DNA of 64,000 nt from assembly GCF_001999725.1 (NCBI RefSeq), contig NZ_MDDP01000034.1, positions 1-64,000 of the forward strand, given 5' to 3'. Positions 1 to 64,000 of this stretch are shown here, in pieces. The notes beneath the pieces are model-generated. The model saw only the letters and a list, made by a program, of their open reading frames with translations, did no database searches and was not told the origin of the DNA. Position numbers and translations under genes: made by a program. Each line of letters begins with the position of its first letter. The first letter of the stretch is position 1. The stretch comes from Cellulophaga omnivescoria (GTDB taxonomy: Bacteria; Bacteroidota; Bacteroidia; Flavobacteriales; Flavobacteriaceae).

Positions 1-61
1 TTACAACCTAATCAATGAACTTTGCTAACTTTTTAACTGCTCGTTTGTCCGTTAGCGGCTG

Positions 62-92
62 CAAATATACTCCCATTTTTGAACACCACAAG
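62..92 (-). promoter_or_regulatory. Bacteroidota-type promoter for a gene beyond the left edge
   Basis: On the minus strand TATATTTG (69-62) matches the -7 consensus TAnnTTTG exactly. A TTG at 92-90 lies 20 nt upstream, within the known -33 spacing of about 17-23 nt. The transcript would start near 57 and run left out of the window, so its gene cannot be named. Confidence 0.6.
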
Positions 93-336
93 CCTTTTTT
101 ACATCTTTTTTAAAAGTATTTTTAAAACAAGCTTTACCACGCTATTTTTCAGGCACTTAAAACAAAATACTTTTAACCTATTTTTTACCAAACCTAAGCT
201 TATCATTAAAAACTAGCCTAAAACAACATTACTCTACCCCTAAAAAGGCGATTGTTAGACTAAAGGATTTACGTTTACGTTAACATAAATCAGAATTAAT
301 CCCTCCTAAAACCTACAAAGCCTACATACAAAACAA

Positions 337-366
337 AAAAGCCTAGAGTTTACACTCTAAGCTTTT
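337..366 (-). terminator. Terminator of glmS
   Basis: Stem AAAAGC-C-TAGAGT / ACTCTA-A-GCTTTT has one internal mismatch and a short loop. It lies about 20 nt beyond the glmS stop. On the minus strand it is followed by a T run, as expected for intrinsic termination of glmS. Confidence 0.7.
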
Positions 367-387
367 AAAAATAATTTATAGTTTAAA

Positions 388-2235
388 TTACTCTACAGTA
401 ACTGACTTTGCTAAATTACGTGGCTGATCCACATTACAACCTCTCATTAAGGCTATATGGTAAGACAACAATTGCAAAGGAATAGTAGTGAGCAGCGGTG
501 TAAGAGCCTCTAAGGTTTCTGGCACCTCTATTACATGATCCGCCAACTCTTTAACCTGTACATCACCCTCGGTCACAACCGCAATGATTTTACCCTTTCT
601 TGATTTAATTTCTTGAATATTACTTACCACTTTTTCATAATGCCCCTTATTAGTTGCAATTACAATTACCGGCATAGATTCATCAATTAAAGCAATTGGT
701 CCATGTTTCATCTCAGCAGCTGGATATCCCTCTGCATGGATATAACTAATTTCTTTTAGCTTTAATGCCCCCTCTAAAGCAACAGGGAAATTATAACCTC
801 TACCCAAATACAAGCAATTAGGCGAATCTTTATACACCTCGGCTATTTGCTCTATAGCATCATTAGATTGTAGAGCTACCTCTACTTTTGTTGGTATATA
901 TTCTAACTCTGTTAAAAAGTTTGTAAACTGTTCATCTGTTAAACTCCCTTTTTCTTGAGCTAATTTTAACGCAATTAAGCTTAACACTGTTATTTGAGTA
1001 GTAAAAGCCTTAGTTGAAGCAACTCCAATTTCTGGTCCAGCGTGCGTATAAGCACCAGCGTTAGTTTCCCTAGCAATAGAAGAACCAACCACGTTACAAA
1101 CACCAAAAACAAATGCTCCGTTTTCTTTAGCTAACTTAATAGCTGCTAATGTATCTGCCGTTTCACCAGATTGAGAAATTGCAATTAAAACATCTTTATC
1201 TGTAATAACGGGATTTCTATACCTAAATTCAGACGCATATTCCACCTCTACTGGAATACGAGCTAAATCTTCAAAAATATATTCTGCTACAAGACCTGCG
1301 TGCCATGATGTACCACATGCAACAATAATTATACGATTTGCATTTACAAACTTATCTAAATGCTCATCTATACCAGCCATTTTTATTAGCTTTTGATCTG
1401 CTAACAATCTACCTCTATAGGTATCCAAAATAGCTCTTGGCTGCTCATAAATCTCCTTTAGCATAAAGTGATCATAACCACCTTTTTCTATCTCCTCTAA
1501 ATTCATTTGCAATTCCAAAATATTTGGATATGCAACAGCATCATTCTTAATTTTTCTTAACTTAATTTCTTTACCAAGTCTAATAATAGCCATTTCCTCA
1601 TCTTCTAGATAAACAGCATTATTTGTAAACTCGATAAAAGGAGATGCATCTGAAGCCACAAAGAATTCATTATCTCCCATACCAATTGCTAATGGACTAC
1701 CTAATTTAGCCACTACAATTTCATCCGGTTTTTTAATATCAAAAACAGCTATAGCGTAAGCGCCAACAACCTCGTTTAAGGCTAACTGAACTGCTTTACC
1801 CAACTTAACATTTTCTTTTTTCTGAACTTCCTCTATAAGATTGATTAAAACCTCTGTATCAGTATCTGATTCAAAAGTATACCCTCTTTTGATTAATTCC
1901 GTTTTTATAGACTCGTAGTTTTCTATAATTCCGTTGTGAATAATTACCAACTCACCAGAATTAGAATAATGTGGATGTGAGTTAACATCATTAGGAACAC
2001 CGTGAGTTGCCCACCTAGTGTGACCAATACCAATTGAACCTTTAGTAGATATTGTATCCTCTGACTTCTTTTTTAAATCAGATACTTTACCTTTAGTTTT
2101 AGCTAAATTTATTTTATCTCCATCAAATAATGCAACTCCTGCACTATCATATCCTCTATACTCTAAACGCTCTAATCCTTTTATAATAATGGGATAAGCC
2201 TCTCTATGACCTATATACCCTACAATTCCACACAT
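388..2235 (-). CDS. glmS: Glutamine--fructose-6-phosphate aminotransferase (isomerizing)
   Basis: It makes glucosamine-6-phosphate from fructose-6-phosphate and glutamine in the cytoplasm, the first step towards UDP-GlcNAc for peptidoglycan and lipid A. The protein starts MCGIVGYIG, so Cys2 becomes the N-terminal nucleophile of the class II glutaminase domain (about 1-225). Two SIS sugar-isomerase domains follow, and the family-typical C-terminus NLAKSVTVE is intact. At 615 aa it is full length. It lies downstream of the DUF4270 and GT5-like genes on the same strand, with a 126-bp gap holding its own TAGATTTG box. No glmS ribozyme was recognised in the short leader. Confidence 0.98.
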   Translation of the reverse strand: MCGIVGYIGHREAYPIIIKGLERLEYRGYDSAGVALFDGDKINLAKTKGKVSDLKKKSEDTISTKGSIGIGHTRWATHGVPNDVNSHPHYSNSGELVIIHNGIIENYESIKTELIKRGYTFESDTDTEVLINLIEEVQKKENVKLGKAVQLALNEVVGAYAIAVFDIKKPDEIVVAKLGSPLAIGMGDNEFFVASDASPFIEFTNNAVYLEDEEMAIIRLGKEIKLRKIKNDAVAYPNILELQMNLEEIEKGGYDHFMLKEIYEQPRAILDTYRGRLLADQKLIKMAGIDEHLDKFVNANRIIIVACGTSWHAGLVAEYIFEDLARIPVEVEYASEFRYRNPVITDKDVLIAISQSGETADTLAAIKLAKENGAFVFGVCNVVGSSIARETNAGAYTHAGPEIGVASTKAFTTQITVLSLIALKLAQEKGSLTDEQFTNFLTELEYIPTKVEVALQSNDAIEQIAEVYKDSPNCLYLGRGYNFPVALEGALKLKEISYIHAEGYPAAEMKHGPIALIDESMPVIVIATNKGHYEKVVSNIQEIKSRKGKIIAVVTEGDVQVKELADHVIEVPETLEALTPLLTTIPLQLLSYHIALMRGCNVDQPRNLAKSVTVE

Positions 2236-2274
2236 AATGTATTAGTTATTAATTATTATAGTTAATGTTTGAGG

Positions 2275-2282
2275 CAAATCTA
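2275..2282 (-). promoter_or_regulatory. -7 box in front of glmS
   Basis: The minus strand reads TAGATTTG, an exact TAnnTTTG match, 39 nt before the glmS ATG. No clear TTG -33 element was seen. It suggests glmS can be transcribed separately from the upstream DUF4270 gene. Confidence 0.5.
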
Positions 2283-2361
2283 TATATAAATGTAAAAACT
2301 AAAAGCACTTTACAGTTGTAATCACCTAAAAATACTACAAAAGGTATAAGTTGACTGGCTT

Positions 2362-5045
<2,684 letters not shown>

Positions 5046-5082
5046 AGAAGCTGATTTTTATTTATCAAAAAAGCGTAGGATG

Positions 5083-5090
5083 CAAAATTA
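5083..5090 (-). promoter_or_regulatory. -7 box for the GT5-like / DUF4270 operon
   Basis: The minus strand reads TAATTTTG followed by C, an exact TAnnTTTG match 38 nt upstream of the start. It lies back to back with the panC promoter box, so the 105-bp gap is a compact divergent promoter region. Confidence 0.6.
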
Positions 5091-5121
5091 CAAAAATTAT
5101 AGAGATTAACGCTAATTATAG

Positions 5122-5129
5122 TAAGTTTG
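5122..5129 (+). promoter_or_regulatory. -7 box for panC
   Basis: TAAGTTTG followed by C is an exact TAnnTTTG match, 21 nt before the panC ATG. No good TTG is seen at the -33 position. Confidence 0.6.
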
Positions 5130-5150
5130 CTGTCGTTTTAAATTAAATAT

Positions 5151-5996
5151 ATGCATATTTTTCACAAAATAGTAGAGTTAAAAAATCATTTTTCTACCGT
5201 ATCTAAAGAAGAAACTGTGGGTATGGTACCAACAATGGGCGCTTTGCACAGCGGACATATTTCTTTAGTTAAAAAAGCCTTAAAAGAGAATAATTACGTA
5301 ATTGTAAGCATTTTTGTAAATCCTACACAATTTAATAATGCCGAAGATTTAGAAAAATATCCTCAAACCTTACAAGAAGATATTAGCCTTTTAAAAGAAG
5401 CATCGGACAAAATTGTTGTTTTTGCTCCTTCTGCACAAGAAATTTACAACAGTAACATAAAATCTGACAGCTATAACTTTGGCGGACTAGAAAAAGTTAT
5501 GGAAGGAGAGTTTAGAGACGGTCATTTTGACGGAGTTGGTACAATTGTTGAAAAATTATTAACTATTGGCAAACCAGACAATGCCTATTTTGGAGAGAAA
5601 GACTACCAACAACTACAAATTATAAAAAAGCTAGTTGACATTAAAAAAATACCAGTAAACATAATTGGTTGCCCTATAGTAAGAGAAAAAAGCGGACTAG
5701 CAATGAGTTCTAGAAATGAACGCCTTTCTACAGAACTACGTAATGAAGCAGCTTTTATTTATAAGACTTTAAAAGAAGCTAAAATAAAATTTGGCACAAA
5801 AAGTGCTTTACAAGTAAGTAAGTGGGTTACTGCACAATTTGATAAAAACAAGCTGCTAGACTTAGAATATTTTACCATTACCAATGCAGATAATTTACAA
5901 ACAATAAAAAGAAAATCTAAAAATAAAAAATATAGAGCCTTTATTGCCGTTTATGCTAATGACATAAGACTAATAGACAATATAGCTTTAAATTAA
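5151..5996 (+). CDS. panC: Pantothenate synthetase (pantoate--beta-alanine ligase)
   Basis: It condenses pantoate with beta-alanine using ATP to make pantothenate, the vitamin precursor of coenzyme A. The 281-aa protein has the nucleotidyltransferase signature: [11 protein letters not shown] with the HxGH motif near residue 34, the pantoate-pocket segment [21 protein letters not shown], and the KMSKS-equivalent MSSRNERLS. Length is normal for the family. It is followed 13 bp later by panD, which supplies its beta-alanine, so the pair forms a functional unit. The other pantothenate genes (panB, panE) are not in the window. Confidence 0.97.
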
Positions 5997-5997
5997 T

Positions 5998-6005
5998 TAC
6001 CTTTG
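5998..6005 (+). promoter_or_regulatory. Possible internal promoter directly before panD
   Basis: TACCTTTG matches TAnnTTTG exactly, starts just after the panC stop, and ends only 4 nt before the panD ATG. If used, transcription would begin at or very near the start codon. No clear -33 TTG is visible, so this could be chance. Confidence 0.35.
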
Positions 6006-6009
6006 TATT

Positions 6010-6360
6010 ATGCAGATAGAAGTAGTAAAATCTAAAATTCACCGTGTAAAAGTTACCGGTGCAGACTTAAACTATATTGGTAGCATTACTATTGATGAAG
6101 ATTTAATGGATGCCGCTAATATTATTAGAGGAGAAAAAGTACAAATTGTTAACAACAATAACGGAGAACGATTAGAAACGTACGCAATACCAGGACCTAG
6201 AAAAAGTGGAGAAATTACACTTAATGGAGCTGCTGCACGTAAAGTTGCCGCTGGCGATATACTTATTTTAATTACCTACGCACGTATGGATATTGAAGAG
6301 GCTAAAAAATTTAACCCGTCTTTAGTATTCCCTAATGAAGAAAATAATTTATTAAACTAA
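6010..6360 (+). CDS. panD: Aspartate 1-decarboxylase
   Basis: This is a pyruvoyl enzyme that decarboxylates L-aspartate to beta-alanine for the adjacent PanC. The 116-aa proenzyme has the self-cleavage site exactly where expected: Gly24-Ser25 within YIGSITID, where Ser25 becomes the pyruvoyl group. Further family signatures are Lys9 with the early [12 protein letters not shown] segment, the [13 protein letters not shown] segment and the glycine-rich [12 protein letters not shown] segment. The gene sits between panC and the membrane-protein gene with 13-bp and 5-bp gaps, so all three are probably one operon. Confidence 0.97.
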
Positions 6361-6365
6361 CATAC

Positions 6366-7331
6366 TTGACCGCCTCCTTAAAAAAAACATTAAAAACAGT
6401 TTTACCAATTGCTTTTGGGCTGTTTTTAATATGGTATTCATACAATTCTACTTCTGAAGAAGACAGAAAACAAATAATTTATTACATAAAGGAGGCCGAT
6501 TTATTTTGGGTTAGTATCTCATTATTGATGGGTGTTTTAAGCCACGTTTCTAGAGCTATTAGATGGAACTATCTTTTAGAACCACTTGGCTACAAACCAA
6601 AAATTGTTAATAACATACTTATTATTTTAACATCATACTTTGCCAATTTAGGCATTCCTAGGTCTGGAGAAATTTTACGTGCAACTGCGTTAACTACCTA
6701 CGAGGATGTTCCGTTTGAAAAAGGTTTTGGAACCATTGTAACAGAGCGGGTTATAGACCTTATAATGTTACTTTTAATTATTGTTATTACCTTTTTTTTA
6801 CAGACTGAAATTATTATTGATTTCTTTAAATCAAAAGGTTTTAATATTACAAAAATACTATTACTACTTGGGTCCGCAGCTGTTATAGCTTTAGCTTTCT
6901 TTTATGTTATTAAAAAATCCACACACCCCTTTTTAGTAAAAATTAAAGACTTTGTAAACGGGCTTTTACAAGGAGTTACTAGTATTTTTAAAATGAAAAA
7001 TAAATGGGCATTTATTTTTCATACATTGTTTATTTGGAGTGTTTATATTGGTATGTTTTGGGTTATAAAATATACTGTTCCAGAAACCATATCCCTATCG
7101 GTTAGTCAATTATTAGTAGCGTTTATTTTTGGTGCATTTGCTATGACAGCCACTAATGGCGGCATAGGACTTTACCCTATTGTTGTAAGCAGCGCCCTAA
7201 CTATATTTGGTATTAGTAGTGTATCTGGTGATGCTTTTGGTTGGATTATGTGGATTTCACAAACTTTACTAGTTGTTGTTTTTGGGGCAATATCTTTTCT
7301 ACTATTGCCGTTATTAAAAAGAACCAAATAG
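6366..7331 (+). CDS. Flippase-like / lysylphosphatidylglycerol synthase TM-region family membrane protein
   Basis: A 321-aa integral membrane protein with about eight hydrophobic segments. The HVSRAIRWNYLLEPLGY motif after the second segment, the PRSGEILRATALTTYE segment and TATNGGIGLYPIVV near the C-terminus are typical of the UPF0104 family (PF03706), related to the flippase half of MprF. It has no aminoacyl-transfer domain, so lipid lysinylation is not implied. Lipid or glycolipid translocation is an inference. The start chosen is TTG, 5 bp after the panD stop, because it begins just before the first membrane helix. Probably in the panCD operon. Confidence 0.85.
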   Translation: MTASLKKTLKTVLPIAFGLFLIWYSYNSTSEEDRKQIIYYIKEADLFWVSISLLMGVLSHVSRAIRWNYLLEPLGYKPKIVNNILIILTSYFANLGIPRSGEILRATALTTYEDVPFEKGFGTIVTERVIDLIMLLLIIVITFFLQTEIIIDFFKSKGFNITKILLLLGSAAVIALAFFYVIKKSTHPFLVKIKDFVNGLLQGVTSIFKMKNKWAFIFHTLFIWSVYIGMFWVIKYTVPETISLSVSQLLVAFIFGAFAMTATNGGIGLYPIVVSSALTIFGISSVSGDAFGWIMWISQTLLVVVFGAISFLLLPLLKRTK

Positions 7332-7360
7332 TTTTTTAAGACTAAAGAACAAACCCAAAA

Positions 7361-8494
7361 ATGAAAAAAATTACCTTAACCTTGGCCCTATTTATAGGGT
7401 TAAATGCATTTGCACAAGTAAAAACTGAAATTATTGAATCTTTTAAGCTTCAACAAAAAAGAGATGTTAGCTACTATATTCCAGAAGATTACAATGAAGA
7501 AGACCAACACACACTAATTGTTGTATTAGACGCAGAGTATTTGTTTGATGATGTTGTTGCCAAAGCAAAATTTTATAGCAGATTTCATGGTATGCCACCT
7601 GCTATAGTTGTAGGCATACACCAACAAGCTCAGCAAAACAGGCTAAAAGACTGTTCTTTTAGTGAAGACAATGGCTTACCTACAGAAGAAGGAAAAGCTT
7701 TTTTTGAATTTTTAGGGATGGAAGTTGTTCCTAATATAGAAAGTACTTACAACATTTCGCCTTTTAAAATGATTGTAGGTTATGACATTACAGCTAACTT
7801 TGAAAACTTTTATCTGTTTAAAGAGAATCCACTTTTTAGCTCATACATAAGCATATCACCAACTTTAGCACCAGAAATGGAATCTAGAGTTGCCAATAGA
7901 ATTGGAGCAATAGACAAGCAAATTTTTTATCATTTAATTGTAGAAAAAAATAGAAATGCTAAAGAGCTAGCAGAACTTAACACATCTTTAAAAACTATAG
8001 AAAAGGAAACTTTTAAATACTATTTTGATGTGTACGACACAGACCACACATCTATAGCTACATATGGTTTAGGAAAAGCTTTTGATGATATTTTTGAAAT
8101 ATTTAAACCAATTAGCCCTAAAGAATATAAAACTAAAATTTTAACATCAGAAGAGCCTGCTTATGCATATTTAGAAACCAAATACACTATTATTAAAGAA
8201 ACATTTGGTTTTACAAAAAGAGTAGATCTTAATGATGTTATGGCTATTTATTCGGCAAGTAAAAAGAAAGAGGATCCAGAGTCTTTAAAAGAATTATCTG
8301 ATTTGTGTAAAAAAGAATTTCCAGATACTATGCTAGGTTTTTATTTTGAAGGAGAGTACTTTGAAGAGATTGGGGAACCAAAGAAAGCGCTACGTACTTT
8401 TGAAAAAGCCTTTGGAATGGAAGAAATTGACTTTTTAACCAAAGATATGGCTTTAGAAAAAATTGATGCTTTAAAGGCTGACTTTGGTTATTAA
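7361..8494 (+). CDS. Secreted esterase-fold (PF00756-like) protein with a substituted nucleophile
   Basis: A 377-aa protein with a signal peptide (residues 1-18, ending NAFAQ) and an alpha/beta-hydrolase layout of the Fes/IroE esterase type: a lid-like GMPPAIVVGIHQ segment, a SSYISISPTLAP strand, and a late conserved His in TDHTSIATYGL. The nucleophile elbow, normally GHSxGG, reads GYDIT with Asp142 in place of the catalytic serine, so it is probably not a classical serine hydrolase. The C-terminal 90 or so residues are helical and TPR-like. It lies between the flippase-like gene and radA. Confidence 0.75.
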   Translation: MKKITLTLALFIGLNAFAQVKTEIIESFKLQQKRDVSYYIPEDYNEEDQHTLIVVLDAEYLFDDVVAKAKFYSRFHGMPPAIVVGIHQQAQQNRLKDCSFSEDNGLPTEEGKAFFEFLGMEVVPNIESTYNISPFKMIVGYDITANFENFYLFKENPLFSSYISISPTLAPEMESRVANRIGAIDKQIFYHLIVEKNRNAKELAELNTSLKTIEKETFKYYFDVYDTDHTSIATYGLGKAFDDIFEIFKPISPKEYKTKILTSEEPAYAYLETKYTIIKETFGFTKRVDLNDVMAIYSASKKKEDPESLKELSDLCKKEFPDTMLGFYFEGEYFEEIGEPKKALRTFEKAFGMEEIDFLTKDMALEKIDALKADFGY

Positions 8495-8542
8495 TACCTT
8501 AGACTAGTTTATAAGCTAAAAATAAAATTATAAACTTTGTAG

Positions 8543-8550
8543 TACCTTTG
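8543..8550 (+). promoter_or_regulatory. -7 box for radA
   Basis: TACCTTTG is an exact TAnnTTTG match, 22 nt before the radA ATG, in the 78-bp gap after the esterase-like gene. No clear -33 TTG was seen. Confidence 0.55.
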
Positions 8551-8572
8551 GCCTAAACCAACAAATTAGGTA

Positions 8573-9934
8573 ATGGCTAAAACAAAAACAGCTTTTTTTT
8601 GTCAGAATTGCGGTACACAATATGCTAAATGGGCAGGGCAATGTGGCGCTTGTAAAGAGTGGAACACTATTGTTGAAGAAGTTATACAAAAAGAGGAAAA
8701 AAGTAGCTGGAAAACACCTAGTAATACACCCAAGGTTGCTACAAAACCTTTACGCGTTAAAGAAATTAGTACAGAAAAAGAATTACGCCTAAACACCTAT
8801 GATCTTGAATTTAACAGGGTTTTAGGTGGAGGCTTGGTTCCAGGCTCATTAACACTTTTGGGTGGAGAACCCGGAATAGGCAAAAGCACACTACTATTAC
8901 AAATCTCACTTAAATTACCCTATAAAACACTGTATGTATCTGGCGAAGAAAGTCAGAAACAAATAAAAATGAGGGCAGACCGTATAACCACGGATAATGA
9001 AACTTGCTTTATACTTACAGAAACCAAAACACAAAATATTTTTAAACAGGTTGAAGCTATAGAACCAGATATTTTAGTTATAGACTCTATACAAACACTC
9101 CACTCAGACTACATAGAGTCTGCCGCAGGAAGTATTTCTCAAATTAGAGAATGTACTGCAGAACTTATAAAGTTTGCCAAAGAAACAAATACTCCCGTTA
9201 TTTTAATTGGTCATATTACAAAGGATGGTACTATAGCCGGACCAAAAATTTTAGAACATATGGTAGATACTGTTTTACAGTTTGAAGGCGACAGAAACTA
9301 TGTTTACAGAATTTTACGTGCATTAAAAAACAGATTTGGCTCTACTGCAGAATTAGGAATTTATGAGATGCTGGGTAGCGGCTTACGCGAAGTAAACAAT
9401 CCTTCCGAAATTTTAATCTCTAAAAATGATGAAGGACTAAGCGGAACAGCTATTTCTGCATCTATAGAAGGTATGCGACCTTTAATGATAGAAATACAAG
9501 CACTAGTTAGCACTGCCGTATATGGAACACCACAAAGATCTACAACAGGTTTTAATGCAAAAAGACTTAATATGTTATTAGCTGTTTTAGAAAAACGTGC
9601 CGGTTTCATGTTAGGTGCCAAAGATGTTTTTTTGAATATAACCGGAGGTATTTCTGTAGATGACCCAGCTATTGACCTAGCTGTAATTGCAGCAATTTTA
9701 TCTAGCAACTCAGACATTACAATTCCTAAAGGTGTATGTTTTGCCGCTGAAGTTGGTCTAGCAGGAGAAATTAGACCCATACAACGCGTAGACCAACGTA
9801 TATCCGAAGCAGAAAAACTTGGTTTTAAAGCTATATTTGTATCTAAAAATAATAAAATTACCTTAAAAAATACAGTTATTAAAGTACAATTAGTCTCAAA
9901 AATTGAAGATGTTGTGAGAGTTTTGTTTAATTAA
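8573..9934 (+). CDS. radA: DNA repair protein RadA
   Basis: A RecA-related ATPase/helicase that drives branch migration of recombination intermediates in the cytoplasm. The order of parts in the 453 aa is standard: an N-terminal four-cysteine zinc finger (CQNC...CGAC, residues 10-27), Walker A GGEPGIGKST at 97-106, Walker B ILVIDSIQT, the RadA-specific motif LKNRFGST, and a C-terminal Lon-protease-like domain with GGISVDDPAIDLA but used only as a scaffold. Full length and apparently intact. It has its own promoter box. The next gene, a small barrel protein, looks unrelated in function. Confidence 0.97.
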   Translation: MAKTKTAFFCQNCGTQYAKWAGQCGACKEWNTIVEEVIQKEEKSSWKTPSNTPKVATKPLRVKEISTEKELRLNTYDLEFNRVLGGGLVPGSLTLLGGEPGIGKSTLLLQISLKLPYKTLYVSGEESQKQIKMRADRITTDNETCFILTETKTQNIFKQVEAIEPDILVIDSIQTLHSDYIESAAGSISQIRECTAELIKFAKETNTPVILIGHITKDGTIAGPKILEHMVDTVLQFEGDRNYVYRILRALKNRFGSTAELGIYEMLGSGLREVNNPSEILISKNDEGLSGTAISASIEGMRPLMIEIQALVSTAVYGTPQRSTTGFNAKRLNMLLAVLEKRAGFMLGAKDVFLNITGGISVDDPAIDLAVIAAILSSNSDITIPKGVCFAAEVGLAGEIRPIQRVDQRISEAEKLGFKAIFVSKNNKITLKNTVIKVQLVSKIEDVVRVLFN

Positions 9935-10028
9935 AAAACTTAAGTTATTTAACTTTTAAATAATACTCTCACCCTATATTGTGGTATAAACCTTGATAAT
10001 AAGTAGTCTTAATCCTTAAAAAAATAAG

Positions 10029-10682
10029 ATGAAAAAATTATTACTTATTACCTTTTTAGCAATCTACGGAACAAGTGTTGCTCAAGAAACTGAAATCAAA
10101 AGAGTAATTCCAAAAGACACCTGGAGTATTGGTGGCAGCCTAAATATTGGCTCAAGCAAAACTGAAAACTTTGAAGTCAATCAAGACGACAACACGTACA
10201 GTAAGGGTTTTTCATTCGGCTTTATACCAAAAATTGGATACACTATAGCTAATGACTTAACAGTTGGACTTGGAATAGGAATAGACTTTGATAAATCTGA
10301 AGATAATTATAACGATGAAGAGTACACAAATAAAAGCCTAGGATATATAATTAACCCATTTATTAGAAAAAACTTTGGAGCTGGCAAAAACTTAAGTTTA
10401 TTTCTTCAGGCCGAAGGTAGATATTCATTATACAAGAAAAAATATTCAGATTCTGATAGTTATGAAGATCCAAGTAAAAGATTATTCATTGGCTTAAGAC
10501 CAGGCCTCAACTATTTTTTAAGTAATAAAATAGCATTAGAAGCTACTATTGGTAGTCTTGGGTACAATTATAGTTCTTATAAATATGATATTGACTCAGC
10601 TAGCTCTAAAAGAGAAAGCAACACTTTTAATTTTAATTTATCAACAAGCAATATTAATCTAGGAGTTTTAATCCTTCTATAA
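10029..10682 (+). CDS. Outer-membrane beta-barrel protein
   Basis: A 217-aa protein with a signal peptide (residues 1-18, ending SVAQ) followed by alternating amphipathic strands rich in Gly and aromatic residues (GFSFGFIPKIGYTI, LTVGLGIGIDF, FIGLRPGLNYFL). This resembles the OmpW/PF13505-type barrels common in Flavobacteriia. The last residues are hydrophobic (NLGVLILL) rather than ending in Phe. No ligand or function can be deduced. A hairpin terminator follows directly, shared with the convergent aldo/keto reductase gene. Confidence 0.75.
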   Translation: MKKLLLITFLAIYGTSVAQETEIKRVIPKDTWSIGGSLNIGSSKTENFEVNQDDNTYSKGFSFGFIPKIGYTIANDLTVGLGIGIDFDKSEDNYNDEEYTNKSLGYIINPFIRKNFGAGKNLSLFLQAEGRYSLYKKKYSDSDSYEDPSKRLFIGLRPGLNYFLSNKIALEATIGSLGYNYSSYKYDIDSASSKRESNTFNFNLSTSNINLGVLILL

Positions 10683-10686
10683 ACAA

Positions 10687-10719
10687 AAAAGAGGCTGCAC
10701 AATATGTACAGCCTCTTTT
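10687..10719. terminator. Bidirectional terminator
   Basis: Stem AAAAGAGGCTG / CAGCCTCTTTT with an 11-nt loop lies 4 nt after the barrel-gene stop and 23 nt from the stop of the convergent aldo/keto reductase. A and T runs flank both sides, so it can serve both genes. Confidence 0.8.
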
Positions 10720-10742
10720 CTATTTTACTTGTCTATTAAATA

Positions 10743-11789
10743 TTAAGGAGCTGGGTTAGGTATTTGCTTATGTATAGCCTCTATACCTTCTAAAACCTCA
10801 TCTGTTAACTTTACATTTACGCTTCCAATATTTTCCTCTAGTTGCTTTAAATTTGTAGCTCCTATAATTGTACTTTTTACAAACGGTCTAGAGTTTACGT
10901 ATGCCAATGCCATTTGCGGTAAAGACAAGCTATGCTCACGGGCTAAATCACAATACATTTGTGTTGCCTTTTGTGCATTTTCTCCACTATATCTGTTGTA
11001 ATTAGGAAAAAGAGTTACCCTTGCATTTGCAGGTTGTAAACCTCCAAGGTATTTACCACTTAACACCCCAAAACCCAGAGGAGAATATGGTATTAACGCA
11101 ATATCCTCTCTCATAGATATTTCTGCCAAACCAACCTCAAAAGTCCTATTTAATAAACTATACGGATTTTGTATGGTAGACATACGTGGCAATCTTCTGT
11201 GCACTTTACTTTCCTCTAAAAAACGCATAGTTCCCCAAGGGGTTTCATTAGACAAGCCAATATGCTTAATTTTTCCGTCATTTACTAAATCGCCTAAAGT
11301 ATCTAATACTTGGTGAATATTATCTTCCCAAAAGTCATTTATTTTATGCTCATAACCTCTTTGCCCAAAGTAATTTGTTTGCCGTTCTGGCCAATGTAAC
11401 TGGTACAAATCTATAACATCAGTCTGTAAACGTTTTAAACTGTTTTCTACCGCAGTTATTAGAGCTTCTTTTTGGAAACCAGTGGTTCTAATATGCTTTG
11501 TAAAATCTGCTTTACCAGCAATTTTAGATGCAATAATTATATTATCCCTATTACCTGTTTCTTTAAACCATTTACCAATAATTTTTTCAGTTTCTGCATA
11601 CAACTCTGCTTTTGCCGGAACAGGGTATAATTCTGCAGTATCAAAAAAATTAACTCCTTGTTCTAAAGCATAATTCATTTGTTTAAAAGCGTCGTCAATA
11701 TTGTTTTGCCTGCCCCAAGTCATTGTGCCTAAGCAAATTTGGCTTACCTCTAAATTAGTATGCGGTAATTTTACGTATTTCATAGTCAT
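10743..11789 (-). CDS. Aldo/keto reductase (Tas-like)
   Basis: An NAD(P)H-dependent oxidoreductase with a TIM-barrel fold, 348 aa. Visible landmarks are GTMTWG near the N-terminus, the catalytic Asp/Tyr pair in FFDTAELYPVP, the DLYQLHWPER strand carrying the catalytic His, and the cofactor-binding C-terminus STIIGATNLKQLEENI. It most resembles the Tas/YghZ-type reductases of bacterial chromosomes, whose natural substrate is unclear. The start could be the first ATG (MTMKYV) or the ATG two codons later. It has a complete promoter (TTTG, 19-nt spacer, TAGATTTG) just upstream. Confidence 0.92.
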   Translation of the reverse strand: MTMKYVKLPHTNLEVSQICLGTMTWGRQNNIDDAFKQMNYALEQGVNFFDTAELYPVPAKAELYAETEKIIGKWFKETGNRDNIIIASKIAGKADFTKHIRTTGFQKEALITAVENSLKRLQTDVIDLYQLHWPERQTNYFGQRGYEHKINDFWEDNIHQVLDTLGDLVNDGKIKHIGLSNETPWGTMRFLEESKVHRRLPRMSTIQNPYSLLNRTFEVGLAEISMREDIALIPYSPLGFGVLSGKYLGGLQPANARVTLFPNYNRYSGENAQKATQMYCDLAREHSLSLPQMALAYVNSRPFVKSTIIGATNLKQLEENIGSVNVKLTDEVLEGIEAIHKQIPNPAP

Positions 11790-11820
11790 TAATGTGGTAA
11801 AAATTCTTCATGTTCTTAAC

Positions 11821-11851
11821 CAAATCTAGGGAAATAAATACTTTAATCAAA
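11821..11851 (-). promoter_or_regulatory. Complete -33/-7 promoter for the aldo/keto reductase
   Basis: On the minus strand TTTG (11851-11848) is followed after 19 nt by TAGATTTG (11828-11821), matching both parts of the Bacteroidota housekeeping promoter. This is one of the two best full matches in the window. The ATG lies 31 nt downstream. Confidence 0.7.
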
Positions 11852-11888
11852 CATATAAACCGGCATTTGTTACAGATTTTACAATAAA

Positions 11889-11926
11889 AAAACAGCGTTA
11901 ATCTATGTTTAGAAAAACGCTGTTTT
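11889..11926 (-). terminator. Terminator of the cytochrome c gene
   Basis: An 11-bp perfect stem AAAACAGCGTT / AACGCTGTTTT is followed on the minus strand by a T run. It lies 20 nt past the stop of the lipoprotein cytochrome c gene. Confidence 0.8.
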
Positions 11927-11945
11927 AAAAAATTAAAGATTTATT

Positions 11946-12428
11946 TTATAACGTCCTGAAATACTCCGTTATAGCTCTTGCTTCTTCTTCTGTTAAGCCT
12001 TGATTAGTCATTAAAGCATTATTATATTCTTTAAACAAAGCTTTAGCTATAGGATCTTCTTTTAGCATACCATCAGGGTTTAATATCATATTCATAACCC
12101 ACTCCGGACTTCTTCTGTCCAATACTCCCTTAACAGCTGGACCAATTAAACGCATATCTGTTGCATGGCAAGCAACACATTTAGAACTAAAAATAGATTC
12201 GCCTGTTGCAGCCATTTCTTTATCTACTTCTGCACCTAAATCTACAGACTTTATAGGGCCAACACCCTTATTGTCCATATCTACAGGAACTCCTTCTTGC
12301 TTTGCTGCCGATTTATCTTCCTTTTTGGTACGGTTCATTTCAAAACCATCGGATTTTTTATCCTCCTTTTTGTCGCCACAACTCGCCATAAATACGCCTG
12401 CAACTAAGATTAAAAATAATTTTTTCAT
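11946..12428 (-). CDS. Lipoprotein c-type cytochrome
   Basis: A 160-aa predicted lipoprotein: signal peptide with lipobox MASC (Cys17), then a long charged Lys/Asp/Glu linker, then one class I cytochrome c domain. The haem-binding site is CVACH at residues 84-88. The likely sixth ligand is a methionine in the MILNPDGML segment. It would carry electrons in the periplasm, anchored to a membrane. The partner is unknown: no oxidase or reductase is adjacent, although the nitronate monooxygenase and YheT-type hydrolase genes lie upstream on the same strand, 41 bp away. Confidence 0.9.
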   Translation of the reverse strand: MKKLFLILVAGVFMASCGDKKEDKKSDGFEMNRTKKEDKSAAKQEGVPVDMDNKGVGPIKSVDLGAEVDKEMAATGESIFSSKCVACHATDMRLIGPAVKGVLDRRSPEWVMNMILNPDGMLKEDPIAKALFKEYNNALMTNQGLTEEEARAITEYFRTL

Positions 12429-12469
12429 GTGTTTAAGTTTTAAAGCACTAATATAAGCAATACTCTTAT

Positions 12470-13432
12470 TTAAACCTTCTCTTCTAAAAATTTAACTACC
12501 CTTTTTTCTGAGTACGTGATGTTATTATTATCATAAAACCCAACATGACCTCCATACAATGGCATTTCTAAAAATAAGTTACTATTTTGCTTTGCCTCTT
12601 TAACAGGATAACAAGCAGCACCTAAAAAAGAATCGTTTTTAGCATTAATAATTAAAGTTGGTACTTTTATTTTATCCAAAAACTGCAAACAACTAGCTTT
12701 TTCATAATAATCTAAAGCGTTTATAAAACCATTTACTTTACTAGTATACACATCGTCAAAATCTTTTAAGGTTTTTATTTTGTTTATTTCTGACTCATTA
12801 ATTTTATCTGGATATTGCTTATGTTTTATTCGCAATTTTTGTAGCAAACGTTTTTTAAAATTAGAAGCATACAGTATATTTTTTGGCTTTAGCAATTCTT
12901 CTAAAGAACTAGCCAAGTTACAGGGAACAGAAACTCCTATGCCAGCTTTAATTTCTGGTGGTCTTTGCCTATTCTCTCCTAAATATTTTAAAATTAAATT
13001 ACCGCCTAAACTAAAACCTTGCAATACTATTTTAGAATATGTTTTTAAACCTAAAATATGCTGCACAACGGCATCTAGATCTTCTGTAGCGCCAGAGTGG
13101 TAAGACCTAAATAACACATTAGCTTCTCCACTACAACCTCTTAAATTTACCGCACACACATTATAGTTACATAGCAAAAGCTCTCGGGTTGCACCCAAAA
13201 TATAAGGTCTTTGTGCGTTACCCTCTAAACCGTGTACAACTATAACAACTTTATCTGTTTTTGTAGCTGTAAAACTCCAATCTAAATCTAAAAAATCGCC
13301 ATCTGCCAATTGTATACGCTCTCTTTTTTGCGTTGGCACTTTTACAGACCTAAATAAACCCGTGTAAAGTGTAGAGAAATGCCCACTTTTAAAAAATAAA
13401 GGAGGGTTATAAGCTGATTCTAATATTGGCAT
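12470..13432 (-). CDS. Alpha/beta hydrolase, YheT/EMB8 type
   Basis: A 320-aa cytoplasmic alpha/beta hydrolase of the YheT family (PF00561 type). The oxyanion region VVIVVHGLEGNAQRPYI, the nucleophile elbow GFSLGGNLILKYLGE, the LIINAKNDSFL strand with the acidic residue, and the catalytic His in PLYGGHVGFYD are all in place. The early NPPLFFKSGHFSTLY segment is diagnostic for this subfamily. Substrates of bacterial members are not known; ester or lipid hydrolysis is assumed. It begins 4 bp after the nitronate monooxygenase gene, so the two are probably co-transcribed. Confidence 0.92.
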   Translation of the reverse strand: MPILESAYNPPLFFKSGHFSTLYTGLFRSVKVPTQKRERIQLADGDFLDLDWSFTATKTDKVVIVVHGLEGNAQRPYILGATRELLLCNYNVCAVNLRGCSGEANVLFRSYHSGATEDLDAVVQHILGLKTYSKIVLQGFSLGGNLILKYLGENRQRPPEIKAGIGVSVPCNLASSLEELLKPKNILYASNFKKRLLQKLRIKHKQYPDKINESEINKIKTLKDFDDVYTSKVNGFINALDYYEKASCLQFLDKIKVPTLIINAKNDSFLGAACYPVKEAKQNSNLFLEMPLYGGHVGFYDNNNITYSEKRVVKFLEEKV

Positions 13433-13436
13433 TATA

Positions 13437-14411
13437 CTATTTAGGGTAAACTTCTAGTAATTTCTTTTGTTCCTCTATAGCTTCTACAAATTCGGTTTTT
13501 AAAGTAGCAACTAAATCAGCTACAGGAACTGCATTGTTAATATTTGTAACACCTTGACCTGCAGACCAAATGGTTTTCCAAGCTTTAGCCTCGGTGTCCA
13601 TTTCTTTTCCGAAGTCTATTTTAGTATCTTTTTTTAAATCTTCTTCTGTAATACCTGCCGCTTTTAAACTTGCTCCCAAAAAGTTAGCGTGCACACCAGA
13701 TATAGATGCCGTGTAAACAACATCACTAGCTCCGGCTTCAATAATCATTTTTCTATAATCTTCTGTAGCCTTACTTTCTGTGGTATTTATAAATCGAGTT
13801 CCCATATAAGCAACATCTGCGCCCATTTGCCTTGCAGAAGCTATATCTCTTCCTGTACTAATACAACCAGATAATATAACCGTTTTAGTAAAAAACTTTT
13901 TAATTTCTGCAACCAAAGGCATAGGGTTTAATGTACCTGCATGACCACCTGCACCAGCAGCAACAACTATTAAACCATCTACCCCAGCTTCTGCTGCTTT
14001 TTCTGCATGACGCTTTTTAATTACATCATGAAAAACAAGACCTCCATAGCTATGCACAGCATCTACAACCTGTGATACCGCACCTAAAGAAGTTATAATT
14101 AAAGGCACCTTATGTTTTATGCACAACATAAGATCTGCCTCTAAACGCGGATTTGTTTGGTGCACAATTAAATTAACACCAAATGGAGCAGCTTTTTTAC
14201 CTGTTTCTTCTTCAAACGTTTTTAGCTCTTCTTTTATTTGAATTAACCATTCTTCAAACCCCTCACTTGTTCTTTGGTTTAATGCAGGAAAAGTACCTAC
14301 TATTCCGTTTTTACAACATTCTATAACCAACTTTGGTCCTGATATTAAAAACATTGGTGCGGCTATAACAGGCAAAGAAAGATCTTTTACAAATGGGGCT
14401 ATTGTTCTCAT
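13437..14411 (-). CDS. Nitronate monooxygenase (2-nitropropane dioxygenase family)
   Basis: An FMN-dependent TIM-barrel oxygenase, 324 aa. Characteristic parts are PVIAAPMFLISGPKLV near the N-terminus, the glycine-rich GLIVVAAGAGGHAGT flavin-phosphate loop containing the catalytic His, LSGCISTGRDIASARQMGAD, and YMGTRFINTTES. The family oxidises alkyl nitronates such as propionate-3-nitronate. Some members are only distantly related enoyl reductases (FabK), so the substrate is an inference. It heads the run of three minus-strand genes ending with the cytochrome c lipoprotein. Confidence 0.92.
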   Translation of the reverse strand: MRTIAPFVKDLSLPVIAAPMFLISGPKLVIECCKNGIVGTFPALNQRTSEGFEEWLIQIKEELKTFEEETGKKAAPFGVNLIVHQTNPRLEADLMLCIKHKVPLIITSLGAVSQVVDAVHSYGGLVFHDVIKKRHAEKAAEAGVDGLIVVAAGAGGHAGTLNPMPLVAEIKKFFTKTVILSGCISTGRDIASARQMGADVAYMGTRFINTTESKATEDYRKMIIEAGASDVVYTASISGVHANFLGASLKAAGITEEDLKKDTKIDFGKEMDTEAKAWKTIWSAGQGVTNINNAVPVADLVATLKTEFVEAIEEQKKLLEVYPK

Positions 14412-14511
14412 GAATTTGGTTTTTTGTTAATACTATAAATTTAAAAAATTAACTACTTTTTATAAAGTAATATGTTTAAGTTTCTCAAAACTATAGTATT
14501 TTTATCATTTA

Positions 14512-14525
14512 TTATGCATGCATAA
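14512..14525. promoter_or_regulatory. 14-bp perfect palindrome before the thioesterase gene
   Basis: TTATGCATGCATAA is a perfect inverted repeat without spacer, 19 bp upstream of the thioesterase ATG, in the divergent gap shared with the nitronate monooxygenase gene. Operator-like, but the binding factor is unknown. Confidence 0.35.
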
Positions 14526-14544
14526 CAATTAATTCTAAAAAAAT

Positions 14545-15024
14545 ATGTACTTAAAAGAGTTTGAAATTAGATGGAGTGATATTGATGCTAACTGGCATTT
14601 AGCCAATTCTGCATACGTAAATTATATGAGCCAAACTAGAATGGGCTTTTTAATGGAACTAGGTTTTAACCAAAAAACTATGGCAGATTATAAAATTGGC
14701 CCTGTGGTTTTTTACGAGCACATTTATTACTTTAAAGAGGCATTTTTTGGCAAACCTGTAAAAGTATCTTTAGAATTAAAGGGATTAAGTGAAGACGGAA
14801 AATTTTTTAAATTTCATCATAACTTTTTTGATTCTAAAGGAAGAAATTTTGCCCACTGTGAAATTTTAGGGGCTTGGATAGATTTACAAACAAGAAGTTT
14901 AACTGGATTACCTGAAGAATTTATGAACGCTTTTTCTAGAGTTGAAAAAGCTAATGACTTTAAATTACTCACAAAAGAAGACACTCGTAAATTTGCAAAG
15001 GTTCCTAAAGATTTAGAAGTTTAG
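14545..15024 (+). CDS. Hotdog-fold acyl-CoA thioesterase
   Basis: A 159-aa protein of the 4HBT/YbgC-type hotdog family. The N-terminal signature RWSDIDANWHLANSAYVNYM corresponds to the family RxxDxDxxGHxNNxxYxxY pattern and contains the catalytic Asp. The conserved Gly-His step is altered to Asn-Trp-His, which should not by itself remove activity. It would hydrolyse acyl-CoA or a related thioester in the cytoplasm; the acyl group is unknown. Its 3' end overlaps the stop of the convergent EamA gene by 4 bp. Confidence 0.85.
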   Translation: MYLKEFEIRWSDIDANWHLANSAYVNYMSQTRMGFLMELGFNQKTMADYKIGPVVFYEHIYYFKEAFFGKPVKVSLELKGLSEDGKFFKFHHNFFDSKGRNFAHCEILGAWIDLQTRSLTGLPEEFMNAFSRVEKANDFKLLTKEDTRKFAKVPKDLEV

Positions 15025-15920
15025 GTTTTTACTTGCAATTTATTTTTTTTAGTTGCCAAATACAATCCTAAAATAACTAAAACGGTACCTACTACTTTAA
15101 CCATAGTTAAACTGTCCTTACCTGTTACAACTGCAAATAAAATTCCTATTAATGGTTGCGCATAAGAAAAAGCACTTACGGTAGATGCCTTTAATTGCGA
15201 CAATCCGTAAACGTTAAATAAATAAGTTAAAAAAGTAGTCCCTACAATAACAAAAATAATAGAGCCAATACCACTAGTTGGTATTGTGCTCCATTCAATT
15301 TCTCTAAATTCTGAAATTGTAATTGGAAAACATAAAACCAAGCCTAATGTAAAAAGCCATTTTAATAAAGTAAACATATGGTATTTTTCTAATAGCTTTT
15401 TTATTAAAATTAAATAAACACCATAGCTAATTGCATTTACAACAAATAATGCATTACCTAATGGAATATTAGGTGCATCTTGCCTAAATTCTGCTCCATA
15501 AAGAATTAAAAATAATGCCCCAACAAGACCAAGTGCTATACCAAATCCTTTTTGCAATGTAATTTTTTCTTTTATAAAAATAGCAGACATTACCACTACT
15601 AGTATTGGAACTATAGTAATTAATACAGCACTATTTATTGGCGTAGACAATTCTAAACCCTTAAAAAAAGTAAGCATATTTATTCCCATACCAGTTAAAG
15701 CACATAAAAATAGTCTACCCCAATCTGTACGCTTTATTTTTTGATTTGGTATAAAAAAAGAACACATCCAAAATAAAAAAGAAGCACCAAGCAACCGCAC
15801 CATTATAAATCCAAAAGGTTTAATATAAGTTGGCATTACACCCTTTGCTATTGTATGGTTTATACCATAAATAGTGGTAGCTCCTAAGCAAGCCAGTATA
15901 GCTAATGTTCTTTTACTCAA
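15021..15920 (-). CDS. EamA/DMT-family transporter
   Basis: A 299-aa membrane protein with ten predicted helices in two five-helix halves, each an EamA domain (PF00892). Examples are ATTIYGINHTIAKG in the first half and GNALFVVNAISYGVYLILIKK opening the second. Proteins of this drug/metabolite transporter type usually export amino acids or small metabolites; the substrate cannot be read from the sequence. Its ATG overlaps the stop of the upstream ArsC-like gene in an ATGA arrangement, so the two are translationally coupled. Confidence 0.92.
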   Translation of the reverse strand: MSKRTLAILACLGATTIYGINHTIAKGVMPTYIKPFGFIMVRLLGASFLFWMCSFFIPNQKIKRTDWGRLFLCALTGMGINMLTFFKGLELSTPINSAVLITIVPILVVVMSAIFIKEKITLQKGFGIALGLVGALFLILYGAEFRQDAPNIPLGNALFVVNAISYGVYLILIKKLLEKYHMFTLLKWLFTLGLVLCFPITISEFREIEWSTIPTSGIGSIIFVIVGTTFLTYLFNVYGLSQLKASTVSAFSYAQPLIGILFAVVTGKDSLTMVKVVGTVLVILGLYLATKKNKLQVKT

Positions 15921-16270
15921 TTGTGAATTTTTTCTTTTGCTGCGGCAATCACTTTTTTACTGTTGCCTACAAATATTGCATTGTTTACCAATATCACAGG
16001 TCTTTTTAAAAAGGTATAATGTTCTAAAATTAAATTTTTATAATCTTCTTCTTGCAATTGTTTTTGTGCCAGACCTTTTTCTTTGTAAAGTCTTGCTCTT
16101 TTACTAAACAAAGCTTCATAATTACCGGTTAAGCTATGCATTTCTTGCAGCTGTTGTTCTGTTATTTCTTCGGTTTTAATATCCTGTAGTACAAAACCAT
16201 CTAGAGGTTGTAATTCTTTTAAAATTCTTTTACAAGTATCACAGGTACTTAAATGATATATTTTCTTCAT
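15917..16270 (-). CDS. ArsC/Spx-like thioredoxin-fold protein
   Basis: About 117 aa when started at the ATG giving MKKIYHLSTCDTCKR. A longer in-frame extension of 20 residues upstream is unlikely, because this Met sits exactly at the usual start of the fold. The CxxC motif (CDTC), ARLYKEKGL and the late LKRPVILVN with the cis-Pro are typical of the arsenate reductase/Spx family (PF03960). No arsenic resistance genes are nearby, so a general redox or regulatory role is as likely as arsenate reduction. Operon with the EamA exporter through a 4-bp overlap. Confidence 0.85.
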   Translation of the reverse strand: MKKIYHLSTCDTCKRILKELQPLDGFVLQDIKTEEITEQQLQEMHSLTGNYEALFSKRARLYKEKGLAQKQLQEEDYKNLILEHYTFLKRPVILVNNAIFVGNSKKVIAAAKEKIHN

Positions 16271-16369
16271 TTTTATTAAACGATTTAGAATATTATTTAG
16301 AAACAAAAAACTAAGTGCAAAGAAACCCAATTTGGTTGAATTGTACTATTTTTATCAAAAAACATAATA

Positions 16370-16831
16370 GTGGAATATTTACTTGACAACTCTAAGCAAA
16401 TTAGAAAAATATTATTAAAAATTTTAGATGAAACTCCTAAAGATTTACTGTTAGAAATTCCTAAAAATTTTAACAACAACATTTGGTGGAACATTGCGCA
16501 TGTTGTAGTTACACAACAACTACTTGTTTACAAATTTAGCGGTATGCCTATGCTGGTTTCTGATGAAATGGTGGAAAAATACAAAAAAGGTACTTTTCCA
16601 GATGGCACAGCTACAGATGAAGAAATAACACAAATTAAAGAACTTTTGTTTAGCACTTTAAAACAAACGGAGCTAGATTATAATGCCGGAAATTTTAAAA
16701 GTTACACTCCATATACTACAAGCTTAAATATTACATTAAGTAATGTTGTAGAGGCTATGAAATTTAACGCACTGCATGAAGGCATACACATAGGATCTAT
16801 ATTAGCCTTAAAAAGAAATATTGGAAAATAA
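16370..16831 (+). CDS. DinB family protein
   Basis: A 153-aa four-helix DinB/YfiT-like protein (PF12867). The pattern of metal-binding histidines is visible: His in NIWWNIAHVVVTQQLLVY after helix 2, and the pair in NALHEGIHIGSILAL at the C-terminus, which would bind a divalent metal. Start is GTG, 39 nt before which lies the start of the previous, divergent gene. DinB-like proteins include thiol transferases such as BstA; the actual substrate here is unknown. Confidence 0.85.
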   Translation: MEYLLDNSKQIRKILLKILDETPKDLLLEIPKNFNNNIWWNIAHVVVTQQLLVYKFSGMPMLVSDEMVEKYKKGTFPDGTATDEEITQIKELLFSTLKQTELDYNAGNFKSYTPYTTSLNITLSNVVEAMKFNALHEGIHIGSILALKRNIGK

Positions 16832-16840
16832 CAACAAACA

Positions 16841-16869
16841 AAGAGTAATCTTACACAAAGGTTACTCTT
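16841..16869. terminator. Weak hairpin between convergent genes
   Basis: Stem AAGAGTAA / TTACTCTT with a 13-nt loop lies between the DinB gene and the DUF3298 gene and overlaps the stop codon of the latter. No strong T run, so termination is uncertain. Confidence 0.4.
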
Positions 16870-17611
16870 GTTCTTTACCTTTTACAACAAGCATATTATT
16901 TACTTCCTTATAAGGTAACAACACTTCTATTTGCCCATCTGCGTATGAACCAACTTCATACGTATTGTAAAGCAACTTTAAACCTTTTTTTGTGTACCCT
17001 ATATTACTTGGCAAAGTAAACACCTCTTCTTCAAACATAAAACCCGTGTCATTTATAGGTACATTAGCCGGGATTTTTTCTTGCGTTCTAAACTTTAATT
17101 CTGCTAAGTTGTAAAATTCTTCTTTGCTAGCAATTAACTCTTCATTAGAAAGTAAAGTTCCTTTTACAGCATCAAAATTTAACAAAATACTAGACTCATA
17201 ACCATGAGCACCACCAGTAAACTCATACGTTTCTAAATCTATGGTAATAATTTTATCTGTTTCATAAACTACTTCCCCATTTATGGTTACTTCCCAACGT
17301 GTTGCATCTCCAGGTAATTTTTCTTTTACACTTAAAAATTCGTCGTTTAAAGAAGAAATTGCATCATCTATATTATCAACAGTTATATCATCATCAAAAA
17401 TTAATAACGATATTATTTTCTCCTTAATTTTATTATTAATTGTTTCACTAACTTTTGTTTGCTTTACGGCTTTAGGTACATTAATTACAACAAGCGGTTT
17501 ATTAGTTTCTTTTTCTGTAGTAAAATTTAGAGTACCAAAAGAAACCTCTTTTTTATTATTACAGCCAATTAAAACAATTAAAAAAAGGAATAAGAAAAAT
17601 TTATTATTCAT
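16862..17611 (-). CDS. DUF3298/DUF4163-type lipoprotein
   Basis: A 249-aa predicted lipoprotein, signal peptide ending LIGC (Cys17). The middle contains DLETYEFTGGAHGYESSILLNFD, a signature of the DUF4163/DUF3298 pair (RsiV-like), where this GGAHG segment joins the two domains. In Bacillus a related protein acts as an anti-sigma factor and lysozyme sensor, but this one has no cytoplasmic anti-sigma region, so only the extracytoplasmic fold is shared. An exact TATCTTTG promoter box lies upstream, back to back with the promoter of the divergent gene. Confidence 0.85.
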   Translation of the reverse strand: MNNKFFLFLFLIVLIGCNNKKEVSFGTLNFTTEKETNKPLVVINVPKAVKQTKVSETINNKIKEKIISLLIFDDDITVDNIDDAISSLNDEFLSVKEKLPGDATRWEVTINGEVVYETDKIITIDLETYEFTGGAHGYESSILLNFDAVKGTLLSNEELIASKEEFYNLAELKFRTQEKIPANVPINDTGFMFEEEVFTLPSNIGYTKKGLKLLYNTYEVGSYADGQIEVLLPYKEVNNMLVVKGKEQE

Positions 17612-17646
17612 AGTTAAATAAGATTGTGCAAGCGCATTGTATTCTG

Positions 17647-17666
17647 CAAAGATAACGATACATTTG
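17647..17666. promoter_or_regulatory. Overlapping divergent promoter boxes
   Basis: On the minus strand TATCTTTG (17654-17647) serves the DUF3298 lipoprotein. On the plus strand TACATTTG (17659-17666) serves the trans-sulfuration gene. Both match TAnnTTTG exactly and are 4 bp apart, so polymerases would compete for the site. Confidence 0.6.
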
Positions 17667-17684
17667 TGTTATAAATAAAGAAGT

Positions 17685-18839
17685 GTGGGCAAAAATAATT
17701 TAAAATTTAACAGCAAAACTATTCACGGAGGTCAAGAACCAGATAAGGCGTACGGAGCTGTTATGCCACCTATTTACCAGACCTCTACCTATGCACAAAC
17801 TGCTCCTGGAGTGCATAATGGTTATGAGTACTCTAGAAGTGCAAACCCTACCAGAACCGCATTAGAAAAATCTTTAGCAAGTATAGAAAATGGAAATTAT
17901 GGACTTGTATTTGGTAGCGGCATTGCTGCTATAGATGCTGTTATTAAACTCTTAAGCCCTGGTGATGAGGTTATCTCTACAAGTGATTTGTATGGAGGAA
18001 GTTACCGACTTTTTAAACAAGTTTACGAGAAATTTGGAATTATTTTTCATTTTGTAGATATGTCTAACACTAGTACTATTGAAAATTATATTAATAGTAA
18101 CACAAAACTTATTTGGGTAGAAACACCAACAAACCCAATGATGAATATTATTGATATTGCCGCCGCCGGTAAAATAGCAAAAAAACATAATATACCTTTA
18201 GCTGTAGACAATACCTTTGCTACTCCTTATTTACAAACCCCTTTAGATTTAGGAGCAGATATTGTAATGCATTCTGCTACAAAATATTTAGGAGGCCATA
18301 GTGATGTTGTTATGGGTGCTTTAATTGTAAACAATAAAGATTTAGCAGATAAGTTATATTTTATACAAAAAGCTAGTGGTGCAATATGTGGCCCTATGGA
18401 TAGTTTTTTAGTTTTAAGAGGTATAAAAACATTGCATGTTAGAATGCAGCGCCACTGCGAAAACGGTAAGGCTATTGCTAATTACCTTGCAAACCACCCT
18501 AAAGTTGAAAAAGTGTTTTGGCCAGGATTTGATACACACCCAAATTACAATATTGCTAAAAGCCAAATGAAAGGCTTTGGTGGTATGTTATCTTTTATAC
18601 CAAAAGGAGCAGATTATAATGAGGCTATAGAGATAATTAAAAAGTTAGAGGTTTTTACACTAGCAGAGAGTTTAGGCGGGGTAGAAAGTTTAGCTGGTCA
18701 TCCTGCTAGTATGACACACGCTAGCATGCCAAAAAAAGAAAGAGAAAAAAACGGAATTGTAGACTCTTTAATACGACTTAGTGTTGGTATTGAAGATGAA
18801 AACGACTTAATTGATGACCTTAAACAGGCCATTGGATAA
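17685..18839 (+). CDS. PLP-dependent trans-sulfuration enzyme (cystathionine gamma-synthase/lyase family)
   Basis: A 384-aa Cys/Met-metabolism enzyme (PF01053). The PLP lysine lies in HSATKYLGGHSDVVMG; the YEYSRSANPTRTALE and VESLAGHPASMTHASM segments are family hallmarks. It works as a cytoplasmic tetramer in methionine/cysteine metabolism. The choice between cystathionine gamma-synthase, gamma-lyase and homocysteine-forming sulfhydrylase cannot be settled from motifs alone; beta/gamma-lyase or synthase are both plausible. The start is GTG, 18 nt after an exact TACATTTG promoter box. No other met/cys genes are adjacent. Confidence 0.92.
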   Translation: MGKNNLKFNSKTIHGGQEPDKAYGAVMPPIYQTSTYAQTAPGVHNGYEYSRSANPTRTALEKSLASIENGNYGLVFGSGIAAIDAVIKLLSPGDEVISTSDLYGGSYRLFKQVYEKFGIIFHFVDMSNTSTIENYINSNTKLIWVETPTNPMMNIIDIAAAGKIAKKHNIPLAVDNTFATPYLQTPLDLGADIVMHSATKYLGGHSDVVMGALIVNNKDLADKLYFIQKASGAICGPMDSFLVLRGIKTLHVRMQRHCENGKAIANYLANHPKVEKVFWPGFDTHPNYNIAKSQMKGFGGMLSFIPKGADYNEAIEIIKKLEVFTLAESLGGVESLAGHPASMTHASMPKKEREKNGIVDSLIRLSVGIEDENDLIDDLKQAIG

Positions 18840-18889
18840 TAATTTTATCAAATTTTTAAAAAAACAAGGTGTAAATTATATAAATAGTA

Positions 18890-18897
18890 TAATTTTG
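18890..18897 (+). promoter_or_regulatory. -7 box for gdhA
   Basis: TAATTTTG followed by CC matches TAnnTTTG exactly, 47 nt before the gdhA ATG. Confidence 0.55.
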
Positions 18898-18920
18898 CCG
18901 TTATAATTTTAATTCAATAA

Positions 18921-20288
<1,368 letters not shown>

Positions 20289-20306
20289 AACAACATATAA
20301 TTATTA

Positions 20307-20342
20307 AAAAGCTCCATTAAGTTTTCTTAATGGAGCTTTTTC
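20307..20342 (+). terminator. Terminator of gdhA
   Basis: A 15-bp perfect stem AAAAGCTCCATTAAG / CTTAATGGAGCTTTT with a TTTT loop and a following T-rich run, 18 nt after the gdhA stop. Confidence 0.9.
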
Positions 20343-20398
20343 TTTTTCAATTAAAAAACTTATCAATTTACTATCTTTACATTACCTAAAAATTACTA

Positions 20399-21118
20399 AT
20401 GCAAGTAACCACAAAAGCTATTGTACTCTCTGCCCTTAAATATGGCGACAATAGTTTAATTGTTAAAGCATATACCTTATCAGACGGATTAAAATCATAT
20501 TTACTAAAAGGAGTTTTGTCTTCTAAAAAAGGAAAAATTAAGGCCGCTTATTTTCAACCTTTAACTCAATTAGAGTTAATTGCCGTACACAAAAATAAAG
20601 GAACACTAGAAAGCATTAGAGAAGCTAAAACCAGTTATTATTACCAAACATTACACACTAATATTGCAAAAAATGCAATGACACAGTTTTTAGCTGAAAT
20701 GTTAAGCAATAGTTTATTTGAAGAAGAGCCAAACGAAAACCTCTTTAATTATATAGAAGCAGCTTTGCAATGGTTAGATACAGAAACTCAAATTGCAAAT
20801 TTTCATCTTCACTTTTTACTAAGTATTACTAAGTATTTAGGTTTTTATCCAGACGATAAAAACAACCATTTATTATATTTTGATTTGCTGGAAGGTAGTT
20901 TTACAAACAAACCATCTTTAAATCCAATTATAGAAGGTAATAATTTAAATTATTTTAAAACCTTCTTAGGCATAAATTTTGATGCTATATATACAATTAA
21001 AATGACTAAAACCGACAGGCAAGAGCTGCTAAAGTCGCTTATTTTATATTTTGAATTACATTTACAAGGATTTAGAAAACCAAAGTCTCTTGTTATTTTA
21101 AATGAAATTTTCCGTTAG
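20399..21118 (+). CDS. recO: DNA repair protein RecO
   Basis: It loads RecA at gaps together with RecR (RecFOR pathway). The 239-aa protein has the N-terminal OB-fold start MQVTTKAIVLSALKYGDNSL followed by KGVLSSKKGKIKAAYFQPL, then the helical C-terminal domain with FLAEMLSNSLFEEEPNENLF. This matches Bacteroidota RecO, which lack the usual four-cysteine zinc site; no Cys quartet is seen here. The stop is 1 bp before the start of the following TonB receptor gene, so the two are probably co-transcribed. Confidence 0.92.
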   Translation: MQVTTKAIVLSALKYGDNSLIVKAYTLSDGLKSYLLKGVLSSKKGKIKAAYFQPLTQLELIAVHKNKGTLESIREAKTSYYYQTLHTNIAKNAMTQFLAEMLSNSLFEEEPNENLFNYIEAALQWLDTETQIANFHLHFLLSITKYLGFYPDDKNNHLLYFDLLEGSFTNKPSLNPIIEGNNLNYFKTFLGINFDAIYTIKMTKTDRQELLKSLILYFELHLQGFRKPKSLVILNEIFR

Positions 21119-21119
21119 T

Positions 21120-23531
21120 ATGCGTACTACCTTTTTTATATTTTTTTTATTGCTCTTTTTTGGTGCCTTTGCCCAAGAGATTGTTGTTGTAGACCAAGAT
21201 ACTTATGAGCCTATACCAGATGTTGCTATTTTCAATACTACCAAAACAAAAACGGCATTAACCTCTAAAAACGGTAGTGCAGATTTATCAATTTTTAATA
21301 AAAATGAGAAAATAGTTTTAAAACATATTGGCTACCAAACAAAAAAAACTACAAAAAATTTACTTCTAAAAAGAGGTAACACTATTTATATGGTACTTAC
21401 TGCCCAGGAGCTAGACGGTGTTGTTATGTCGGTCTCTAAATGGGAGCAGCAAAAAAAAGATATCCCTCAAAAAGTAGCATCCATAACAACTAAAACCATA
21501 GCATTTACAAACCCACAAACTGCTGCAGACGTATTACAAAATAGCGGTAAAATATTTGTTCAAAAAAGTCAGCTTGGCGGTGGTAGCCCTATGATTAGAG
21601 GTTTTGCAACCAACAGGCTGTTAATCTCTGTTGATGGTGTACGTATGAATAACGCAATTTTTAGAGGAGGGAATTTGCAAAATGTAATCTCTATAGATCC
21701 ATTTTCTATACAAAACACAGAAGTTATTTTTGGCCCAGGATCTGTTATTTATGGTAGTGACGCTATTGGTGGAGTTTTAAATTTTTATACCAAAAAGCCA
21801 AAATATTCAAAATCTGAACACGCCTTAATGAGCGGTAATGCAACTTACAGATATTCTACTGCAAATACAGAAAATACAATACATGCCGATATAAATTACG
21901 GCAAACAAAAATGGGCCTTTTTAACAAGTGTTAGTTATACAGATTTTGATGATTTAAAAATGGGAAACAATGGACCAAGCTCTTATTTAAGAAACAATTA
22001 TGTAACTACCATTAATGAAGAAGACCAATTAAAAACAAATAGTAATCCTAAAAAACAAGTTGGCTCTGCATATAACCAAATTAACGCAATGCAAAAGATT
22101 GCTTTTAAACCCAATGACAGTTGGAATTATGATTTGGGTATTTACTTTTCCGAAACATCTGACTATGGCAGGTATGATCGTTTAATAAGACCAACTAGTG
22201 ACGGCGAAGGCCTACGTTCTGCAGAATGGTTTTATGGACCACAAAAATGGTTTATGTCCAAAATAGGTTTGCAGCACCATGGCAAAGGAAAATTTTATGA
22301 TAGACTAAAAATAAACACTGCCTACCAACATTTTGGAGAAAGTAGAAACGATAGAAACTTTGGATCTACAACGTTAAGCAGTACAAAAGAAAATGTACAC
22401 GCATTGTCTACAAATATAGATTTAGAAAATAAACGTATTGGAGATTTACGCTTATATTACGGCCTAGAGTATGTATTTAACAAAGTGAATTCTAAAGGTT
22501 TTAATACCGATATAGAAAATAACCAAGTTACTAATGCTGCGTCCAGATATCCAGATGGTGCCACTTGGCAAACAACTGCTGGCTACATTAATGCAGAATA
22601 CAAAGCACAACCAAACCTTACACTGCTATCTGGCTTACGTTACAGTCACGTTTGGATTAATGCAGAATTTGACAAAACTTTTTATCCTTTTCCTTTTAAT
22701 GATGCCAATTTAAATACCGGAGCTCTTACAGGTAGCATTGGGCTTAGTTGGTTTCCTAAAGAAAATTTACAGATAACTTTTAATGGCTCTACTGGTTTTA
22801 GAGCGCCTAATATAGATGATGTTGGTAAAATATTTGATTCTGAACCGGGCTCTGTAGTTGTACCCAACCCAGATTTAGAAGCAGAATATGCTTATAATGT
22901 AGATTTAGGCATACAAAAGAATTTTAATGACAAAGTAATTGTAAACGCTACAGGTTTTTACACTTATTTAGTAGATGCACTAGTACGTAGAGATTTTACC
23001 TTTAACGGTGAAAAAGAAATAGAATACCACGGAGAATTAAGCAACGTACAAGCAATACAAAATGCAGCAAAAGCTTATGTTCATGGAGTGGAGCTTGGTG
23101 TAGACGCTTATTTTACAGAACACTTATCATTAAGTTCTAATTTAACATTTACAAAAGGTATTGAAGAAGAAGAAGATGGCACAGAAACACCAGGGAGACA
23201 TGTGGCACCAACTTTTGGAGATATCCATTTAATATGGAAAAATGACAAAATAAAGACAGACTTATTTTTTAACTTTAACGGAGAGGTATCTTACAGTAAC
23301 TTATCATCATCAGAGCGTAGTAAAGACTACATTTATGCAACGGACAGTAATGGAAATCCATATAGTCCAAATTGGCAAACACTAAACTTTAATACCAGTT
23401 ATAAATTAACAAATAATTTAATAGCTACTGTTGGTTGGCAAAACATTACTAACCAACGTTACAGAACATACTCATCTGGTATTGTAGCGCCAGGCACAAA
23501 CCTAATTTCATCTATTAGTTATCAATTTTAA
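21120..23531 (+). CDS. TonB-dependent outer-membrane receptor
   Basis: About 803 aa. The start is placed at the ATG directly after the recO stop (MRTTFFIFF), since this begins the signal peptide; an ATG 18 bp earlier would overlap recO. An N-terminal carboxypeptidase-regulatory-like domain (about 20-100) is followed by the plug domain (QKVASITTKTIAFTNPQTAADVL..., with GGSPMIRGFATNRLLISVDG) and a 22-strand barrel ending in ISSISYQF with the terminal Phe needed for outer-membrane insertion. The barrel segment TGFRAPNIDDVGKIF resembles haem/siderophore-type receptors. The ligand is unknown; no partner genes adjoin. Confidence 0.93.
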   Translation: MRTTFFIFFLLLFFGAFAQEIVVVDQDTYEPIPDVAIFNTTKTKTALTSKNGSADLSIFNKNEKIVLKHIGYQTKKTTKNLLLKRGNTIYMVLTAQELDGVVMSVSKWEQQKKDIPQKVASITTKTIAFTNPQTAADVLQNSGKIFVQKSQLGGGSPMIRGFATNRLLISVDGVRMNNAIFRGGNLQNVISIDPFSIQNTEVIFGPGSVIYGSDAIGGVLNFYTKKPKYSKSEHALMSGNATYRYSTANTENTIHADINYGKQKWAFLTSVSYTDFDDLKMGNNGPSSYLRNNYVTTINEEDQLKTNSNPKKQVGSAYNQINAMQKIAFKPNDSWNYDLGIYFSETSDYGRYDRLIRPTSDGEGLRSAEWFYGPQKWFMSKIGLQHHGKGKFYDRLKINTAYQHFGESRNDRNFGSTTLSSTKENVHALSTNIDLENKRIGDLRLYYGLEYVFNKVNSKGFNTDIENNQVTNAASRYPDGATWQTTAGYINAEYKAQPNLTLLSGLRYSHVWINAEFDKTFYPFPFNDANLNTGALTGSIGLSWFPKENLQITFNGSTGFRAPNIDDVGKIFDSEPGSVVVPNPDLEAEYAYNVDLGIQKNFNDKVIVNATGFYTYLVDALVRRDFTFNGEKEIEYHGELSNVQAIQNAAKAYVHGVELGVDAYFTEHLSLSSNLTFTKGIEEEEDGTETPGRHVAPTFGDIHLIWKNDKIKTDLFFNFNGEVSYSNLSSSERSKDYIYATDSNGNPYSPNWQTLNFNTSYKLTNNLIATVGWQNITNQRYRTYSSGIVAPGTNLISSISYQF

Positions 23532-23544
23532 AAATTTTAGACAT

Positions 23545-23574
23545 AAAAAAAACCCGATTAAATTAATAATCGGG
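23545..23574 (-). terminator. Terminator of the helical lipoprotein gene
   Basis: Stem CCCGATTA / TAATCGGG with a short AT loop is followed on the minus strand by a run of eight T. It sits in the 70-bp gap between convergent genes. Confidence 0.8.
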
Positions 23575-23601
23575 CTCTTAAAGTATATTTAAAAATATAT
23601 C

Positions 23602-24057
23602 TTAGTTAGTCATTTTAGTTGCATACTCTTGCAATTCTTTAGACTTAGCTGTCATATATTCTGTTAACTTTTTAGCATCATCAGCAGAAAGGTTTTTCAT
23701 AACTTCTTGAGATTTAGTAGCTAATTCTTGACCTTTTGTTCCTAAAGCAGCAAAAGCAGTCATATCTTTACTTTCAGCAGCTTCTTTATATTCACTAACA
23801 TATTCGTCATATGTTTTAACGTATTCTGCTACAGCAGCGTCATCAAAACTAGGAATACCATCTACCATTTCTGTAGCAGTTTCTTTTATTTCATCAGCAG
23901 CTTTGCTAGTTTCATCAGCAACTTTGTCTGCTGTTTCTTTAGCTGTATCTTCAACTGTCTCTGCAGCTTCTTTAGCTTTGTCAGTAGCTTCTTTACAAGA
24001 TACAAATGATACGCTAAAAGCTAGCATTAATGCAGAACCTAAGATTAATTTTTTCAT
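23602..24057 (-). CDS. Small helical lipoprotein
   Basis: A 151-aa predicted lipoprotein: signal peptide with lipobox VSC (Cys21), followed by a long Ala/Lys/Glu-rich stretch with repeating A-x-E-x-A-D-K type units (about 25-65), resembling late-embryogenesis/apolipoprotein-like amphipathic helices. A second helical segment rich in Ala, Lys and Met completes the protein. Such proteins are common in Flavobacteriia and have no assigned activity. A role in stress or envelope stabilisation is only a guess. Terminated by a strong hairpin just downstream. Confidence 0.75.
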   Translation of the reverse strand: MKKLILGSALMLAFSVSFVSCKEATDKAKEAAETVEDTAKETADKVADETSKAADEIKETATEMVDGIPSFDDAAVAEYVKTYDEYVSEYKEAAESKDMTAFAALGTKGQELATKSQEVMKNLSADDAKKLTEYMTAKSKELQEYATKMTN

Positions 24058-24400
24058 TCTTTTTAGTTTTTATTGTTTGTTATAATATATGTTATACCTA
24101 ATTTACGTTACAAAACATAATTTAGACGTACAAACCTATAAAAACTTTGGCAATTATGTTAACAAAAACATAAAAATATAAGCAATTGACTATAAATTAA
24201 TGTTTTATAAACGTTAAAAAAATAATTACTTCACTTACAAAAATTATCTGCTTTACCCACATACATTAGATAAACTATTAAAATATCAACAAAAAAAAAG
24301 AAACAACTAAAAAGGGGGCTCTTTTGCTTTTGAAAAAGTGTTTTTTACACAAAATTGATTAGTTTTGCAAACTTAAAATGTAGTACCAGAAGCACTTAAT
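24058..24400. other. 343-bp divergent intergenic region
   Basis: Very AT-rich, without a coding region that I can support. It must hold the promoter of the helical lipoprotein (minus). It also holds an exact TAGTTTTG box for ileS. The inverted pair TATGTT / AACATA near 24155 and a GTGT/ACAC hairpin near 24338-24350 are weak. No T-box-like leader is recognisable. Confidence 0.5.
24360..24367 (+). promoter_or_regulatory. -7 box for ileS
   Basis: TAGTTTTG followed by C is an exact TAnnTTTG match, 33 nt before the ileS ATG. Confidence 0.55.
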
Positions 24401-27400
24401 ATGAAGTTTGAGGAATATAAAGGATTAGATTTACCTAAAGTAGCAGAAAACATACTAGAATATTGGAAAGAAAACAACATTTTTGAAAAAAGTGTTACCA
24501 ATAGAGAAGGCGGAGAAGGATATGTATTTTTTGAAGGCCCACCATCTGCAAACGGTATGCCAGGCATTCACCACGTTATGGCACGTACCATTAAGGATAT
24601 TTTTCCTCGTTACAAAACAATGAAGGGGTACCAAGTTAAGCGTAAAGCTGGCTGGGACACACACGGTCTACCAATAGAACTTGGTGTAGAAAAAGAACTA
24701 GGGATAACTAAAGAAGATATTGGAAAAAAAATATCTGTAGAAGAATATAATGCAGCTTGTAAAAAAGCAGTAATGCGCTACACAGATGTTTGGAATAAAA
24801 TGACTGAACAAGTTGGGTATTGGGTAGATATGGAAGACCCTTACATTACTTACAAGTCTAAATATATGGAGTCTGTTTGGTGGTTGCTAAAACAAATTTA
24901 TAGCAAAGACTTAATTTACAAAGGATACACAATACAACCATACTCACCTAAGGCGGGTACCGGACTTAGTTCTCATGAACTAAACCAACCAGGCACATAC
25001 CAAGATGTTACAGATACTACAGTAACGGCACAGTTTAAGGCTCATAAAGAAACCTTACCAGAAGCTTTTAAAAATGAAGACGGAGACATTTACTTTATTG
25101 CCTGGACAACAACTCCTTGGACATTACCATCTAATACAGCATTAACTGTTGGTCCTAAAATAGATTATGTTTTAGTACAAACTTTTAATCAATATACTTT
25201 TGAGCCTATTAAAGTTATACTGGCAAAAAACCTAGTAGGTAAGCAATTTAGTGGTAAGTTTTTTGCAGCAGAAAGTAGCGAAGATTTAAAAAGCTACAGC
25301 TCAACAGACAAAAAAATACCGTACCAAGTTATTGCAGAGGTAAAAGGCACAGATTTATTAAATGCTACTTATGAGCAGCTTATAGATTATGTATTACCAT
25401 ACCAAAATGCAGAACACGCATTTAGAGTAATTTTAGGTGATTTTGTTACCACAGAAGATGGTACTGGTATTGTACACACCTCTCCTACTTTTGGTGCAGA
25501 TGATGCTATGGTTGCCAAACAAGCTACTCCAGAAATACCGCCTATGCTGGTATTAGATGAGAATGACAACCCTGTTCCTTTAGTTGACTTACAAGGTAAG
25601 TTTAGAAAAGAACTAAAAGAATTTGGAGGCAAATATGTTAAAAATGAATATTACGCAGATGGCGAAGCTCCTGAACGTTCTATAGATGTAGAAATTGCCA
25701 TAAAATTAAAAGAGGAAAACAGAGCTTTTAAAGTTGAAAAATACGTACACAGTTACCCTAATTGCTGGCGTACAGACAAACCTATATTATACTACCCATT
25801 AGACTCTTGGTTTATTAAGGTAACAGACGTTAAAGAAAAAATGTTTAGCCTTAATGAAACTATAAACTGGAAACCTAAATCTACTGGAGAAGGCCGTTTT
25901 GGTAACTGGCTAGCTAATGCAAATGATTGGAACCTATCTAGATCTCGTTACTGGGGTATTCCATTACCAATTTGGAGAACAGAAGACGGTAAAGAAGAAA
26001 TAATAATTGGTTCTGTACAGGAATTAAAAGAAGAAATGGCAAAAGCAGTTGCTGCTGGCATTCTAGAAAAAGATATTTTTGAAGATTTTGTTGTTGGTGA
26101 TATGACTGAAGAAAACTATAACAAAATAGATCTTCATAAAAACATTGTAGACCAAATAACATTGGTTTCTGCTAGCGGAAAGCCAATGAAAAGAGAAAGT
26201 GACCTAATTGACGTATGGTTTGACAGTGGCTCTATGCCTTACGCACAATGGCACTACCCTTTTGAAAACAAAGAACTAATAGATGAAAACAAAGCATATC
26301 CAGCAGATTTTATTGCAGAAGGTGTAGACCAAACGCGTGGTTGGTTTTATACACTGCACGCAATATCTACAATGGTTTTTGATTCTGTTGCCTATAAAAA
26401 TGTAGTATCTAATGGTTTAGTTTTAGATAAAGACGGCAAAAAAATGTCTAAACGCTTAGGCAATGCTGTAGACCCGTTTGAAACCATGAACGAGTTTGGG
26501 CCAGATGCTACCCGTTGGTATATGATTTCTAATGCAAACCCTTGGGACAATTTAAAGTTTGACCTAGAGGGCATAGCAGAGGTAAAAAGAAAATTCTTTG
26601 GCACATTATACAACACCTACTCTTTCTTTGCTTTATACGCTAACATAGACAACTTTAGCTATACTGAAGAAGATGTTCCGTTAAATGAAAGACCAGAAAT
26701 AGACCAGTGGATACTATCAGAATTACACACCTTAATACATAAGGTAGACCAAGCCTATGCAGATTATGAACCAACAAAAGCTGCAAGGTTAATATCTAAC
26801 TTTGTACAAGAAAACCTAAGTAACTGGTATGTACGTTTATGCAGAAGACGTTTTTGGAAAGGAGATTACCAACAAGATAAAATATCTGCCTACCAAACGT
26901 TATATACTTGCCTAGAAACTGTTGCTAGATTATCTTCTCCTATTGCTCCGTTCTTTATGGACAGACTTTACAAAGATTTAACCCAAGCAACCACTAAAGA
27001 AAAAGCTGAAAGTGTACATTTGGCTGATTTTCCAAAATACAACGAAGCACTTGTAAACAAAGAGCTAGAAAGTAAAATGGAAAAGGCACAAACTATATCA
27101 TCATTAGTATTGTCTATTCGTCAAAAAGAAAAAATAAAAGTACGCCAACCACTACAAAGAATAATGGTTCCTGTACTAGACGACAAACAAAAAAATGAGA
27201 TTGAAGCTGTTGCAGATTTAATAAAATCTGAAGTAAACGTAAAGGAAATTGAGCTTTTAGATGATGCATCTGGCATACTGGTTAAACAAATAAAACCAAA
27301 TTTTAAAGTTTTAGGTCCTAAGTACGGAAAGGATATGAAGCTGATTGCCAAAGCAGTAGGAGAATTAAACCAAGATGACATCCAAAAAATTGAGCAAAAC

Positions 27401-27802
27401 GGCGAAATAATTATTGTTATTGAGAATAAAAGTATTAATTTACAGTTACAAGATGTAGAGATTTTGTCTCAAGACATAGAAGGTTGGCTAGTTGCTAGCT
27501 CCGGTAGTTTAACCGTTGCTTTAGATGTTACAATTAGTGAAGATCTTAGAAAAGAAGGTATTGCTAGAGAGTTGGTAAATAGAATTCAAAATCTAAGAAA
27601 AGAATCTGGTTTTGAAGTAACTGACAAAATTGATATTAAAATATTAAAAGATGGTTATGTAGAAAATGCTGTTGCAGACAACATAACATATATTAAAACT
27701 GAAACATTAACAGCGGAACTTAATTTTGAGGAAAAACTGGACAATGGCACAACAATTGCTTTTGATGAAGTAAATACAAAATTGTTTATCCAAAAACATT
27801 AA
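24401..27802 (+). CDS. ileS: Isoleucyl-tRNA synthetase, long eukaryote-like form
   Basis: It charges tRNA-Ile and edits mischarged valine. The 1133-aa class I synthetase has the HIGH region as GPPSANGMPGIHH, the editing (CP1) domain with AWTTTPWTLPSNTAL and EDGTGIVHTSPTFG, and the KMSKS motif as KKMSKRLGNAVDP. The KMSKR form and the length match the eukaryote-like (type 2) IleRS group, in which mupirocin sensitivity is usually low; that is inference from the family. There is no C-terminal zinc ribbon. The DksA-like gene starts 5 bp after the stop, making a dense ileS-dksA-lspA region. Confidence 0.97.
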   Translation: MKFEEYKGLDLPKVAENILEYWKENNIFEKSVTNREGGEGYVFFEGPPSANGMPGIHHVMARTIKDIFPRYKTMKGYQVKRKAGWDTHGLPIELGVEKELGITKEDIGKKISVEEYNAACKKAVMRYTDVWNKMTEQVGYWVDMEDPYITYKSKYMESVWWLLKQIYSKDLIYKGYTIQPYSPKAGTGLSSHELNQPGTYQDVTDTTVTAQFKAHKETLPEAFKNEDGDIYFIAWTTTPWTLPSNTALTVGPKIDYVLVQTFNQYTFEPIKVILAKNLVGKQFSGKFFAAESSEDLKSYSSTDKKIPYQVIAEVKGTDLLNATYEQLIDYVLPYQNAEHAFRVILGDFVTTEDGTGIVHTSPTFGADDAMVAKQATPEIPPMLVLDENDNPVPLVDLQGKFRKELKEFGGKYVKNEYYADGEAPERSIDVEIAIKLKEENRAFKVEKYVHSYPNCWRTDKPILYYPLDSWFIKVTDVKEKMFSLNETINWKPKSTGEGRFGNWLANANDWNLSRSRYWGIPLPIWRTEDGKEEIIIGSVQELKEEMAKAVAAGILEKDIFEDFVVGDMTEENYNKIDLHKNIVDQITLVSASGKPMKRESDLIDVWFDSGSMPYAQWHYPFENKELIDENKAYPADFIAEGVDQTRGWFYTLHAISTMVFDSVAYKNVVSNGLVLDKDGKKMSKRLGNAVDPFETMNEFGPDATRWYMISNANPWDNLKFDLEGIAEVKRKFFGTLYNTYSFFALYANIDNFSYTEEDVPLNERPEIDQWILSELHTLIHKVDQAYADYEPTKAARLISNFVQENLSNWYVRLCRRRFWKGDYQQDKISAYQTLYTCLETVARLSSPIAPFFMDRLYKDLTQATTKEKAESVHLADFPKYNEALVNKELESKMEKAQTISSLVLSIRQKEKIKVRQPLQRIMVPVLDDKQKNEIEAVADLIKSEVNVKEIELLDDASGILVKQIKPNFKVLGPKYGKDMKLIAKAVGELNQDDIQKIEQNGEIIIVIENKSINLQLQDVEILSQDIEGWLVASSGSLTVALDVTISEDLRKEGIARELVNRIQNLRKESGFEVTDKIDIKILKDGYVENAVADNITYIKTETLTAELNFEEKLDNGTTIAFDEVNTKLFIQKH

Positions 27803-27807
27803 AAACT

Positions 27808-28191
27808 ATGGCGCAAGATTTAAACGTGAGATACGGTGACAAAGACTTAGAAGAATTTAAAGTTTTAATTACTGAAAAAATAAATAAAGCTAAAGAGCAT
27901 TTAGAACTTTTAAAAAGTGCTTATATGAATGACGGCAACAATGGTACCGATGATACATCGCCAACATTTAAGGCATTTGAAGAAGGCTCACAAACAATGA
28001 GCAAAGAAGCAAATACACAACTAGCAATTCGTCAAGAAAAATTTATTCGCGATTTAAAAAATGCCTTGTTACGTATAGAGAACAAAACTTATGGCGTATG
28101 TAGAGTTACTGGCAAACTAATTAACAAAGAACGATTAAAATTAGTGCCACATGCTACACTTAGTATAGAAGCTAAAAATATGCAAAAATAA
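27808..28191 (+). CDS. DksA/TraR-family protein with a degenerate zinc finger
   Basis: A 127-aa protein with a long helical coiled-coil N-terminus and a C-terminal region aligned with the DksA/TraR C4 finger (YGVCRVTGKLINKERLKLVPHA as separate recognisable pieces around residues 95-116). Only the first of the four zinc cysteines remains (Cys98); the other three positions are Thr101, Ser119 and Ala122. DksA relatives bind the RNA polymerase secondary channel. This one would need to fold without zinc. It is co-transcribed with ileS (5-bp gap), a common Bacteroidota order, and is followed by a strong terminator. Confidence 0.85.
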   Translation: MAQDLNVRYGDKDLEEFKVLITEKINKAKEHLELLKSAYMNDGNNGTDDTSPTFKAFEEGSQTMSKEANTQLAIRQEKFIRDLKNALLRIENKTYGVCRVTGKLINKERLKLVPHATLSIEAKNMQK

Positions 28192-28217
28192 AAAAACGCC
28201 CTTTTAGGGCGTTTTTT
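28191..28217 (+). terminator. Terminator of the ileS - dksA-like unit
   Basis: A 12-bp perfect stem AAAAAACGCCCT / AGGGCGTTTTTT with a three-nucleotide loop and six terminal T. It begins at the DksA-like stop codon and ends 10 nt before the next ATG. Confidence 0.9.
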
Positions 28218-28227
28218 AATACCATAT

Positions 28228-28848
28228 ATGAAATATACATTATACATAATATTACTGTTTTCTTTCGGTTTTTTAAATGCTCAGAAAATTGTAGAAAAAA
28301 CAGTTTTAAATGACCATATATCATTAATTAATATAGATACAGAAAATTGCTATAAGGTAACATTAGAAACGGGTAACACCGAAGATGTAGTTGTTTCCGC
28401 AAATATAGAAGGAGAATACAAAAAAGATTTAGTTTTAGAAATTAAAGAGGAAGCTGCTAGCATTTTTATTACTACTGGCTTTAGCCCTACTTTTACTTCT
28501 CCCAATGACAAACTTAGCGCACATAAAGTAATTTCAATATCACTACATATTATAGTACCACAATACAAAAATGTAAAATTATATGGCAAAAGTTCTAACA
28601 TTACAGCATCTGGTAATTACAAAAATTTAAACATTACTTTATTAGACGGGTATTGTATGCTACAGAACATCTCTGAGGCTATAACCGCTAGCACCCAGAG
28701 TGGCAATATAATAGTAAAAGGCAATAATGCTATTGTAAAAGCATCTACTAAATATGGTAAAATTTACCAAGATAAACTCCTAAAAGGAAATACAATTTTT
28801 AACTTATCTTCTATTACTGGAGACATACACATAAGTAAAACCAAATAA
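28228..28848 (+). CDS. DUF4097/GIN-like adhesin-type protein
   Basis: A 206-aa secreted protein with a signal peptide (1-18, ending FLNA). The body repeats short strands ending in Gly/Asn steps (VKLYGKSSNITASGNYKNLNI..., TQSGNIIVKG, TKYGKIYQD, ITGDIHIS), the pattern of a right-handed beta-helix as in the DUF2807/DUF4097 group. No catalytic motif is visible; function is unknown. Located between the ileS/dksA-like terminator and lspA, with the lspA promoter box just after its stop. Confidence 0.75.
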   Translation: MKYTLYIILLFSFGFLNAQKIVEKTVLNDHISLINIDTENCYKVTLETGNTEDVVVSANIEGEYKKDLVLEIKEEAASIFITTGFSPTFTSPNDKLSAHKVISISLHIIVPQYKNVKLYGKSSNITASGNYKNLNITLLDGYCMLQNISEAITASTQSGNIIVKGNNAIVKASTKYGKIYQDKLLKGNTIFNLSSITGDIHISKTK

Positions 28849-28853
28849 TTGTC

Positions 28854-28861
28854 TATTTTTG
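28854..28861 (+). promoter_or_regulatory. -7 box for lspA
   Basis: TATTTTTG followed by CC matches TAnnTTTG exactly, 20 nt before the lspA ATG. Confidence 0.5.
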
Positions 28862-28881
28862 CCAAATCTATCTTGTAAAGA

Positions 28882-29520
28882 ATGAGTTTAAAAAAATCTG
28901 CATTAATAGTAATACTAATTTTATTAGTAGACCAAATAAGTAAAATATACGTAAAAACTACTTTTACGTACCAACAATCTGTAGAAGTATTTAGTTGGTT
29001 TAAAATTCTATTTATAGAAAATGAAGGCGCTGCTTGGGGTGCTAAATTAAGTGATATTTTCCCTATTGCAGACAGCACAGGAAAATTAATACTAACCGTT
29101 TTTAGACTATTTGCTGTTGCAGGTATTGGCTATTGGCTTTTTGACACCATAAAAAAACAATCGCCAAAAGTACTAATATTTGCTGTTTCATTAATTTTTG
29201 CTGGTGCTTTAGGCAATATAATAGACTCTGTTTTTTACGGAGCAATTTTTGACGAAAGCTATGGCAAAGTAGCTACTTTATTTTCAGACGAACCATACAG
29301 CAGTCTTTTTCATGGTAAAGTTGTAGATATGCTTTATTTTCCTATTGTACAAAACGCAGTTTTACCATCTTGGATACCTATAATTGGAGGCAATACGTTC
29401 AGTTTTTTTGAACCAGTTTTTAATATTGCAGATACAGCAATAAGTACAGGTGTTGGTATATTATTAGTTTTTAACAAAAAAGCTTTTGGCACTAAAACTC
29501 ATAAATCTGCTGAGGAGTAA
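28882..29520 (+). CDS. lspA: Lipoprotein signal peptidase
   Basis: It cleaves the signal peptide of prolipoproteins after lipid modification; an inner-membrane aspartyl protease. The 212-aa protein has four transmembrane helices. The start LLVDQISKIYVKT, the ENEGAAWG segment, the catalytic aspartate in GALGNIIDSVFYG, and the second in FNIADTAIS are diagnostic. It is longer than E. coli LspA owing to an extra loop after GALGNIID, usual in Bacteroidota. It serves the many lipoproteins encoded in this window. Its 3' end overlaps the convergent cyclo-ligase gene by 29 bp. Confidence 0.96.
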   Translation: MSLKKSALIVILILLVDQISKIYVKTTFTYQQSVEVFSWFKILFIENEGAAWGAKLSDIFPIADSTGKLILTVFRLFAVAGIGYWLFDTIKKQSPKVLIFAVSLIFAGALGNIIDSVFYGAIFDESYGKVATLFSDEPYSSLFHGKVVDMLYFPIVQNAVLPSWIPIIGGNTFSFFEPVFNIADTAISTGVGILLVFNKKAFGTKTHKSAEE

Positions 29521-30052
29521 CACAATAATTTAAAGGAACATCATTTTTATAAACATCTGTAATTTGTTCTTCTGCTTCAAAAAAAGACAACCCTATTTTT
29601 AATACATTGGGTTTGCATTCTTTTAAAAAGGCATCGTAAAAACCCTTACCATAACCAATTCTGTTTCCCTTTTTATCAAAAGCTAAAAGTGGCATAAAAA
29701 CAACTTCTATTTTATTAGGTGGTATTTCAATTCCGTCTAATGGCTCTGGCACATTATACCTATTCTTTTTTATTACCGTACTATCTGTAAGTAAAAAATT
29801 AGTAAGTGTATTGTTAGCATTCATTTTAGGTAAAATAACGTGTTTATCTTTACCTTGTAATATTGTTAAAATAGTACTTGTATCTATTTCCTTTTTTTCT
29901 TCTATAGATAAAAAAATGTGATAATAATTAAAATCCCAAATAGGCATTTTTAGCAGTTGGTTGGCAATTTCTACGCTGTAATTGTCTGCGGCATCAGCAC
30001 TCATTTTTTCCCTAAGCAAAAGGTACTTTGCGCGTAATTCTTTTTTTATCAT
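29492..30052 (-). CDS. 5-formyltetrahydrofolate cyclo-ligase
   Basis: It converts 5-formyl-THF into 5,10-methenyl-THF using ATP, returning folate to one-carbon metabolism. The 186-aa protein has the family pattern: N-terminal KKELRAKYLLLR, and the C-terminal ATP-binding signature FDKKGNRIGYGKGFYDAFL. Length is normal for the YgfA/MTHFS family. A 28-codon membrane ORF lies 19 bp upstream on the same strand and may be co-transcribed. The 3' end overlaps lspA on the opposite strand by 29 bp. Confidence 0.93.
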   Translation of the reverse strand: MIKKELRAKYLLLREKMSADAADNYSVEIANQLLKMPIWDFNYYHIFLSIEEKKEIDTSTILTILQGKDKHVILPKMNANNTLTNFLLTDSTVIKKNRYNVPEPLDGIEIPPNKIEVVFMPLLAFDKKGNRIGYGKGFYDAFLKECKPNVLKIGLSFFEAEEQITDVYKNDVPLNYCVTPQQIYEF

Positions 30053-30071
30053 TTATTTTTAAATAGCGTTT

Positions 30072-30158
30072 TTATTCATTAGATGATATAGCTTCGTAAA
30101 TTACCAAAAAAATCATCATTAATAAATAAGCACCCATAGCTACAACGTATAACTCCAT
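30072..30158 (-). CDS. Candidate 28-aa single-helix membrane protein
   Basis: ATG to TAA gives a 28-residue peptide: a short polar N-terminus (MELYV), a continuous hydrophobic stretch (VAMGAYLLMMIFLVIY) long enough to span the membrane, and an acidic polar tail ending SSNE. It lies 19 bp before the 5-formyl-THF cyclo-ligase start on the same strand, with a palindrome 18 bp upstream. I do not recognise the family. The regular helix-plus-charged-tail plan argues for a real microprotein, but this size arises by chance too. Confidence 0.4.
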   Translation of the reverse strand: MELYVVAMGAYLLMMIFLVIYEAISSNE

Positions 30159-30175
30159 GCTTTTCAAAATTTTAG

Positions 30176-30190
30176 GATTACAATGTAATC
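30176..30190. promoter_or_regulatory. 15-bp palindrome upstream of the small membrane ORF
   Basis: GATTACA-A-TGTAATC has 7-bp perfect arms around one base and lies 18 bp upstream of the small ORF start. Operator-like; no regulator is identifiable. Confidence 0.35.
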
Positions 30191-30405
30191 ATTTTTTTTT
30201 ACAAAAATCGATTAAGGGTGCATTTTTACCGATTAAAAGTATCGTTAATAAAAATAATACTACTTTTTACAGGAGAAGTACATCAATATATAAAACTTTT
30301 ACAACATACAGTAAAATCTATATTTAATTGTTAAAAAAGCGTTAGCATAAGTAAAAAGACTACGCTAAAACAAGCACAATCAAAAAAAGAGATTATTTTT
30401 ACTCT

Positions 30406-32196
30406 ATGCCGCAAGAAATATCCATAAAATTACAATTAAGTACATTACCTAATAGTCCAGGAGTGTATCAATTTTACGATAAAGAAGAGAAAATATTATA
30501 TGTAGGTAAGGCTAAAAACTTAAAAAAAAGAGTAAGCTCTTACTTTAACAAAACACATGATAATGGCAAAACTAAGGTTCTTGTAAAAAAAATAGTATAT
30601 ATTAAACATATTGTAGTAGACACAGAGTCTGATGCGCTATTACTAGAAAACAACTTAATAAAAAAGTACAAACCTAGGTATAACGTTTTACTAAAAGATG
30701 ATAAAACATACCCTTGGATTTGCATAAAAAACGAGCGTTTTCCGCGTGTATTTTACACAAGAAACTTAATTAAAGATGGGTCTGAATATTTTGGGCCATA
30801 TACAAATATGAAGACCGTTAGGGTTTTACTAGACTTAATTAAAAGTGTATACCCATTGCGCACTTGTAATTATGATTTGTCTGCCGAAAAAATTAACGCA
30901 CACAAATACAAAGTTTGTTTGGAGTATCATTTAGGTAATTGCAAAGGCCCATGTGAAGGTTACCAAACTACAGAAGAATACCAAAGACAAATTGTAGAAA
31001 TTAAAGACATTTTAAAAGGAAACTTTAAATCGTCTTTACATCATTTTAAAACCAAAATGAAATTTTTAGCTTCAGAAATGAGATTTGAAGAAGCTCAAGA
31101 TTTTAAAGAAAAAATAGAAGTTTTAGAAAACTACCAAGCAAAAACAACTATTGTTAACCCTAAAATTAATAATGTAGATGTTTTTTCTATTATATCTGAT
31201 GAAAGCTATGCGTACATTAACTTCTTACAGCTATCACATGGTGCAATAATTAGATCTCACACACTAGAACTAAAGAAAAAATTAAACGAGACCGATGAAG
31301 AACTCCTTCAATTAGGAATTATAGAAATTAGACAACGTTTTAAATCGCACTCAAGAGAACTTTACTTACCTTTTTCTGTAACAGTAGATAGCAACTTAAA
31401 AGTAACAATACCCAAACTTGGTGATAAAAAAAGAATATTAGAATTATCAGAAAGAAACGCAAAATACTTTAGAATGGAGCGTTTTAAACAATTAAAGGTT
31501 ACGGATCCAGACCGCCACACCAATCGAATCATGGCGCAAATGAAAAAAGATTTGCGCTTGTCTGAAGAACCCAGACACATAGAGTGTTTTGACAACTCTA
31601 ACATACAAGGAACAAATCCTGTTGCCGCATGTGTTGTATTTAAAAATGGAAAACCAGCAAAAAAAGAATACAGACATTACAATATAAAAACAGTTGTAGG
31701 CCCAGATGATTTTGCATCTATGGAAGAGGTTGTCTACAGACGCTATAAAAGATTATTAGAGGAGAACCAACCACTACCACAATTAATTGTTATTGATGGC
31801 GGAAAAGGGCAATTATCTTCTGCACTAAAAAGCTTAGATGCTTTAGAACTTAGAGGCAAAATAGCAATTATAGGTATTGCAAAAAGATTAGAAGAAATTT
31901 ATTTCCCAGGAGATTCAATTCCGTTATATTTAGATAAAAAATCTGAAAGTTTAAAAATTGTACAACAATTACGTAATGAAGCCCATAGATTTGGCATTAC
32001 TTTTCACAGAAAAAAGCGTAGTAATGCCGCTATAAATTCTGAGTTAGAAGGAATTGAAGGCGTTGGAGAAAAAACAGCAACAGATCTTTTAAAATCGTTT
32101 AAATCTGTAAAAAGAATTAAAGAAGCCAGCATAGAAAAACTTGCCGAAGTAGTAGGAATGTCTAAAGCTCATAAAATTTATAACACCTTTCATTAA
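30406..32196 (+). CDS. uvrC: Excinuclease ABC subunit C
   Basis: It makes the two incisions around DNA lesions in nucleotide excision repair, with UvrA and UvrB (not in the window). The 596-aa protein has the N-terminal GIY-YIG nuclease (SPGVYQFYDKEEKILYVGKA), the UVR domain (about 200-235), the RNase H-like C-terminal nuclease (HIECFDNSNIQGTNPVAA, VIDGGKGQLSSA), and the tandem helix-hairpin-helix (EGIEGVGEKTATDLLKSF). Full length. The patatin-like gene begins 4 bp after its stop, so they are likely co-transcribed. Confidence 0.97.
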   Translation: MPQEISIKLQLSTLPNSPGVYQFYDKEEKILYVGKAKNLKKRVSSYFNKTHDNGKTKVLVKKIVYIKHIVVDTESDALLLENNLIKKYKPRYNVLLKDDKTYPWICIKNERFPRVFYTRNLIKDGSEYFGPYTNMKTVRVLLDLIKSVYPLRTCNYDLSAEKINAHKYKVCLEYHLGNCKGPCEGYQTTEEYQRQIVEIKDILKGNFKSSLHHFKTKMKFLASEMRFEEAQDFKEKIEVLENYQAKTTIVNPKINNVDVFSIISDESYAYINFLQLSHGAIIRSHTLELKKKLNETDEELLQLGIIEIRQRFKSHSRELYLPFSVTVDSNLKVTIPKLGDKKRILELSERNAKYFRMERFKQLKVTDPDRHTNRIMAQMKKDLRLSEEPRHIECFDNSNIQGTNPVAACVVFKNGKPAKKEYRHYNIKTVVGPDDFASMEEVVYRRYKRLLEENQPLPQLIVIDGGKGQLSSALKSLDALELRGKIAIIGIAKRLEEIYFPGDSIPLYLDKKSESLKIVQQLRNEAHRFGITFHRKKRSNAAINSELEGIEGVGEKTATDLLKSFKSVKRIKEASIEKLAEVVGMSKAHKIYNTFH

Positions 32197-32200
32197 AAAA

Positions 32201-34462
32201 ATGAAAAAAACAGCAGTAATTATAATACTACTTTTGGCTAGCTACACCGTTTTAGGGCAAACAAAATCTTCTAAAGACAGTGTAAAAGTTGGCTTGGTAC
32301 TTAGCGGTGGTGGCGCCAAAGGTCTCGCCCATATTGGTGCGTTAAAAGTAATTGAAGAAGCTGGTGTTAAAATAGATTACATTGGAGGCACCAGTATGGG
32401 AGCAATAATAGGTGCTTTGTACGCATCTGGTTATTCTGCCAATGAACTAGATTCTATTTTTAAAAGCGTAGATGTTTCTTTACTTATACAAGACAATTTA
32501 CCTAGAGGAGCAAAAACTTTTTATGATAAAGAAGATGCGGAACGGTATGCTTTAAGTTTGCCTTTTAATAACTTTAAAGTTTCTTTTCCGTCTGCAATAT
32601 CAAGCGGACAAAATATTTACAACCTATTGGTAAAACTACTATACCATGTTAAAGACACTAAAGATTTTAATAAACTTCCTATTCCTTTTTTCTGCATTGC
32701 CACAGATGTAGAAACCGGACAAGAAATTTTATTAAACAAAGGGTATTTACCAGAGGCTATTATGGCTAGTGGTACATTCCCATCTTTATTTGAGCCAGCA
32801 GAAATAGACAATAAAATATTAATAGATGGTGGCGTAGTTAACAATTACCCTATTGAAAAATTAAAAAAATTAGGAGCAAATATTGTTATTGGTATAGATG
32901 TTCAAGATGGCCTAGCAGACAGAGATAAGCTTAGCTCTGGCACAGAAGTTTTACTGCAAATTAACAATTACAGAACTGTTAATGATATGAAAAGTAAAGC
33001 TAAATTAACAGACGTACTTATAAAACCATCAATAGAAAAATACTCGGTAATAGATTTTGATCTTGGAACAGAAATTATAGAGTCTGGTGAAATTGCTGCT
33101 CGCGAAAAAATAAATGATCTTAAAAGTATTGCTAAACAACGTGGCATTGCAACCAAACAAAAACAATGTATAAAATCCTATGACTCTATAGCAATAAATA
33201 GACTCATAATTTCGGGTAATGAAGATTACACAAGAGCTTATATAAAAGGTAAATTACGACTAGATTTAAACAAAAAAATATCTTTTAACAAGTTACAGCA
33301 AGGAATTAATAACCTAGCGGCTACCAATAACTTTAAAACAATACGCTACACACTAGACACCAGACCATCTTTAGACTCAGAGGAAGATGAACTTGTTTTA
33401 TTACTTAAAATAAAAGAAAATAAAAACAAAATGTTTATTAAAATGGGTGCTCATTATGATGATATTTATAAAAGTGCAGCCATTATAAACCTTACTAAAA
33501 AAAATATTTTTTTACAAGATGATGTTGGTTCTTTTGATTTAATTTTAGGAGATAATATTAGGTACAAAATGCAATACTACCTAGATAAAGGTTTTTACTG
33601 GAGTTTTGGACTAAATTCTACTTTTAACGACTACAATTACGAAATAGATTACAACATTATTAAATCTAATTTTGTTGTTCCAGACACGGGTATTAACAAC
33701 ATTAACATAAATGCTACTAACCTCACAAACCAGGCATATATACAAACCGTTTGGAATGAAGAATTTGCCTTTAGTTTAGGTGCAGAACATAGGTTTTTAA
33801 AATATACTTCGCGAACACTACAGCAAGATGATACTGAAAACAATGAAGACTTTAGGACCATTTTTGAAAAAAGCAACTACTACAGTACTTTTGCCAAATT
33901 AAAGTTAGATACTTATAATGACAAATATTTCCCTAGCAAAGGAGTATATTTTAGTGGTGATTTACACTTTTATATGTTTTCATCAGACTACAATAATAAT
34001 TTTAAAGAATTCTCTATTGCCCAAGGTACCGTAGGTTCAGCTTTTCCTATAACTAACAACCTATCTTTAAATATTGAAGCTGGTGGTGGCTTTAAACTAG
34101 GAAACTCTAATGTTAGGTCTTTAGACTTTATTATGGGTGGTTACGGGAACAATTTAGGAGACGGATACGTTTCCTTTTTAGGGTATGATTTTATAAGTTT
34201 AACTGGTAATAGTTACATAAAAGGACTTACTAGGTTAGATTATGAGTTTACCCCAAAAAATCATTTATTATTAGCTGCAAATTTTGCTAACATAGATGAT
34301 GATATTTTTAGAACCGCAGAGTGGTTTAAACTACCCGATTATACAGGTTATGGTGTTGGTTATGGATTTGAATCCTTTTTAGGGCCAATACAAACCATAT
34401 ACTCTTGGTCTCCAGAAAAAAACAAGGGAAGACTATTTTTTAGCATAGGTTACTGGTTTTAA
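32201..34462 (+). CDS. Patatin-like phospholipase fused to an outer-membrane barrel (type Vd / PlpD-like)
   Basis: A 753-aa protein. After a signal peptide (1-19) comes a patatin domain with the oxyanion loop SGGGAKGLAHIGAL, the nucleophile Ser65 in GTSMGA and the dyad Asp209 in DGGVVNNYP, all intact. A POTRA-like segment (about 320-400) and a 16-strand BamA/Omp85-type barrel follow, ending in SIGYWF with the terminal Phe. This order is that of PlpD-like type Vd autotransporters, where the barrel anchors or secretes the lipase. Phospholipid hydrolysis is expected; whether the passenger is released is unknown. Confidence 0.9.
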   Translation: MKKTAVIIILLLASYTVLGQTKSSKDSVKVGLVLSGGGAKGLAHIGALKVIEEAGVKIDYIGGTSMGAIIGALYASGYSANELDSIFKSVDVSLLIQDNLPRGAKTFYDKEDAERYALSLPFNNFKVSFPSAISSGQNIYNLLVKLLYHVKDTKDFNKLPIPFFCIATDVETGQEILLNKGYLPEAIMASGTFPSLFEPAEIDNKILIDGGVVNNYPIEKLKKLGANIVIGIDVQDGLADRDKLSSGTEVLLQINNYRTVNDMKSKAKLTDVLIKPSIEKYSVIDFDLGTEIIESGEIAAREKINDLKSIAKQRGIATKQKQCIKSYDSIAINRLIISGNEDYTRAYIKGKLRLDLNKKISFNKLQQGINNLAATNNFKTIRYTLDTRPSLDSEEDELVLLLKIKENKNKMFIKMGAHYDDIYKSAAIINLTKKNIFLQDDVGSFDLILGDNIRYKMQYYLDKGFYWSFGLNSTFNDYNYEIDYNIIKSNFVVPDTGINNININATNLTNQAYIQTVWNEEFAFSLGAEHRFLKYTSRTLQQDDTENNEDFRTIFEKSNYYSTFAKLKLDTYNDKYFPSKGVYFSGDLHFYMFSSDYNNNFKEFSIAQGTVGSAFPITNNLSLNIEAGGGFKLGNSNVRSLDFIMGGYGNNLGDGYVSFLGYDFISLTGNSYIKGLTRLDYEFTPKNHLLLAANFANIDDDIFRTAEWFKLPDYTGYGVGYGFESFLGPIQTIYSWSPEKNKGRLFFSIGYWF

Positions 34463-34507
34463 TTTACCATTTAACTGTAACCCAACCTATGGTTCATCTA
34501 TTTTTAC

Positions 34508-34672
34508 GATATTTGTAAGAACAAAACTGTTTTATGTTATTATTTAGAATTGATATTACCGCCCACCTTAGGGCTATGTGGTGAAACACATACTTTAATA
34601 CTGCATTTCATCTTTAAGTAAAAGATGAAAATTTTATCATATCAAATTATATAAACTTTAAAACAAAATATC
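34508..34672 (+). promoter_or_regulatory. Structured leader of hppD
   Basis: A near-match promoter box GATATTTG (34508-34515) would give a leader of about 150 nt. It contains GCCC/GGGC (34561-34564 with 34571-34574), TATGTG/CACATA (34575-34580 with 34587-34592), and a 10-bp perfect hairpin TTTCATCTTT/AAAGATGAAA (34606-34630) followed by ATTTTAT. CCAC (34563-34566) can instead pair with GTGG (34578-34581), which would exclude the first two stems. It matches no riboswitch class I know. Confidence 0.4.
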
Positions 34673-35815
34673 ATGTCAACACTAGACAATACATCCCTAA
34701 AATTACCTAAAGAAAATTTAGAAGCAGAAGACTTTTTACCACTATTAGGAACAGACTATGTAGAACTTTACGTAGGCAATGCAAAACAAGCTGCCCATTA
34801 TTATATGTCTGCTTGGGGTTTTCAGCCATTAGCATATGCTGGATTAGAAACAGGTTTAAAAGACCGTGTTTCTTACGTAATAGAACAAGGAAAAATTAGG
34901 CTTGTATTAACTTCTCCATTAAATTCTGGCGGAGATATTAACAGACATATTGATGCCCATGGAGACGGTGTAAAAACTGTAGCTCTTTGGGTGGATGACG
35001 CCACAAAAAGTTATAATGAAACAACTAGCAGAGGTGCAGAAAGCTATTTTGAGCCAAAAAAAGAGGAAGATGAAAACGGAGAAGTTATTTTTTCTGGAAT
35101 ACATACATACGGAGAAACCGTACACGTATTTGTAGAAAGAAGCAACTACAAAGGAGTGTTTTTACCAGGTTATAAAGCTTGGAACCCACATTACAAACCA
35201 GCAGATACCGGTTTAAAATATATAGACCACATGGTGGGTAATGTTGGCTGGAATGAAATGAACAAATGGTGTGAGTTTTATGCTAAAGTTATGGGCTTTG
35301 CACAGTTAGTTTCTTTTGATGATAAAGACATATCTACAGAATACACAGCTCTAATGAGTAAGGTTATGAGTAACGGTAATGGGCGCATAAAATTCCCTAT
35401 TAACGAGCCCGCAGAAGGAAGAAAAAAATCTCAGATTGAAGAGTACATAGATTTTTATAACGGAGCAGGTGTACAACATATGGCATTAGCTACAGATAAT
35501 ATTATAGAAACTGTAACTGCATTAAGAGATCGTGGAGTAGAATTTTTAACTGTTCCAGGATCTTACTATGAAGATGTTTTAGACAGAGTAGGTGAAATTG
35601 ACGAAGACCTAGCTCCTTTAAGAGACCTTGGCATTTTAATAGATAGAGATGATGAAGGCTACTTATTACAAATATTTACAAAGCCTATTTTAGACAGGCC
35701 TACAATGTTTATAGAAATTATACAAAGAAAAGGCGCTAAGTCTTTTGGTAAAGGAAACTTTAAGGCTTTGTTTGAAGCAATAGAAAGAGAGCAAGAATCT
35801 AGAGGAACCCTTTAA
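34673..35815 (+). CDS. hppD: 4-hydroxyphenylpyruvate dioxygenase
   Basis: It turns 4-hydroxyphenylpyruvate into homogentisate in tyrosine catabolism, using a non-haem Fe(II). The 380-aa protein has two vicinal-oxygen-chelate domains. The iron ligands are visible as His186 (YIDHMVGNV), His269 (VQHMALATDNI) and Glu348 (FIEIIQRKG). DLGILIDRDDEGYLLQIFTKP is split by normal family loops. Length is standard. No homogentisate dioxygenase gene is in the window. A leader with competing stems precedes it and a separate small RNA candidate follows. Confidence 0.97.
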   Translation: MSTLDNTSLKLPKENLEAEDFLPLLGTDYVELYVGNAKQAAHYYMSAWGFQPLAYAGLETGLKDRVSYVIEQGKIRLVLTSPLNSGGDINRHIDAHGDGVKTVALWVDDATKSYNETTSRGAESYFEPKKEEDENGEVIFSGIHTYGETVHVFVERSNYKGVFLPGYKAWNPHYKPADTGLKYIDHMVGNVGWNEMNKWCEFYAKVMGFAQLVSFDDKDISTEYTALMSKVMSNGNGRIKFPINEPAEGRKKSQIEEYIDFYNGAGVQHMALATDNIIETVTALRDRGVEFLTVPGSYYEDVLDRVGEIDEDLAPLRDLGILIDRDDEGYLLQIFTKPILDRPTMFIEIIQRKGAKSFGKGNFKALFEAIEREQESRGTL

Positions 35816-35927
35816 CAAAAGCGCTATATTATTATGAATGCAGTAATTTTTGCATTTAAAAGCTAAAGTAGTGTTAACACTTTAGTTAAAGTAAGTTAAA
35901 ACCAATTACAACTCTAAATTAATGTAG

Positions 35928-35935
35928 TACTTTTG
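35928..35935 (+). promoter_or_regulatory. -7 box for the intergenic RNA
   Basis: TACTTTTG is an exact TAnnTTTG match with no open reading frame behind it. The first stem of the RNA begins 5 nt after the box. Confidence 0.55.
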
Positions 35936-35939
35936 ACGG

Positions 35940-36043
35940 CATAAGGGGTGGTTCCCTTATTAACTTTAAGTATTGGTTTTTCATAATTTAAAGTTTGGTT
36001 GGTTATTTAGGAAAAGCCCAGTTTTAAGACTGGGCTTTTTTTT
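35940..36043 (+). ncRNA. Candidate small RNA, about 104 nt
   Basis: It starts just after an exact promoter box. Hairpin 1 pairs ATAAGGG (35941-35947) with CCCTTAT (35954-35960). Hairpin 2 pairs AACTTTAA (35962-35969) with TTAAAGTT (35988-35995). A U-rich single-stranded stretch follows, then an 11-bp terminator with eight T. It has no signal recognition particle, 6S or tmRNA core motifs. It could be a free small RNA or an attenuating leader for the downstream DUF3108 operon. Flavobacterial RNA families such as Flavo-1 should be compared; I cannot assign one. Confidence 0.5.
36012..36043 (+). terminator. Strong terminator of the RNA candidate
   Basis: An 11-bp perfect stem AAAAGCCCAGT / ACTGGGCTTTT with a 6-nt loop and a continuous T run. 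It is 197 nt past the hppD stop, too far to be needed by hppD alone. Confidence 0.9.
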
Positions 36044-36131
36044 ATGCAATACTTTGGAACAAAAATTGTTTAAATAATTGTAAAGACATTTAATTGTATT
36101 TTCAATTTTAGTAATTTTACATCATAACGAT

Positions 36132-36911
36132 ATGAAAAAAGTATACATAACCCTTTTATTACTAGCAACTTTTTCTGCTAACTCCCAAAATACGCACAGT
36201 GCGTTTAAAGCAGGGGAATGGCTACGCTTTAGAATTCATTACGGAATTTTTAATGCTAGTTACGCCACACTACAAGTGAAAAATGATAAGATAGACAGCA
36301 AGTCTGTGTACCATGTGGTGGGCAAGGGCAGAACAACAGGTTTGGCTCGTGTATTTTTTAAAGTAGATGATACCTACGAAAGTTATTTTGACAAAAATAA
36401 CGGTAAGCCCTATAAATTTGTTAGAAAAGTTAGTGAAGGTAGCTATACCTTAGACTTGGATATTGATTTTGATTACACCAATAAAAAAGCAACCTTAAAT
36501 GATCATAAAAAAGATAGAAAATTAGACTTTTCTATAGACAACAAAATTCAAGATTTAATTTCTGCATTTTATTACCTAAGAAACAATTACAAACCAGAAG
36601 ATTTAAAAAAAGGTGAATTTGTTGTTTTAAACTTGCTTTATGATGATGATGGTATTTTTAAATTTAAACTAAAATATTTAGGAAAAGAAACTTTAAAAAC
36701 TAAATACGGTAAAGTAGAATGTCATAAATTTAGACCCTATGTAGAGTCTGGCCGTGTTTTTAAAGAACAAGAAAGCTTATCACTATGGGTTTCTAACGAT
36801 GACAATAGAATTCCTATTAGAATAAAAGCAGACCTAGCTGTTGGCTCTATAAAGGCAGACCTAGATGGTTACGCCGGATTAAAGCATCAGTTTAAAATAA
36901 TAATGGACTAA
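36132..36911 (+). CDS. DUF3108 domain periplasmic protein
   Basis: A 259-aa protein with a signal peptide (1-18, ending SANS). The body is all-beta: GEWLRFRIHYGIFNASYATL near the N-terminus and YLRNNYKPEDLKKGEF, ETLKTKYGKVECHKFRP in the second half are typical of DUF3108, a YceI/LolA-like barrel family of unknown function in the periplasm. It begins a tight run with the tryptophan dioxygenase (6-bp gap), M23 peptidase and pgi genes. Nothing links it to tryptophan breakdown; a role in lipid or envelope transport is only a guess. Confidence 0.85.
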   Translation: MKKVYITLLLLATFSANSQNTHSAFKAGEWLRFRIHYGIFNASYATLQVKNDKIDSKSVYHVVGKGRTTGLARVFFKVDDTYESYFDKNNGKPYKFVRKVSEGSYTLDLDIDFDYTNKKATLNDHKKDRKLDFSIDNKIQDLISAFYYLRNNYKPEDLKKGEFVVLNLLYDDDGIFKFKLKYLGKETLKTKYGKVECHKFRPYVESGRVFKEQESLSLWVSNDDNRIPIRIKADLAVGSIKADLDGYAGLKHQFKIIMD

Positions 36912-36917
36912 CATTTA

Positions 36918-37883
36918 ATGGACAATAAAGAAAAGATAGCGTCTCAAATTTTAAAATTAGAAGAAAAATACAAAGGATCTGGTCAAGATTTAAGTTCATA
37001 CCTAGACGGTTTACTTTACGAAAAGTACTTAACCTATTGGGACTATATTCATTTAGACACACTTTTAAGTTTACAAATACCAAGAACACATTTTCCGGAT
37101 GAGGAAATTTTTATAATGTATCATCAAATAACGGAATTGTACTTTAAGCTTATATTACACGAACAAAAACAAATTGTAGACGACAAATCTCAAGATGTTG
37201 CATTTTTCACTGAAAAAGCCAATAGAATAAACAGTTATTTTAAAGTTCTTATTTCTTCATTTAGTATTATGATAAATGGGATGGATAGAGAACAATTTTT
37301 AAAATACAGAATGGCGCTGTTACCAGCAAGTGGTTTTCAATCTGCACAATATAGAATGATAGAACTATATTCGGCTCCTTTAGAAAACCTAGTTCATAAA
37401 ACAAAAAGAGAACAATATACCGGAGAAAATAGTATTGAAGAACTTTACGAAGAAATTTACTGGAAAAACGGAGCAACAGATAAAGATACTGGCGAAAAAA
37501 CTTTAACACTTAAACAATTTGAGTACAGGTACACACCGCGTTTAATACGCATAGCAAACCAGGTTAAAAACAATACTATTTATCATAAATACTTAGCTCT
37601 ACCTAAAGAAAGCCAACAAAATAAAGAATTAATAAAAGCTTTAAAAGCCTTAGACATTAATGCCAATGTAAACTGGCCGCTTATGCATATGGGTTCTGCA
37701 TACAAGTATTTAGCTAAAGACAAACAAGCCATAGATGCTACAGGAGGAACTAATTGGAAACAATATTTACCTCCTAGCTTTCAAAAAGTGGTGTTTTTTC
37801 CATATTTATATACAAAAGAAGAGTTAAATAATTGGGGAAAAGAATGGATAGACCATATCTTTAACCCCGAAAAATCTAAATAA
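36918..37883 (+). CDS. kynA: Tryptophan 2,3-dioxygenase
   Basis: A haem enzyme that opens the indole ring of L-tryptophan to N-formylkynurenine, the first step of the kynurenine pathway. The 321-aa protein has the family segments LDTLLSLQIPRTHFPDEEIF, MYHQITELYFKLILHEQ containing the conserved substrate-pocket His, and LPASGFQSAQYRMIE. The later HMGSAYKYL holds the likely proximal haem His. Other kynurenine genes are not in the window, but hppD nearby also degrades an aromatic amino acid. Its stop overlaps the M23 gene start (TAATG). Confidence 0.93.
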   Translation: MDNKEKIASQILKLEEKYKGSGQDLSSYLDGLLYEKYLTYWDYIHLDTLLSLQIPRTHFPDEEIFIMYHQITELYFKLILHEQKQIVDDKSQDVAFFTEKANRINSYFKVLISSFSIMINGMDREQFLKYRMALLPASGFQSAQYRMIELYSAPLENLVHKTKREQYTGENSIEELYEEIYWKNGATDKDTGEKTLTLKQFEYRYTPRLIRIANQVKNNTIYHKYLALPKESQQNKELIKALKALDINANVNWPLMHMGSAYKYLAKDKQAIDATGGTNWKQYLPPSFQKVVFFPYLYTKEELNNWGKEWIDHIFNPEKSK

Positions 37884-39172
37884 TGCAAAAATTTCTTCTT
37901 TCACTTTTAACAATCTCTATTTTTATCTCTTGCAAGGATAGCAAGGTAAAACCTAATGACAATATACCAGAAGTAGTAACTATAGAAAAACCAATAGTTG
38001 CAATGGAGTATGGTTTTAATTTAGATAACTTTACTGTTTTACAAGATACTATTAGAAGCGGTGATAGTTTTGGTGAGTTAATGACCAATAACAAGGTAGA
38101 CTACCCAAAAATATATAAAATCTCTGAAGAATATAAAGACAGTTTTGATGTGCGCCGCATTAGAGTTGGCAAACCTTACGTTATATTAAAGTCTAAAGAT
38201 ACTTCAGAAATTGCTCAATACTTTATTTACGAAAACGACCGTATTAATTATACTGTTGTAGACTTACGAGACTCTGTAAATGTTTACAAAAAAAAGAAAA
38301 AAGTTACTTATGTAGAACGTGAGGCATCTGGCATCATAAATACTTCTTTATCTGAAGCAATATTAGAACAAGGTATAGATTATAACGTAACAAACAACCT
38401 GTCTGAAATATATGCTTGGTCTATAGATTTCTTTAGACTACAAAAAGGAGATAAGTTTAAGGTTATTTATAAAGAACGCTATATTAATGATACAATATAT
38501 GCAGGATCTGAACCTATAGAAGCTGCATATTTTGAACACAACGGCAAACCTTTTTATGCTTTTGAGTACGTAACAGACTCATTAAAGCAAATAGCAGATT
38601 ATTATGACCAAGAAGCAAATAATTTAAGAAGAGCATTTTTAAAAGCTCCAATTAAATTTAATTACAGAATATCTTCTCGCTATAATTTAAAAAGAAGAAT
38701 AAAATATTACGGATATAAAGTAAGACCACATAAGGGCACAGACTATGCTGCTGCAATTGGCACACCTATTATTGCCACTGCAAACGGAACCGTTGTGGAG
38801 TCTACAAGGCGCGGCGGTAATGGTAAGTACGTTAAAATTAAGCATAACGGAACTTACAGCACTCAATATTTGCATATGAAAAACCAAAATGTAAAAAAAG
38901 GAGACTACGTTTTGCAAGGAGATGTAATTGGCTGGGTAGGGATGACAGGCAATACTGGAGGCCCTCACGTTTGTTATAGGTTCTGGAAAAATGGAAAACA
39001 AGTAGATCCGCTTAGAGAAAAACTACCAACTGCAGAAGCAATTGCCGACAGTTTAAAAACAGGATACTTGGCACATATTAAACCAAAAATAAACCAATTA
39101 GACAAAATTGTTTTTCCTAAAAAAATAATTACTCAAGAAGAAGATAAAGAAGAAAACATAATTAATCCATAA
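37883..39172 (+). CDS. M23 family metallopeptidase with an HxC zinc site
   Basis: A 429-aa predicted lipoprotein: signal with lipobox FISC (Cys17). The C-terminal M23 (lysostaphin-type) domain has His283 and Asp287 in HKGTD, the catalytic His331 in QYLHMK, and a final motif PHVCYRF in which the usual HxH reads His362-x-Cys364. Cys can bind zinc, so activity is possible but altered. It would cut peptidoglycan cross-links in the periplasm. Between TDO and pgi by 1-bp overlap and 2-bp gap, so in one transcript; the functional link is not obvious. Confidence 0.9.
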   Translation: MQKFLLSLLTISIFISCKDSKVKPNDNIPEVVTIEKPIVAMEYGFNLDNFTVLQDTIRSGDSFGELMTNNKVDYPKIYKISEEYKDSFDVRRIRVGKPYVILKSKDTSEIAQYFIYENDRINYTVVDLRDSVNVYKKKKKVTYVEREASGIINTSLSEAILEQGIDYNVTNNLSEIYAWSIDFFRLQKGDKFKVIYKERYINDTIYAGSEPIEAAYFEHNGKPFYAFEYVTDSLKQIADYYDQEANNLRRAFLKAPIKFNYRISSRYNLKRRIKYYGYKVRPHKGTDYAAAIGTPIIATANGTVVESTRRGGNGKYVKIKHNGTYSTQYLHMKNQNVKKGDYVLQGDVIGWVGMTGNTGGPHVCYRFWKNGKQVDPLREKLPTAEAIADSLKTGYLAHIKPKINQLDKIVFPKKIITQEEDKEENIINP

Positions 39173-39174
39173 TA

Positions 39175-40821
39175 ATGGCATTACAGAACACCAACCCTAC
39201 TAAAACTGCCGCTTGGCAAAAACTACAAGAAAACTACAACAATACTAAAAACCTTAAGGTTAAAGATTTGTTTAAGGACGATGAAAATCGTGCTAAAAAA
39301 TTAACCATAAAAGATAACGATTTTATATTTGACTATTCTAAAAACAGAATTACAGAAGATACTGTAAAACACTTATTAGAATTGGCAAACCAGGTAAACC
39401 TAAAAGACGCCATAAAAAGCTATTTTAAAGGAGAGCCAATAAACCAAACTGAAGGTAGGGCTGTTTTACACACTGCTTTACGAGCAAAAAAATCTGACAT
39501 CGTTTTAGTTGATGGTAAAAACGTAATACCTGAAATTTATGCTGTTAAAGAAAAAATTAAAAATTACACAGAAAGTATAATTTCTGGCAAAAGTAAAGGC
39601 TACACAGGAAAAGCTTTTACAGATGTAGTAAATATTGGTATTGGAGGGTCTGATTTAGGACCTGCAATGGTTGTAGAATCTTTAAAGTTTTACAAAAACC
39701 ATTTAAAAATGCACTTTGTAAGTAATGTAGACGGAGACCACGTACACCAAATACTAAAAGAACTAAACCCAGAAACAACATTATTTGTAGTTGTATCTAA
39801 AACATTTACAACACAAGAAACATTAAGCAACGCTACAACTATAAAAAAATGGTTTTTAAATCCAGAATTTAAAACCAAAGAAAGCGATATTGCTTTACAT
39901 TTTGCTGCCGTATCTACAAATGCTGCTAAAATTGCAGAATTTGGTATAGATACCAATAATGTTTTTCCTATGTGGGATTGGGTTGGCGGACGTTTCTCTT
40001 TATGGAGCGCAGTTGGCTTAAGCATTGCGCTATCTGTAGGGTTCTCTAATTTTGATAGTCTTCTAATGGGCGCTAATGAAATGGATGAACACTTTAAAGA
40101 CACAGAGTTTTCAGAAAACATTCCAGTTATTTCTGCCTTACTAACTATATGGTATAACAATTTTTATAATGCAGAGACCGAGGCTATAATTCCTTACTCA
40201 CAGTACCTAAGTAGATTTTCTGCTTATTTGCAACAAGGTATTATGGAAAGTAATGGAAAAAGTGTAGACCGTAACGGTGATGCTGTAAACTACCAAACAG
40301 GTACTATTATTTGGGGAGAACCAGGAACTAACTCTCAGCACGCATTTTTTCAATTAATACACCAAGGCACCAAAGTTATTCCTGCAGAGTTTATAGGCTT
40401 TAAAGAATCACTATTTGGAGACCAAGACCATCAAGACAAACTAATGGCTAACTTTATTGCACAAACAGAAGCACTTTTAAATGGTAAAACTAAAGAAGAA
40501 GTACTCACAGAGTTAAAAGCAAAAGGGCTATCAGATGAAGAAATAACAGAACTACTACCTTTTAAAGTTTTTGAAGGTAATAAACCAACAACTACGCTAC
40601 TAATAAACAAATTAACGCCAAAAAGTTTAGGAAAATTAATAGCTCTTTACGAACATAAGATATTTGTTCAAGGCATTATTTGGAACATTTTTAGCTACGA
40701 CCAATGGGGTGTTGAATTAGGCAAACAATTAGCCAATACTATTTTAAAAGATATAAATTCTGACAAAAATGGAACACATGACCCATCTACACTACAAATT
40801 TTAGACTCCTATAAAAAATAG
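39175..40821 (+). CDS. pgi: Glucose-6-phosphate isomerase
   Basis: It interconverts glucose-6-phosphate and fructose-6-phosphate in glycolysis and gluconeogenesis. The 548-aa protein is of the large bacterial type with two SIS-like folds: IGIGGSDLGPAMV for phosphate binding, the SKTFTTQETLSNA loop, QQGIMESNGKS with the catalytic Glu region, and WGEPGTNSQHAFFQLIHQGT with the catalytic His. The C-terminal GVELGK (about 513) carries the active-site Lys. Last gene of the DUF3108-TDO-M23 run. A long perfect hairpin follows. Confidence 0.97.
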   Translation: MALQNTNPTKTAAWQKLQENYNNTKNLKVKDLFKDDENRAKKLTIKDNDFIFDYSKNRITEDTVKHLLELANQVNLKDAIKSYFKGEPINQTEGRAVLHTALRAKKSDIVLVDGKNVIPEIYAVKEKIKNYTESIISGKSKGYTGKAFTDVVNIGIGGSDLGPAMVVESLKFYKNHLKMHFVSNVDGDHVHQILKELNPETTLFVVVSKTFTTQETLSNATTIKKWFLNPEFKTKESDIALHFAAVSTNAAKIAEFGIDTNNVFPMWDWVGGRFSLWSAVGLSIALSVGFSNFDSLLMGANEMDEHFKDTEFSENIPVISALLTIWYNNFYNAETEAIIPYSQYLSRFSAYLQQGIMESNGKSVDRNGDAVNYQTGTIIWGEPGTNSQHAFFQLIHQGTKVIPAEFIGFKESLFGDQDHQDKLMANFIAQTEALLNGKTKEEVLTELKAKGLSDEEITELLPFKVFEGNKPTTTLLINKLTPKSLGKLIALYEHKIFVQGIIWNIFSYDQWGVELGKQLANTILKDINSDKNGTHDPSTLQILDSYKK

Positions 40822-40840
40822 AAACCACCTACTAAAATTA

Positions 40841-40884
40841 TTAAAATGGCGTTGATAACTTATTGTTTATCAACGCCATTTTAA
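40841..40884 (+). terminator. 18-bp perfect hairpin after pgi
   Basis: TTAAAATGGCGTTGATAA pairs completely with the sequence at 40867-40884 around an 8-nt loop, 19 nt after the pgi stop. The T-rich side lies in the stem (CATTTTAA), so it probably terminates pgi. Its length is unusual for this genome. Confidence 0.7.
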
Positions 40885-40897
40885 CTTAAATTTATGT

Positions 40898-40905
40898 TAT
40901 TTTTG
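40898..40905 (+). promoter_or_regulatory. -7 box upstream of the first TonB receptor of the nuclease locus
   Basis: TATTTTTG followed by C is an exact TAnnTTTG match 91 nt before the receptor start. A second weaker candidate (TTTTG at 40957-40961) lies closer. The box abuts the inverted repeat at 40906-40933. Confidence 0.35.
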
Positions 40906-40933
40906 CGTTAACTGATTTAACATTCTGTTAACG
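40906..40933. promoter_or_regulatory. Inverted repeat CGTTAAC ... GTTAACG
   Basis: Seven-bp arms at 40906-40912 and 40927-40933 are separated by 14 bp, so the centres are about two helical turns apart, as expected for a dimer-binding operator. It lies directly downstream of a -7 box and 63 bp before the receptor start. Confidence 0.4.
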
Positions 40934-40996
40934 TACAAGTAGTATAAATTATACACTTTTGTGCCGTTAATAAAAAAACTAAAGAACAAAAGAAAA

Positions 40997-43528
40997 ATGA
41001 AAAAAAAGTACTTCGTTTTTGTCGCTATGTTATTATGTACGGCATTCGCATTTTCTCAAGGAACCATCACTGGTAAAATTATGGATGGTGATTTAGGAGG
41101 ACCTCTACCAGGAGCAAGTGTAGTTGTAAAAGGAACTACAAATGGTATGGCTGCCGATTTTGACGGTAACTTTACTATTTCTGCACCTAGTAACTCTGGT
41201 GTATTAGTTGTATCATACATAGGATACATCACCAAAGAAGTAAGCTTTAATGCTGTTGGAGATTTAGGTAAAATTACATTAATGCCAGACGCTGAAGCTC
41301 TAGAAGAAGTTGTTATTGTAGCTTCTGTAGCTGTAGACAGAAAAACTCCGGTTGCTGTTTCTACTATTAAAGCTGCTGACATTGAATTAAAATTAGGAAC
41401 TCAAGAATTTCCTGAGGTATTAAAATCTACACCTGGTGTATACGCTACTAAATCTGGTGGTGGTTTTGGTGATGGTAGAATTAACCTTAGAGGTTTTGAT
41501 TCTGAAAACGTTGCTGTAATGATTAACGGTGTACCTGTTAACGATATGGAAAACGGTAGAGTATACTGGAGTAACTGGGCTGGTTTATCAGACGTTACTT
41601 CTTCTATGCAAGTACAAAGAGGTTTAGGTGCTTCTAAAGTAGCTGTACCTTCTATTGGTGGTACAATTAACATCTTATCTAAAACTACTGACGTAGAAAG
41701 AGGTGGTAGTATTATTGGTGGTGTTGGTAACGACGGATACCAAAAATATGGTGCTACAATATCAACAGGTTTAATGGATAATGGATTTGCTGCAACAGTA
41801 TCTGCATCTAAAACAACTGGTGAAGGTTATGTAGATGGTACACAATTTAATGGTTTTAACTACTTTGTGAACATATCTAAGCAAATTAACGACGATCACA
41901 AATTATCTTTAACTTCTTTTGGTGCACCACAAACACACGGTCAACGTCAAAACAGAAGTTCTATTGACACTTACAGAAATGCTGAAAGTGGTATTAGATT
42001 TAACCCAGATTGGGGATACAAAAACGGTCAAGTTACTCATATAGAAGATAACTTCTACCACAAATCTCAAACATCTTTAAACCACTATTGGAATATTGAT
42101 GACAAATCTATTTTATCTTCTGCTTTATATGCCTCTTGGGGTAAAGGTGGTGGTGGTGGTACTGCTGGTAACACAGACTTATTTAACACTAGATTAGGTG
42201 GTTTTGATCAACCAGTAGACTTAGACAACATCGTAGAAATTAACCGTGAAAACGGTCGTCAAGGTTTTGGATCTGAGGCATACTTAAGAGCATCTATAAA
42301 CAACCACGAGTGGTTTGGATTTTTATCTACTTACAAAAACTCTTTAACTGAAAACTTAGATTTATTAGTAGGTATTGACTTAAGAGATTACACAGGAGAT
42401 CACTATTCTGAAGTTACTGATTTATTAGGTGGTAGCTATGCATTAGATAATGACAACGAGAATAACCCAAATGCTAGATTACAAGTTGGTGACAAGCGTC
42501 AGTACCACAACGTTGGTAATGTAGGCTGGCAAGGTTTCTTTGCACAAGCAGAGTACTCACAAGACAAGCTTTCTGCATTTTTATCTACAGCTATCTCAAA
42601 CACATCTTACCAAAGAATAGATTACTTTAACTATTTAGACTCTGATCCTGATCAGAAGACAGACAGATATAACTTTTTAGGTTATAGTGTAAAAGGTGGT
42701 GCTAACTACAATTTAGATGACAACCATAATGTTTTTGCTAACATTGGTTACTTTGAAAAGGCTGCAAACTTTGGCGGTGTATTTGTTGGATTTGACAACG
42801 AAAACCAAAACCCAGATGCAGAAAACCAAAAAATATTTAGCGCAGAAATAGGATACGGTTACCGTAGTGAAAAATTAGCTGCAAACCTTAACATTTACAG
42901 AACTACTTGGAATGACAGAACTGAAACAGCTACATTTAACAATCCTGATGGAACTTTAGGTACTGCAAACATATTAGGAGTAAATGCATTGCACCAAGGT
43001 ATAGAATTAGACTTTACTTATAGAGCTACAGAAGAGTTAACAATAACAGGTATGGCTTCTTTAGGAGACTGGAGATGGCAAAACAATGTTACTGATGTAG
43101 AAATTTTTGACGAAGATCAAAATTTAGTTAATACTGTAGATATCTTTATTAAAGACTTACGTGTTGGTGATGCTGCACAAACTACAATGGCTTTAGGACT
43201 TAACTACGAAGTTATGCCTAAAACTAACTTAATCATAGATTACAACTACTATGATAACTTATACGCTAACTACGATCCTAGTGACCGTGGAGACTCTTCT
43301 ACACCAGAAGCTTGGAAAGTTCCAGATTATGGTTTATTTGACGCTGGTTTAAGACACGGTTTCAAATTAGGTGAATATGATACAACTATCACTTTAAGAA
43401 TGAACAATGTATTTGATACAAGATACATTGCAGATGCGCAAGATGGTTCTGATCACGACGCATTAACAGCTAGCGTTTTCTACGGTTTTGGTAGAACTTT
43501 TAGTGTTAGCACAAAAATTAGATTTTAA
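40997..43528 (+). CDS. TonB-dependent receptor with carboxypeptidase-like N-domain
   Basis: About 843 aa from the ATG giving MKKKYFVFV, the first codon of the signal peptide; a GTG 36 bp upstream gives an unlikely charged extension. Domain order: signal, CarboxypepD_reg-like domain (GTITGKIMDGDLGGPLPGAS), plug with GGGFGDGRINLRGFDSEN and NDMENGRVYWSNWAGL, then the barrel ending in VSTKIRF. The plug motif NDMENG...WSNWAGL is shared, in altered form, with the second receptor of this block. It is followed 19 bp later by a repeat lipoprotein in the position usually held by SusD, then by nucleases. Confidence 0.93.
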   Translation: MKKKYFVFVAMLLCTAFAFSQGTITGKIMDGDLGGPLPGASVVVKGTTNGMAADFDGNFTISAPSNSGVLVVSYIGYITKEVSFNAVGDLGKITLMPDAEALEEVVIVASVAVDRKTPVAVSTIKAADIELKLGTQEFPEVLKSTPGVYATKSGGGFGDGRINLRGFDSENVAVMINGVPVNDMENGRVYWSNWAGLSDVTSSMQVQRGLGASKVAVPSIGGTINILSKTTDVERGGSIIGGVGNDGYQKYGATISTGLMDNGFAATVSASKTTGEGYVDGTQFNGFNYFVNISKQINDDHKLSLTSFGAPQTHGQRQNRSSIDTYRNAESGIRFNPDWGYKNGQVTHIEDNFYHKSQTSLNHYWNIDDKSILSSALYASWGKGGGGGTAGNTDLFNTRLGGFDQPVDLDNIVEINRENGRQGFGSEAYLRASINNHEWFGFLSTYKNSLTENLDLLVGIDLRDYTGDHYSEVTDLLGGSYALDNDNENNPNARLQVGDKRQYHNVGNVGWQGFFAQAEYSQDKLSAFLSTAISNTSYQRIDYFNYLDSDPDQKTDRYNFLGYSVKGGANYNLDDNHNVFANIGYFEKAANFGGVFVGFDNENQNPDAENQKIFSAEIGYGYRSEKLAANLNIYRTTWNDRTETATFNNPDGTLGTANILGVNALHQGIELDFTYRATEELTITGMASLGDWRWQNNVTDVEIFDEDQNLVNTVDIFIKDLRVGDAAQTTMALGLNYEVMPKTNLIIDYNYYDNLYANYDPSDRGDSSTPEAWKVPDYGLFDAGLRHGFKLGEYDTTITLRMNNVFDTRYIADAQDGSDHDALTASVFYGFGRTFSVSTKIRF

Positions 43529-43547
43529 TTAAAAAAGTATATTTAAG

Positions 43548-44681
43548 ATGAAAAAAATTATTTATTCACTAATCGCAATTGGGTTATTCTTAACCTCTTG
43601 CGACCCAATGGAAGACATTAACAAAGAGTTAAATGTTTTAAATGCTATTGACTCTGAGATAGGAAACATTGAGTATACATTTACTGAGGACGATTACAAA
43701 GATTTCTTTGAGTTTGACTTTGCTAACTTTAGTTCTGTAGACGATGCAAAAGCATTAATACCTAACTACTTAACAGAAACTTACCCATTTTTAGGTGTAA
43801 CTTACGATAATGATATAGAAATTGAGCAGGTTTCTACAGCTTTAGTTACTTTTGATTGGTACAACAGAATACCAACTTATGAAGCAGAAATTAGAGTATT
43901 AACTGCAGAAGAACATAATGAAATTACAGGTCAAACATTTGGAAATTTTTCTGATGAAGATCATGTATTTGAGTTCTTAGCTGCTGAATACCCTGCTGCT
44001 GAAGAAGGTGATTTTGTTTCTTTACGTTATGAGTACTACGCTGGTAGTACTACTGAGCTTACAGATGGTTTCTTATTTGAAAACGGAGAGTGGACTAGAT
44101 TTGTTGGTTTTACACCTGCAGAATATAACGCAATGGGAGAAAGCTACCCTAACTTTTCTAGCCATGATGAAGCAGCTTTAAAAATACCTGTTACTTTACC
44201 AGAACGTTTTAAATTTGACGCTAAAGAAGCTGGTGATATTGTAGTTGCAACTTATGAGCTTTACACTAAAGTAGGAGAAGATGCAGACGGTAACGACATT
44301 AGAGGAACTGTTACTTACACTAGCAATTTTATATTTGACGGTGCTAACTGGTCTAAATACAATAATGTTGCTACAGAAACTATTCAGTTTGCTCATGACG
44401 GTACTACTTGGGTACCAGACAACACAATTAAATATACGTTAACTGCTGCAGATTACGCTTCAGTAGGAAACGGACAGTATAACAATTTTGATGTAAGAGA
44501 AGGAAAAGCTGAAGCTACAGTTGAATCTAGATTAGCTAAAATAAATACAATTTTATTAGCTAACTTCCCTGATGCTGAGGAAGGTCAAAAATTCTCAGTA
44601 ACATACAGTGTATATTCAGGTTCTAATGAAGTTTGGATTATGAATGTTATTTTAGAAGGTGGAGCATACGTTCTACAATAA
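43548..44681 (+). CDS. Lipoprotein made of four internal repeats, TonB-receptor partner
   Basis: A 377-aa lipoprotein (lipobox LTSC, Cys18). Residues 41-377 contain four copies of one module: a T-x-(E/A)-(D/E)-Y/H start, an NF(S) step, a helix, then EEG and a Y-x-Y strand pair ending in (F/L)xxGxW or similar. Boundaries are about 41-116, 117-187, 188-293 and 294-377. Copies 2 and 4 are closest. No SusD TPR fold is seen. Transcribed right after the TonB receptor and ended by a strong terminator. I do not recognise the family; ligand capture at the cell surface is an inference from position. Confidence 0.7.
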   Translation: MKKIIYSLIAIGLFLTSCDPMEDINKELNVLNAIDSEIGNIEYTFTEDDYKDFFEFDFANFSSVDDAKALIPNYLTETYPFLGVTYDNDIEIEQVSTALVTFDWYNRIPTYEAEIRVLTAEEHNEITGQTFGNFSDEDHVFEFLAAEYPAAEEGDFVSLRYEYYAGSTTELTDGFLFENGEWTRFVGFTPAEYNAMGESYPNFSSHDEAALKIPVTLPERFKFDAKEAGDIVVATYELYTKVGEDADGNDIRGTVTYTSNFIFDGANWSKYNNVATETIQFAHDGTTWVPDNTIKYTLTAADYASVGNGQYNNFDVREGKAEATVESRLAKINTILLANFPDAEEGQKFSVTYSVYSGSNEVWIMNVILEGGAYVLQ

Positions 44682-44703
44682 TAGGCTAACATTTTAAAAA
44701 ATT

Positions 44704-44737
44704 AACCTCTGTCTATAACTAGACAGAGGTTTTTTTA
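44704..44737 (+). terminator. Strong terminator after the repeat lipoprotein
   Basis: A 12-bp perfect stem AACCTCTGTCTA / TAGACAGAGGTT with a TAAC loop and a following T run, 23 nt past the stop. Confidence 0.95.
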
Positions 44738-44822
44738 TTAATACAGTTTAATATCAAAAAAAACAAAAAGCTTAAATTAGCAGAATATTATTTTATAAGT
44801 ATCAATTTACTATTAAGACGAG

Positions 44823-46202
44823 ATGATGATGAAATTTATTTTAAATATTAAAAACTACGCATACACTATACTATTATCAGTTATTATGTTAGGATGCAGT
44901 AGCTCTGATGGAGGTACAGAACAACCAGACCCAGACCCAACTCCTGTAAACAAACCAATTGCTGTAGATGATGAAGTAACAGGTATAGAAAACGAAGATT
45001 TAATTATAAGTAACCTTTTAGAAAATGATTCTAGAATAGGAGCCAAAATAACTTCTTTTGACGCTACCAGCACTGGTGGCGCCACAATTATTGAAAATAG
45101 AGATGGCACATACACATATACTCCTAAAGCAGATTTTATAGGCGTTGATTCATTTACATACACAATATGTGATACTGAAGAAACTCCCAACTGTTCTACA
45201 GCTACAGTAACAGTTTCTATTGTAGATGAAGGAGACCCTCTAGCAGTAGATGATGCCTATGCAACAGTAGAAAATACAGCTACCACAATTACAACTGCTT
45301 TAGATAACGACACTATTATTGATGATGCTATATTAACTTCTGTAGACGGCAGTGGATCTAGTGGAACTGTAGAACTTAACAGTAACGGAGAAATTGTGTA
45401 TATACCACAAAGCAACTTTACTGGTAACGATACTTTTACATATACCATTTGTGATAACGATAAGCCTAATGCTACTTGCTCAACAGCAACAATTACTATT
45501 ACGATTGCCGAAAAACTAAGTTTTAATATACCCGCAGAATTACAAGAATATTATTCTAACGTTGCTTTTAGCAACAATGCAGAAGTTACCTTAAACGCTT
45601 TAAAAGAGCACACAACTAACAAACACACAACTATTTTATCTTACGGGCAAAGACACAATTATTTGTATAACGCAGACGAAGATGAAACTATAGCAGACAA
45701 CGTAATTTTAATGTATTCGGGTGAAAGTAGAGACCACAGAGAATATCAGTCAGGTTCTAATAGTCATTCTCCACAAACATTTAATACAGAACATATTTTC
45801 CCACAGTCTAAATTAGGTTCTAATATCGCAGTTTCAGATTTACACCATTTACGTTCTTGTGATGCTATTGTAAATGAAGACAGAAGTAATTTTGCGTATA
45901 CAGATGGCTCTGGGGATTACAAACTAGTAGGCACCAACAAATGGTATCCTGGTGACGATTGGAGAGGAGATGTTGCACGTATGGTACTTTACTTAAATAT
46001 TAGATATAATGAAGATATTACACAAGTAGGCACATTAGATTTATTTTTAGAATGGAATGTAGCAGACCCAGTATCTGGTTTCGAAATTCAACGTAATAAC
46101 GTAATTGAAGAGGCACAAGGAAACCGAAACCCATTTATAGACAATCCTTATTTAGCTACAATTATTTGGGGTGGTAACGAAGCAGAAAATAAATGGGAAT
46201 AA
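44823..46202 (+). CDS. Surface lipoprotein endonuclease I with two Ig/cadherin-like repeats
   Basis: A 459-aa lipoprotein: signal ending MLGC, then SSSDGG. Three consecutive ATGs could start it. Residues about 45-135 and 140-230 are two similar beta domains, each opening VDD...T.EN...L.ND and closing FTYTICD...CSTATxTxxI. The C-terminal 225 residues are an endonuclease I (EndA/NucM) domain with SYGQRHNYLY, the metal-site NTEHIFPQS and DLHHLR. This would degrade DNA at the cell surface. No type IX sorting domain follows; the lipid anchor retains it. It has neighbours on both sides of TonB receptors. Confidence 0.9.
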   Translation: MMMKFILNIKNYAYTILLSVIMLGCSSSDGGTEQPDPDPTPVNKPIAVDDEVTGIENEDLIISNLLENDSRIGAKITSFDATSTGGATIIENRDGTYTYTPKADFIGVDSFTYTICDTEETPNCSTATVTVSIVDEGDPLAVDDAYATVENTATTITTALDNDTIIDDAILTSVDGSGSSGTVELNSNGEIVYIPQSNFTGNDTFTYTICDNDKPNATCSTATITITIAEKLSFNIPAELQEYYSNVAFSNNAEVTLNALKEHTTNKHTTILSYGQRHNYLYNADEDETIADNVILMYSGESRDHREYQSGSNSHSPQTFNTEHIFPQSKLGSNIAVSDLHHLRSCDAIVNEDRSNFAYTDGSGDYKLVGTNKWYPGDDWRGDVARMVLYLNIRYNEDITQVGTLDLFLEWNVADPVSGFEIQRNNVIEEAQGNRNPFIDNPYLATIIWGGNEAENKWE

Positions 46203-46250
46203 GTCAAAAAAACCTTATTTTTTATTACTTTTATAGTTAAACAATTTACT

Positions 46251-46688
46251 ATGTATACTACAATTTTAAACTTACATTCTTACTTTGCTTTTATAGTTTT
46301 AGCTATCTTAATTTTAGCTGTTATAAATGCTATTTCTGGGTTAACATCTAAAAGGGATTTTAACTTAGGTAAAGACTTTAGAGTGTCATTATTTGCACTA
46401 ATATTATCGCATTTACAGCTACTAATTGGCCTAATTTTATTTTTTGTATCGCCTAACGGATTAGAAGCAATTACAAGCAACGGAATGGGCGGACTAAGTT
46501 CTGCAGCTCGTTTGCTAGCCGTAGAGCATCCATTTATAAACATAATTGCAATAGTACTTATTACAATTGGGTGGTCTAAACACAAAAAAGTAATGGAGAG
46601 CGCTAAAAAATTTAAATTAATAGCCATTTTTTATGGCTTAGGATTACTATGCCTTTTAAGTAGAATTCCTTGGGGACAATGGTTTTAA
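46251..46688 (+). CDS. Four-helix membrane protein, cytochrome-b-like
   Basis: A 145-aa membrane protein with four hydrophobic helices. Histidines lie in or near the helices (NLHSYFAF in helix 1, SHLQLLIG in helix 2, VEHPFINI in helix 3, WSKHKK after it), the arrangement that leads databases to label such proteins cytochrome b-like. Haem binding is not demonstrated. It ends WGQWF. It stands between the endonuclease I gene and the convergent EEP nuclease gene, and a bidirectional terminator follows. Whether it belongs to the nuclease locus is unclear. Confidence 0.65.
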   Translation: MYTTILNLHSYFAFIVLAILILAVINAISGLTSKRDFNLGKDFRVSLFALILSHLQLLIGLILFFVSPNGLEAITSNGMGGLSSAARLLAVEHPFINIIAIVLITIGWSKHKKVMESAKKFKLIAIFYGLGLLCLLSRIPWGQWF

Positions 46689-46712
46689 AATAAATACAAA
46701 AAACAAAATACT

Positions 46713-46747
46713 AAAAAACCAAGTGATACACTTCACTTGGTTTTTTT
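46713..46747. terminator. Bidirectional terminator
   Basis: A 14-bp stem AAAAAACCAAGTGA / TCACTTGGTTTTTT with a short loop and T or A runs on both sides, between two convergent genes. Confidence 0.9.
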
Positions 46748-46764
46748 GCCTAAAAGCAGACAAA

Positions 46765-47826
46765 TTAATTATCCTGTTTTCTAATTAAATAAATATAAAC
46801 TGGAAAATGATCACTATAACCACCAGTATAACTACCACCAGAATAAGTTCTTTTAGGGTAACCTTTATACCTACCCTTATCGGTTATTAAAAAAGGTGCT
46901 GAATATATAAATGCCTTCCAAAAGGAGTATGTTTTACGCTCTTTATTTACAAGGTTACCTGTAAAATAAATTTGATCAAAAATATTCCATTTATCTCTAT
47001 AAGCTAAGGAACCTTCACCTTTCCTGTACAACTCATCCATAGGATTAAACAATATACTATCTGAAACCTTTTTTAATCTACCTTCAGTTTGTAGCACCTT
47101 TTTAAAACTCTTGTTAATTGGGTCATCATTAAAGTCGCCCATACTAATAATTTTAGCATTTATATTTAAACGCCTAACAGAGTCTATAATCTTTTTATTA
47201 AGCTTAGCCGCCGCAATTCTATTAGGCCTACTACGGGCTTCACCTCCACTTCTAGATGGCCAATGGTTTACTATAAAGTAAACCTCCTCATCATCTAACA
47301 AACCACCAACAATTAATTGGTCTCTTGTATAGTCCCTATAATTATTATCCTTAAACAATAATAGCCTATGACTTTTAAATGATGTTGGTATAAAAGCATC
47401 CTTTTTATAAAGCAACGCTACATCAATACCTCTTTCATCAGGAGAGTTATAATGTATAACTCCATACCCCTTATTTATTAATGCTGGTTGCTGAATTAAA
47501 TCTGTTAAAACCGTATCATTTTCCACCTCACAAACACCAATTATATCTGGAGATGAATTAGTAACACTACTACCAATTTTAGCCAATGTAGTAGACATAT
47601 TTTTAAGTTTTGCCATATACCTACCGCTAGTCCACTTATCTTTTCCTAATGGCGTACGATCATCATCAAAAGTATTAGGATTATTAATTGTGTCAAATAA
47701 ATTTTCCAAATTGTAAAAAGCAATAGTTCTAATTTGATAACGTTGGTTAGACTGAGCCATTAAATCCAACTCTGTACATAAAAAAATTATCAAGAAAAAA
47801 CTTATATATTTACATTTGATATTCAT
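46765..47826 (-). CDS. Secreted endonuclease/exonuclease/phosphatase family protein
   Basis: A 353-aa protein with a signal peptide (1-24, ending MAQ) and an EEP-fold domain (PF03372/PF19580). All key positions are visible: IAFYNLENLFD, CEVEND with the metal-binding Glu, VNHWPSRSGG with the catalytic His, MGDFNDDP with the Asp/Asn pair, and GYSDHFPVYI with the final Asp-His. DNase, RNase or phosphodiesterase activity is possible. It diverges from the second TonB receptor over a 65-bp gap containing a 16-bp palindrome, suggesting shared control. Confidence 0.9.
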   Translation of the reverse strand: MNIKCKYISFFLIIFLCTELDLMAQSNQRYQIRTIAFYNLENLFDTINNPNTFDDDRTPLGKDKWTSGRYMAKLKNMSTTLAKIGSSVTNSSPDIIGVCEVENDTVLTDLIQQPALINKGYGVIHYNSPDERGIDVALLYKKDAFIPTSFKSHRLLLFKDNNYRDYTRDQLIVGGLLDDEEVYFIVNHWPSRSGGEARSRPNRIAAAKLNKKIIDSVRRLNINAKIISMGDFNDDPINKSFKKVLQTEGRLKKVSDSILFNPMDELYRKGEGSLAYRDKWNIFDQIYFTGNLVNKERKTYSFWKAFIYSAPFLITDKGRYKGYPKRTYSGGSYTGGYSDHFPVYIYLIRKQDN

Positions 47827-47852
47827 TTTATTAGCAATTTTTCATATAAAAA

Positions 47853-47868
47853 TAAGGAAATTTCCTTA
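47853..47868. promoter_or_regulatory. 16-bp perfect palindrome between nuclease and TonB receptor genes
   Basis: TAAGGAAATTTCCTTA is a perfect inverted repeat without spacer, in the 65-bp gap between divergent genes. It is 26 bp from the nuclease start and 23 bp from the receptor start, so one bound factor could control both. Confidence 0.5.
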
Positions 47869-47871
47869 AAA

Positions 47872-47891
47872 AACTCTATTTTCACAGAGTT
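47872..47891 (+). promoter_or_regulatory. Hairpin directly before the second receptor start
   Basis: AACTCT (47872-47877) pairs with AGAGTT (47886-47891), ending at the base before the ATG. In a transcript it would fold just in front of the start codon. A translational effect is possible but untested. Confidence 0.3.
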
Positions 47892-50624
47892 ATGCGATTG
47901 TTTGCCAATATTTTATCTTTATTATTTGCAGTAAATATAGTAGTTGCTCAAGGTAAATATACCATTAAAGCAACCGTAGAAGATCCACAAAAAAAATCAT
48001 TACAATTAGCTGGTACTGTAGATATACAAGAGACAAACTCTACCACAAGTATTATAAATAATGCTTTCAAAATATCTGTTAACAAAGGCAACTACATCAT
48101 AAAAATTACGGTTAAAGATTACAGCACAGTAAAGCTACCAATAACAATTACAAACCAAAATATAGATTTGGGTACTATTTATTTACAGAAAGATATTACC
48201 GTTGAGAAAGTAGATAACTTAATAACCTTAACAGATACAGCCCTATCTGAAGAAGAAACCAGTACAATTACTTCGGGCTTATTACAAGCAACCAGAGACG
48301 TGTTTTTATCAAGAGCAGCCTTTGATTTTGGACAGGCTTTTTTTAGAGTTAGAGGATACGATTCTAAATATAGCAAAGTATTAATAAATGGTATTGCTAT
48401 GAATAATATTAGTGATGGAAGACCTCAATGGAATAACTGGGGAGGATTAAATGATGTCACAAGAAACCAAGAATTTACTTATGGACTACAACCTGCCAAG
48501 TATAGTTTTGGTGGTATTTTAGGAACAACAAATATTAACACACAACCGTCTAAAATGAGACCTGGAACAAGAGTTTCATTTTCTGCAGCAAACAGAACTT
48601 ATACAGGACGCGCAATGACTACCCATACATCATCAACAAACAAAAAAGGGATAACCTACAGCATATCTGCCTCTAGAAGATGGGCAAAACAAGGATATTT
48701 AAATGGAACATTATATGATGCATATTCAGTATTTGGCGCCTTGGAATACAAGTTAAATTCAAAAAACACATTATTAGCAACAGCAATAGCTGCAACTAAC
48801 CGTAGAGGCAGGTCTTCTGCAGTAACAGAAGAAGTCTTTTTATTAAAAGGAAGAAAATATAATCCGTATTGGGGCCTACAAAACAAAAAAATTAGAAATT
48901 CTAGAGAACGTAAAATTACGCAACCGATTTTAATGTTTAATCATATTTATACAACTAAAAACGCAACTATAAATACAGGGGTTAGTTACAAATTTGGCCC
49001 ACATAAAAAAAGTAGGTTAGGCTACTACAATGCTCCAAACCCAGATGCTACATACTACCGTTATCTTCCTAGTTTTTATATAAATAGTCCAATTGGCGCT
49101 AATTTTGAAAGTGCAGAAACAGCAAGACAATCGTTTATTAAAAACTCTCAAATAAACTGGGGTAATATTTATAACGCAAATAACACTTATGAAGATGCTA
49201 AGGCATCTTATGTTTTATATAATGATGTTGTAGATGATAAAATTATAACTTTTAACTCTACGGCAAATATTACAATTAACAAACATTTCACTATAGATTC
49301 TGGTATATTATACAAAAACCTCAGCACTAAAAATTATGCTATTATTGATGATTTATTAGGAGCAGAATACCATTTGGATATTGACACATTCTCTAACACT
49401 AGCAATGATGTTAATGGAAATAACAACAAAACAAACAATCAAATTTTTAGCTATAACTACAACTTAACCGCAAATAATTTAAATGCATTTGCACAAATAA
49501 AAGCTACATATAAAAAGTGGTATGCATCTTTGGCTATAAACACAAATACAATTAGTTACCAAAGAAACGGTTTATTTAAAAATGAACGCTACCCAGAAAC
49601 ATCAATAGGACAAAGCAAAAAAGTAAATTTTAATGCACTAAATTTTAAAGGATCTTTTACCTATAAAATAAATGGGAGACATTGGGTTAATGGCAAATTT
49701 GCATTTATAAAAAAACCTCCAACAATACAAAATACCTTTATTAACCCAAGAGAAAACAATGCTGTTGTTAACAATATTAAAAACCAAACAATTAGAACAG
49801 GAGATGTAAATTACTTTATACGCTTGCCAAAACTTACTGGTCGTGTTTCTGCATTTTACTCTCTGTTTAATCACGAAACTGATGTTAATTTCTTTTTTGT
49901 AGAATCTGGAATTGGGTCTGACTTTGTACAGGAGGTAGTTACAGGAATAGACAAAAAACACAAGGGTATTGAAATTGGCTTGGAATATGAGTTATCTTCT
50001 TCCGTTAAAGTTACAGGAGTAGCAGCAATAGCAGACTACACCTACAATAACAACCCTAATGTTACTATAAATTTTGACACCACTAACAATGATGAAAATG
50101 CAATAAACTTAGAAGGATATAGCAACTTAGGAGAAAGCAACATTAAAAATTACAAGCTTGCTCAAGGACCACAAAAAGCAATTGCAATAGGCTTAGAGTA
50201 TAGAGATCCTAAATACTGGTGGATTAGTGGCTCTGCTAACTTTTTAGGTAATAACTACGCTAATATATCTACCATTACCAGAACCCGTAGTTTTTACTTA
50301 AACCCAGACACAAATGAACCCTTTACAGACGCTACCCCAGAGAACGTAAACAAATTACTTGCTCAAAATAAAATGAAAGATTTTTACTTACTAAACATTG
50401 TTGGCGGAAAATCTTGGATTATAAATGGCAAATATGTTAGTGTATTTGCTAGTGTTAATAATGTGTTTGATACCGTTTTTAAAACTGGTGGTTATGAACA
50501 GAGTAGAAACGGAAACTACGGACAAATGAAACAAGACAATTTAAGCACCACCCCATCATTTGGCACTAAATACTGGTATGGCTATGGGCGTACATTCTTT
50601 TTAAACTTAGCAATTAGTTTTTAA
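47892..50624 (+). CDS. TonB-dependent receptor of the nuclease locus
   Basis: A 910-aa receptor: signal peptide (1-19, ending VVAQ), a diverged carboxypeptidase-like domain (about 22-100), a plug with GQAFFRVRGYDSKYSKVLING and NNISDGRPQWNNWGGL, and a barrel ending in FLNLAISF with terminal Phe. It belongs to the same subgroup as the receptor at 40997 by the shared NG...N(D/N)..(N/D)G...W(S/N)NW(A/G)GL plug motif. The lipoprotein gene starts 1 bp after its stop, so the two form a unit. No SusD homologue is present. The ligand is inferred from the flanking nucleases. Confidence 0.92.
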   Translation: MRLFANILSLLFAVNIVVAQGKYTIKATVEDPQKKSLQLAGTVDIQETNSTTSIINNAFKISVNKGNYIIKITVKDYSTVKLPITITNQNIDLGTIYLQKDITVEKVDNLITLTDTALSEEETSTITSGLLQATRDVFLSRAAFDFGQAFFRVRGYDSKYSKVLINGIAMNNISDGRPQWNNWGGLNDVTRNQEFTYGLQPAKYSFGGILGTTNINTQPSKMRPGTRVSFSAANRTYTGRAMTTHTSSTNKKGITYSISASRRWAKQGYLNGTLYDAYSVFGALEYKLNSKNTLLATAIAATNRRGRSSAVTEEVFLLKGRKYNPYWGLQNKKIRNSRERKITQPILMFNHIYTTKNATINTGVSYKFGPHKKSRLGYYNAPNPDATYYRYLPSFYINSPIGANFESAETARQSFIKNSQINWGNIYNANNTYEDAKASYVLYNDVVDDKIITFNSTANITINKHFTIDSGILYKNLSTKNYAIIDDLLGAEYHLDIDTFSNTSNDVNGNNNKTNNQIFSYNYNLTANNLNAFAQIKATYKKWYASLAINTNTISYQRNGLFKNERYPETSIGQSKKVNFNALNFKGSFTYKINGRHWVNGKFAFIKKPPTIQNTFINPRENNAVVNNIKNQTIRTGDVNYFIRLPKLTGRVSAFYSLFNHETDVNFFFVESGIGSDFVQEVVTGIDKKHKGIEIGLEYELSSSVKVTGVAAIADYTYNNNPNVTINFDTTNNDENAINLEGYSNLGESNIKNYKLAQGPQKAIAIGLEYRDPKYWWISGSANFLGNNYANISTITRTRSFYLNPDTNEPFTDATPENVNKLLAQNKMKDFYLLNIVGGKSWIINGKYVSVFASVNNVFDTVFKTGGYEQSRNGNYGQMKQDNLSTTPSFGTKYWYGYGRTFFLNLAISF

Positions 50625-50625
50625 T

Positions 50626-51978
50626 ATGATTTTAAAAAAATACCTAACAATAAGTATCTCATTTTTTTTAATAATAAGCTGTGTTAAGGACAAGGATTTT
50701 AACATTCCAGAAACCAAATGTGCAGAACTGGCATACAACTTAAGCTTAATTAACTTAAACACTATTACTGAGGGTGGTATTACACAAGTGCAAGAAGACA
50801 TAATTATAGAAGGCTATATTGTATCATCAGATATTGAAAATAATTTTTTTGGAACAATACACATTCAAGACAAAGCTATAGACCCTACAACCGGCATTTC
50901 TTTCCTAGTAGATTTAAGAGATTATTATTTACAATACAAACTAGGACAAAAAGTAATTATAAAGTTAAAAGGACTCTACATTGCTAAAAAAAATAATACA
51001 TATGTAATTGGCGGTGTTTTTACATCCTTTGGAAACCAAACTGTTGGCAGATTACCTAGCTTACAAGTGCAAGAACACATGTATACAACCTGCAGCAACC
51101 CACCCACCCAAGCAACAGAAAGCACTATAGAAAATTTAACAGCAAGCAAAATTAATACACTTGTAGTTTTAAACAATGTAGAGTTTATTGAAGAAGAATT
51201 GAATAACACATTTGCAAATAAAAATGAAGAAACAGAACGCACTATTAAAGATTGCGTTGGAAACCAAATAAAGCTAGTTAACAGTGGTTATGCAGATTTT
51301 GCAACTAATATACTACCTAATAAAAGCGGAAATATTACAGCTGTTTTAATTGAAGATAAAAACGAATTAAAACTAAAAATTAGATCATTAACTGATATAG
51401 ATTTTACTCAAAACCGCTGTGCGCCTATTGTAACAGAATTTACCTCAACCTCTGTATTTTTCTCTGAACTAGCAGACCCTAACAATAATACCGGCGCAAG
51501 GTTTATAGAGCTATACAACTCTAGCAACGAAGCTTTAGACTTAAACAATTGGAAAATTAATAGGTACACCAACGCAAGTACAGATATTAGCTCTAGCTTA
51601 GACCTAACTGGCTATAGTATTAATGCAAAAAGTACGCTTGTAATTTCGCCAAATAAAGATGAGTTTGTTGCAACCTACGGTATTGAACCAGACATAAGCA
51701 TAGGTAAAAATAGCGTAGCAGATTCTAATGGCGATGATAATTTAGTGCTAATAGACCCATTTGGCACTACTATAGATGTTTTTGGTGTTATTGGCGAAGA
51801 TGGCACTAATACCAATCATGAGTTTGAAGACGGAAAAGCGCTAAGAAAAGAATCAATAAATACAGGCTCTAACAACTACCAATTTAACCAGTGGTTTATA
51901 TTTAACGACACAGGTAATAATAACACTACAAATTTACCACAAAATGCACCTGAAGACTTTACGCCTGGAGAACACTAA
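50626..51978 (+). CDS. DUF5689 and lamin-tail-domain lipoprotein
   Basis: A 450-aa lipoprotein: lipobox IISC (Cys19). The region about 35-265 fits DUF5689 (IIIEGYIVSSDIENNFFGTIHIQD, KLGQKVIIKLKGLYI), an OB-like domain in Bacteroidota surface proteins. Residues about 280-430 form a lamin-tail (LTD) domain: FSELADPNNNTGARFIELYN, NEALDLNNWKINRY. LTDs often accompany secreted nucleases and have been proposed to bind nucleic acid or anchor to the surface. It starts 1 bp after the receptor gene and overlaps the convergent response-regulator gene by 4 bp. Likely the surface-exposed partner of that receptor. Confidence 0.88.
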   Translation: MILKKYLTISISFFLIISCVKDKDFNIPETKCAELAYNLSLINLNTITEGGITQVQEDIIIEGYIVSSDIENNFFGTIHIQDKAIDPTTGISFLVDLRDYYLQYKLGQKVIIKLKGLYIAKKNNTYVIGGVFTSFGNQTVGRLPSLQVQEHMYTTCSNPPTQATESTIENLTASKINTLVVLNNVEFIEEELNNTFANKNEETERTIKDCVGNQIKLVNSGYADFATNILPNKSGNITAVLIEDKNELKLKIRSLTDIDFTQNRCAPIVTEFTSTSVFFSELADPNNNTGARFIELYNSSNEALDLNNWKINRYTNASTDISSSLDLTGYSINAKSTLVISPNKDEFVATYGIEPDISIGKNSVADSNGDDNLVLIDPFGTTIDVFGVIGEDGTNTNHEFEDGKALRKESINTGSNNYQFNQWFIFNDTGNNNTTNLPQNAPEDFTPGEH

Positions 51979-52379
51979 ACACTTAAGTCGTCTAGCATAT
52001 TTTTTAAATCTTTAGGAGTTACAGGTTTTAGAATATAATCTGTAACAATATCATAGGTCTTTACCCTTTCTATATCTCTAGGATCAATAGAAGAACTCAC
52101 AATATAAATTACAACATCTTTTCTAATATGCTCTGGTATTTTTATAAAATCGTCTAAAAACTCCCAACCATTCATAATTGGCATATTTAGATCCAGAAAA
52201 ATTAATCTTGGTAATTTTTTCTCAACTATAGATTTTTGCGTCAGTTCCTCTATGGCATCTAAACCATTTTCAAAAACTTCAATTTCTTCAGAAAAACCAA
52301 CTTCTTTCATTATACGCTTGGTACCATAAACAAAAATTGGATCGTCGTCTATTATACAAGCGCTAAAAACTTTATTCAT
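51975..52379 (-). CDS. CheY-like single-domain response regulator
   Basis: A 134-aa receiver domain and nothing else. The acidic pocket is CIIDDDPIFVYG, the phospho-acceptor Asp lies in IFLDLNMPIMNGWEFL, the switch Ser/Thr in IYIVSSSID, and the conserved Lys in YILKPVTP. With no output domain it would act by protein contact or in a phosphorelay. It follows the multi-PAS kinase gene by 5 bp on the same strand, so the kinase is its likely donor. Confidence 0.95.
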   Translation of the reverse strand: MNKVFSACIIDDDPIFVYGTKRIMKEVGFSEEIEVFENGLDAIEELTQKSIVEKKLPRLIFLDLNMPIMNGWEFLDDFIKIPEHIRKDVVIYIVSSSIDPRDIERVKTYDIVTDYILKPVTPKDLKNMLDDLSV

Positions 52380-52384
52380 ACAAA

Positions 52385-54583
52385 TTATTTAAAACAATTA
52401 AAATATAGTGTAAATGTTGTGCCAATGTCCACAGAACTTTCTACTTCAATTTTTCCGTTCATTGCTTCTATTTGACTTTTGGTTATAAAAAGACCAATAC
52501 CTTTAGAATTTTTATGCTTGTGAAATGTTTTATACATTCCAAAAATTTTATGCTTATGCCTTTTCATGTCAATGCCTAAACCATTATCTGAAAAAGTAAG
52601 TACAATTTTACCTCTTTCACGTCTTGTTTTCACATCTATAACCAATCTTCGTTTGGGGGAACTATACTTAATACTATTTGTAAGCAAATTTAACAAAATA
52701 CTTTCTAAATATGCAGGTACTGCACTAACCACAAACTCTTTAGGTATTTGTATATTTAAAATAACGTTATTTTCATTTAACAAAGCTATTATACTTTTTC
52801 TAACAGAATCAAAGGTTTCTAAAATTCTAACACCCTCTAACTTACCAAGTACATTTAACTTAACACTTACTACTTCATTTAAATGGGTAATAGTTTCGTC
52901 TAAACTATCTGAAGACTCATTTAACATATTAATTAGATTAGCCCTCTCTTCTGGGTCTGTCTCATTAATTAAAAAGCCCGTAAGCATAGATAGGTTTGTA
53001 GAATGCGATCTTAAGTTATGAGACACTATATGCGCAAAATTTGTTAAGCTTTCATTTTGGTCTGCAGTAATTTTTAATACCGCCTTAACTTTTTCTTCGG
53101 CCTCCTTACGAGATGTAATATCTACTACTTGAGAAATGAAATGAGATAAGGTACCGTCTATTTTTGTAACCTTAGTAACAGATAAAATTACGAAAACAGT
53201 GTGTCCTTTTTTGTGAAAATACCTTTTTTCTATTTGGTAATTATCAATTTTACCAGCTATTAACTCATCTAAAAAATTTAGATCTTTTAAATAGTCATCA
53301 GGGTGGGTTACATCTTGAAAAGTTAAACTCATTAACTCTTTTTTGGAATAACCTAAACTGTTACAAAGGCTTTTATTAATTTTTAACCATTTGCCATCTA
53401 AACCAATTAAAGCCATACCTACAGAAGAGTTGTTAAAAACCCCTGCAAATGATTCTTTTCTTTTATCTAACTTTAAAACAACTTGCTTATACTCTGTAAT
53501 ATCCCAGTTGGCACCTATCATTTTAACGGCTCCTGTGTTTTGGTCTTTGTGCAACTGTCCTATGGACTTTATATACTTAACCTTTCCGTTTTTTGTTCGG
53601 ATTCTAAACTCGGTGTTAAATTCATCATCATTTTGTATCGCAAAATGCATTTCATTTATTACCCTTTCCTTGTCTTCTTCTACTAAAATTTTTTTCCAGG
53701 CATCATACAAACTTTTGTGAGTAAACTTTTCCGCTCCATACAGTGCTAAAGTCTCATAATCACAATTAAGCTCTTGCCTTGCCAAATCATAATCCCAAAC
53801 CCCAATATTTGCTGTTTTAGTAGCAATATTTAGTCTTTTCTCAATTTCAGAACGCTCTAAATCAGCTCGCTTTTTTTCATCTATATCCTGAAACGTACCT
53901 GTTAACTTAACAGCTTTTCCATTAACATACTCTACTCTTCCAATAGCCCTAACCCACTTCTCTTCTCCAGTTACGGTAACAATAATTAACTCTTCATCCC
54001 ACGGCGTGCCATTACTAATAGCTTCGCTTATTAAAGAAACTATTTTTTCTCTGTGATAACCTTCTTTATAAAAATTAATTCCATTTTCTAGAGAAGGCAC
54101 ATATGTGTCATCTAAACCATGAATTTGTTTTGTGATATTGGTCCAATACACTTCATTACTAATTAGGTTTACTTCCCAGCCCCCAACGTTTGCAACCCTC
54201 TGTGCTTTTAAACGGTATTCTTCTTCGTTCCGTTTAAAGGAAATATCCTCCCTAACTATAATTAAGCCTCCAACTTTATCTTTTTCGTTTTTCCAAGAAT
54301 TAATTTTATAATTAAACCACTGTACTTTTCCGGCTTTATTTATAATTTTTTCCCCATCAAAACTAATATAACTGCCTAATAAGCAATACTCATGAATTTT
54401 TTTTACCTCATCTGTTGTATCAGGAAAAACATCATAATAAGATTTACCAATTATATCTTTTTCTGTTTTTCCTAATTTACTTAACCAAAGTTTGGAGCAT
54501 TTTACAAAATGCATATTAACATCTAAAACACCTATCTCTATAGGTGCATCATCAATAAAAATATTTGTATGTGTTTTCTGCAA
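52385..54583 (-). CDS. Soluble multi-PAS sensor histidine kinase
   Basis: A 732-aa kinase with no signal peptide or membrane helix, so cytoplasmic. Four PAS domains are discernible (about 10-115, 125-245, 245-365 and 375-495), the second and third with paired openings (VANVGGWEVN and TANIGVWDYD) and PAC motifs. The phospho-acceptor is His522 in HIVSHNLRSHSTNL, followed by the ATPase core with LLTNSIKYS (N box), FSDNGLGID (G1) and KGIGLFI (G2). The signal is unknown: redox, light or small ligands are all possible. The CheY-like gene follows 5 bp later. Confidence 0.95.
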   Translation of the reverse strand: MQKTHTNIFIDDAPIEIGVLDVNMHFVKCSKLWLSKLGKTEKDIIGKSYYDVFPDTTDEVKKIHEYCLLGSYISFDGEKIINKAGKVQWFNYKINSWKNEKDKVGGLIIVREDISFKRNEEEYRLKAQRVANVGGWEVNLISNEVYWTNITKQIHGLDDTYVPSLENGINFYKEGYHREKIVSLISEAISNGTPWDEELIIVTVTGEEKWVRAIGRVEYVNGKAVKLTGTFQDIDEKKRADLERSEIEKRLNIATKTANIGVWDYDLARQELNCDYETLALYGAEKFTHKSLYDAWKKILVEEDKERVINEMHFAIQNDDEFNTEFRIRTKNGKVKYIKSIGQLHKDQNTGAVKMIGANWDITEYKQVVLKLDKRKESFAGVFNNSSVGMALIGLDGKWLKINKSLCNSLGYSKKELMSLTFQDVTHPDDYLKDLNFLDELIAGKIDNYQIEKRYFHKKGHTVFVILSVTKVTKIDGTLSHFISQVVDITSRKEAEEKVKAVLKITADQNESLTNFAHIVSHNLRSHSTNLSMLTGFLINETDPEERANLINMLNESSDSLDETITHLNEVVSVKLNVLGKLEGVRILETFDSVRKSIIALLNENNVILNIQIPKEFVVSAVPAYLESILLNLLTNSIKYSSPKRRLVIDVKTRRERGKIVLTFSDNGLGIDMKRHKHKIFGMYKTFHKHKNSKGIGLFITKSQIEAMNGKIEVESSVDIGTTFTLYFNCFK

Positions 54584-54716
54584 AACTTAACCTCTCTTTA
54601 TTTTAAATATAGCACATTTCTAACCAAGTAAGAAATAACTTGCTTTAAAAACTATTTTTTAGTGCAAAAATGATAAAAAATATTGCAACTACAGTAAATA
54701 TCAATCAATTAAAAGA

Positions 54717-54755
54717 AAAATAGGCTGTGTTTTTACAAAAAACACAGCCTATTTT
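54717..54755 (-). terminator. Terminator of the secreted DinB-like gene
   Basis: An 18-bp stem (54717-54734 with 54738-54755) with a three-base loop. On the minus strand it is followed by a T-rich run. It is 22 nt past the stop of the DinB-like gene. Confidence 0.9.
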
Positions 54756-54777
54756 AATAGAAAGCCAAAACTTGTCA

Positions 54778-55383
54778 CTATTTTCTAGGGAAATTTTCAT
54801 TATTCATTATTTCCTCAATCTGTAATGTATGTCTTTCAGAATGAGCAGAAATAAAAACCATTAATTGTACGGCGTCTATGGTACCAAAACGCATTTCGCC
54901 ATAATGGTTTCTTAGGTTGTTCTCCGTTTTTTTTGCATATTTAATGTTTTGCTTTCTTTTAGCAACAAAAGCTTTTACGGTTTCTTTATGGCTTCCAAAT
55001 TTTCCACTTGGCTGAAAAGCAGATGGTGATTGAGACTTGTTTTTTCTATTCATCATTATAGCAATCACCTCATCATCAGAAACTTTAACTTTTTCTCTTT
55101 TAGCTGCATCAGCTGGTATTTTAACCGCTTGTTCTACCATACCAAAAATAGAACTCTCTGATATTGTTATATGCTCTACGCACTCTGCTACGGACCAAGA
55201 CTCTGGACTTACTTTAAAGTTTAACTGCTCATTACTTAACCCTTTTATAGTTTTTAACAACTTTTTGCTTGTCCTTGTCATTTCAGTAACAACTAACTCC
55301 TTATCTGCATTAGTTAAACCTTTTTTAGAGGGCATAAAACTACATAGTAGTATTGCCAACAATGCGTAAACTGCTTTCTTCAT
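54778..55383 (-). CDS. Exported DinB family protein
   Basis: A 201-aa protein with a signal peptide (MKKAVYALLAILLCSFMPS) and a DinB/YfiT four-helix domain. Metal-site histidines appear in SWSVAECVEHITISE and in the C-terminal SAHSERHTLQIEEI. Most DinB-like proteins are cytoplasmic, so an export signal is uncommon. The LCSFMPS stretch could be a lipobox-like Cys, but the context is not typical. Function is unknown. It has its own strong terminator. Confidence 0.85.
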   Translation of the reverse strand: MKKAVYALLAILLCSFMPSKKGLTNADKELVVTEMTRTSKKLLKTIKGLSNEQLNFKVSPESWSVAECVEHITISESSIFGMVEQAVKIPADAAKREKVKVSDDEVIAIMMNRKNKSQSPSAFQPSGKFGSHKETVKAFVAKRKQNIKYAKKTENNLRNHYGEMRFGTIDAVQLMVFISAHSERHTLQIEEIMNNENFPRK

Positions 55384-55473
55384 TTTTTTAATTATTTTGG
55401 TTGTATATCGTATGTCGTTTTTATCCTTATTTAATTACCCTATAGGCTAACAAGGAGCTACTTATTTTTATAT

Positions 55474-55490
55474 TAAAAGTAGTACTTTTA
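55474..55490. promoter_or_regulatory. 17-bp palindrome upstream of the nitrilase-family gene
   Basis: TAAAAGTA-G-TACTTTTA has 8-bp perfect arms around one base, 35 bp before the ATG, in the 142-bp divergent gap shared with the DinB-like gene. Operator-like. Confidence 0.35.
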
Positions 55491-55525
55491 TACTAGTACA
55501 CCATAAGTTTAAAATAGATATTACA

Positions 55526-56302
55526 ATGAGCTCCAGTAACACTTTGCACATTACATTAGTACAAACACCTATTATTTGGGAAAATCCTGTGGAAAATAGA
55601 AATGTTTTATCTACCAAAATAAAAGCAATAACAACCAAAACAGACTTAGTTGTTTTACCAGAAATGTTTACCACGGGTTTTACAATGACTCCAAACAATG
55701 TACCTATAGAAGAAGGCAAAAAAACATTAAAGTGGATGCAAGCAATTGCTAAGGATAAAAATTGTGCTATTACAGGAAGCATAGCTTATTCTGAAAATAA
55801 CATTTTATACAACCGTCTATTTTTTGTTTTTGAAGATGGAACCTACAATATCTACAATAAAAAACACACTTTTACTTTAGCTGGCGAAAACAAAGTATAC
55901 CAAGCTGGTAATAATAAACTAATTGTAACTTATAAAGGGTTTAAAATTTGCCCCTTAATTTGTTACGATTTAAGGTTTCCTGTATGGGCACGTAATACCG
56001 AAGACTACGACATATTACTTTATGTTGCAAATTGGCCAAAACAACGCATAACAGCCTGGGATACACTCCTAAAAGCAAGAGCCATAGAGAATATGAGTTA
56101 TTGCATTGGCGTTAACCGTGTTGGTAAAGATAATACTGATTATGAGTACACAGGACATTCTGCAATTTATGATACACTTGGTAACAAAATTTGTTTTTCT
56201 GTATCAGAAGAAATTTTACAAACTACCCTTAGCAAGCAGCATATTATTGATACTAGAAATAAATTAAAGTTTTTAGAAGACAGAGATACATTTACCTTGT
56301 AA
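55526..56302 (+). CDS. Nitrilase-superfamily amidase (YafV / omega-amidase type)
   Basis: A 258-aa cytoplasmic enzyme with the nitrilase Glu-Lys-Cys triad: Glu in VVLPEMFTTGF, Lys in NKKHTF, and Cys in PLICYDLRFPVWAR. The short length and these contexts match the YafV/Nit2 omega-amidase group, which hydrolyses 2-oxoglutaramate and 2-oxosuccinamate to repair or salvage transamination side products. That assignment is by family resemblance only. Its 3' end overlaps the convergent Ig-like lipoprotein gene by 11 bp. Confidence 0.92.
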   Translation: MSSSNTLHITLVQTPIIWENPVENRNVLSTKIKAITTKTDLVVLPEMFTTGFTMTPNNVPIEEGKKTLKWMQAIAKDKNCAITGSIAYSENNILYNRLFFVFEDGTYNIYNKKHTFTLAGENKVYQAGNNKLIVTYKGFKICPLICYDLRFPVWARNTEDYDILLYVANWPKQRITAWDTLLKARAIENMSYCIGVNRVGKDNTDYEYTGHSAIYDTLGNKICFSVSEEILQTTLSKQHIIDTRNKLKFLEDRDTFTL

Positions 56303-57902
56303 TGCTAAACTCCAATGTTTCCTCCCAGTTGGCTCTTAGGTTTAGCGCAGGAGAATAACTTACTCTCTCCGGAAAAGTTTTTTCTAAATAATTACCAGTA
56401 TCCCACTTTTGGTTACCGTTAGTATCTTCTATAACTCTAATTTGGTACTCACCAGGTTTTACATTTTTGTAGACCAACGATTTTGGTTCTATAGCAAATT
56501 GCTCTCTTACAACTTTACCAGAGCCATCTATTAACTGTACAATTACAGGATACGTAACTTGCCCTGCTAAGCTTACTGTTAACACACTATTCTCTGTAGG
56601 GTCTACATAAGACACTCTATATTCTATAGTATCATTTACTGCATTAAAAAAATCTGTAACCGCATTTGGCAATAAAGTAATGCTATACTGGTTTTCTAAA
56701 GGCACAACCATATCAAAATTTATCCTATTTTTTATAGTATCTAAGTTTATTGGCGCAATAACCGGTAAAGTATCTTTATCTACTATTTTTATTTTTGACG
56801 TGTCTATAGTCTTTATTGGTGTATTAGCAGAAATCCAAAATTGATTTTCTACACTAATTTTTTTATTAGAAACAGCTGTAAATTTTAATGAATCTGCAGG
56901 AAGTTTTCTTGTTTTAACAATAAACGTATCTAATGTTTTGTTTCTGTTACTAACTACATTAAAAATTAAAGAGTCGGCCTCAAAAGGAGTAATCCAATAA
57001 TTTAGTGTGTCTTTATCTAACTCTTTAGTAACCTTAGTTTTTACACTATCTGGCAGATAACTTTTTTGTATAATTTTTACATCACTACCATTACCGTTAT
57101 AACCAAAAAGTATTTTATTTTTTGATGCATAACTTGGCACAGACATAGAAAAATCTGTTACTTCTTTAAACAAATTTAGCACATAAATAGAATCTGTTGG
57201 TATATTAATATAGTGGTCTAAAAAACCAATTTTATCAATTCCCTGATCAAATTTATTATTATTACCCTCATCTTTTAAAGCAAATAAAGCATACTTACCC
57301 TCTTTTAGGTTTTTTAATGAAAAGATATTGGTGCTATCTAACGTATTTGTAATGTAGTAAGGAGGCTCTTTGTAAATGGTAGAATCTGTATACGTACTAT
57401 CCACTTTATACAACATTACACTAACATACTCATCTACTTTTTGTTTAAAAGCATCATTAACAACACCAGATATACTTAAAGAATCTATGTAGTCTCCCGT
57501 AGAAAAAACATAACTTAAAAAACTACTTGGATTTCCCTCATTGTTATCTTCTATACTTTGTCCAAAATTAAATGTGTAGGTAGTATTAGGCTTTAGTGTA
57601 TCTTTAAGGGTAATTTCTATAAACTTACTGGCAGAACCTTGCGGTGTAATATCTGGTTGGTATTTTAAAGGCGGTGAAACAATTAGTTGCTTTTGTATAT
57701 CTTTTAATTTTATATACTCATTAAATTCCAACTTAATGGTTTTAAACTTAAAATTAGTGCTCTTATTGGCTGGTGTAGCCTTAATAAGCTCTGCCGGTGT
57801 AATATCTTTAGGTCCGCCAGACGGTGTACCTCTTCTTGCGCACTGCACCAATGCAAACACAACCAACACTATAAAAAGAAAGCTAAAAATACGTCTTGCC
57901 AT
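56292..57902 (-). CDS. Ig-like (Big_5) domain lipoprotein
   Basis: About 536 aa. The start is the ATG giving MARRIFSFLF, because the reading frame upstream (13 more codons) is not signal-like. Lipobox is LVQC, followed by ARRGTPSGGPKD, a sequence constant in this Bacteroidota family. The first domain (about 30-130) is a Big_5 Ig-like fold with FNEYIKLKDIQKQLIVSPPL and TYTFNFGQSIEDNNEGN. The remainder is extracellular beta-rich sequence with a late RVIEDTNGNQKWDTGN segment. A surface or periplasmic structural role is inferred. It lies 47 bp after the comF stop on the same strand. Confidence 0.88.
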   Translation of the reverse strand: MARRIFSFLFIVLVVFALVQCARRGTPSGGPKDITPAELIKATPANKSTNFKFKTIKLEFNEYIKLKDIQKQLIVSPPLKYQPDITPQGSASKFIEITLKDTLKPNTTYTFNFGQSIEDNNEGNPSSFLSYVFSTGDYIDSLSISGVVNDAFKQKVDEYVSVMLYKVDSTYTDSTIYKEPPYYITNTLDSTNIFSLKNLKEGKYALFALKDEGNNNKFDQGIDKIGFLDHYINIPTDSIYVLNLFKEVTDFSMSVPSYASKNKILFGYNGNGSDVKIIQKSYLPDSVKTKVTKELDKDTLNYWITPFEADSLIFNVVSNRNKTLDTFIVKTRKLPADSLKFTAVSNKKISVENQFWISANTPIKTIDTSKIKIVDKDTLPVIAPINLDTIKNRINFDMVVPLENQYSITLLPNAVTDFFNAVNDTIEYRVSYVDPTENSVLTVSLAGQVTYPVIVQLIDGSGKVVREQFAIEPKSLVYKNVKPGEYQIRVIEDTNGNQKWDTGNYLEKTFPERVSYSPALNLRANWEETLEFSITR

Positions 57903-57949
57903 AACCAAATTATTAACGCAAAGTAACAACAATTTACACAAACATAAAA

Positions 57950-58630
57950 CTATGGCACTACAGCAATTGTTGCCACATAAATTGTAACATTTTGCGCCTT
58001 ATTTAATGCCGTTGCACAAGCCTCTATTGTAGCACCTGTGGTTATAACATCATCTACCAATAAAATGGTTTTTCCCGCTACATCTTCATTATTTGTTAAC
58101 TTGTATAAATCCTGATTTACTTTCCACCTAGAAAATCTGCTCTTTTTTGTTAATGTTCTAGTATTAGCCGTTTTACACAATACATTTTCTTGGTAACTAG
58201 CATTAAAATGCAATGCCAATTCTTGCCCAAATAAGCTAACTTGGTTGTATCCTCTTTTTGTTAATTTTTTTTTATGTAAAGGTACTGGCACAACAATATC
58301 AATATCTAAACGTTCTTTAATAGATTGCGCAAACCAGAGTCCAAAAAAGGACCCTAATTGCTGCTGATTTTTATATTTTAAATGATGAATTATGTTTTTT
58401 ACCACCCCATTTTTTGTGAAAAATAAGAAAGAATTAACCTTTTTAACATTAATTCTCCCATAAAAAATACGGTCTATTGGGTTTTCATCGGTAAAATTGT
58501 ACTCGGTAAGCGGTAATTCATTTCGACAAACGGTACAAATTAATCGTTCACCTTTACGCAAAGGTGTATTACATCCAAAACACCCCAAGGGCATTAGTAT
58601 TTTATTGATATGATTTAGTATATTTGACAA
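57950..58630 (-). CDS. ComF-family phosphoribosyltransferase-like protein
   Basis: About 226 aa with an N-terminal zinc ribbon (CFGCNTPLRKGERLICTVC) and a type I PRTase domain with VVPVPLHKKKLTKRGYNQV and the PRPP-binding ILLVDDVITTGATIEAC. ComF/GntX proteins aid DNA uptake or repair in some bacteria; the enzymatic substrate is unknown. The frame extends to a TTG at 58645, but that codon lies inside an exact TAAATTTG promoter box, so I take the next TTG (58630). That start gives the family-typical short helix before the first Cys. An ATG at 58594 is also possible. Confidence 0.85.
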   Translation of the reverse strand: MSNILNHINKILMPLGCFGCNTPLRKGERLICTVCRNELPLTEYNFTDENPIDRIFYGRINVKKVNSFLFFTKNGVVKNIIHHLKYKNQQQLGSFFGLWFAQSIKERLDIDIVVPVPLHKKKLTKRGYNQVSLFGQELALHFNASYQENVLCKTANTRTLTKKSRFSRWKVNQDLYKLTNNEDVAGKTILLVDDVITTGATIEACATALNKAQNVTIYVATIAVVP

Positions 58631-58642
58631 CTTATAATGTCC

Positions 58643-58650
58643 CAAATTTA
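58643..58650 (-). promoter_or_regulatory. -7 box for comF
   Basis: The minus strand reads TAAATTTG, an exact TAnnTTTG match, overlapping the upstream TTG that could otherwise be taken as the comF start. Transcription would begin at about 58639. Confidence 0.5.
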
Positions 58651-58679
58651 ACCCTACTTAAAATTACCTCCAACTTTTG

Positions 58680-59576
58680 ATGGACTCACAAGATAACAAT
58701 TTAAAATACAAAGTGATTATAGCTGCGCTTGCGGCCGTAATACTGGGTATATTAATTGCTTTTTATTACAGCAATGCACAGTCCAACAGTAATATTAGTT
58801 ACTTAGAAAGAGAGAAAAAAATGCTTACTGACAAGCTTGCCAATATGCAAGCAAATATAGAAAGCTTATCATCAGAAATTGAAGTGAATAAAATAGATTT
58901 AGATGTAGCCAATAGTGATGTATCTAGATTATTAGACTCTATTGGACAATTAAATTTTGACAGTAAAAAATACGATCAAAACAAAAGAGATTTACGCAGG
59001 TGGCAACTTAAGTACGACAGTCTTAATATGAAATACAATGCCTTAAAATATAGCAACGTTGTTTTAAGTGAAACAGTACAAAATGCAAAAAAGCGAGCAG
59101 AACAATACAAGGCTCAAGCACTTGCTGCAACACAAAACGAAGAAAGCTTAAAAGATGCCAACAGTAAACTAAATAAAGAGCTAAAAAATAAAACATATTT
59201 AAAAATTAGAAGTTCTGAAGCCTTAGCTTTTAGAGTGCGTAATGGTAGAGATATTAATACCAACAAAGCAAATTTAATTTCTAAATTAAGAGCTTGTACA
59301 ACTATTAGTGGCAACCCTAATGATATTAATATTGAAAAAAGATTGTACCTACAATTTTTAGATCCTAACAAAAAAGTAATACCAAACAACGCTAATATTA
59401 TTAATGTTAAGGGTAATGAATACAGCAAAGCTGTAGACATTATTTACACAGGTATTAACGAAGAAATTTGTGAGCATATTAAGTTTCCTACAGGCTCTTT
59501 AAAACCAGGCATGTATACTTTAAATGTTTTTGAAGAAGAAAAATTACTTTCTTCAATAGAATTTGAATTAAAATAA
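58680..59576 (+). CDS. Membrane-anchored coiled-coil protein of unknown function
   Basis: About 298 aa from the ATG (MDSQDNN); a TTG one codon earlier is less likely. Residues about 11-30 (VIIAALAAVILGILIAFYY) form one transmembrane helix. Residues about 40-170 are a heptad-rich coiled coil. The C-terminal 120 residues form a compact beta domain with LRACTTISGNP and LKPGMYTLNVFEE. I do not recognise a named family, although similar helix - coiled coil - beta proteins are frequent in Flavobacteriia. The C-terminal domain probably lies in the periplasm. It diverges from comF and precedes glyS. Confidence 0.75.
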   Translation: MDSQDNNLKYKVIIAALAAVILGILIAFYYSNAQSNSNISYLEREKKMLTDKLANMQANIESLSSEIEVNKIDLDVANSDVSRLLDSIGQLNFDSKKYDQNKRDLRRWQLKYDSLNMKYNALKYSNVVLSETVQNAKKRAEQYKAQALAATQNEESLKDANSKLNKELKNKTYLKIRSSEALAFRVRNGRDINTNKANLISKLRACTTISGNPNDINIEKRLYLQFLDPNKKVIPNNANIINVKGNEYSKAVDIIYTGINEEICEHIKFPTGSLKPGMYTLNVFEEEKLLSSIEFELK

Positions 59577-59600
59577 TTCAATCTATTAACACTAAAGTTC

Positions 59601-59608
59601 TATTTTTG
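59601..59608 (+). promoter_or_regulatory. -7 box immediately before glyS
   Basis: TATTTTTG followed by CC matches TAnnTTTG exactly and ends 4 nt before the glyS ATG. The start of transcription would fall on or next to the start codon, which would make the mRNA leaderless. Confidence 0.5.
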
Positions 59609-59612
59609 CCAT

Positions 59613-61154
59613 ATGGCAAATCAAGAAGACAAATTTAAAAAAGTTATATCTCACGCTAAAGAATACGGTTACGTTTTTCAATCCAGTGAAATATACGACG
59701 GTTTAAGTGCTGTATATGACTACGCACAAAACGGAGCAGAATTAAAAAATAATATTAAACAATATTGGTGGAAAGCAATGGTGCAACTGCACGATAACAT
59801 TGTTGGTATAGACTCTGCCATTTTTATGCACCCAACGGTTTGGAAAGCATCTGGACACGTAGATGCGTTTAATGACCCATTAATAGACAATAAAGATTCT
59901 AAAAAAAGGTATAGAGCAGATGTTTTAATTGAAGACTATTGTGCCAAATTAGAAAACAAAATAGACAAAGAAATAAACAAAGCTGCTAAGCGTTTTGGAG
60001 ATGCATTTAACAAAGAAGAATTTGTTACTACAAATGCACGTGTTCTAGGATATCAGGAAAAAATAGATACTATTTTATCTAGAATGGGAAAATCCTTAGA
60101 AAATGAAGATTTAGCAGATGTAAAGAGTTTAATTGAAGAATTAGATATTGTTTGCCCAGTATCTGGATCTAAAAACTGGACAGACGTTAAGCAGTTTAAC
60201 TTAATGTTTGGTACCAAGTTAGGAGCCTCTGCAGACAGTGCTATGGATCTTTACTTAAGGCCAGAAACGGCACAAGGTATATTTGTAAATTTCCTAAATG
60301 TGCAAAAAACTGGACGTATGAAAATTCCTTTTGGTATTGCCCAAATAGGAAAAGCTTTTAGAAACGAGATTGTTGCAAGACAATTTATTTTTCGCCAAAG
60401 AGAATTTGAGCAAATGGAAATGCAATTTTTTGTGCGCCCTGGCACACAAAAAGAATGGTATGAGGCTTGGAAACAAAACCGTATTAAATGGCATTTATCT
60501 TTAGGTATGGGAGAAGACAATTACCGTTTTCATGACCATGATAAATTAGCACACTACGCAGATGCTGCCGCAGATATAGAATTTAAATTCCCGTTTGGCT
60601 TTAAAGAGTTAGAGGGTATACACTCTAGAACAGATTTTGATTTAAGTAGCCACGAAAAGCATTCTGGTAAAAAATTACAATATTTTGATCATGAAATTAA
60701 CGAGAGCTATGTACCTTACGTGGTAGAAACATCTATAGGTTTAGACCGTATGTTTTTAGCTGTTTTTTCTAATTCTCTTGTAGAAGAGGAATTAGAAAAC
60801 GGATCTACAAGAACTGTTCTTAAACTACCTGCTGTATTAGCACCAACAAAAGCTGCTATTTTACCACTTGTTAAAAAAGATGGCTTACCAGATGTTGCTA
60901 AAGAAATTATAGAGGATTTAAAGTGGGATTTTAAAGTAATATATGATGAAAAAGATGCTGTTGGTCGTCGTTACAGAAGACAAGATGCCAACGGTACTCC
61001 GTTTTGTATTACAGTAGATCACCAAACTTTAGAAGACAAAACAGTAACCATACGTCACAGAGATACTATGGAGCAAAAACGTGTGGCAATAGCAGATTTA
61101 AAATCTATTATTAATGCAGAAGTATCTATGAAAGAATGGCTTAAAAAAATATAA
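59613..61154 (+). CDS. glyS: Glycyl-tRNA synthetase (single-chain, class II)
   Basis: It charges tRNA-Gly as a homodimer of the alpha2 type. The 513-aa protein has the class II motifs: MARPETAQGIFVNFLN-like motif 2 region (LYLRPETAQGIFVNF), FGIAQIGKAFRNEIVARQFIFR, EMQFFVRP, and motif 3 VETSIGLDRMFLAVF. The C-terminal anticodon-binding domain (VLAPTKAAILPL...) is complete. Its start has only a 4-nt gap to a promoter box, and a strong terminator follows, so it is a single-gene transcript. Confidence 0.97.
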   Translation: MANQEDKFKKVISHAKEYGYVFQSSEIYDGLSAVYDYAQNGAELKNNIKQYWWKAMVQLHDNIVGIDSAIFMHPTVWKASGHVDAFNDPLIDNKDSKKRYRADVLIEDYCAKLENKIDKEINKAAKRFGDAFNKEEFVTTNARVLGYQEKIDTILSRMGKSLENEDLADVKSLIEELDIVCPVSGSKNWTDVKQFNLMFGTKLGASADSAMDLYLRPETAQGIFVNFLNVQKTGRMKIPFGIAQIGKAFRNEIVARQFIFRQREFEQMEMQFFVRPGTQKEWYEAWKQNRIKWHLSLGMGEDNYRFHDHDKLAHYADAAADIEFKFPFGFKELEGIHSRTDFDLSSHEKHSGKKLQYFDHEINESYVPYVVETSIGLDRMFLAVFSNSLVEEELENGSTRTVLKLPAVLAPTKAAILPLVKKDGLPDVAKEIIEDLKWDFKVIYDEKDAVGRRYRRQDANGTPFCITVDHQTLEDKTVTIRHRDTMEQKRVAIADLKSIINAEVSMKEWLKKI

Positions 61155-61170
61155 TTTTAAGTACTTATAC

Positions 61171-61214
61171 AAAAAGAGCTCACTAAAGCATTTGCCAGTA
61201 GTGAGCTCTTTTTT
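61171..61214 (+). terminator. Terminator of glyS
   Basis: A 15-bp stem (61171-61185 with 61199-61213), core AGAGCTCACTA / TAGTGAGCTCT, ending in a T run, 17 nt after the glyS stop. Confidence 0.92.
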
Positions 61215-61231
61215 ATTGTAATTAATTGCTT

Positions 61232-61750
61232 TTAAAATCTGTAACCTACAGATAAACCTGCTCTAAAAATAAAATCGTCCTGAAATTCTTTAGGATTTAT
61301 ATTTCTACCAAAACCACCATTTAGCTCTAATGTAAAACGTTCGCTACGTGTTACCCACTTGTAACCACCACCTAAACCTAGAGCTACACCACTGTATTCT
61401 CCAACAATTCTAGAGCCCATATCATTGTATTTTTTTTCTCCCTTTAAATACAAACCAAAAGCTTCTGCAAAAGCGCCACTTCTAGGTAAATCTCCAAAGT
61501 AAGCCCTAAAGTTTGGTCCAAAACCAAAGCTACCATTGTAGTCTTCACCGTCACCATCAAAATGAAGAATTGCACCAACGCTAGTATCATCACCTAAAAA
61601 ATACTCGTATCCAAATTCTACAGAAGTTGTTGCTAAAAACATACCAATGTTAAATTTAATTTCTTGGTTTTTATCAAAATTAGAGTAAGCTTGAGCAAAT
61701 GCCATTTTGGCTCCCAATAAAAATACTACTACTAATAATCCTTTTTTCAT
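61232..61750 (-). CDS. Small outer-membrane beta-barrel protein
   Basis: A 172-aa protein with a signal peptide (1-19, ending AFAQ) and eight or so predicted strands rich in Gly and aromatic residues (VEFGYEYFLGDD, GFGPNFRAYFG, VALGLGGGYKWV), ending in SVGYRF with the terminal Phe for Bam-dependent insertion. It resembles the PF13505/DUF3575-like 8-strand barrels. No function is assigned. An exact TATTTTTG box (61794-61787) lies upstream. It is convergent with glyS. Confidence 0.8.
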   Translation of the reverse strand: MKKGLLVVVFLLGAKMAFAQAYSNFDKNQEIKFNIGMFLATTSVEFGYEYFLGDDTSVGAILHFDGDGEDYNGSFGFGPNFRAYFGDLPRSGAFAEAFGLYLKGEKKYNDMGSRIVGEYSGVALGLGGGYKWVTRSERFTLELNGGFGRNINPKEFQDDFIFRAGLSVGYRF

Positions 61751-61786
61751 AATGTTAGTGTTTTCTATATCTCATTTTTCAATTGG

Positions 61787-61794
61787 CAAAAATA
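61787..61794 (-). promoter_or_regulatory. -7 box for the small barrel gene
   Basis: The minus strand reads TATTTTTG, an exact TAnnTTTG match, 36 nt before the ATG. The 125-bp gap is shared with the divergent exonuclease III gene. Confidence 0.5.
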
Positions 61795-61875
61795 GAACTT
61801 TTTGTAAGAATCTCTGTCATTCATTTTTCATAGAACCCTTTGTTTTTTCTATTTTTAACCTTTTAATTACATATA

Positions 61876-62640
61876 ATGAAAATAGTATCCTATAACGTTA
61901 ACGGTATTCGCGCAGCAATTAATAAAGGTTTTATAGATTGGCTTACCGCTACAGACCCAGATGTTATATGCCTTCAGGAAATAAAAGCCCTTAAAGAGCA
62001 GTTAGATTTATCTTTGTTTGAAGAGGCTGGCTACAGCTATAACTATTGGTATAGCGCACAAAAAAAAGGCTACAGCGGTGTTGCTATTTTATCTAAAATA
62101 GAACCAGATAATGTTACTTATGGCACAGGTATAGATTATATGGATTTTGAAGGCAGAAATATTAGAGCAGATTTTGGAGATATTTCTATTATGAGTATGT
62201 ATCTACCATCTGGTACAAATTTGGCTAGACTAGATTTTAAACTAAAATATATGGATGACTTTCAGAAATATATTAATGAATTAAAAAAAGACAAACCTAA
62301 TATTGTTGTATTAGGAGATTATAATATATGTCATGAAGCTATAGATATACATGATCCTGTACGTAATAAAAACGTATCTGGCTTTTTACCTGTAGAACGA
62401 GAATGGATTGGAAATTTTATAAAAAGCGGTTTTATAGATAGTTTTAGATATTTTAACACAGAGCCACACAACTACTCTTGGTGGAGCTACAGAGCTAACG
62501 CAAGAAACAATAATAAAGGTTGGCGATTGGATTACGGAATGGTTAGCAAAACCTTAGAAAACCGCCTTAAAAGAGCTGTTATATTAAAAGAAGCTAAGCA
62601 TAGTGACCATTGCCCAATTTTAGTAGAACTAAAAAATTAA
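61876..62640 (+). CDS. xth: Exodeoxyribonuclease III (AP endonuclease)
   Basis: A base-excision-repair nuclease that cuts at abasic sites. The 254-aa cytoplasmic EEP-fold protein has every landmark of the ExoIII/Nape type: KIVSYNVNGIRAAINKGF, DVICLQEIKALKEQ with the metal-binding Glu, NIVVLGDYNICHEAIDI with the Asp/Asn pair, WRLDYGMVSK and KHSDHCPILVEL with the catalytic Asp-His. Unlike the secreted EEP protein at 46765, it has no signal peptide. The galM gene follows 21 bp later on the same strand. Confidence 0.96.
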   Translation: MKIVSYNVNGIRAAINKGFIDWLTATDPDVICLQEIKALKEQLDLSLFEEAGYSYNYWYSAQKKGYSGVAILSKIEPDNVTYGTGIDYMDFEGRNIRADFGDISIMSMYLPSGTNLARLDFKLKYMDDFQKYINELKKDKPNIVVLGDYNICHEAIDIHDPVRNKNVSGFLPVEREWIGNFIKSGFIDSFRYFNTEPHNYSWWSYRANARNNNKGWRLDYGMVSKTLENRLKRAVILKEAKHSDHCPILVELKN

Positions 62641-62661
62641 ACATCCTAACCAATTATTAAA

Positions 62662-63723
62662 ATGGCACCACAACTCCTAAACCCAAAAGATTTTGAAGCC
62701 TTAATTAATGGAAAAAGAGTAGCTCTTTATACCTTAAAAAATACTCAAGGTTCTATTGCTCAAATAACAAACTATGGTGGCACTTTAGCATCATTATGGG
62801 TAAAAGACAAAAACAATGATTTTAAAGATGTTGTTTTAGGATATAAGTCTTTACACGAATACCAAACAAATCCTAATGCCTATTTTGGTAGTATTGTGGG
62901 TAGATATGCTAACAGAATTGCAAAAGGTAAATTTACACTAGACAATAAAACCTACAATTTAGCTGTTAATAATGGAGAAAACCACTTACACGGTGGCACT
63001 ACTGGTTTTGACGCCGTTGTTTGGGATGCAAAACAACCTACAGAAGATACGCTAGAGCTAACTTACGTTTCTGCAGATATGGAGGAAGGTTACCCTGGTA
63101 ACTTAGCGGTTAAGGTACAATACCACCTAACAGAAAAAAATGCCATTAAAATAAAGTATTGGGCTATTACAGATAAAACAACAGTAGTAAACCTAACAAA
63201 CCATTCTTATTTTAATTTAAACGGAGAAGGCACTGGTGACATTTTAAACCACAAACTACAAATTAATGCATCTTCTTTTACAAGTATAGACAACACTTGT
63301 ATACCTACAGGAGAATTAACTCCTGTTAATGATACTCCACTAGATTTTAGAAAAGAAAAACCAATTGGTAGAGATATTGATGCTGATTATAAACAATTAA
63401 TTATTGGCAATGGTTATGACCATAATTTTGTTATTGACCAAAATACAACTCTAAACTTAGTGGCAACTGCTAAAGCACCTAGTACAGGTATTATTATGGA
63501 TGTATATACTACAGAGCCAGGTGTGCAATTATATACTGGTAACTTTATTAATGAAAATTTAGTTGGTAAGTCTGGAAAAAAATACCATCCTAGAGCAGCT
63601 TTTTGTTTAGAAACCCAGCATTATCCAGACAGCCCTAACAAGCCTCAGTTTCCTACTGTGGTATTGCATCCTAAAGAAGAATACCACAGCGTAACTTTAT
63701 ATAAATTTAGTACAGTAAAATAG
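62662..63723 (+). CDS. galM: Aldose 1-epimerase (galactose mutarotase)
   Basis: It interconverts alpha and beta anomers of galactose and glucose. The 353-aa protein has the beta-sandwich fold segments ITNYGGTLASLWV, VVGYKSLHEYQ (as VVLGYKSLHEY), GRYANRIAKGKFTLDN, the catalytic His in NHLHGG and in NLTNHSYFNL, and the catalytic Glu in FCLETQHYPDSPN. No signal peptide, so cytoplasmic. No galactose pathway genes adjoin. The SulP gene on the other strand ends 1 bp past its stop. Confidence 0.95.
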   Translation: MAPQLLNPKDFEALINGKRVALYTLKNTQGSIAQITNYGGTLASLWVKDKNNDFKDVVLGYKSLHEYQTNPNAYFGSIVGRYANRIAKGKFTLDNKTYNLAVNNGENHLHGGTTGFDAVVWDAKQPTEDTLELTYVSADMEEGYPGNLAVKVQYHLTEKNAIKIKYWAITDKTTVVNLTNHSYFNLNGEGTGDILNHKLQINASSFTSIDNTCIPTGELTPVNDTPLDFRKEKPIGRDIDADYKQLIIGNGYDHNFVIDQNTTLNLVATAKAPSTGIIMDVYTTEPGVQLYTGNFINENLVGKSGKKYHPRAAFCLETQHYPDSPNKPQFPTVVLHPKEEYHSVTLYKFSTVK

Positions 63724-63724
63724 T

Positions 63725-64000
63725 TTACTTATTAGCCACTACTTTGTACGTTGGGTCTTCCATTACATTCACATCAATTATGTCATCTGCATTAGATAAC
63801 AAACGTATGCAGTCTTTACTTAAATGACGTAGATGAACTTTTTTACCCACTTTGGCATAACGTTCTGTTATTTTATTTAGAGCCTCAATACCACTCATAT
63901 CAGTAACTCTACTTTCCTTAAAGTCTATAATAACTTCGTCTGGATCATCCTGCACATCAAACTTTTCATTAAACAGCGTTGTAGATCCAAAAAATAAAGG
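63725..64000 (-). CDS. SulP family anion transporter, C-terminal STAS part (cut by window edge)
   Basis: The frame stays open to the window end, so the N-terminal membrane part lies outside. The visible 91 residues run from PLFFGSTTLFNEKFD, typical of the segment just after the last helix of SulP/SLC26 transporters, into a STAS domain (VIIDFKESRVTDMSGIEALN, KVHLRHLSKDCIRLL). SulP proteins carry sulfate, bicarbonate or other anions; which one cannot be said. A GTG at 63955 would give a shorter frame but cuts into the domain and is not the start. Confidence 0.85.
   Translation of the reverse strand, partial: PLFFGSTTLFNEKFDVQDDPDEVIIDFKESRVTDMSGIEALNKITERYAKVGKKVHLRHLSKDCIRLLSNADDIIDVNVMEDPTYKVVANK

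What the first reader, a model, noticed from the sequence alone, without database searches (positions are those of the whole stretch)
40997..51978. Candidate extracellular nucleic-acid scavenging locus with two TonB receptors and two secreted nucleases
Seen: two TonB receptors sharing a plug motif, each followed within 1-19 bp by a lipoprotein that is not SusD; between them an endonuclease I lipoprotein and a signal-peptide EEP nuclease; the EEP gene and the second receptor diverge across a perfect palindrome. Known: TonB-receptor/lipoprotein pairs import products made by surface enzymes, and LTD domains accompany secreted nucleases. Inference: this block degrades environmental DNA or RNA at the surface and imports fragments, nucleotides or phosphate, replacing SusD with new partner lipoproteins. 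No nucleoside permease or phosphatase operon adjoins, so the internal half would lie elsewhere.
Basis: partly seen in the sequence, partly recalled or inferred. Interest (0 to 1): 0.75.

Follow-up and report, generated by a model that had tools for sequence, protein, structure and literature searches.

The report
TonB-type DNA-uptake (transformation) gene cluster
Part of this stretch, a nuclease gene, an outer-membrane receptor and its lipoprotein, is the flavobacterial version of genes that the duck bacterium Riemerella needs for natural transformation, so it more likely brings DNA into the cell than digests it as food, and the nuclease kept beside it is an untested candidate for a missing piece of that machinery.

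Summary
The genes are as described, but they are not one locus. The conserved core is a triad at 46765-51978: a secreted PF19580 nuclease (EEP), divergent from a TonB-type receptor (R2) followed by a DUF5689 lipoprotein. In 86 fetched genomes of the same family DUF5689 follows R2 in 84, and the EEP sits divergently upstream in 79 of the 84 with enough flank. The first receptor, its lipoprotein and endonuclease I are linked in only 32, 13 and 6 of 72.

R2 and the DUF5689 protein are counterparts of RA0C_RS04915/RS04920 of Riemerella anatipestifer, whose markerless deletion abolishes natural transformation (PMC8459023). A named Riemerella record has comEC, two genes, EEP, R2, DUF5689 in line. 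The window's genome has comEC, dprA, HHH and DUF1343 genes and no secretin. DUF5689 models as tandem OB folds resembling DNA-binding HIN-200 and RPA domains.

So 'DNA import' is right in direction; nutrient scavenging is less likely than transformation. New and untested: the EEP may be the entry nuclease missing where ComEC lacks its nuclease domain, as here. The palindrome is not conserved.

The parts
46765..47826 (-). EEP: exported Exo_endo_phos_3 (PF19580) nuclease, divergent from R2; counterpart of the gene between the carboxylase gene and R2 in Riemerella (inferred RA0C_RS04910)
   Evidence: PF19580 403 bits; 41% identity to the Riemerella protein; E102, H188, D231, N233, D284, D339, H340 invariant in 158 of 158 aligned rows (157 loci, the Riemerella one twice); hydrophobic N-terminus in 148 of 157, lipobox in 4 of 157 (regular-expression test).
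47892..50624 (+). R2: outer-membrane protein with TonB-dependent-receptor fold; counterpart of RA0C_RS04915
   Evidence: match in 94 of 100 same-family genomes at E <= 0.001 (90 of 100 at E <= 1e-50; the 4 weak ones are in the range of R1-type cross-matches) and in 116 of 120 genomes of Riemerella's family at E <= 1e-60; 33% identity over full length to the Riemerella protein; model pLDDT 83.7, Foldseek best hits Fiu, PqqU/YncD, FhuA, OprC.
50626..51978 (+). DUF5689 + LTD lipoprotein; counterpart of RA0C_RS04920 (DUF5689 + DUF5017)
   Evidence: PF18942 209.7 bits; residues about 31-260 modelled at pLDDT 90 or more as tandem OB folds, Foldseek best hits HIN-200 and ssDNA-binding OB domains; follows R2 in 84 of 86 same-family loci.
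47853..47868 (.). 16-bp perfect palindrome between EEP and R2; not conserved, no role assigned
40997..43528 (+). R1: paralog of R2; facultative neighbour, not part of the core
   Evidence: 32 of 72 same-family loci; 1 of 22 other loci with enough upstream sequence.
43548..44681 (+). Repeat lipoprotein paired with R1; facultative
   Evidence: 13 of 72 same-family loci; 14 of 86 with an iterated profile.
44823..46202 (+). Endonuclease I (PF04231) lipoprotein; sporadic neighbour
   Evidence: 6 of 72 same-family loci; 7 of 86 with an iterated profile.
46251..46688 (+). 145-aa membrane protein of unknown role, neighbour of EEP
   Evidence: 58 of 77 same-family loci; 1 of 76 others.

Best explanation
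The core EEP - R2 - DUF5689 (46765-51978) is the outer-membrane DNA-uptake module of a natural-transformation system that works without a secretin. Steps: (1) the DUF5689 lipoprotein on the outer membrane binds DNA with its tandem OB folds (inferred from the model); (2) DNA crosses the outer membrane through R2, energised by TonB (inferred; tonB mutants of Riemerella transform less); (3) in the periplasm a HHH protein holds the DNA and the exported EEP nuclease cuts it or removes one strand (speculative, about 0.3); (4) ComEC moves single strands inward and DprA/RecA recombine them (established elsewhere, and genetically required in Riemerella). Shown here: homology, gene order, presence of comEC, dprA, HHH and DUF1343 genes. 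Shown elsewhere: need for the Riemerella counterparts of R2 and DUF5689. Not shown: transformation in the window's own organism, DNA binding, nuclease activity.
For: Markerless deletion of RA0C_RS04915 or RS04920 drops transformation below detection (PMC8459023). The named R. anatipestifer locus L147 and the unnamed L135 (93% identity in R2) have comEC, 145-aa gene, carboxylase, EEP, R2, DUF5689 in order: three genes between comEC and R2, as tags RS04895 to RS04915 in steps of five require. Window against L135: R2 33%, EEP 41%, DUF5689 29% over 281 columns. R2 occurs in 90 of 100 same-family genomes at E <= 1e-50 and 116 of 120 of Riemerella's family. EEP divergent next to R2 in 79 of 84 and 77 of 81 loci, DUF5689 behind R2 in 84 of 86 and 80 of 82. 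Own genome has comEC, dprA, HHH, DUF1343 genes and no secretin. OB-fold model of DUF5689 with HIN-200/RPA hits. tonBA and tonBB mutants of Riemerella transform less, tonBA without an iron defect (PMC8383284).
Against: Identity to Riemerella is only 29-41%. comEC lies near R2 only in Riemerella's genus: 4 of 83 other loci, 0 of 86 same-family loci. The lipoprotein's C-terminus differs (LTD here, DUF5017-like there). Flavobacterium johnsoniae, said to hold homologs of all the Riemerella proteins, was not competent under the conditions tried, and its authors list weak PilB/C/F/Q/T homologs there as a possible pilus-type system (PMC7965970 section 14, PMC8459023 discussion). The EEP was not among the hits of the 3000-mutant screen and RS04910 is not mentioned in the main text. 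In an order-wide sample EEP is directly divergent from R2 in only 31 of 42 R2-bearing genomes; 8 of the 11 misses fall in one genus of 10 sampled members. PF19580 also occurs in 43 of 106 genomes without R2. TM-scores to HIN-200 domains are low (TMq about 0.24, TMt up to 0.42). The authors of PMC8383284 read the tonB effect as nutritional.
Confidence: 0.72

Rival explanations
1. Nutritional scavenging: nucleases at the surface degrade environmental DNA or RNA and the receptors import fragments, nucleotides or phosphate for growth.
For: Exported nucleases, the EEP with conserved catalytic residues, lie beside two receptor/lipoprotein pairs. The receptor is kept in most genomes of a family in which competence was reported not to be universal (PMC7965970 abstract). 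The same genome has a second endonuclease I, in a T9SS-tailed protein that also holds a DUF5689 domain.
Against: The Riemerella counterparts are essential for transformation. Endonuclease I and R1 are absent from most of the fetched neighbourhoods (present in 6 and 32 of 72). No permease or phosphatase gene beside the triad in the window.
Confidence: 0.15
2. The EEP is a periplasmic or surface nuclease that opposes uptake (defence against incoming DNA, or clearance of DNA from the receptor), not one that helps it.
For: Its gene is divergent from R2, not in one transcript, and no transposon hit in it was reported as transformation-defective.
Against: Conserved adjacency to the uptake pair in two families and a clade separate from the other PF19580 gene of some loci suggest a joint function, but do not tell its direction.
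Confidence: 0.25
3. R2 and DUF5689 import some other ligand (metal, vitamin, nucleotide) whose loss in Riemerella abolishes transformation indirectly.
For: Riemerella transformation depends on iron, phosphate and peptone (PMC8383284 abstract). R2 has the ordinary TonB-dependent-receptor fold, nearest to siderophore, PQQ and copper receptors.
Against: Complete loss of transformation in both single deletions, linkage to comEC in Riemerella, OB folds in the lipoprotein.
Confidence: 0.12

Closest known systems
Riemerella anatipestifer transformation pair RA0C_RS04915/RA0C_RS04920 (PMC8459023)
   Same: Receptor with carboxypeptidase-regulatory domain followed by a DUF5689 lipoprotein, EEP divergent upstream; full-length homology of R2 and EEP.
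   Different: Not beside comEC here (comEC on contig C12, window on C28); LTD instead of a DUF5017-like C-terminus; extra neighbours R1, repeat lipoprotein, endonuclease I.
SusC/SusD-type nutrient import pairs
   Same: TonB-dependent receptor followed by a lipoprotein.
   Different: No SusD match in either lipoprotein; R1 scores 111.6 against a cut-off of 368.25 for TIGR04056 and R2 has no NCBIfam hit.
ExeM/NucH extracellular nucleases
   Same: The DUF5689-LTD protein matches part of the ExeM model (E 1.1e-12) and the EEP part of the ExeM/NucH model (E 2e-7); ExeM's LTD, OB and EEP domains are recalled.
   Different: Here the parts are two genes, one a lipoprotein beside a receptor; scores far below the cut-offs (46.9 against 1300, 30.2 against 300).
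EndA of Streptococcus pneumoniae (passages of PMC8579336 and PMC6299819)
   Same: Proposed role: degrade incoming DNA outside the inner membrane before ComEC.
   Different: Different nuclease family (EndA's family recalled); role of the EEP untested.
Type IV pilus competence systems of Vibrio, Neisseria, Haemophilus
   Same: Downstream part: HHH protein, ComEC, DprA.
   Different: No secretin in the window's genome; a TonB-type receptor is proposed in place of pilus and secretin.

Membership tests
Riemerella-type transformation DNA-uptake pair | Receptor homologous over full length to RA0C_RS04915 | tested here: met
   33% identity over 941 columns; one match in the own genome at E <= 1e-60. 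RA0C_RS04915 itself was not fetched by name; L135/L147 stand for it by gene order.
Riemerella-type transformation DNA-uptake pair | DUF5689 lipoprotein gene directly behind the receptor | tested here: met
   1 bp behind; 84 of 86 same-family loci.
Riemerella-type transformation DNA-uptake pair | Rest of the kit in the genome: ComEC, DprA, HHH and DUF1343 families | tested here: met
   by family only, not by orthology. ComF and RecA were not searched.
Riemerella-type transformation DNA-uptake pair | Loss of either gene abolishes transformation | not testable with these tools
   Known only for Riemerella.
SusC/SusD nutrient import system | SusD-family lipoprotein beside the receptor | tested here: not met
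   no SusD family match in 43548-44681 or 50626-51978.
Type IV pilus competence system | Outer-membrane secretin (PF00263) | tested here: not met
   0 matches in the own genome (listed as 100% complete); the same search rings in 6 of 14 control genomes.
EEP (DNase I-like) nuclease | Catalytic residues of the fold present | tested here: met
   E102, H188, D231, N233, D284, D339, H340 invariant in 158 of 158 rows; their assignment to catalysis is recalled from DNase I.
EEP as transformation entry nuclease | Deletion impairs conversion of incoming DNA to single strands | not testable with these tools
   No test seen in the listings; no library search named this nuclease itself.
OB-fold protein (DUF5689) | Fold matches solved OB domains that bind DNA | tested here: met

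The most novel reading that the evidence does not exclude
Flavobacterial transformation uses a self-contained outer-membrane module unlike the pilus systems: a tandem-OB-fold lipoprotein (DUF5689) as DNA receptor, a TonB-powered receptor barrel as the DNA gate, and the conserved divergent EEP as the long-missing entry nuclease that makes single strands for a ComEC without its own nuclease domain.
Probability: 0.3. Interest if true: 0.87.

Novelty: new member of a known kind. Interest (0 to 1): 0.62.

Why it matters
How DNA crosses the outer membrane without a type IV pilus, and how the non-transforming strand is removed where ComEC lacks its nuclease domain, are open: PMC8579336 calls the second 'an open and interesting question', and PMC6299819 reports the DUF4131 + Competence form as the main one in Bacteroidetes (passages). 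The triad gives one named candidate for each step (DUF5689 binds, R2 transports, EEP cuts), found together in most sampled genomes of two families, so the question becomes three gene deletions and two protein assays. It would also suggest that the capacity for competence is widespread in flavobacteria, which matters for gene transfer in water and in hosts.

Tried and rejected
Palindrome as a conserved operator: rejected, 1 of 157 intergenic regions. Whole block as one operon: rejected on linkage counts and terminator-like sites. Promoter scan: 37 hits against 49.3 in shuffles, uninformative. PF01223 nuclease near comEC in the own genome (L134) as a better entry nuclease: among 20 genomes that I chose it is in 10, and in 0 of the 4 of genus g161 (Riemerella's, by the contig shared with L147), so not general. 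EEP profile against PDB sequences: no hit at 1e-3; R2: weak partial hits only; DUF5689 profile: one good hit, 8jiy, to the C-terminal part only. NCBIfam's M949_1556 lipoprotein family matches the DUF5689 protein at 169.7 bits, under its cut-off of 475; 12 papers name M949_1556 (listing only, none read for it).

Counts: a first labelling used receptor profiles that had absorbed R1 into R2 and mislabelled some receptors; the figures used are those of the clean count (one search gave the same 79 of 84 and 84 of 86). In one search R1, its lipoprotein, endonuclease I and the membrane protein were sought with single sequences, EEP and DUF5689 with two each, so divergent forms of the former may be missed; iterated profiles gave 14 and 7 of 86 for the lipoprotein and endonuclease I. 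Left out before counting: of the 93 other genomes with a match, 4 weak ones (G004, G030, G032, G092) and 3 fragments (G037, G058, G067); as duplicates L147, L163, L186, L193; and, from each denominator, loci with too little flank. Misses: EEP in L046, L077, L113, L115, L118, L130, L140, L143, L190; DUF5689 in L046, L116 (split receptor), L129, L130. A Fisher test of R2 against PF19580 presence (42 of 42 against 43 of 106, p 2e-13) ignores phylogeny and is not used as evidence.

Papers: PMC8459023 sections 18, 20, 21 and passages; PMC8383284 abstract and passages; PMC7965970 abstract and section 14; PMC6299819 and PMC8579336 passages; all others search listings only; no supplements. In this library one paper each holds 'DUF5689' and 'RA0C_RS04915', the same one. 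The search returned nothing. EndA's family, ExeM's domains, the DNase I catalytic residues and the pathway beyond ComEC are recalled. Cas1/Cas2 and the anchor-J reading of C-termini are by eye.
Full report
OBSERVATION. The genes of the finding are there. R1 (40997-43528) and R2 (47892-50624) are TonB-receptor-type proteins that align over their full length at 23% identity. Each is followed by a non-SusD lipoprotein, after 19 and 1 bp. Between them lie an endonuclease I lipoprotein, a 145-aa membrane protein, and on the other strand an EEP-family nuclease with a signal-peptide-like N-terminus. The palindrome before R2 is a perfect 16-mer.

IS IT ONE LOCUS? No. R2 has a match in 94 of 100 genomes of the same family, one per genus, at E <= 0.001, and in 90 at E <= 1e-50. 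I fetched up to 20 kb around it in 86 of the 93 other genomes (4 weak matches and 3 fragments left out) and added 83 further loci, mostly of Riemerella's family (four duplicates removed). The clean count gives, same family / others: DUF5689 behind R2 84 of 86 / 80 of 82; EEP divergent upstream of R2 79 of 84 / 77 of 81; R1 upstream 32 of 72 / 1 of 22; its repeat lipoprotein 13 of 72 / 0 of 22; endonuclease I 6 of 72 / 0 of 22; 145-aa membrane protein 58 of 77 / 1 of 76; comEC nearby 0 of 86 / 4 of 83. An order-wide sample is less uniform: R2 occurs in 42 of 148 genomes at E <= 1e-60 and the EEP is directly divergent in 31 of those 42, with 8 of 11 misses in one genus. Terminator-like hairpins lie between PGI and R1, between R1's lipoprotein and endonuclease I, and between the membrane protein and EEP. 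The core is therefore EEP-R2-DUF5689.

WHAT THE CORE IS. The one paper in the library that mentions DUF5689 is the transposon screen for natural transformation in Riemerella anatipestifer (PMC8459023). There RA0C_RS04915, an outer-membrane protein with carboxypeptidase-regulatory domain, and RA0C_RS04920, DUF5689 + DUF5017, were essential; markerless deletion of either brought transformation below detection. I looked for that locus. In the family f5, which holds it, R2 matches occur in 116 of 120 genomes. The named record NZ_QXHU01000005.1, R. anatipestifer CCUG25054 (L147), is 93% identical in R2 and has the same order. Tags in steps of five from RS04895 (ComEC) to RS04915 leave room for exactly three genes, as found, so the EEP should be RS04910; this mapping is an inference. 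Window against L135: R2 33% over full length, EEP 41%, DUF5689 29% over 281 columns.

THE REST OF THE KIT. The own genome (listed as 100% complete) has one comEC, one dprA, one DUF1343 gene, a 290-aa protein with an N-terminal hydrophobic stretch and tandem HHH motifs, and no secretin. These are family matches; orthology to the Riemerella genes was not tested, and ComF and RecA were not searched.

R2. The model has the ordinary TonB-dependent-receptor fold. Riemerella tonBA and tonBB mutants transform less, tonBA without an iron defect (PMC8383284), which fits TonB-powered DNA import, although its authors suggest a nutrient effect.

EEP. E102, H188, D231, N233, D284, D339 and H340 are invariant in all 158 aligned rows; they correspond to the DNase I catalytic set as I recall it. 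Of 23 other PF19580 genes in the fetched loci, 21 form a separate clade with support 0.996 and no R2-linked member; the two others are in L143 and L190. ComEC of the own genome and of Riemerella match only DUF4131 and Competence, not the metallo-beta-lactamase domain, the main form in Bacteroidetes (PMC6299819). PMC8459023 leaves the double- to single-strand step to an unidentified protein, and PMC8579336 names it an open question for such ComECs. An exported nuclease fixed beside the uptake pair is a natural candidate. Against it: not among the hits of the 3000-mutant screen and not mentioned in the main text; not adjacent in 8 of 10 sampled members of one genus. The PF01223 nuclease near comEC in the own genome is absent from the 4 searched genomes of Riemerella's genus. 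EDTA inhibits transformation in R. columbina and divalent cations restore it (PMC7965970 abstract), compatible but unspecific.

VERDICT. R2 and DUF5689 are a new member of the Riemerella-type transformation uptake pair (0.72). What I did not see in print, in the listings (open-licence papers only, and no search that named this nuclease), is the EEP as a conserved third component and the OB-fold reading of DUF5689. The organism's own competence is untested, and F. johnsoniae, said to have all homologs, failed to transform under the published conditions.

Noticed in passing
L122:3007-8673 (G000 contig C1): 1888-aa protein with endonuclease I, fn3, DUF5689, SprB repeats and a T9SS sorting tail: DUF5689 in one protein with a nuclease domain.
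   Followed up: partly
downstream of DUF5689 in loci between L051 and L117: A second PF19580 nuclease gene lies downstream in 20 of 80 same-family loci and falls in its own clade.
   Followed up: partly
L134:6061-6867 (G000 contig C12): PF01223 DNA/RNA non-specific endonuclease about 6 kb from comEC in the own genome.
   Followed up: partly
L038:7268-10591 and L042, L044, L057, L085, L093, L096, L105, L109: The slot of R1 before the 145-aa membrane protein holds instead an open frame of 1049-1108 aa; the one scanned (L038) matches OMP_b-brl_4 and carboxypeptidase-regulatory domains.
   Followed up: no
L135:17991-19218: Behind the DUF5689 gene of Riemerella lie genes that read like cas2 and cas1 (by eye, not tested).
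   Followed up: no
L143 (G308), also G285 and G298: A second, more distant R2-type receptor (about 635 bits against 840) with, in L143, DUF5689 and a same-strand EEP behind it; G308's contig has the length of an Elizabethkingia miricola record.
   Followed up: no
window 61876-62640: Another EEP-superfamily protein (PF03372, 101.6 bits), no PF19580 match.
   Followed up: no
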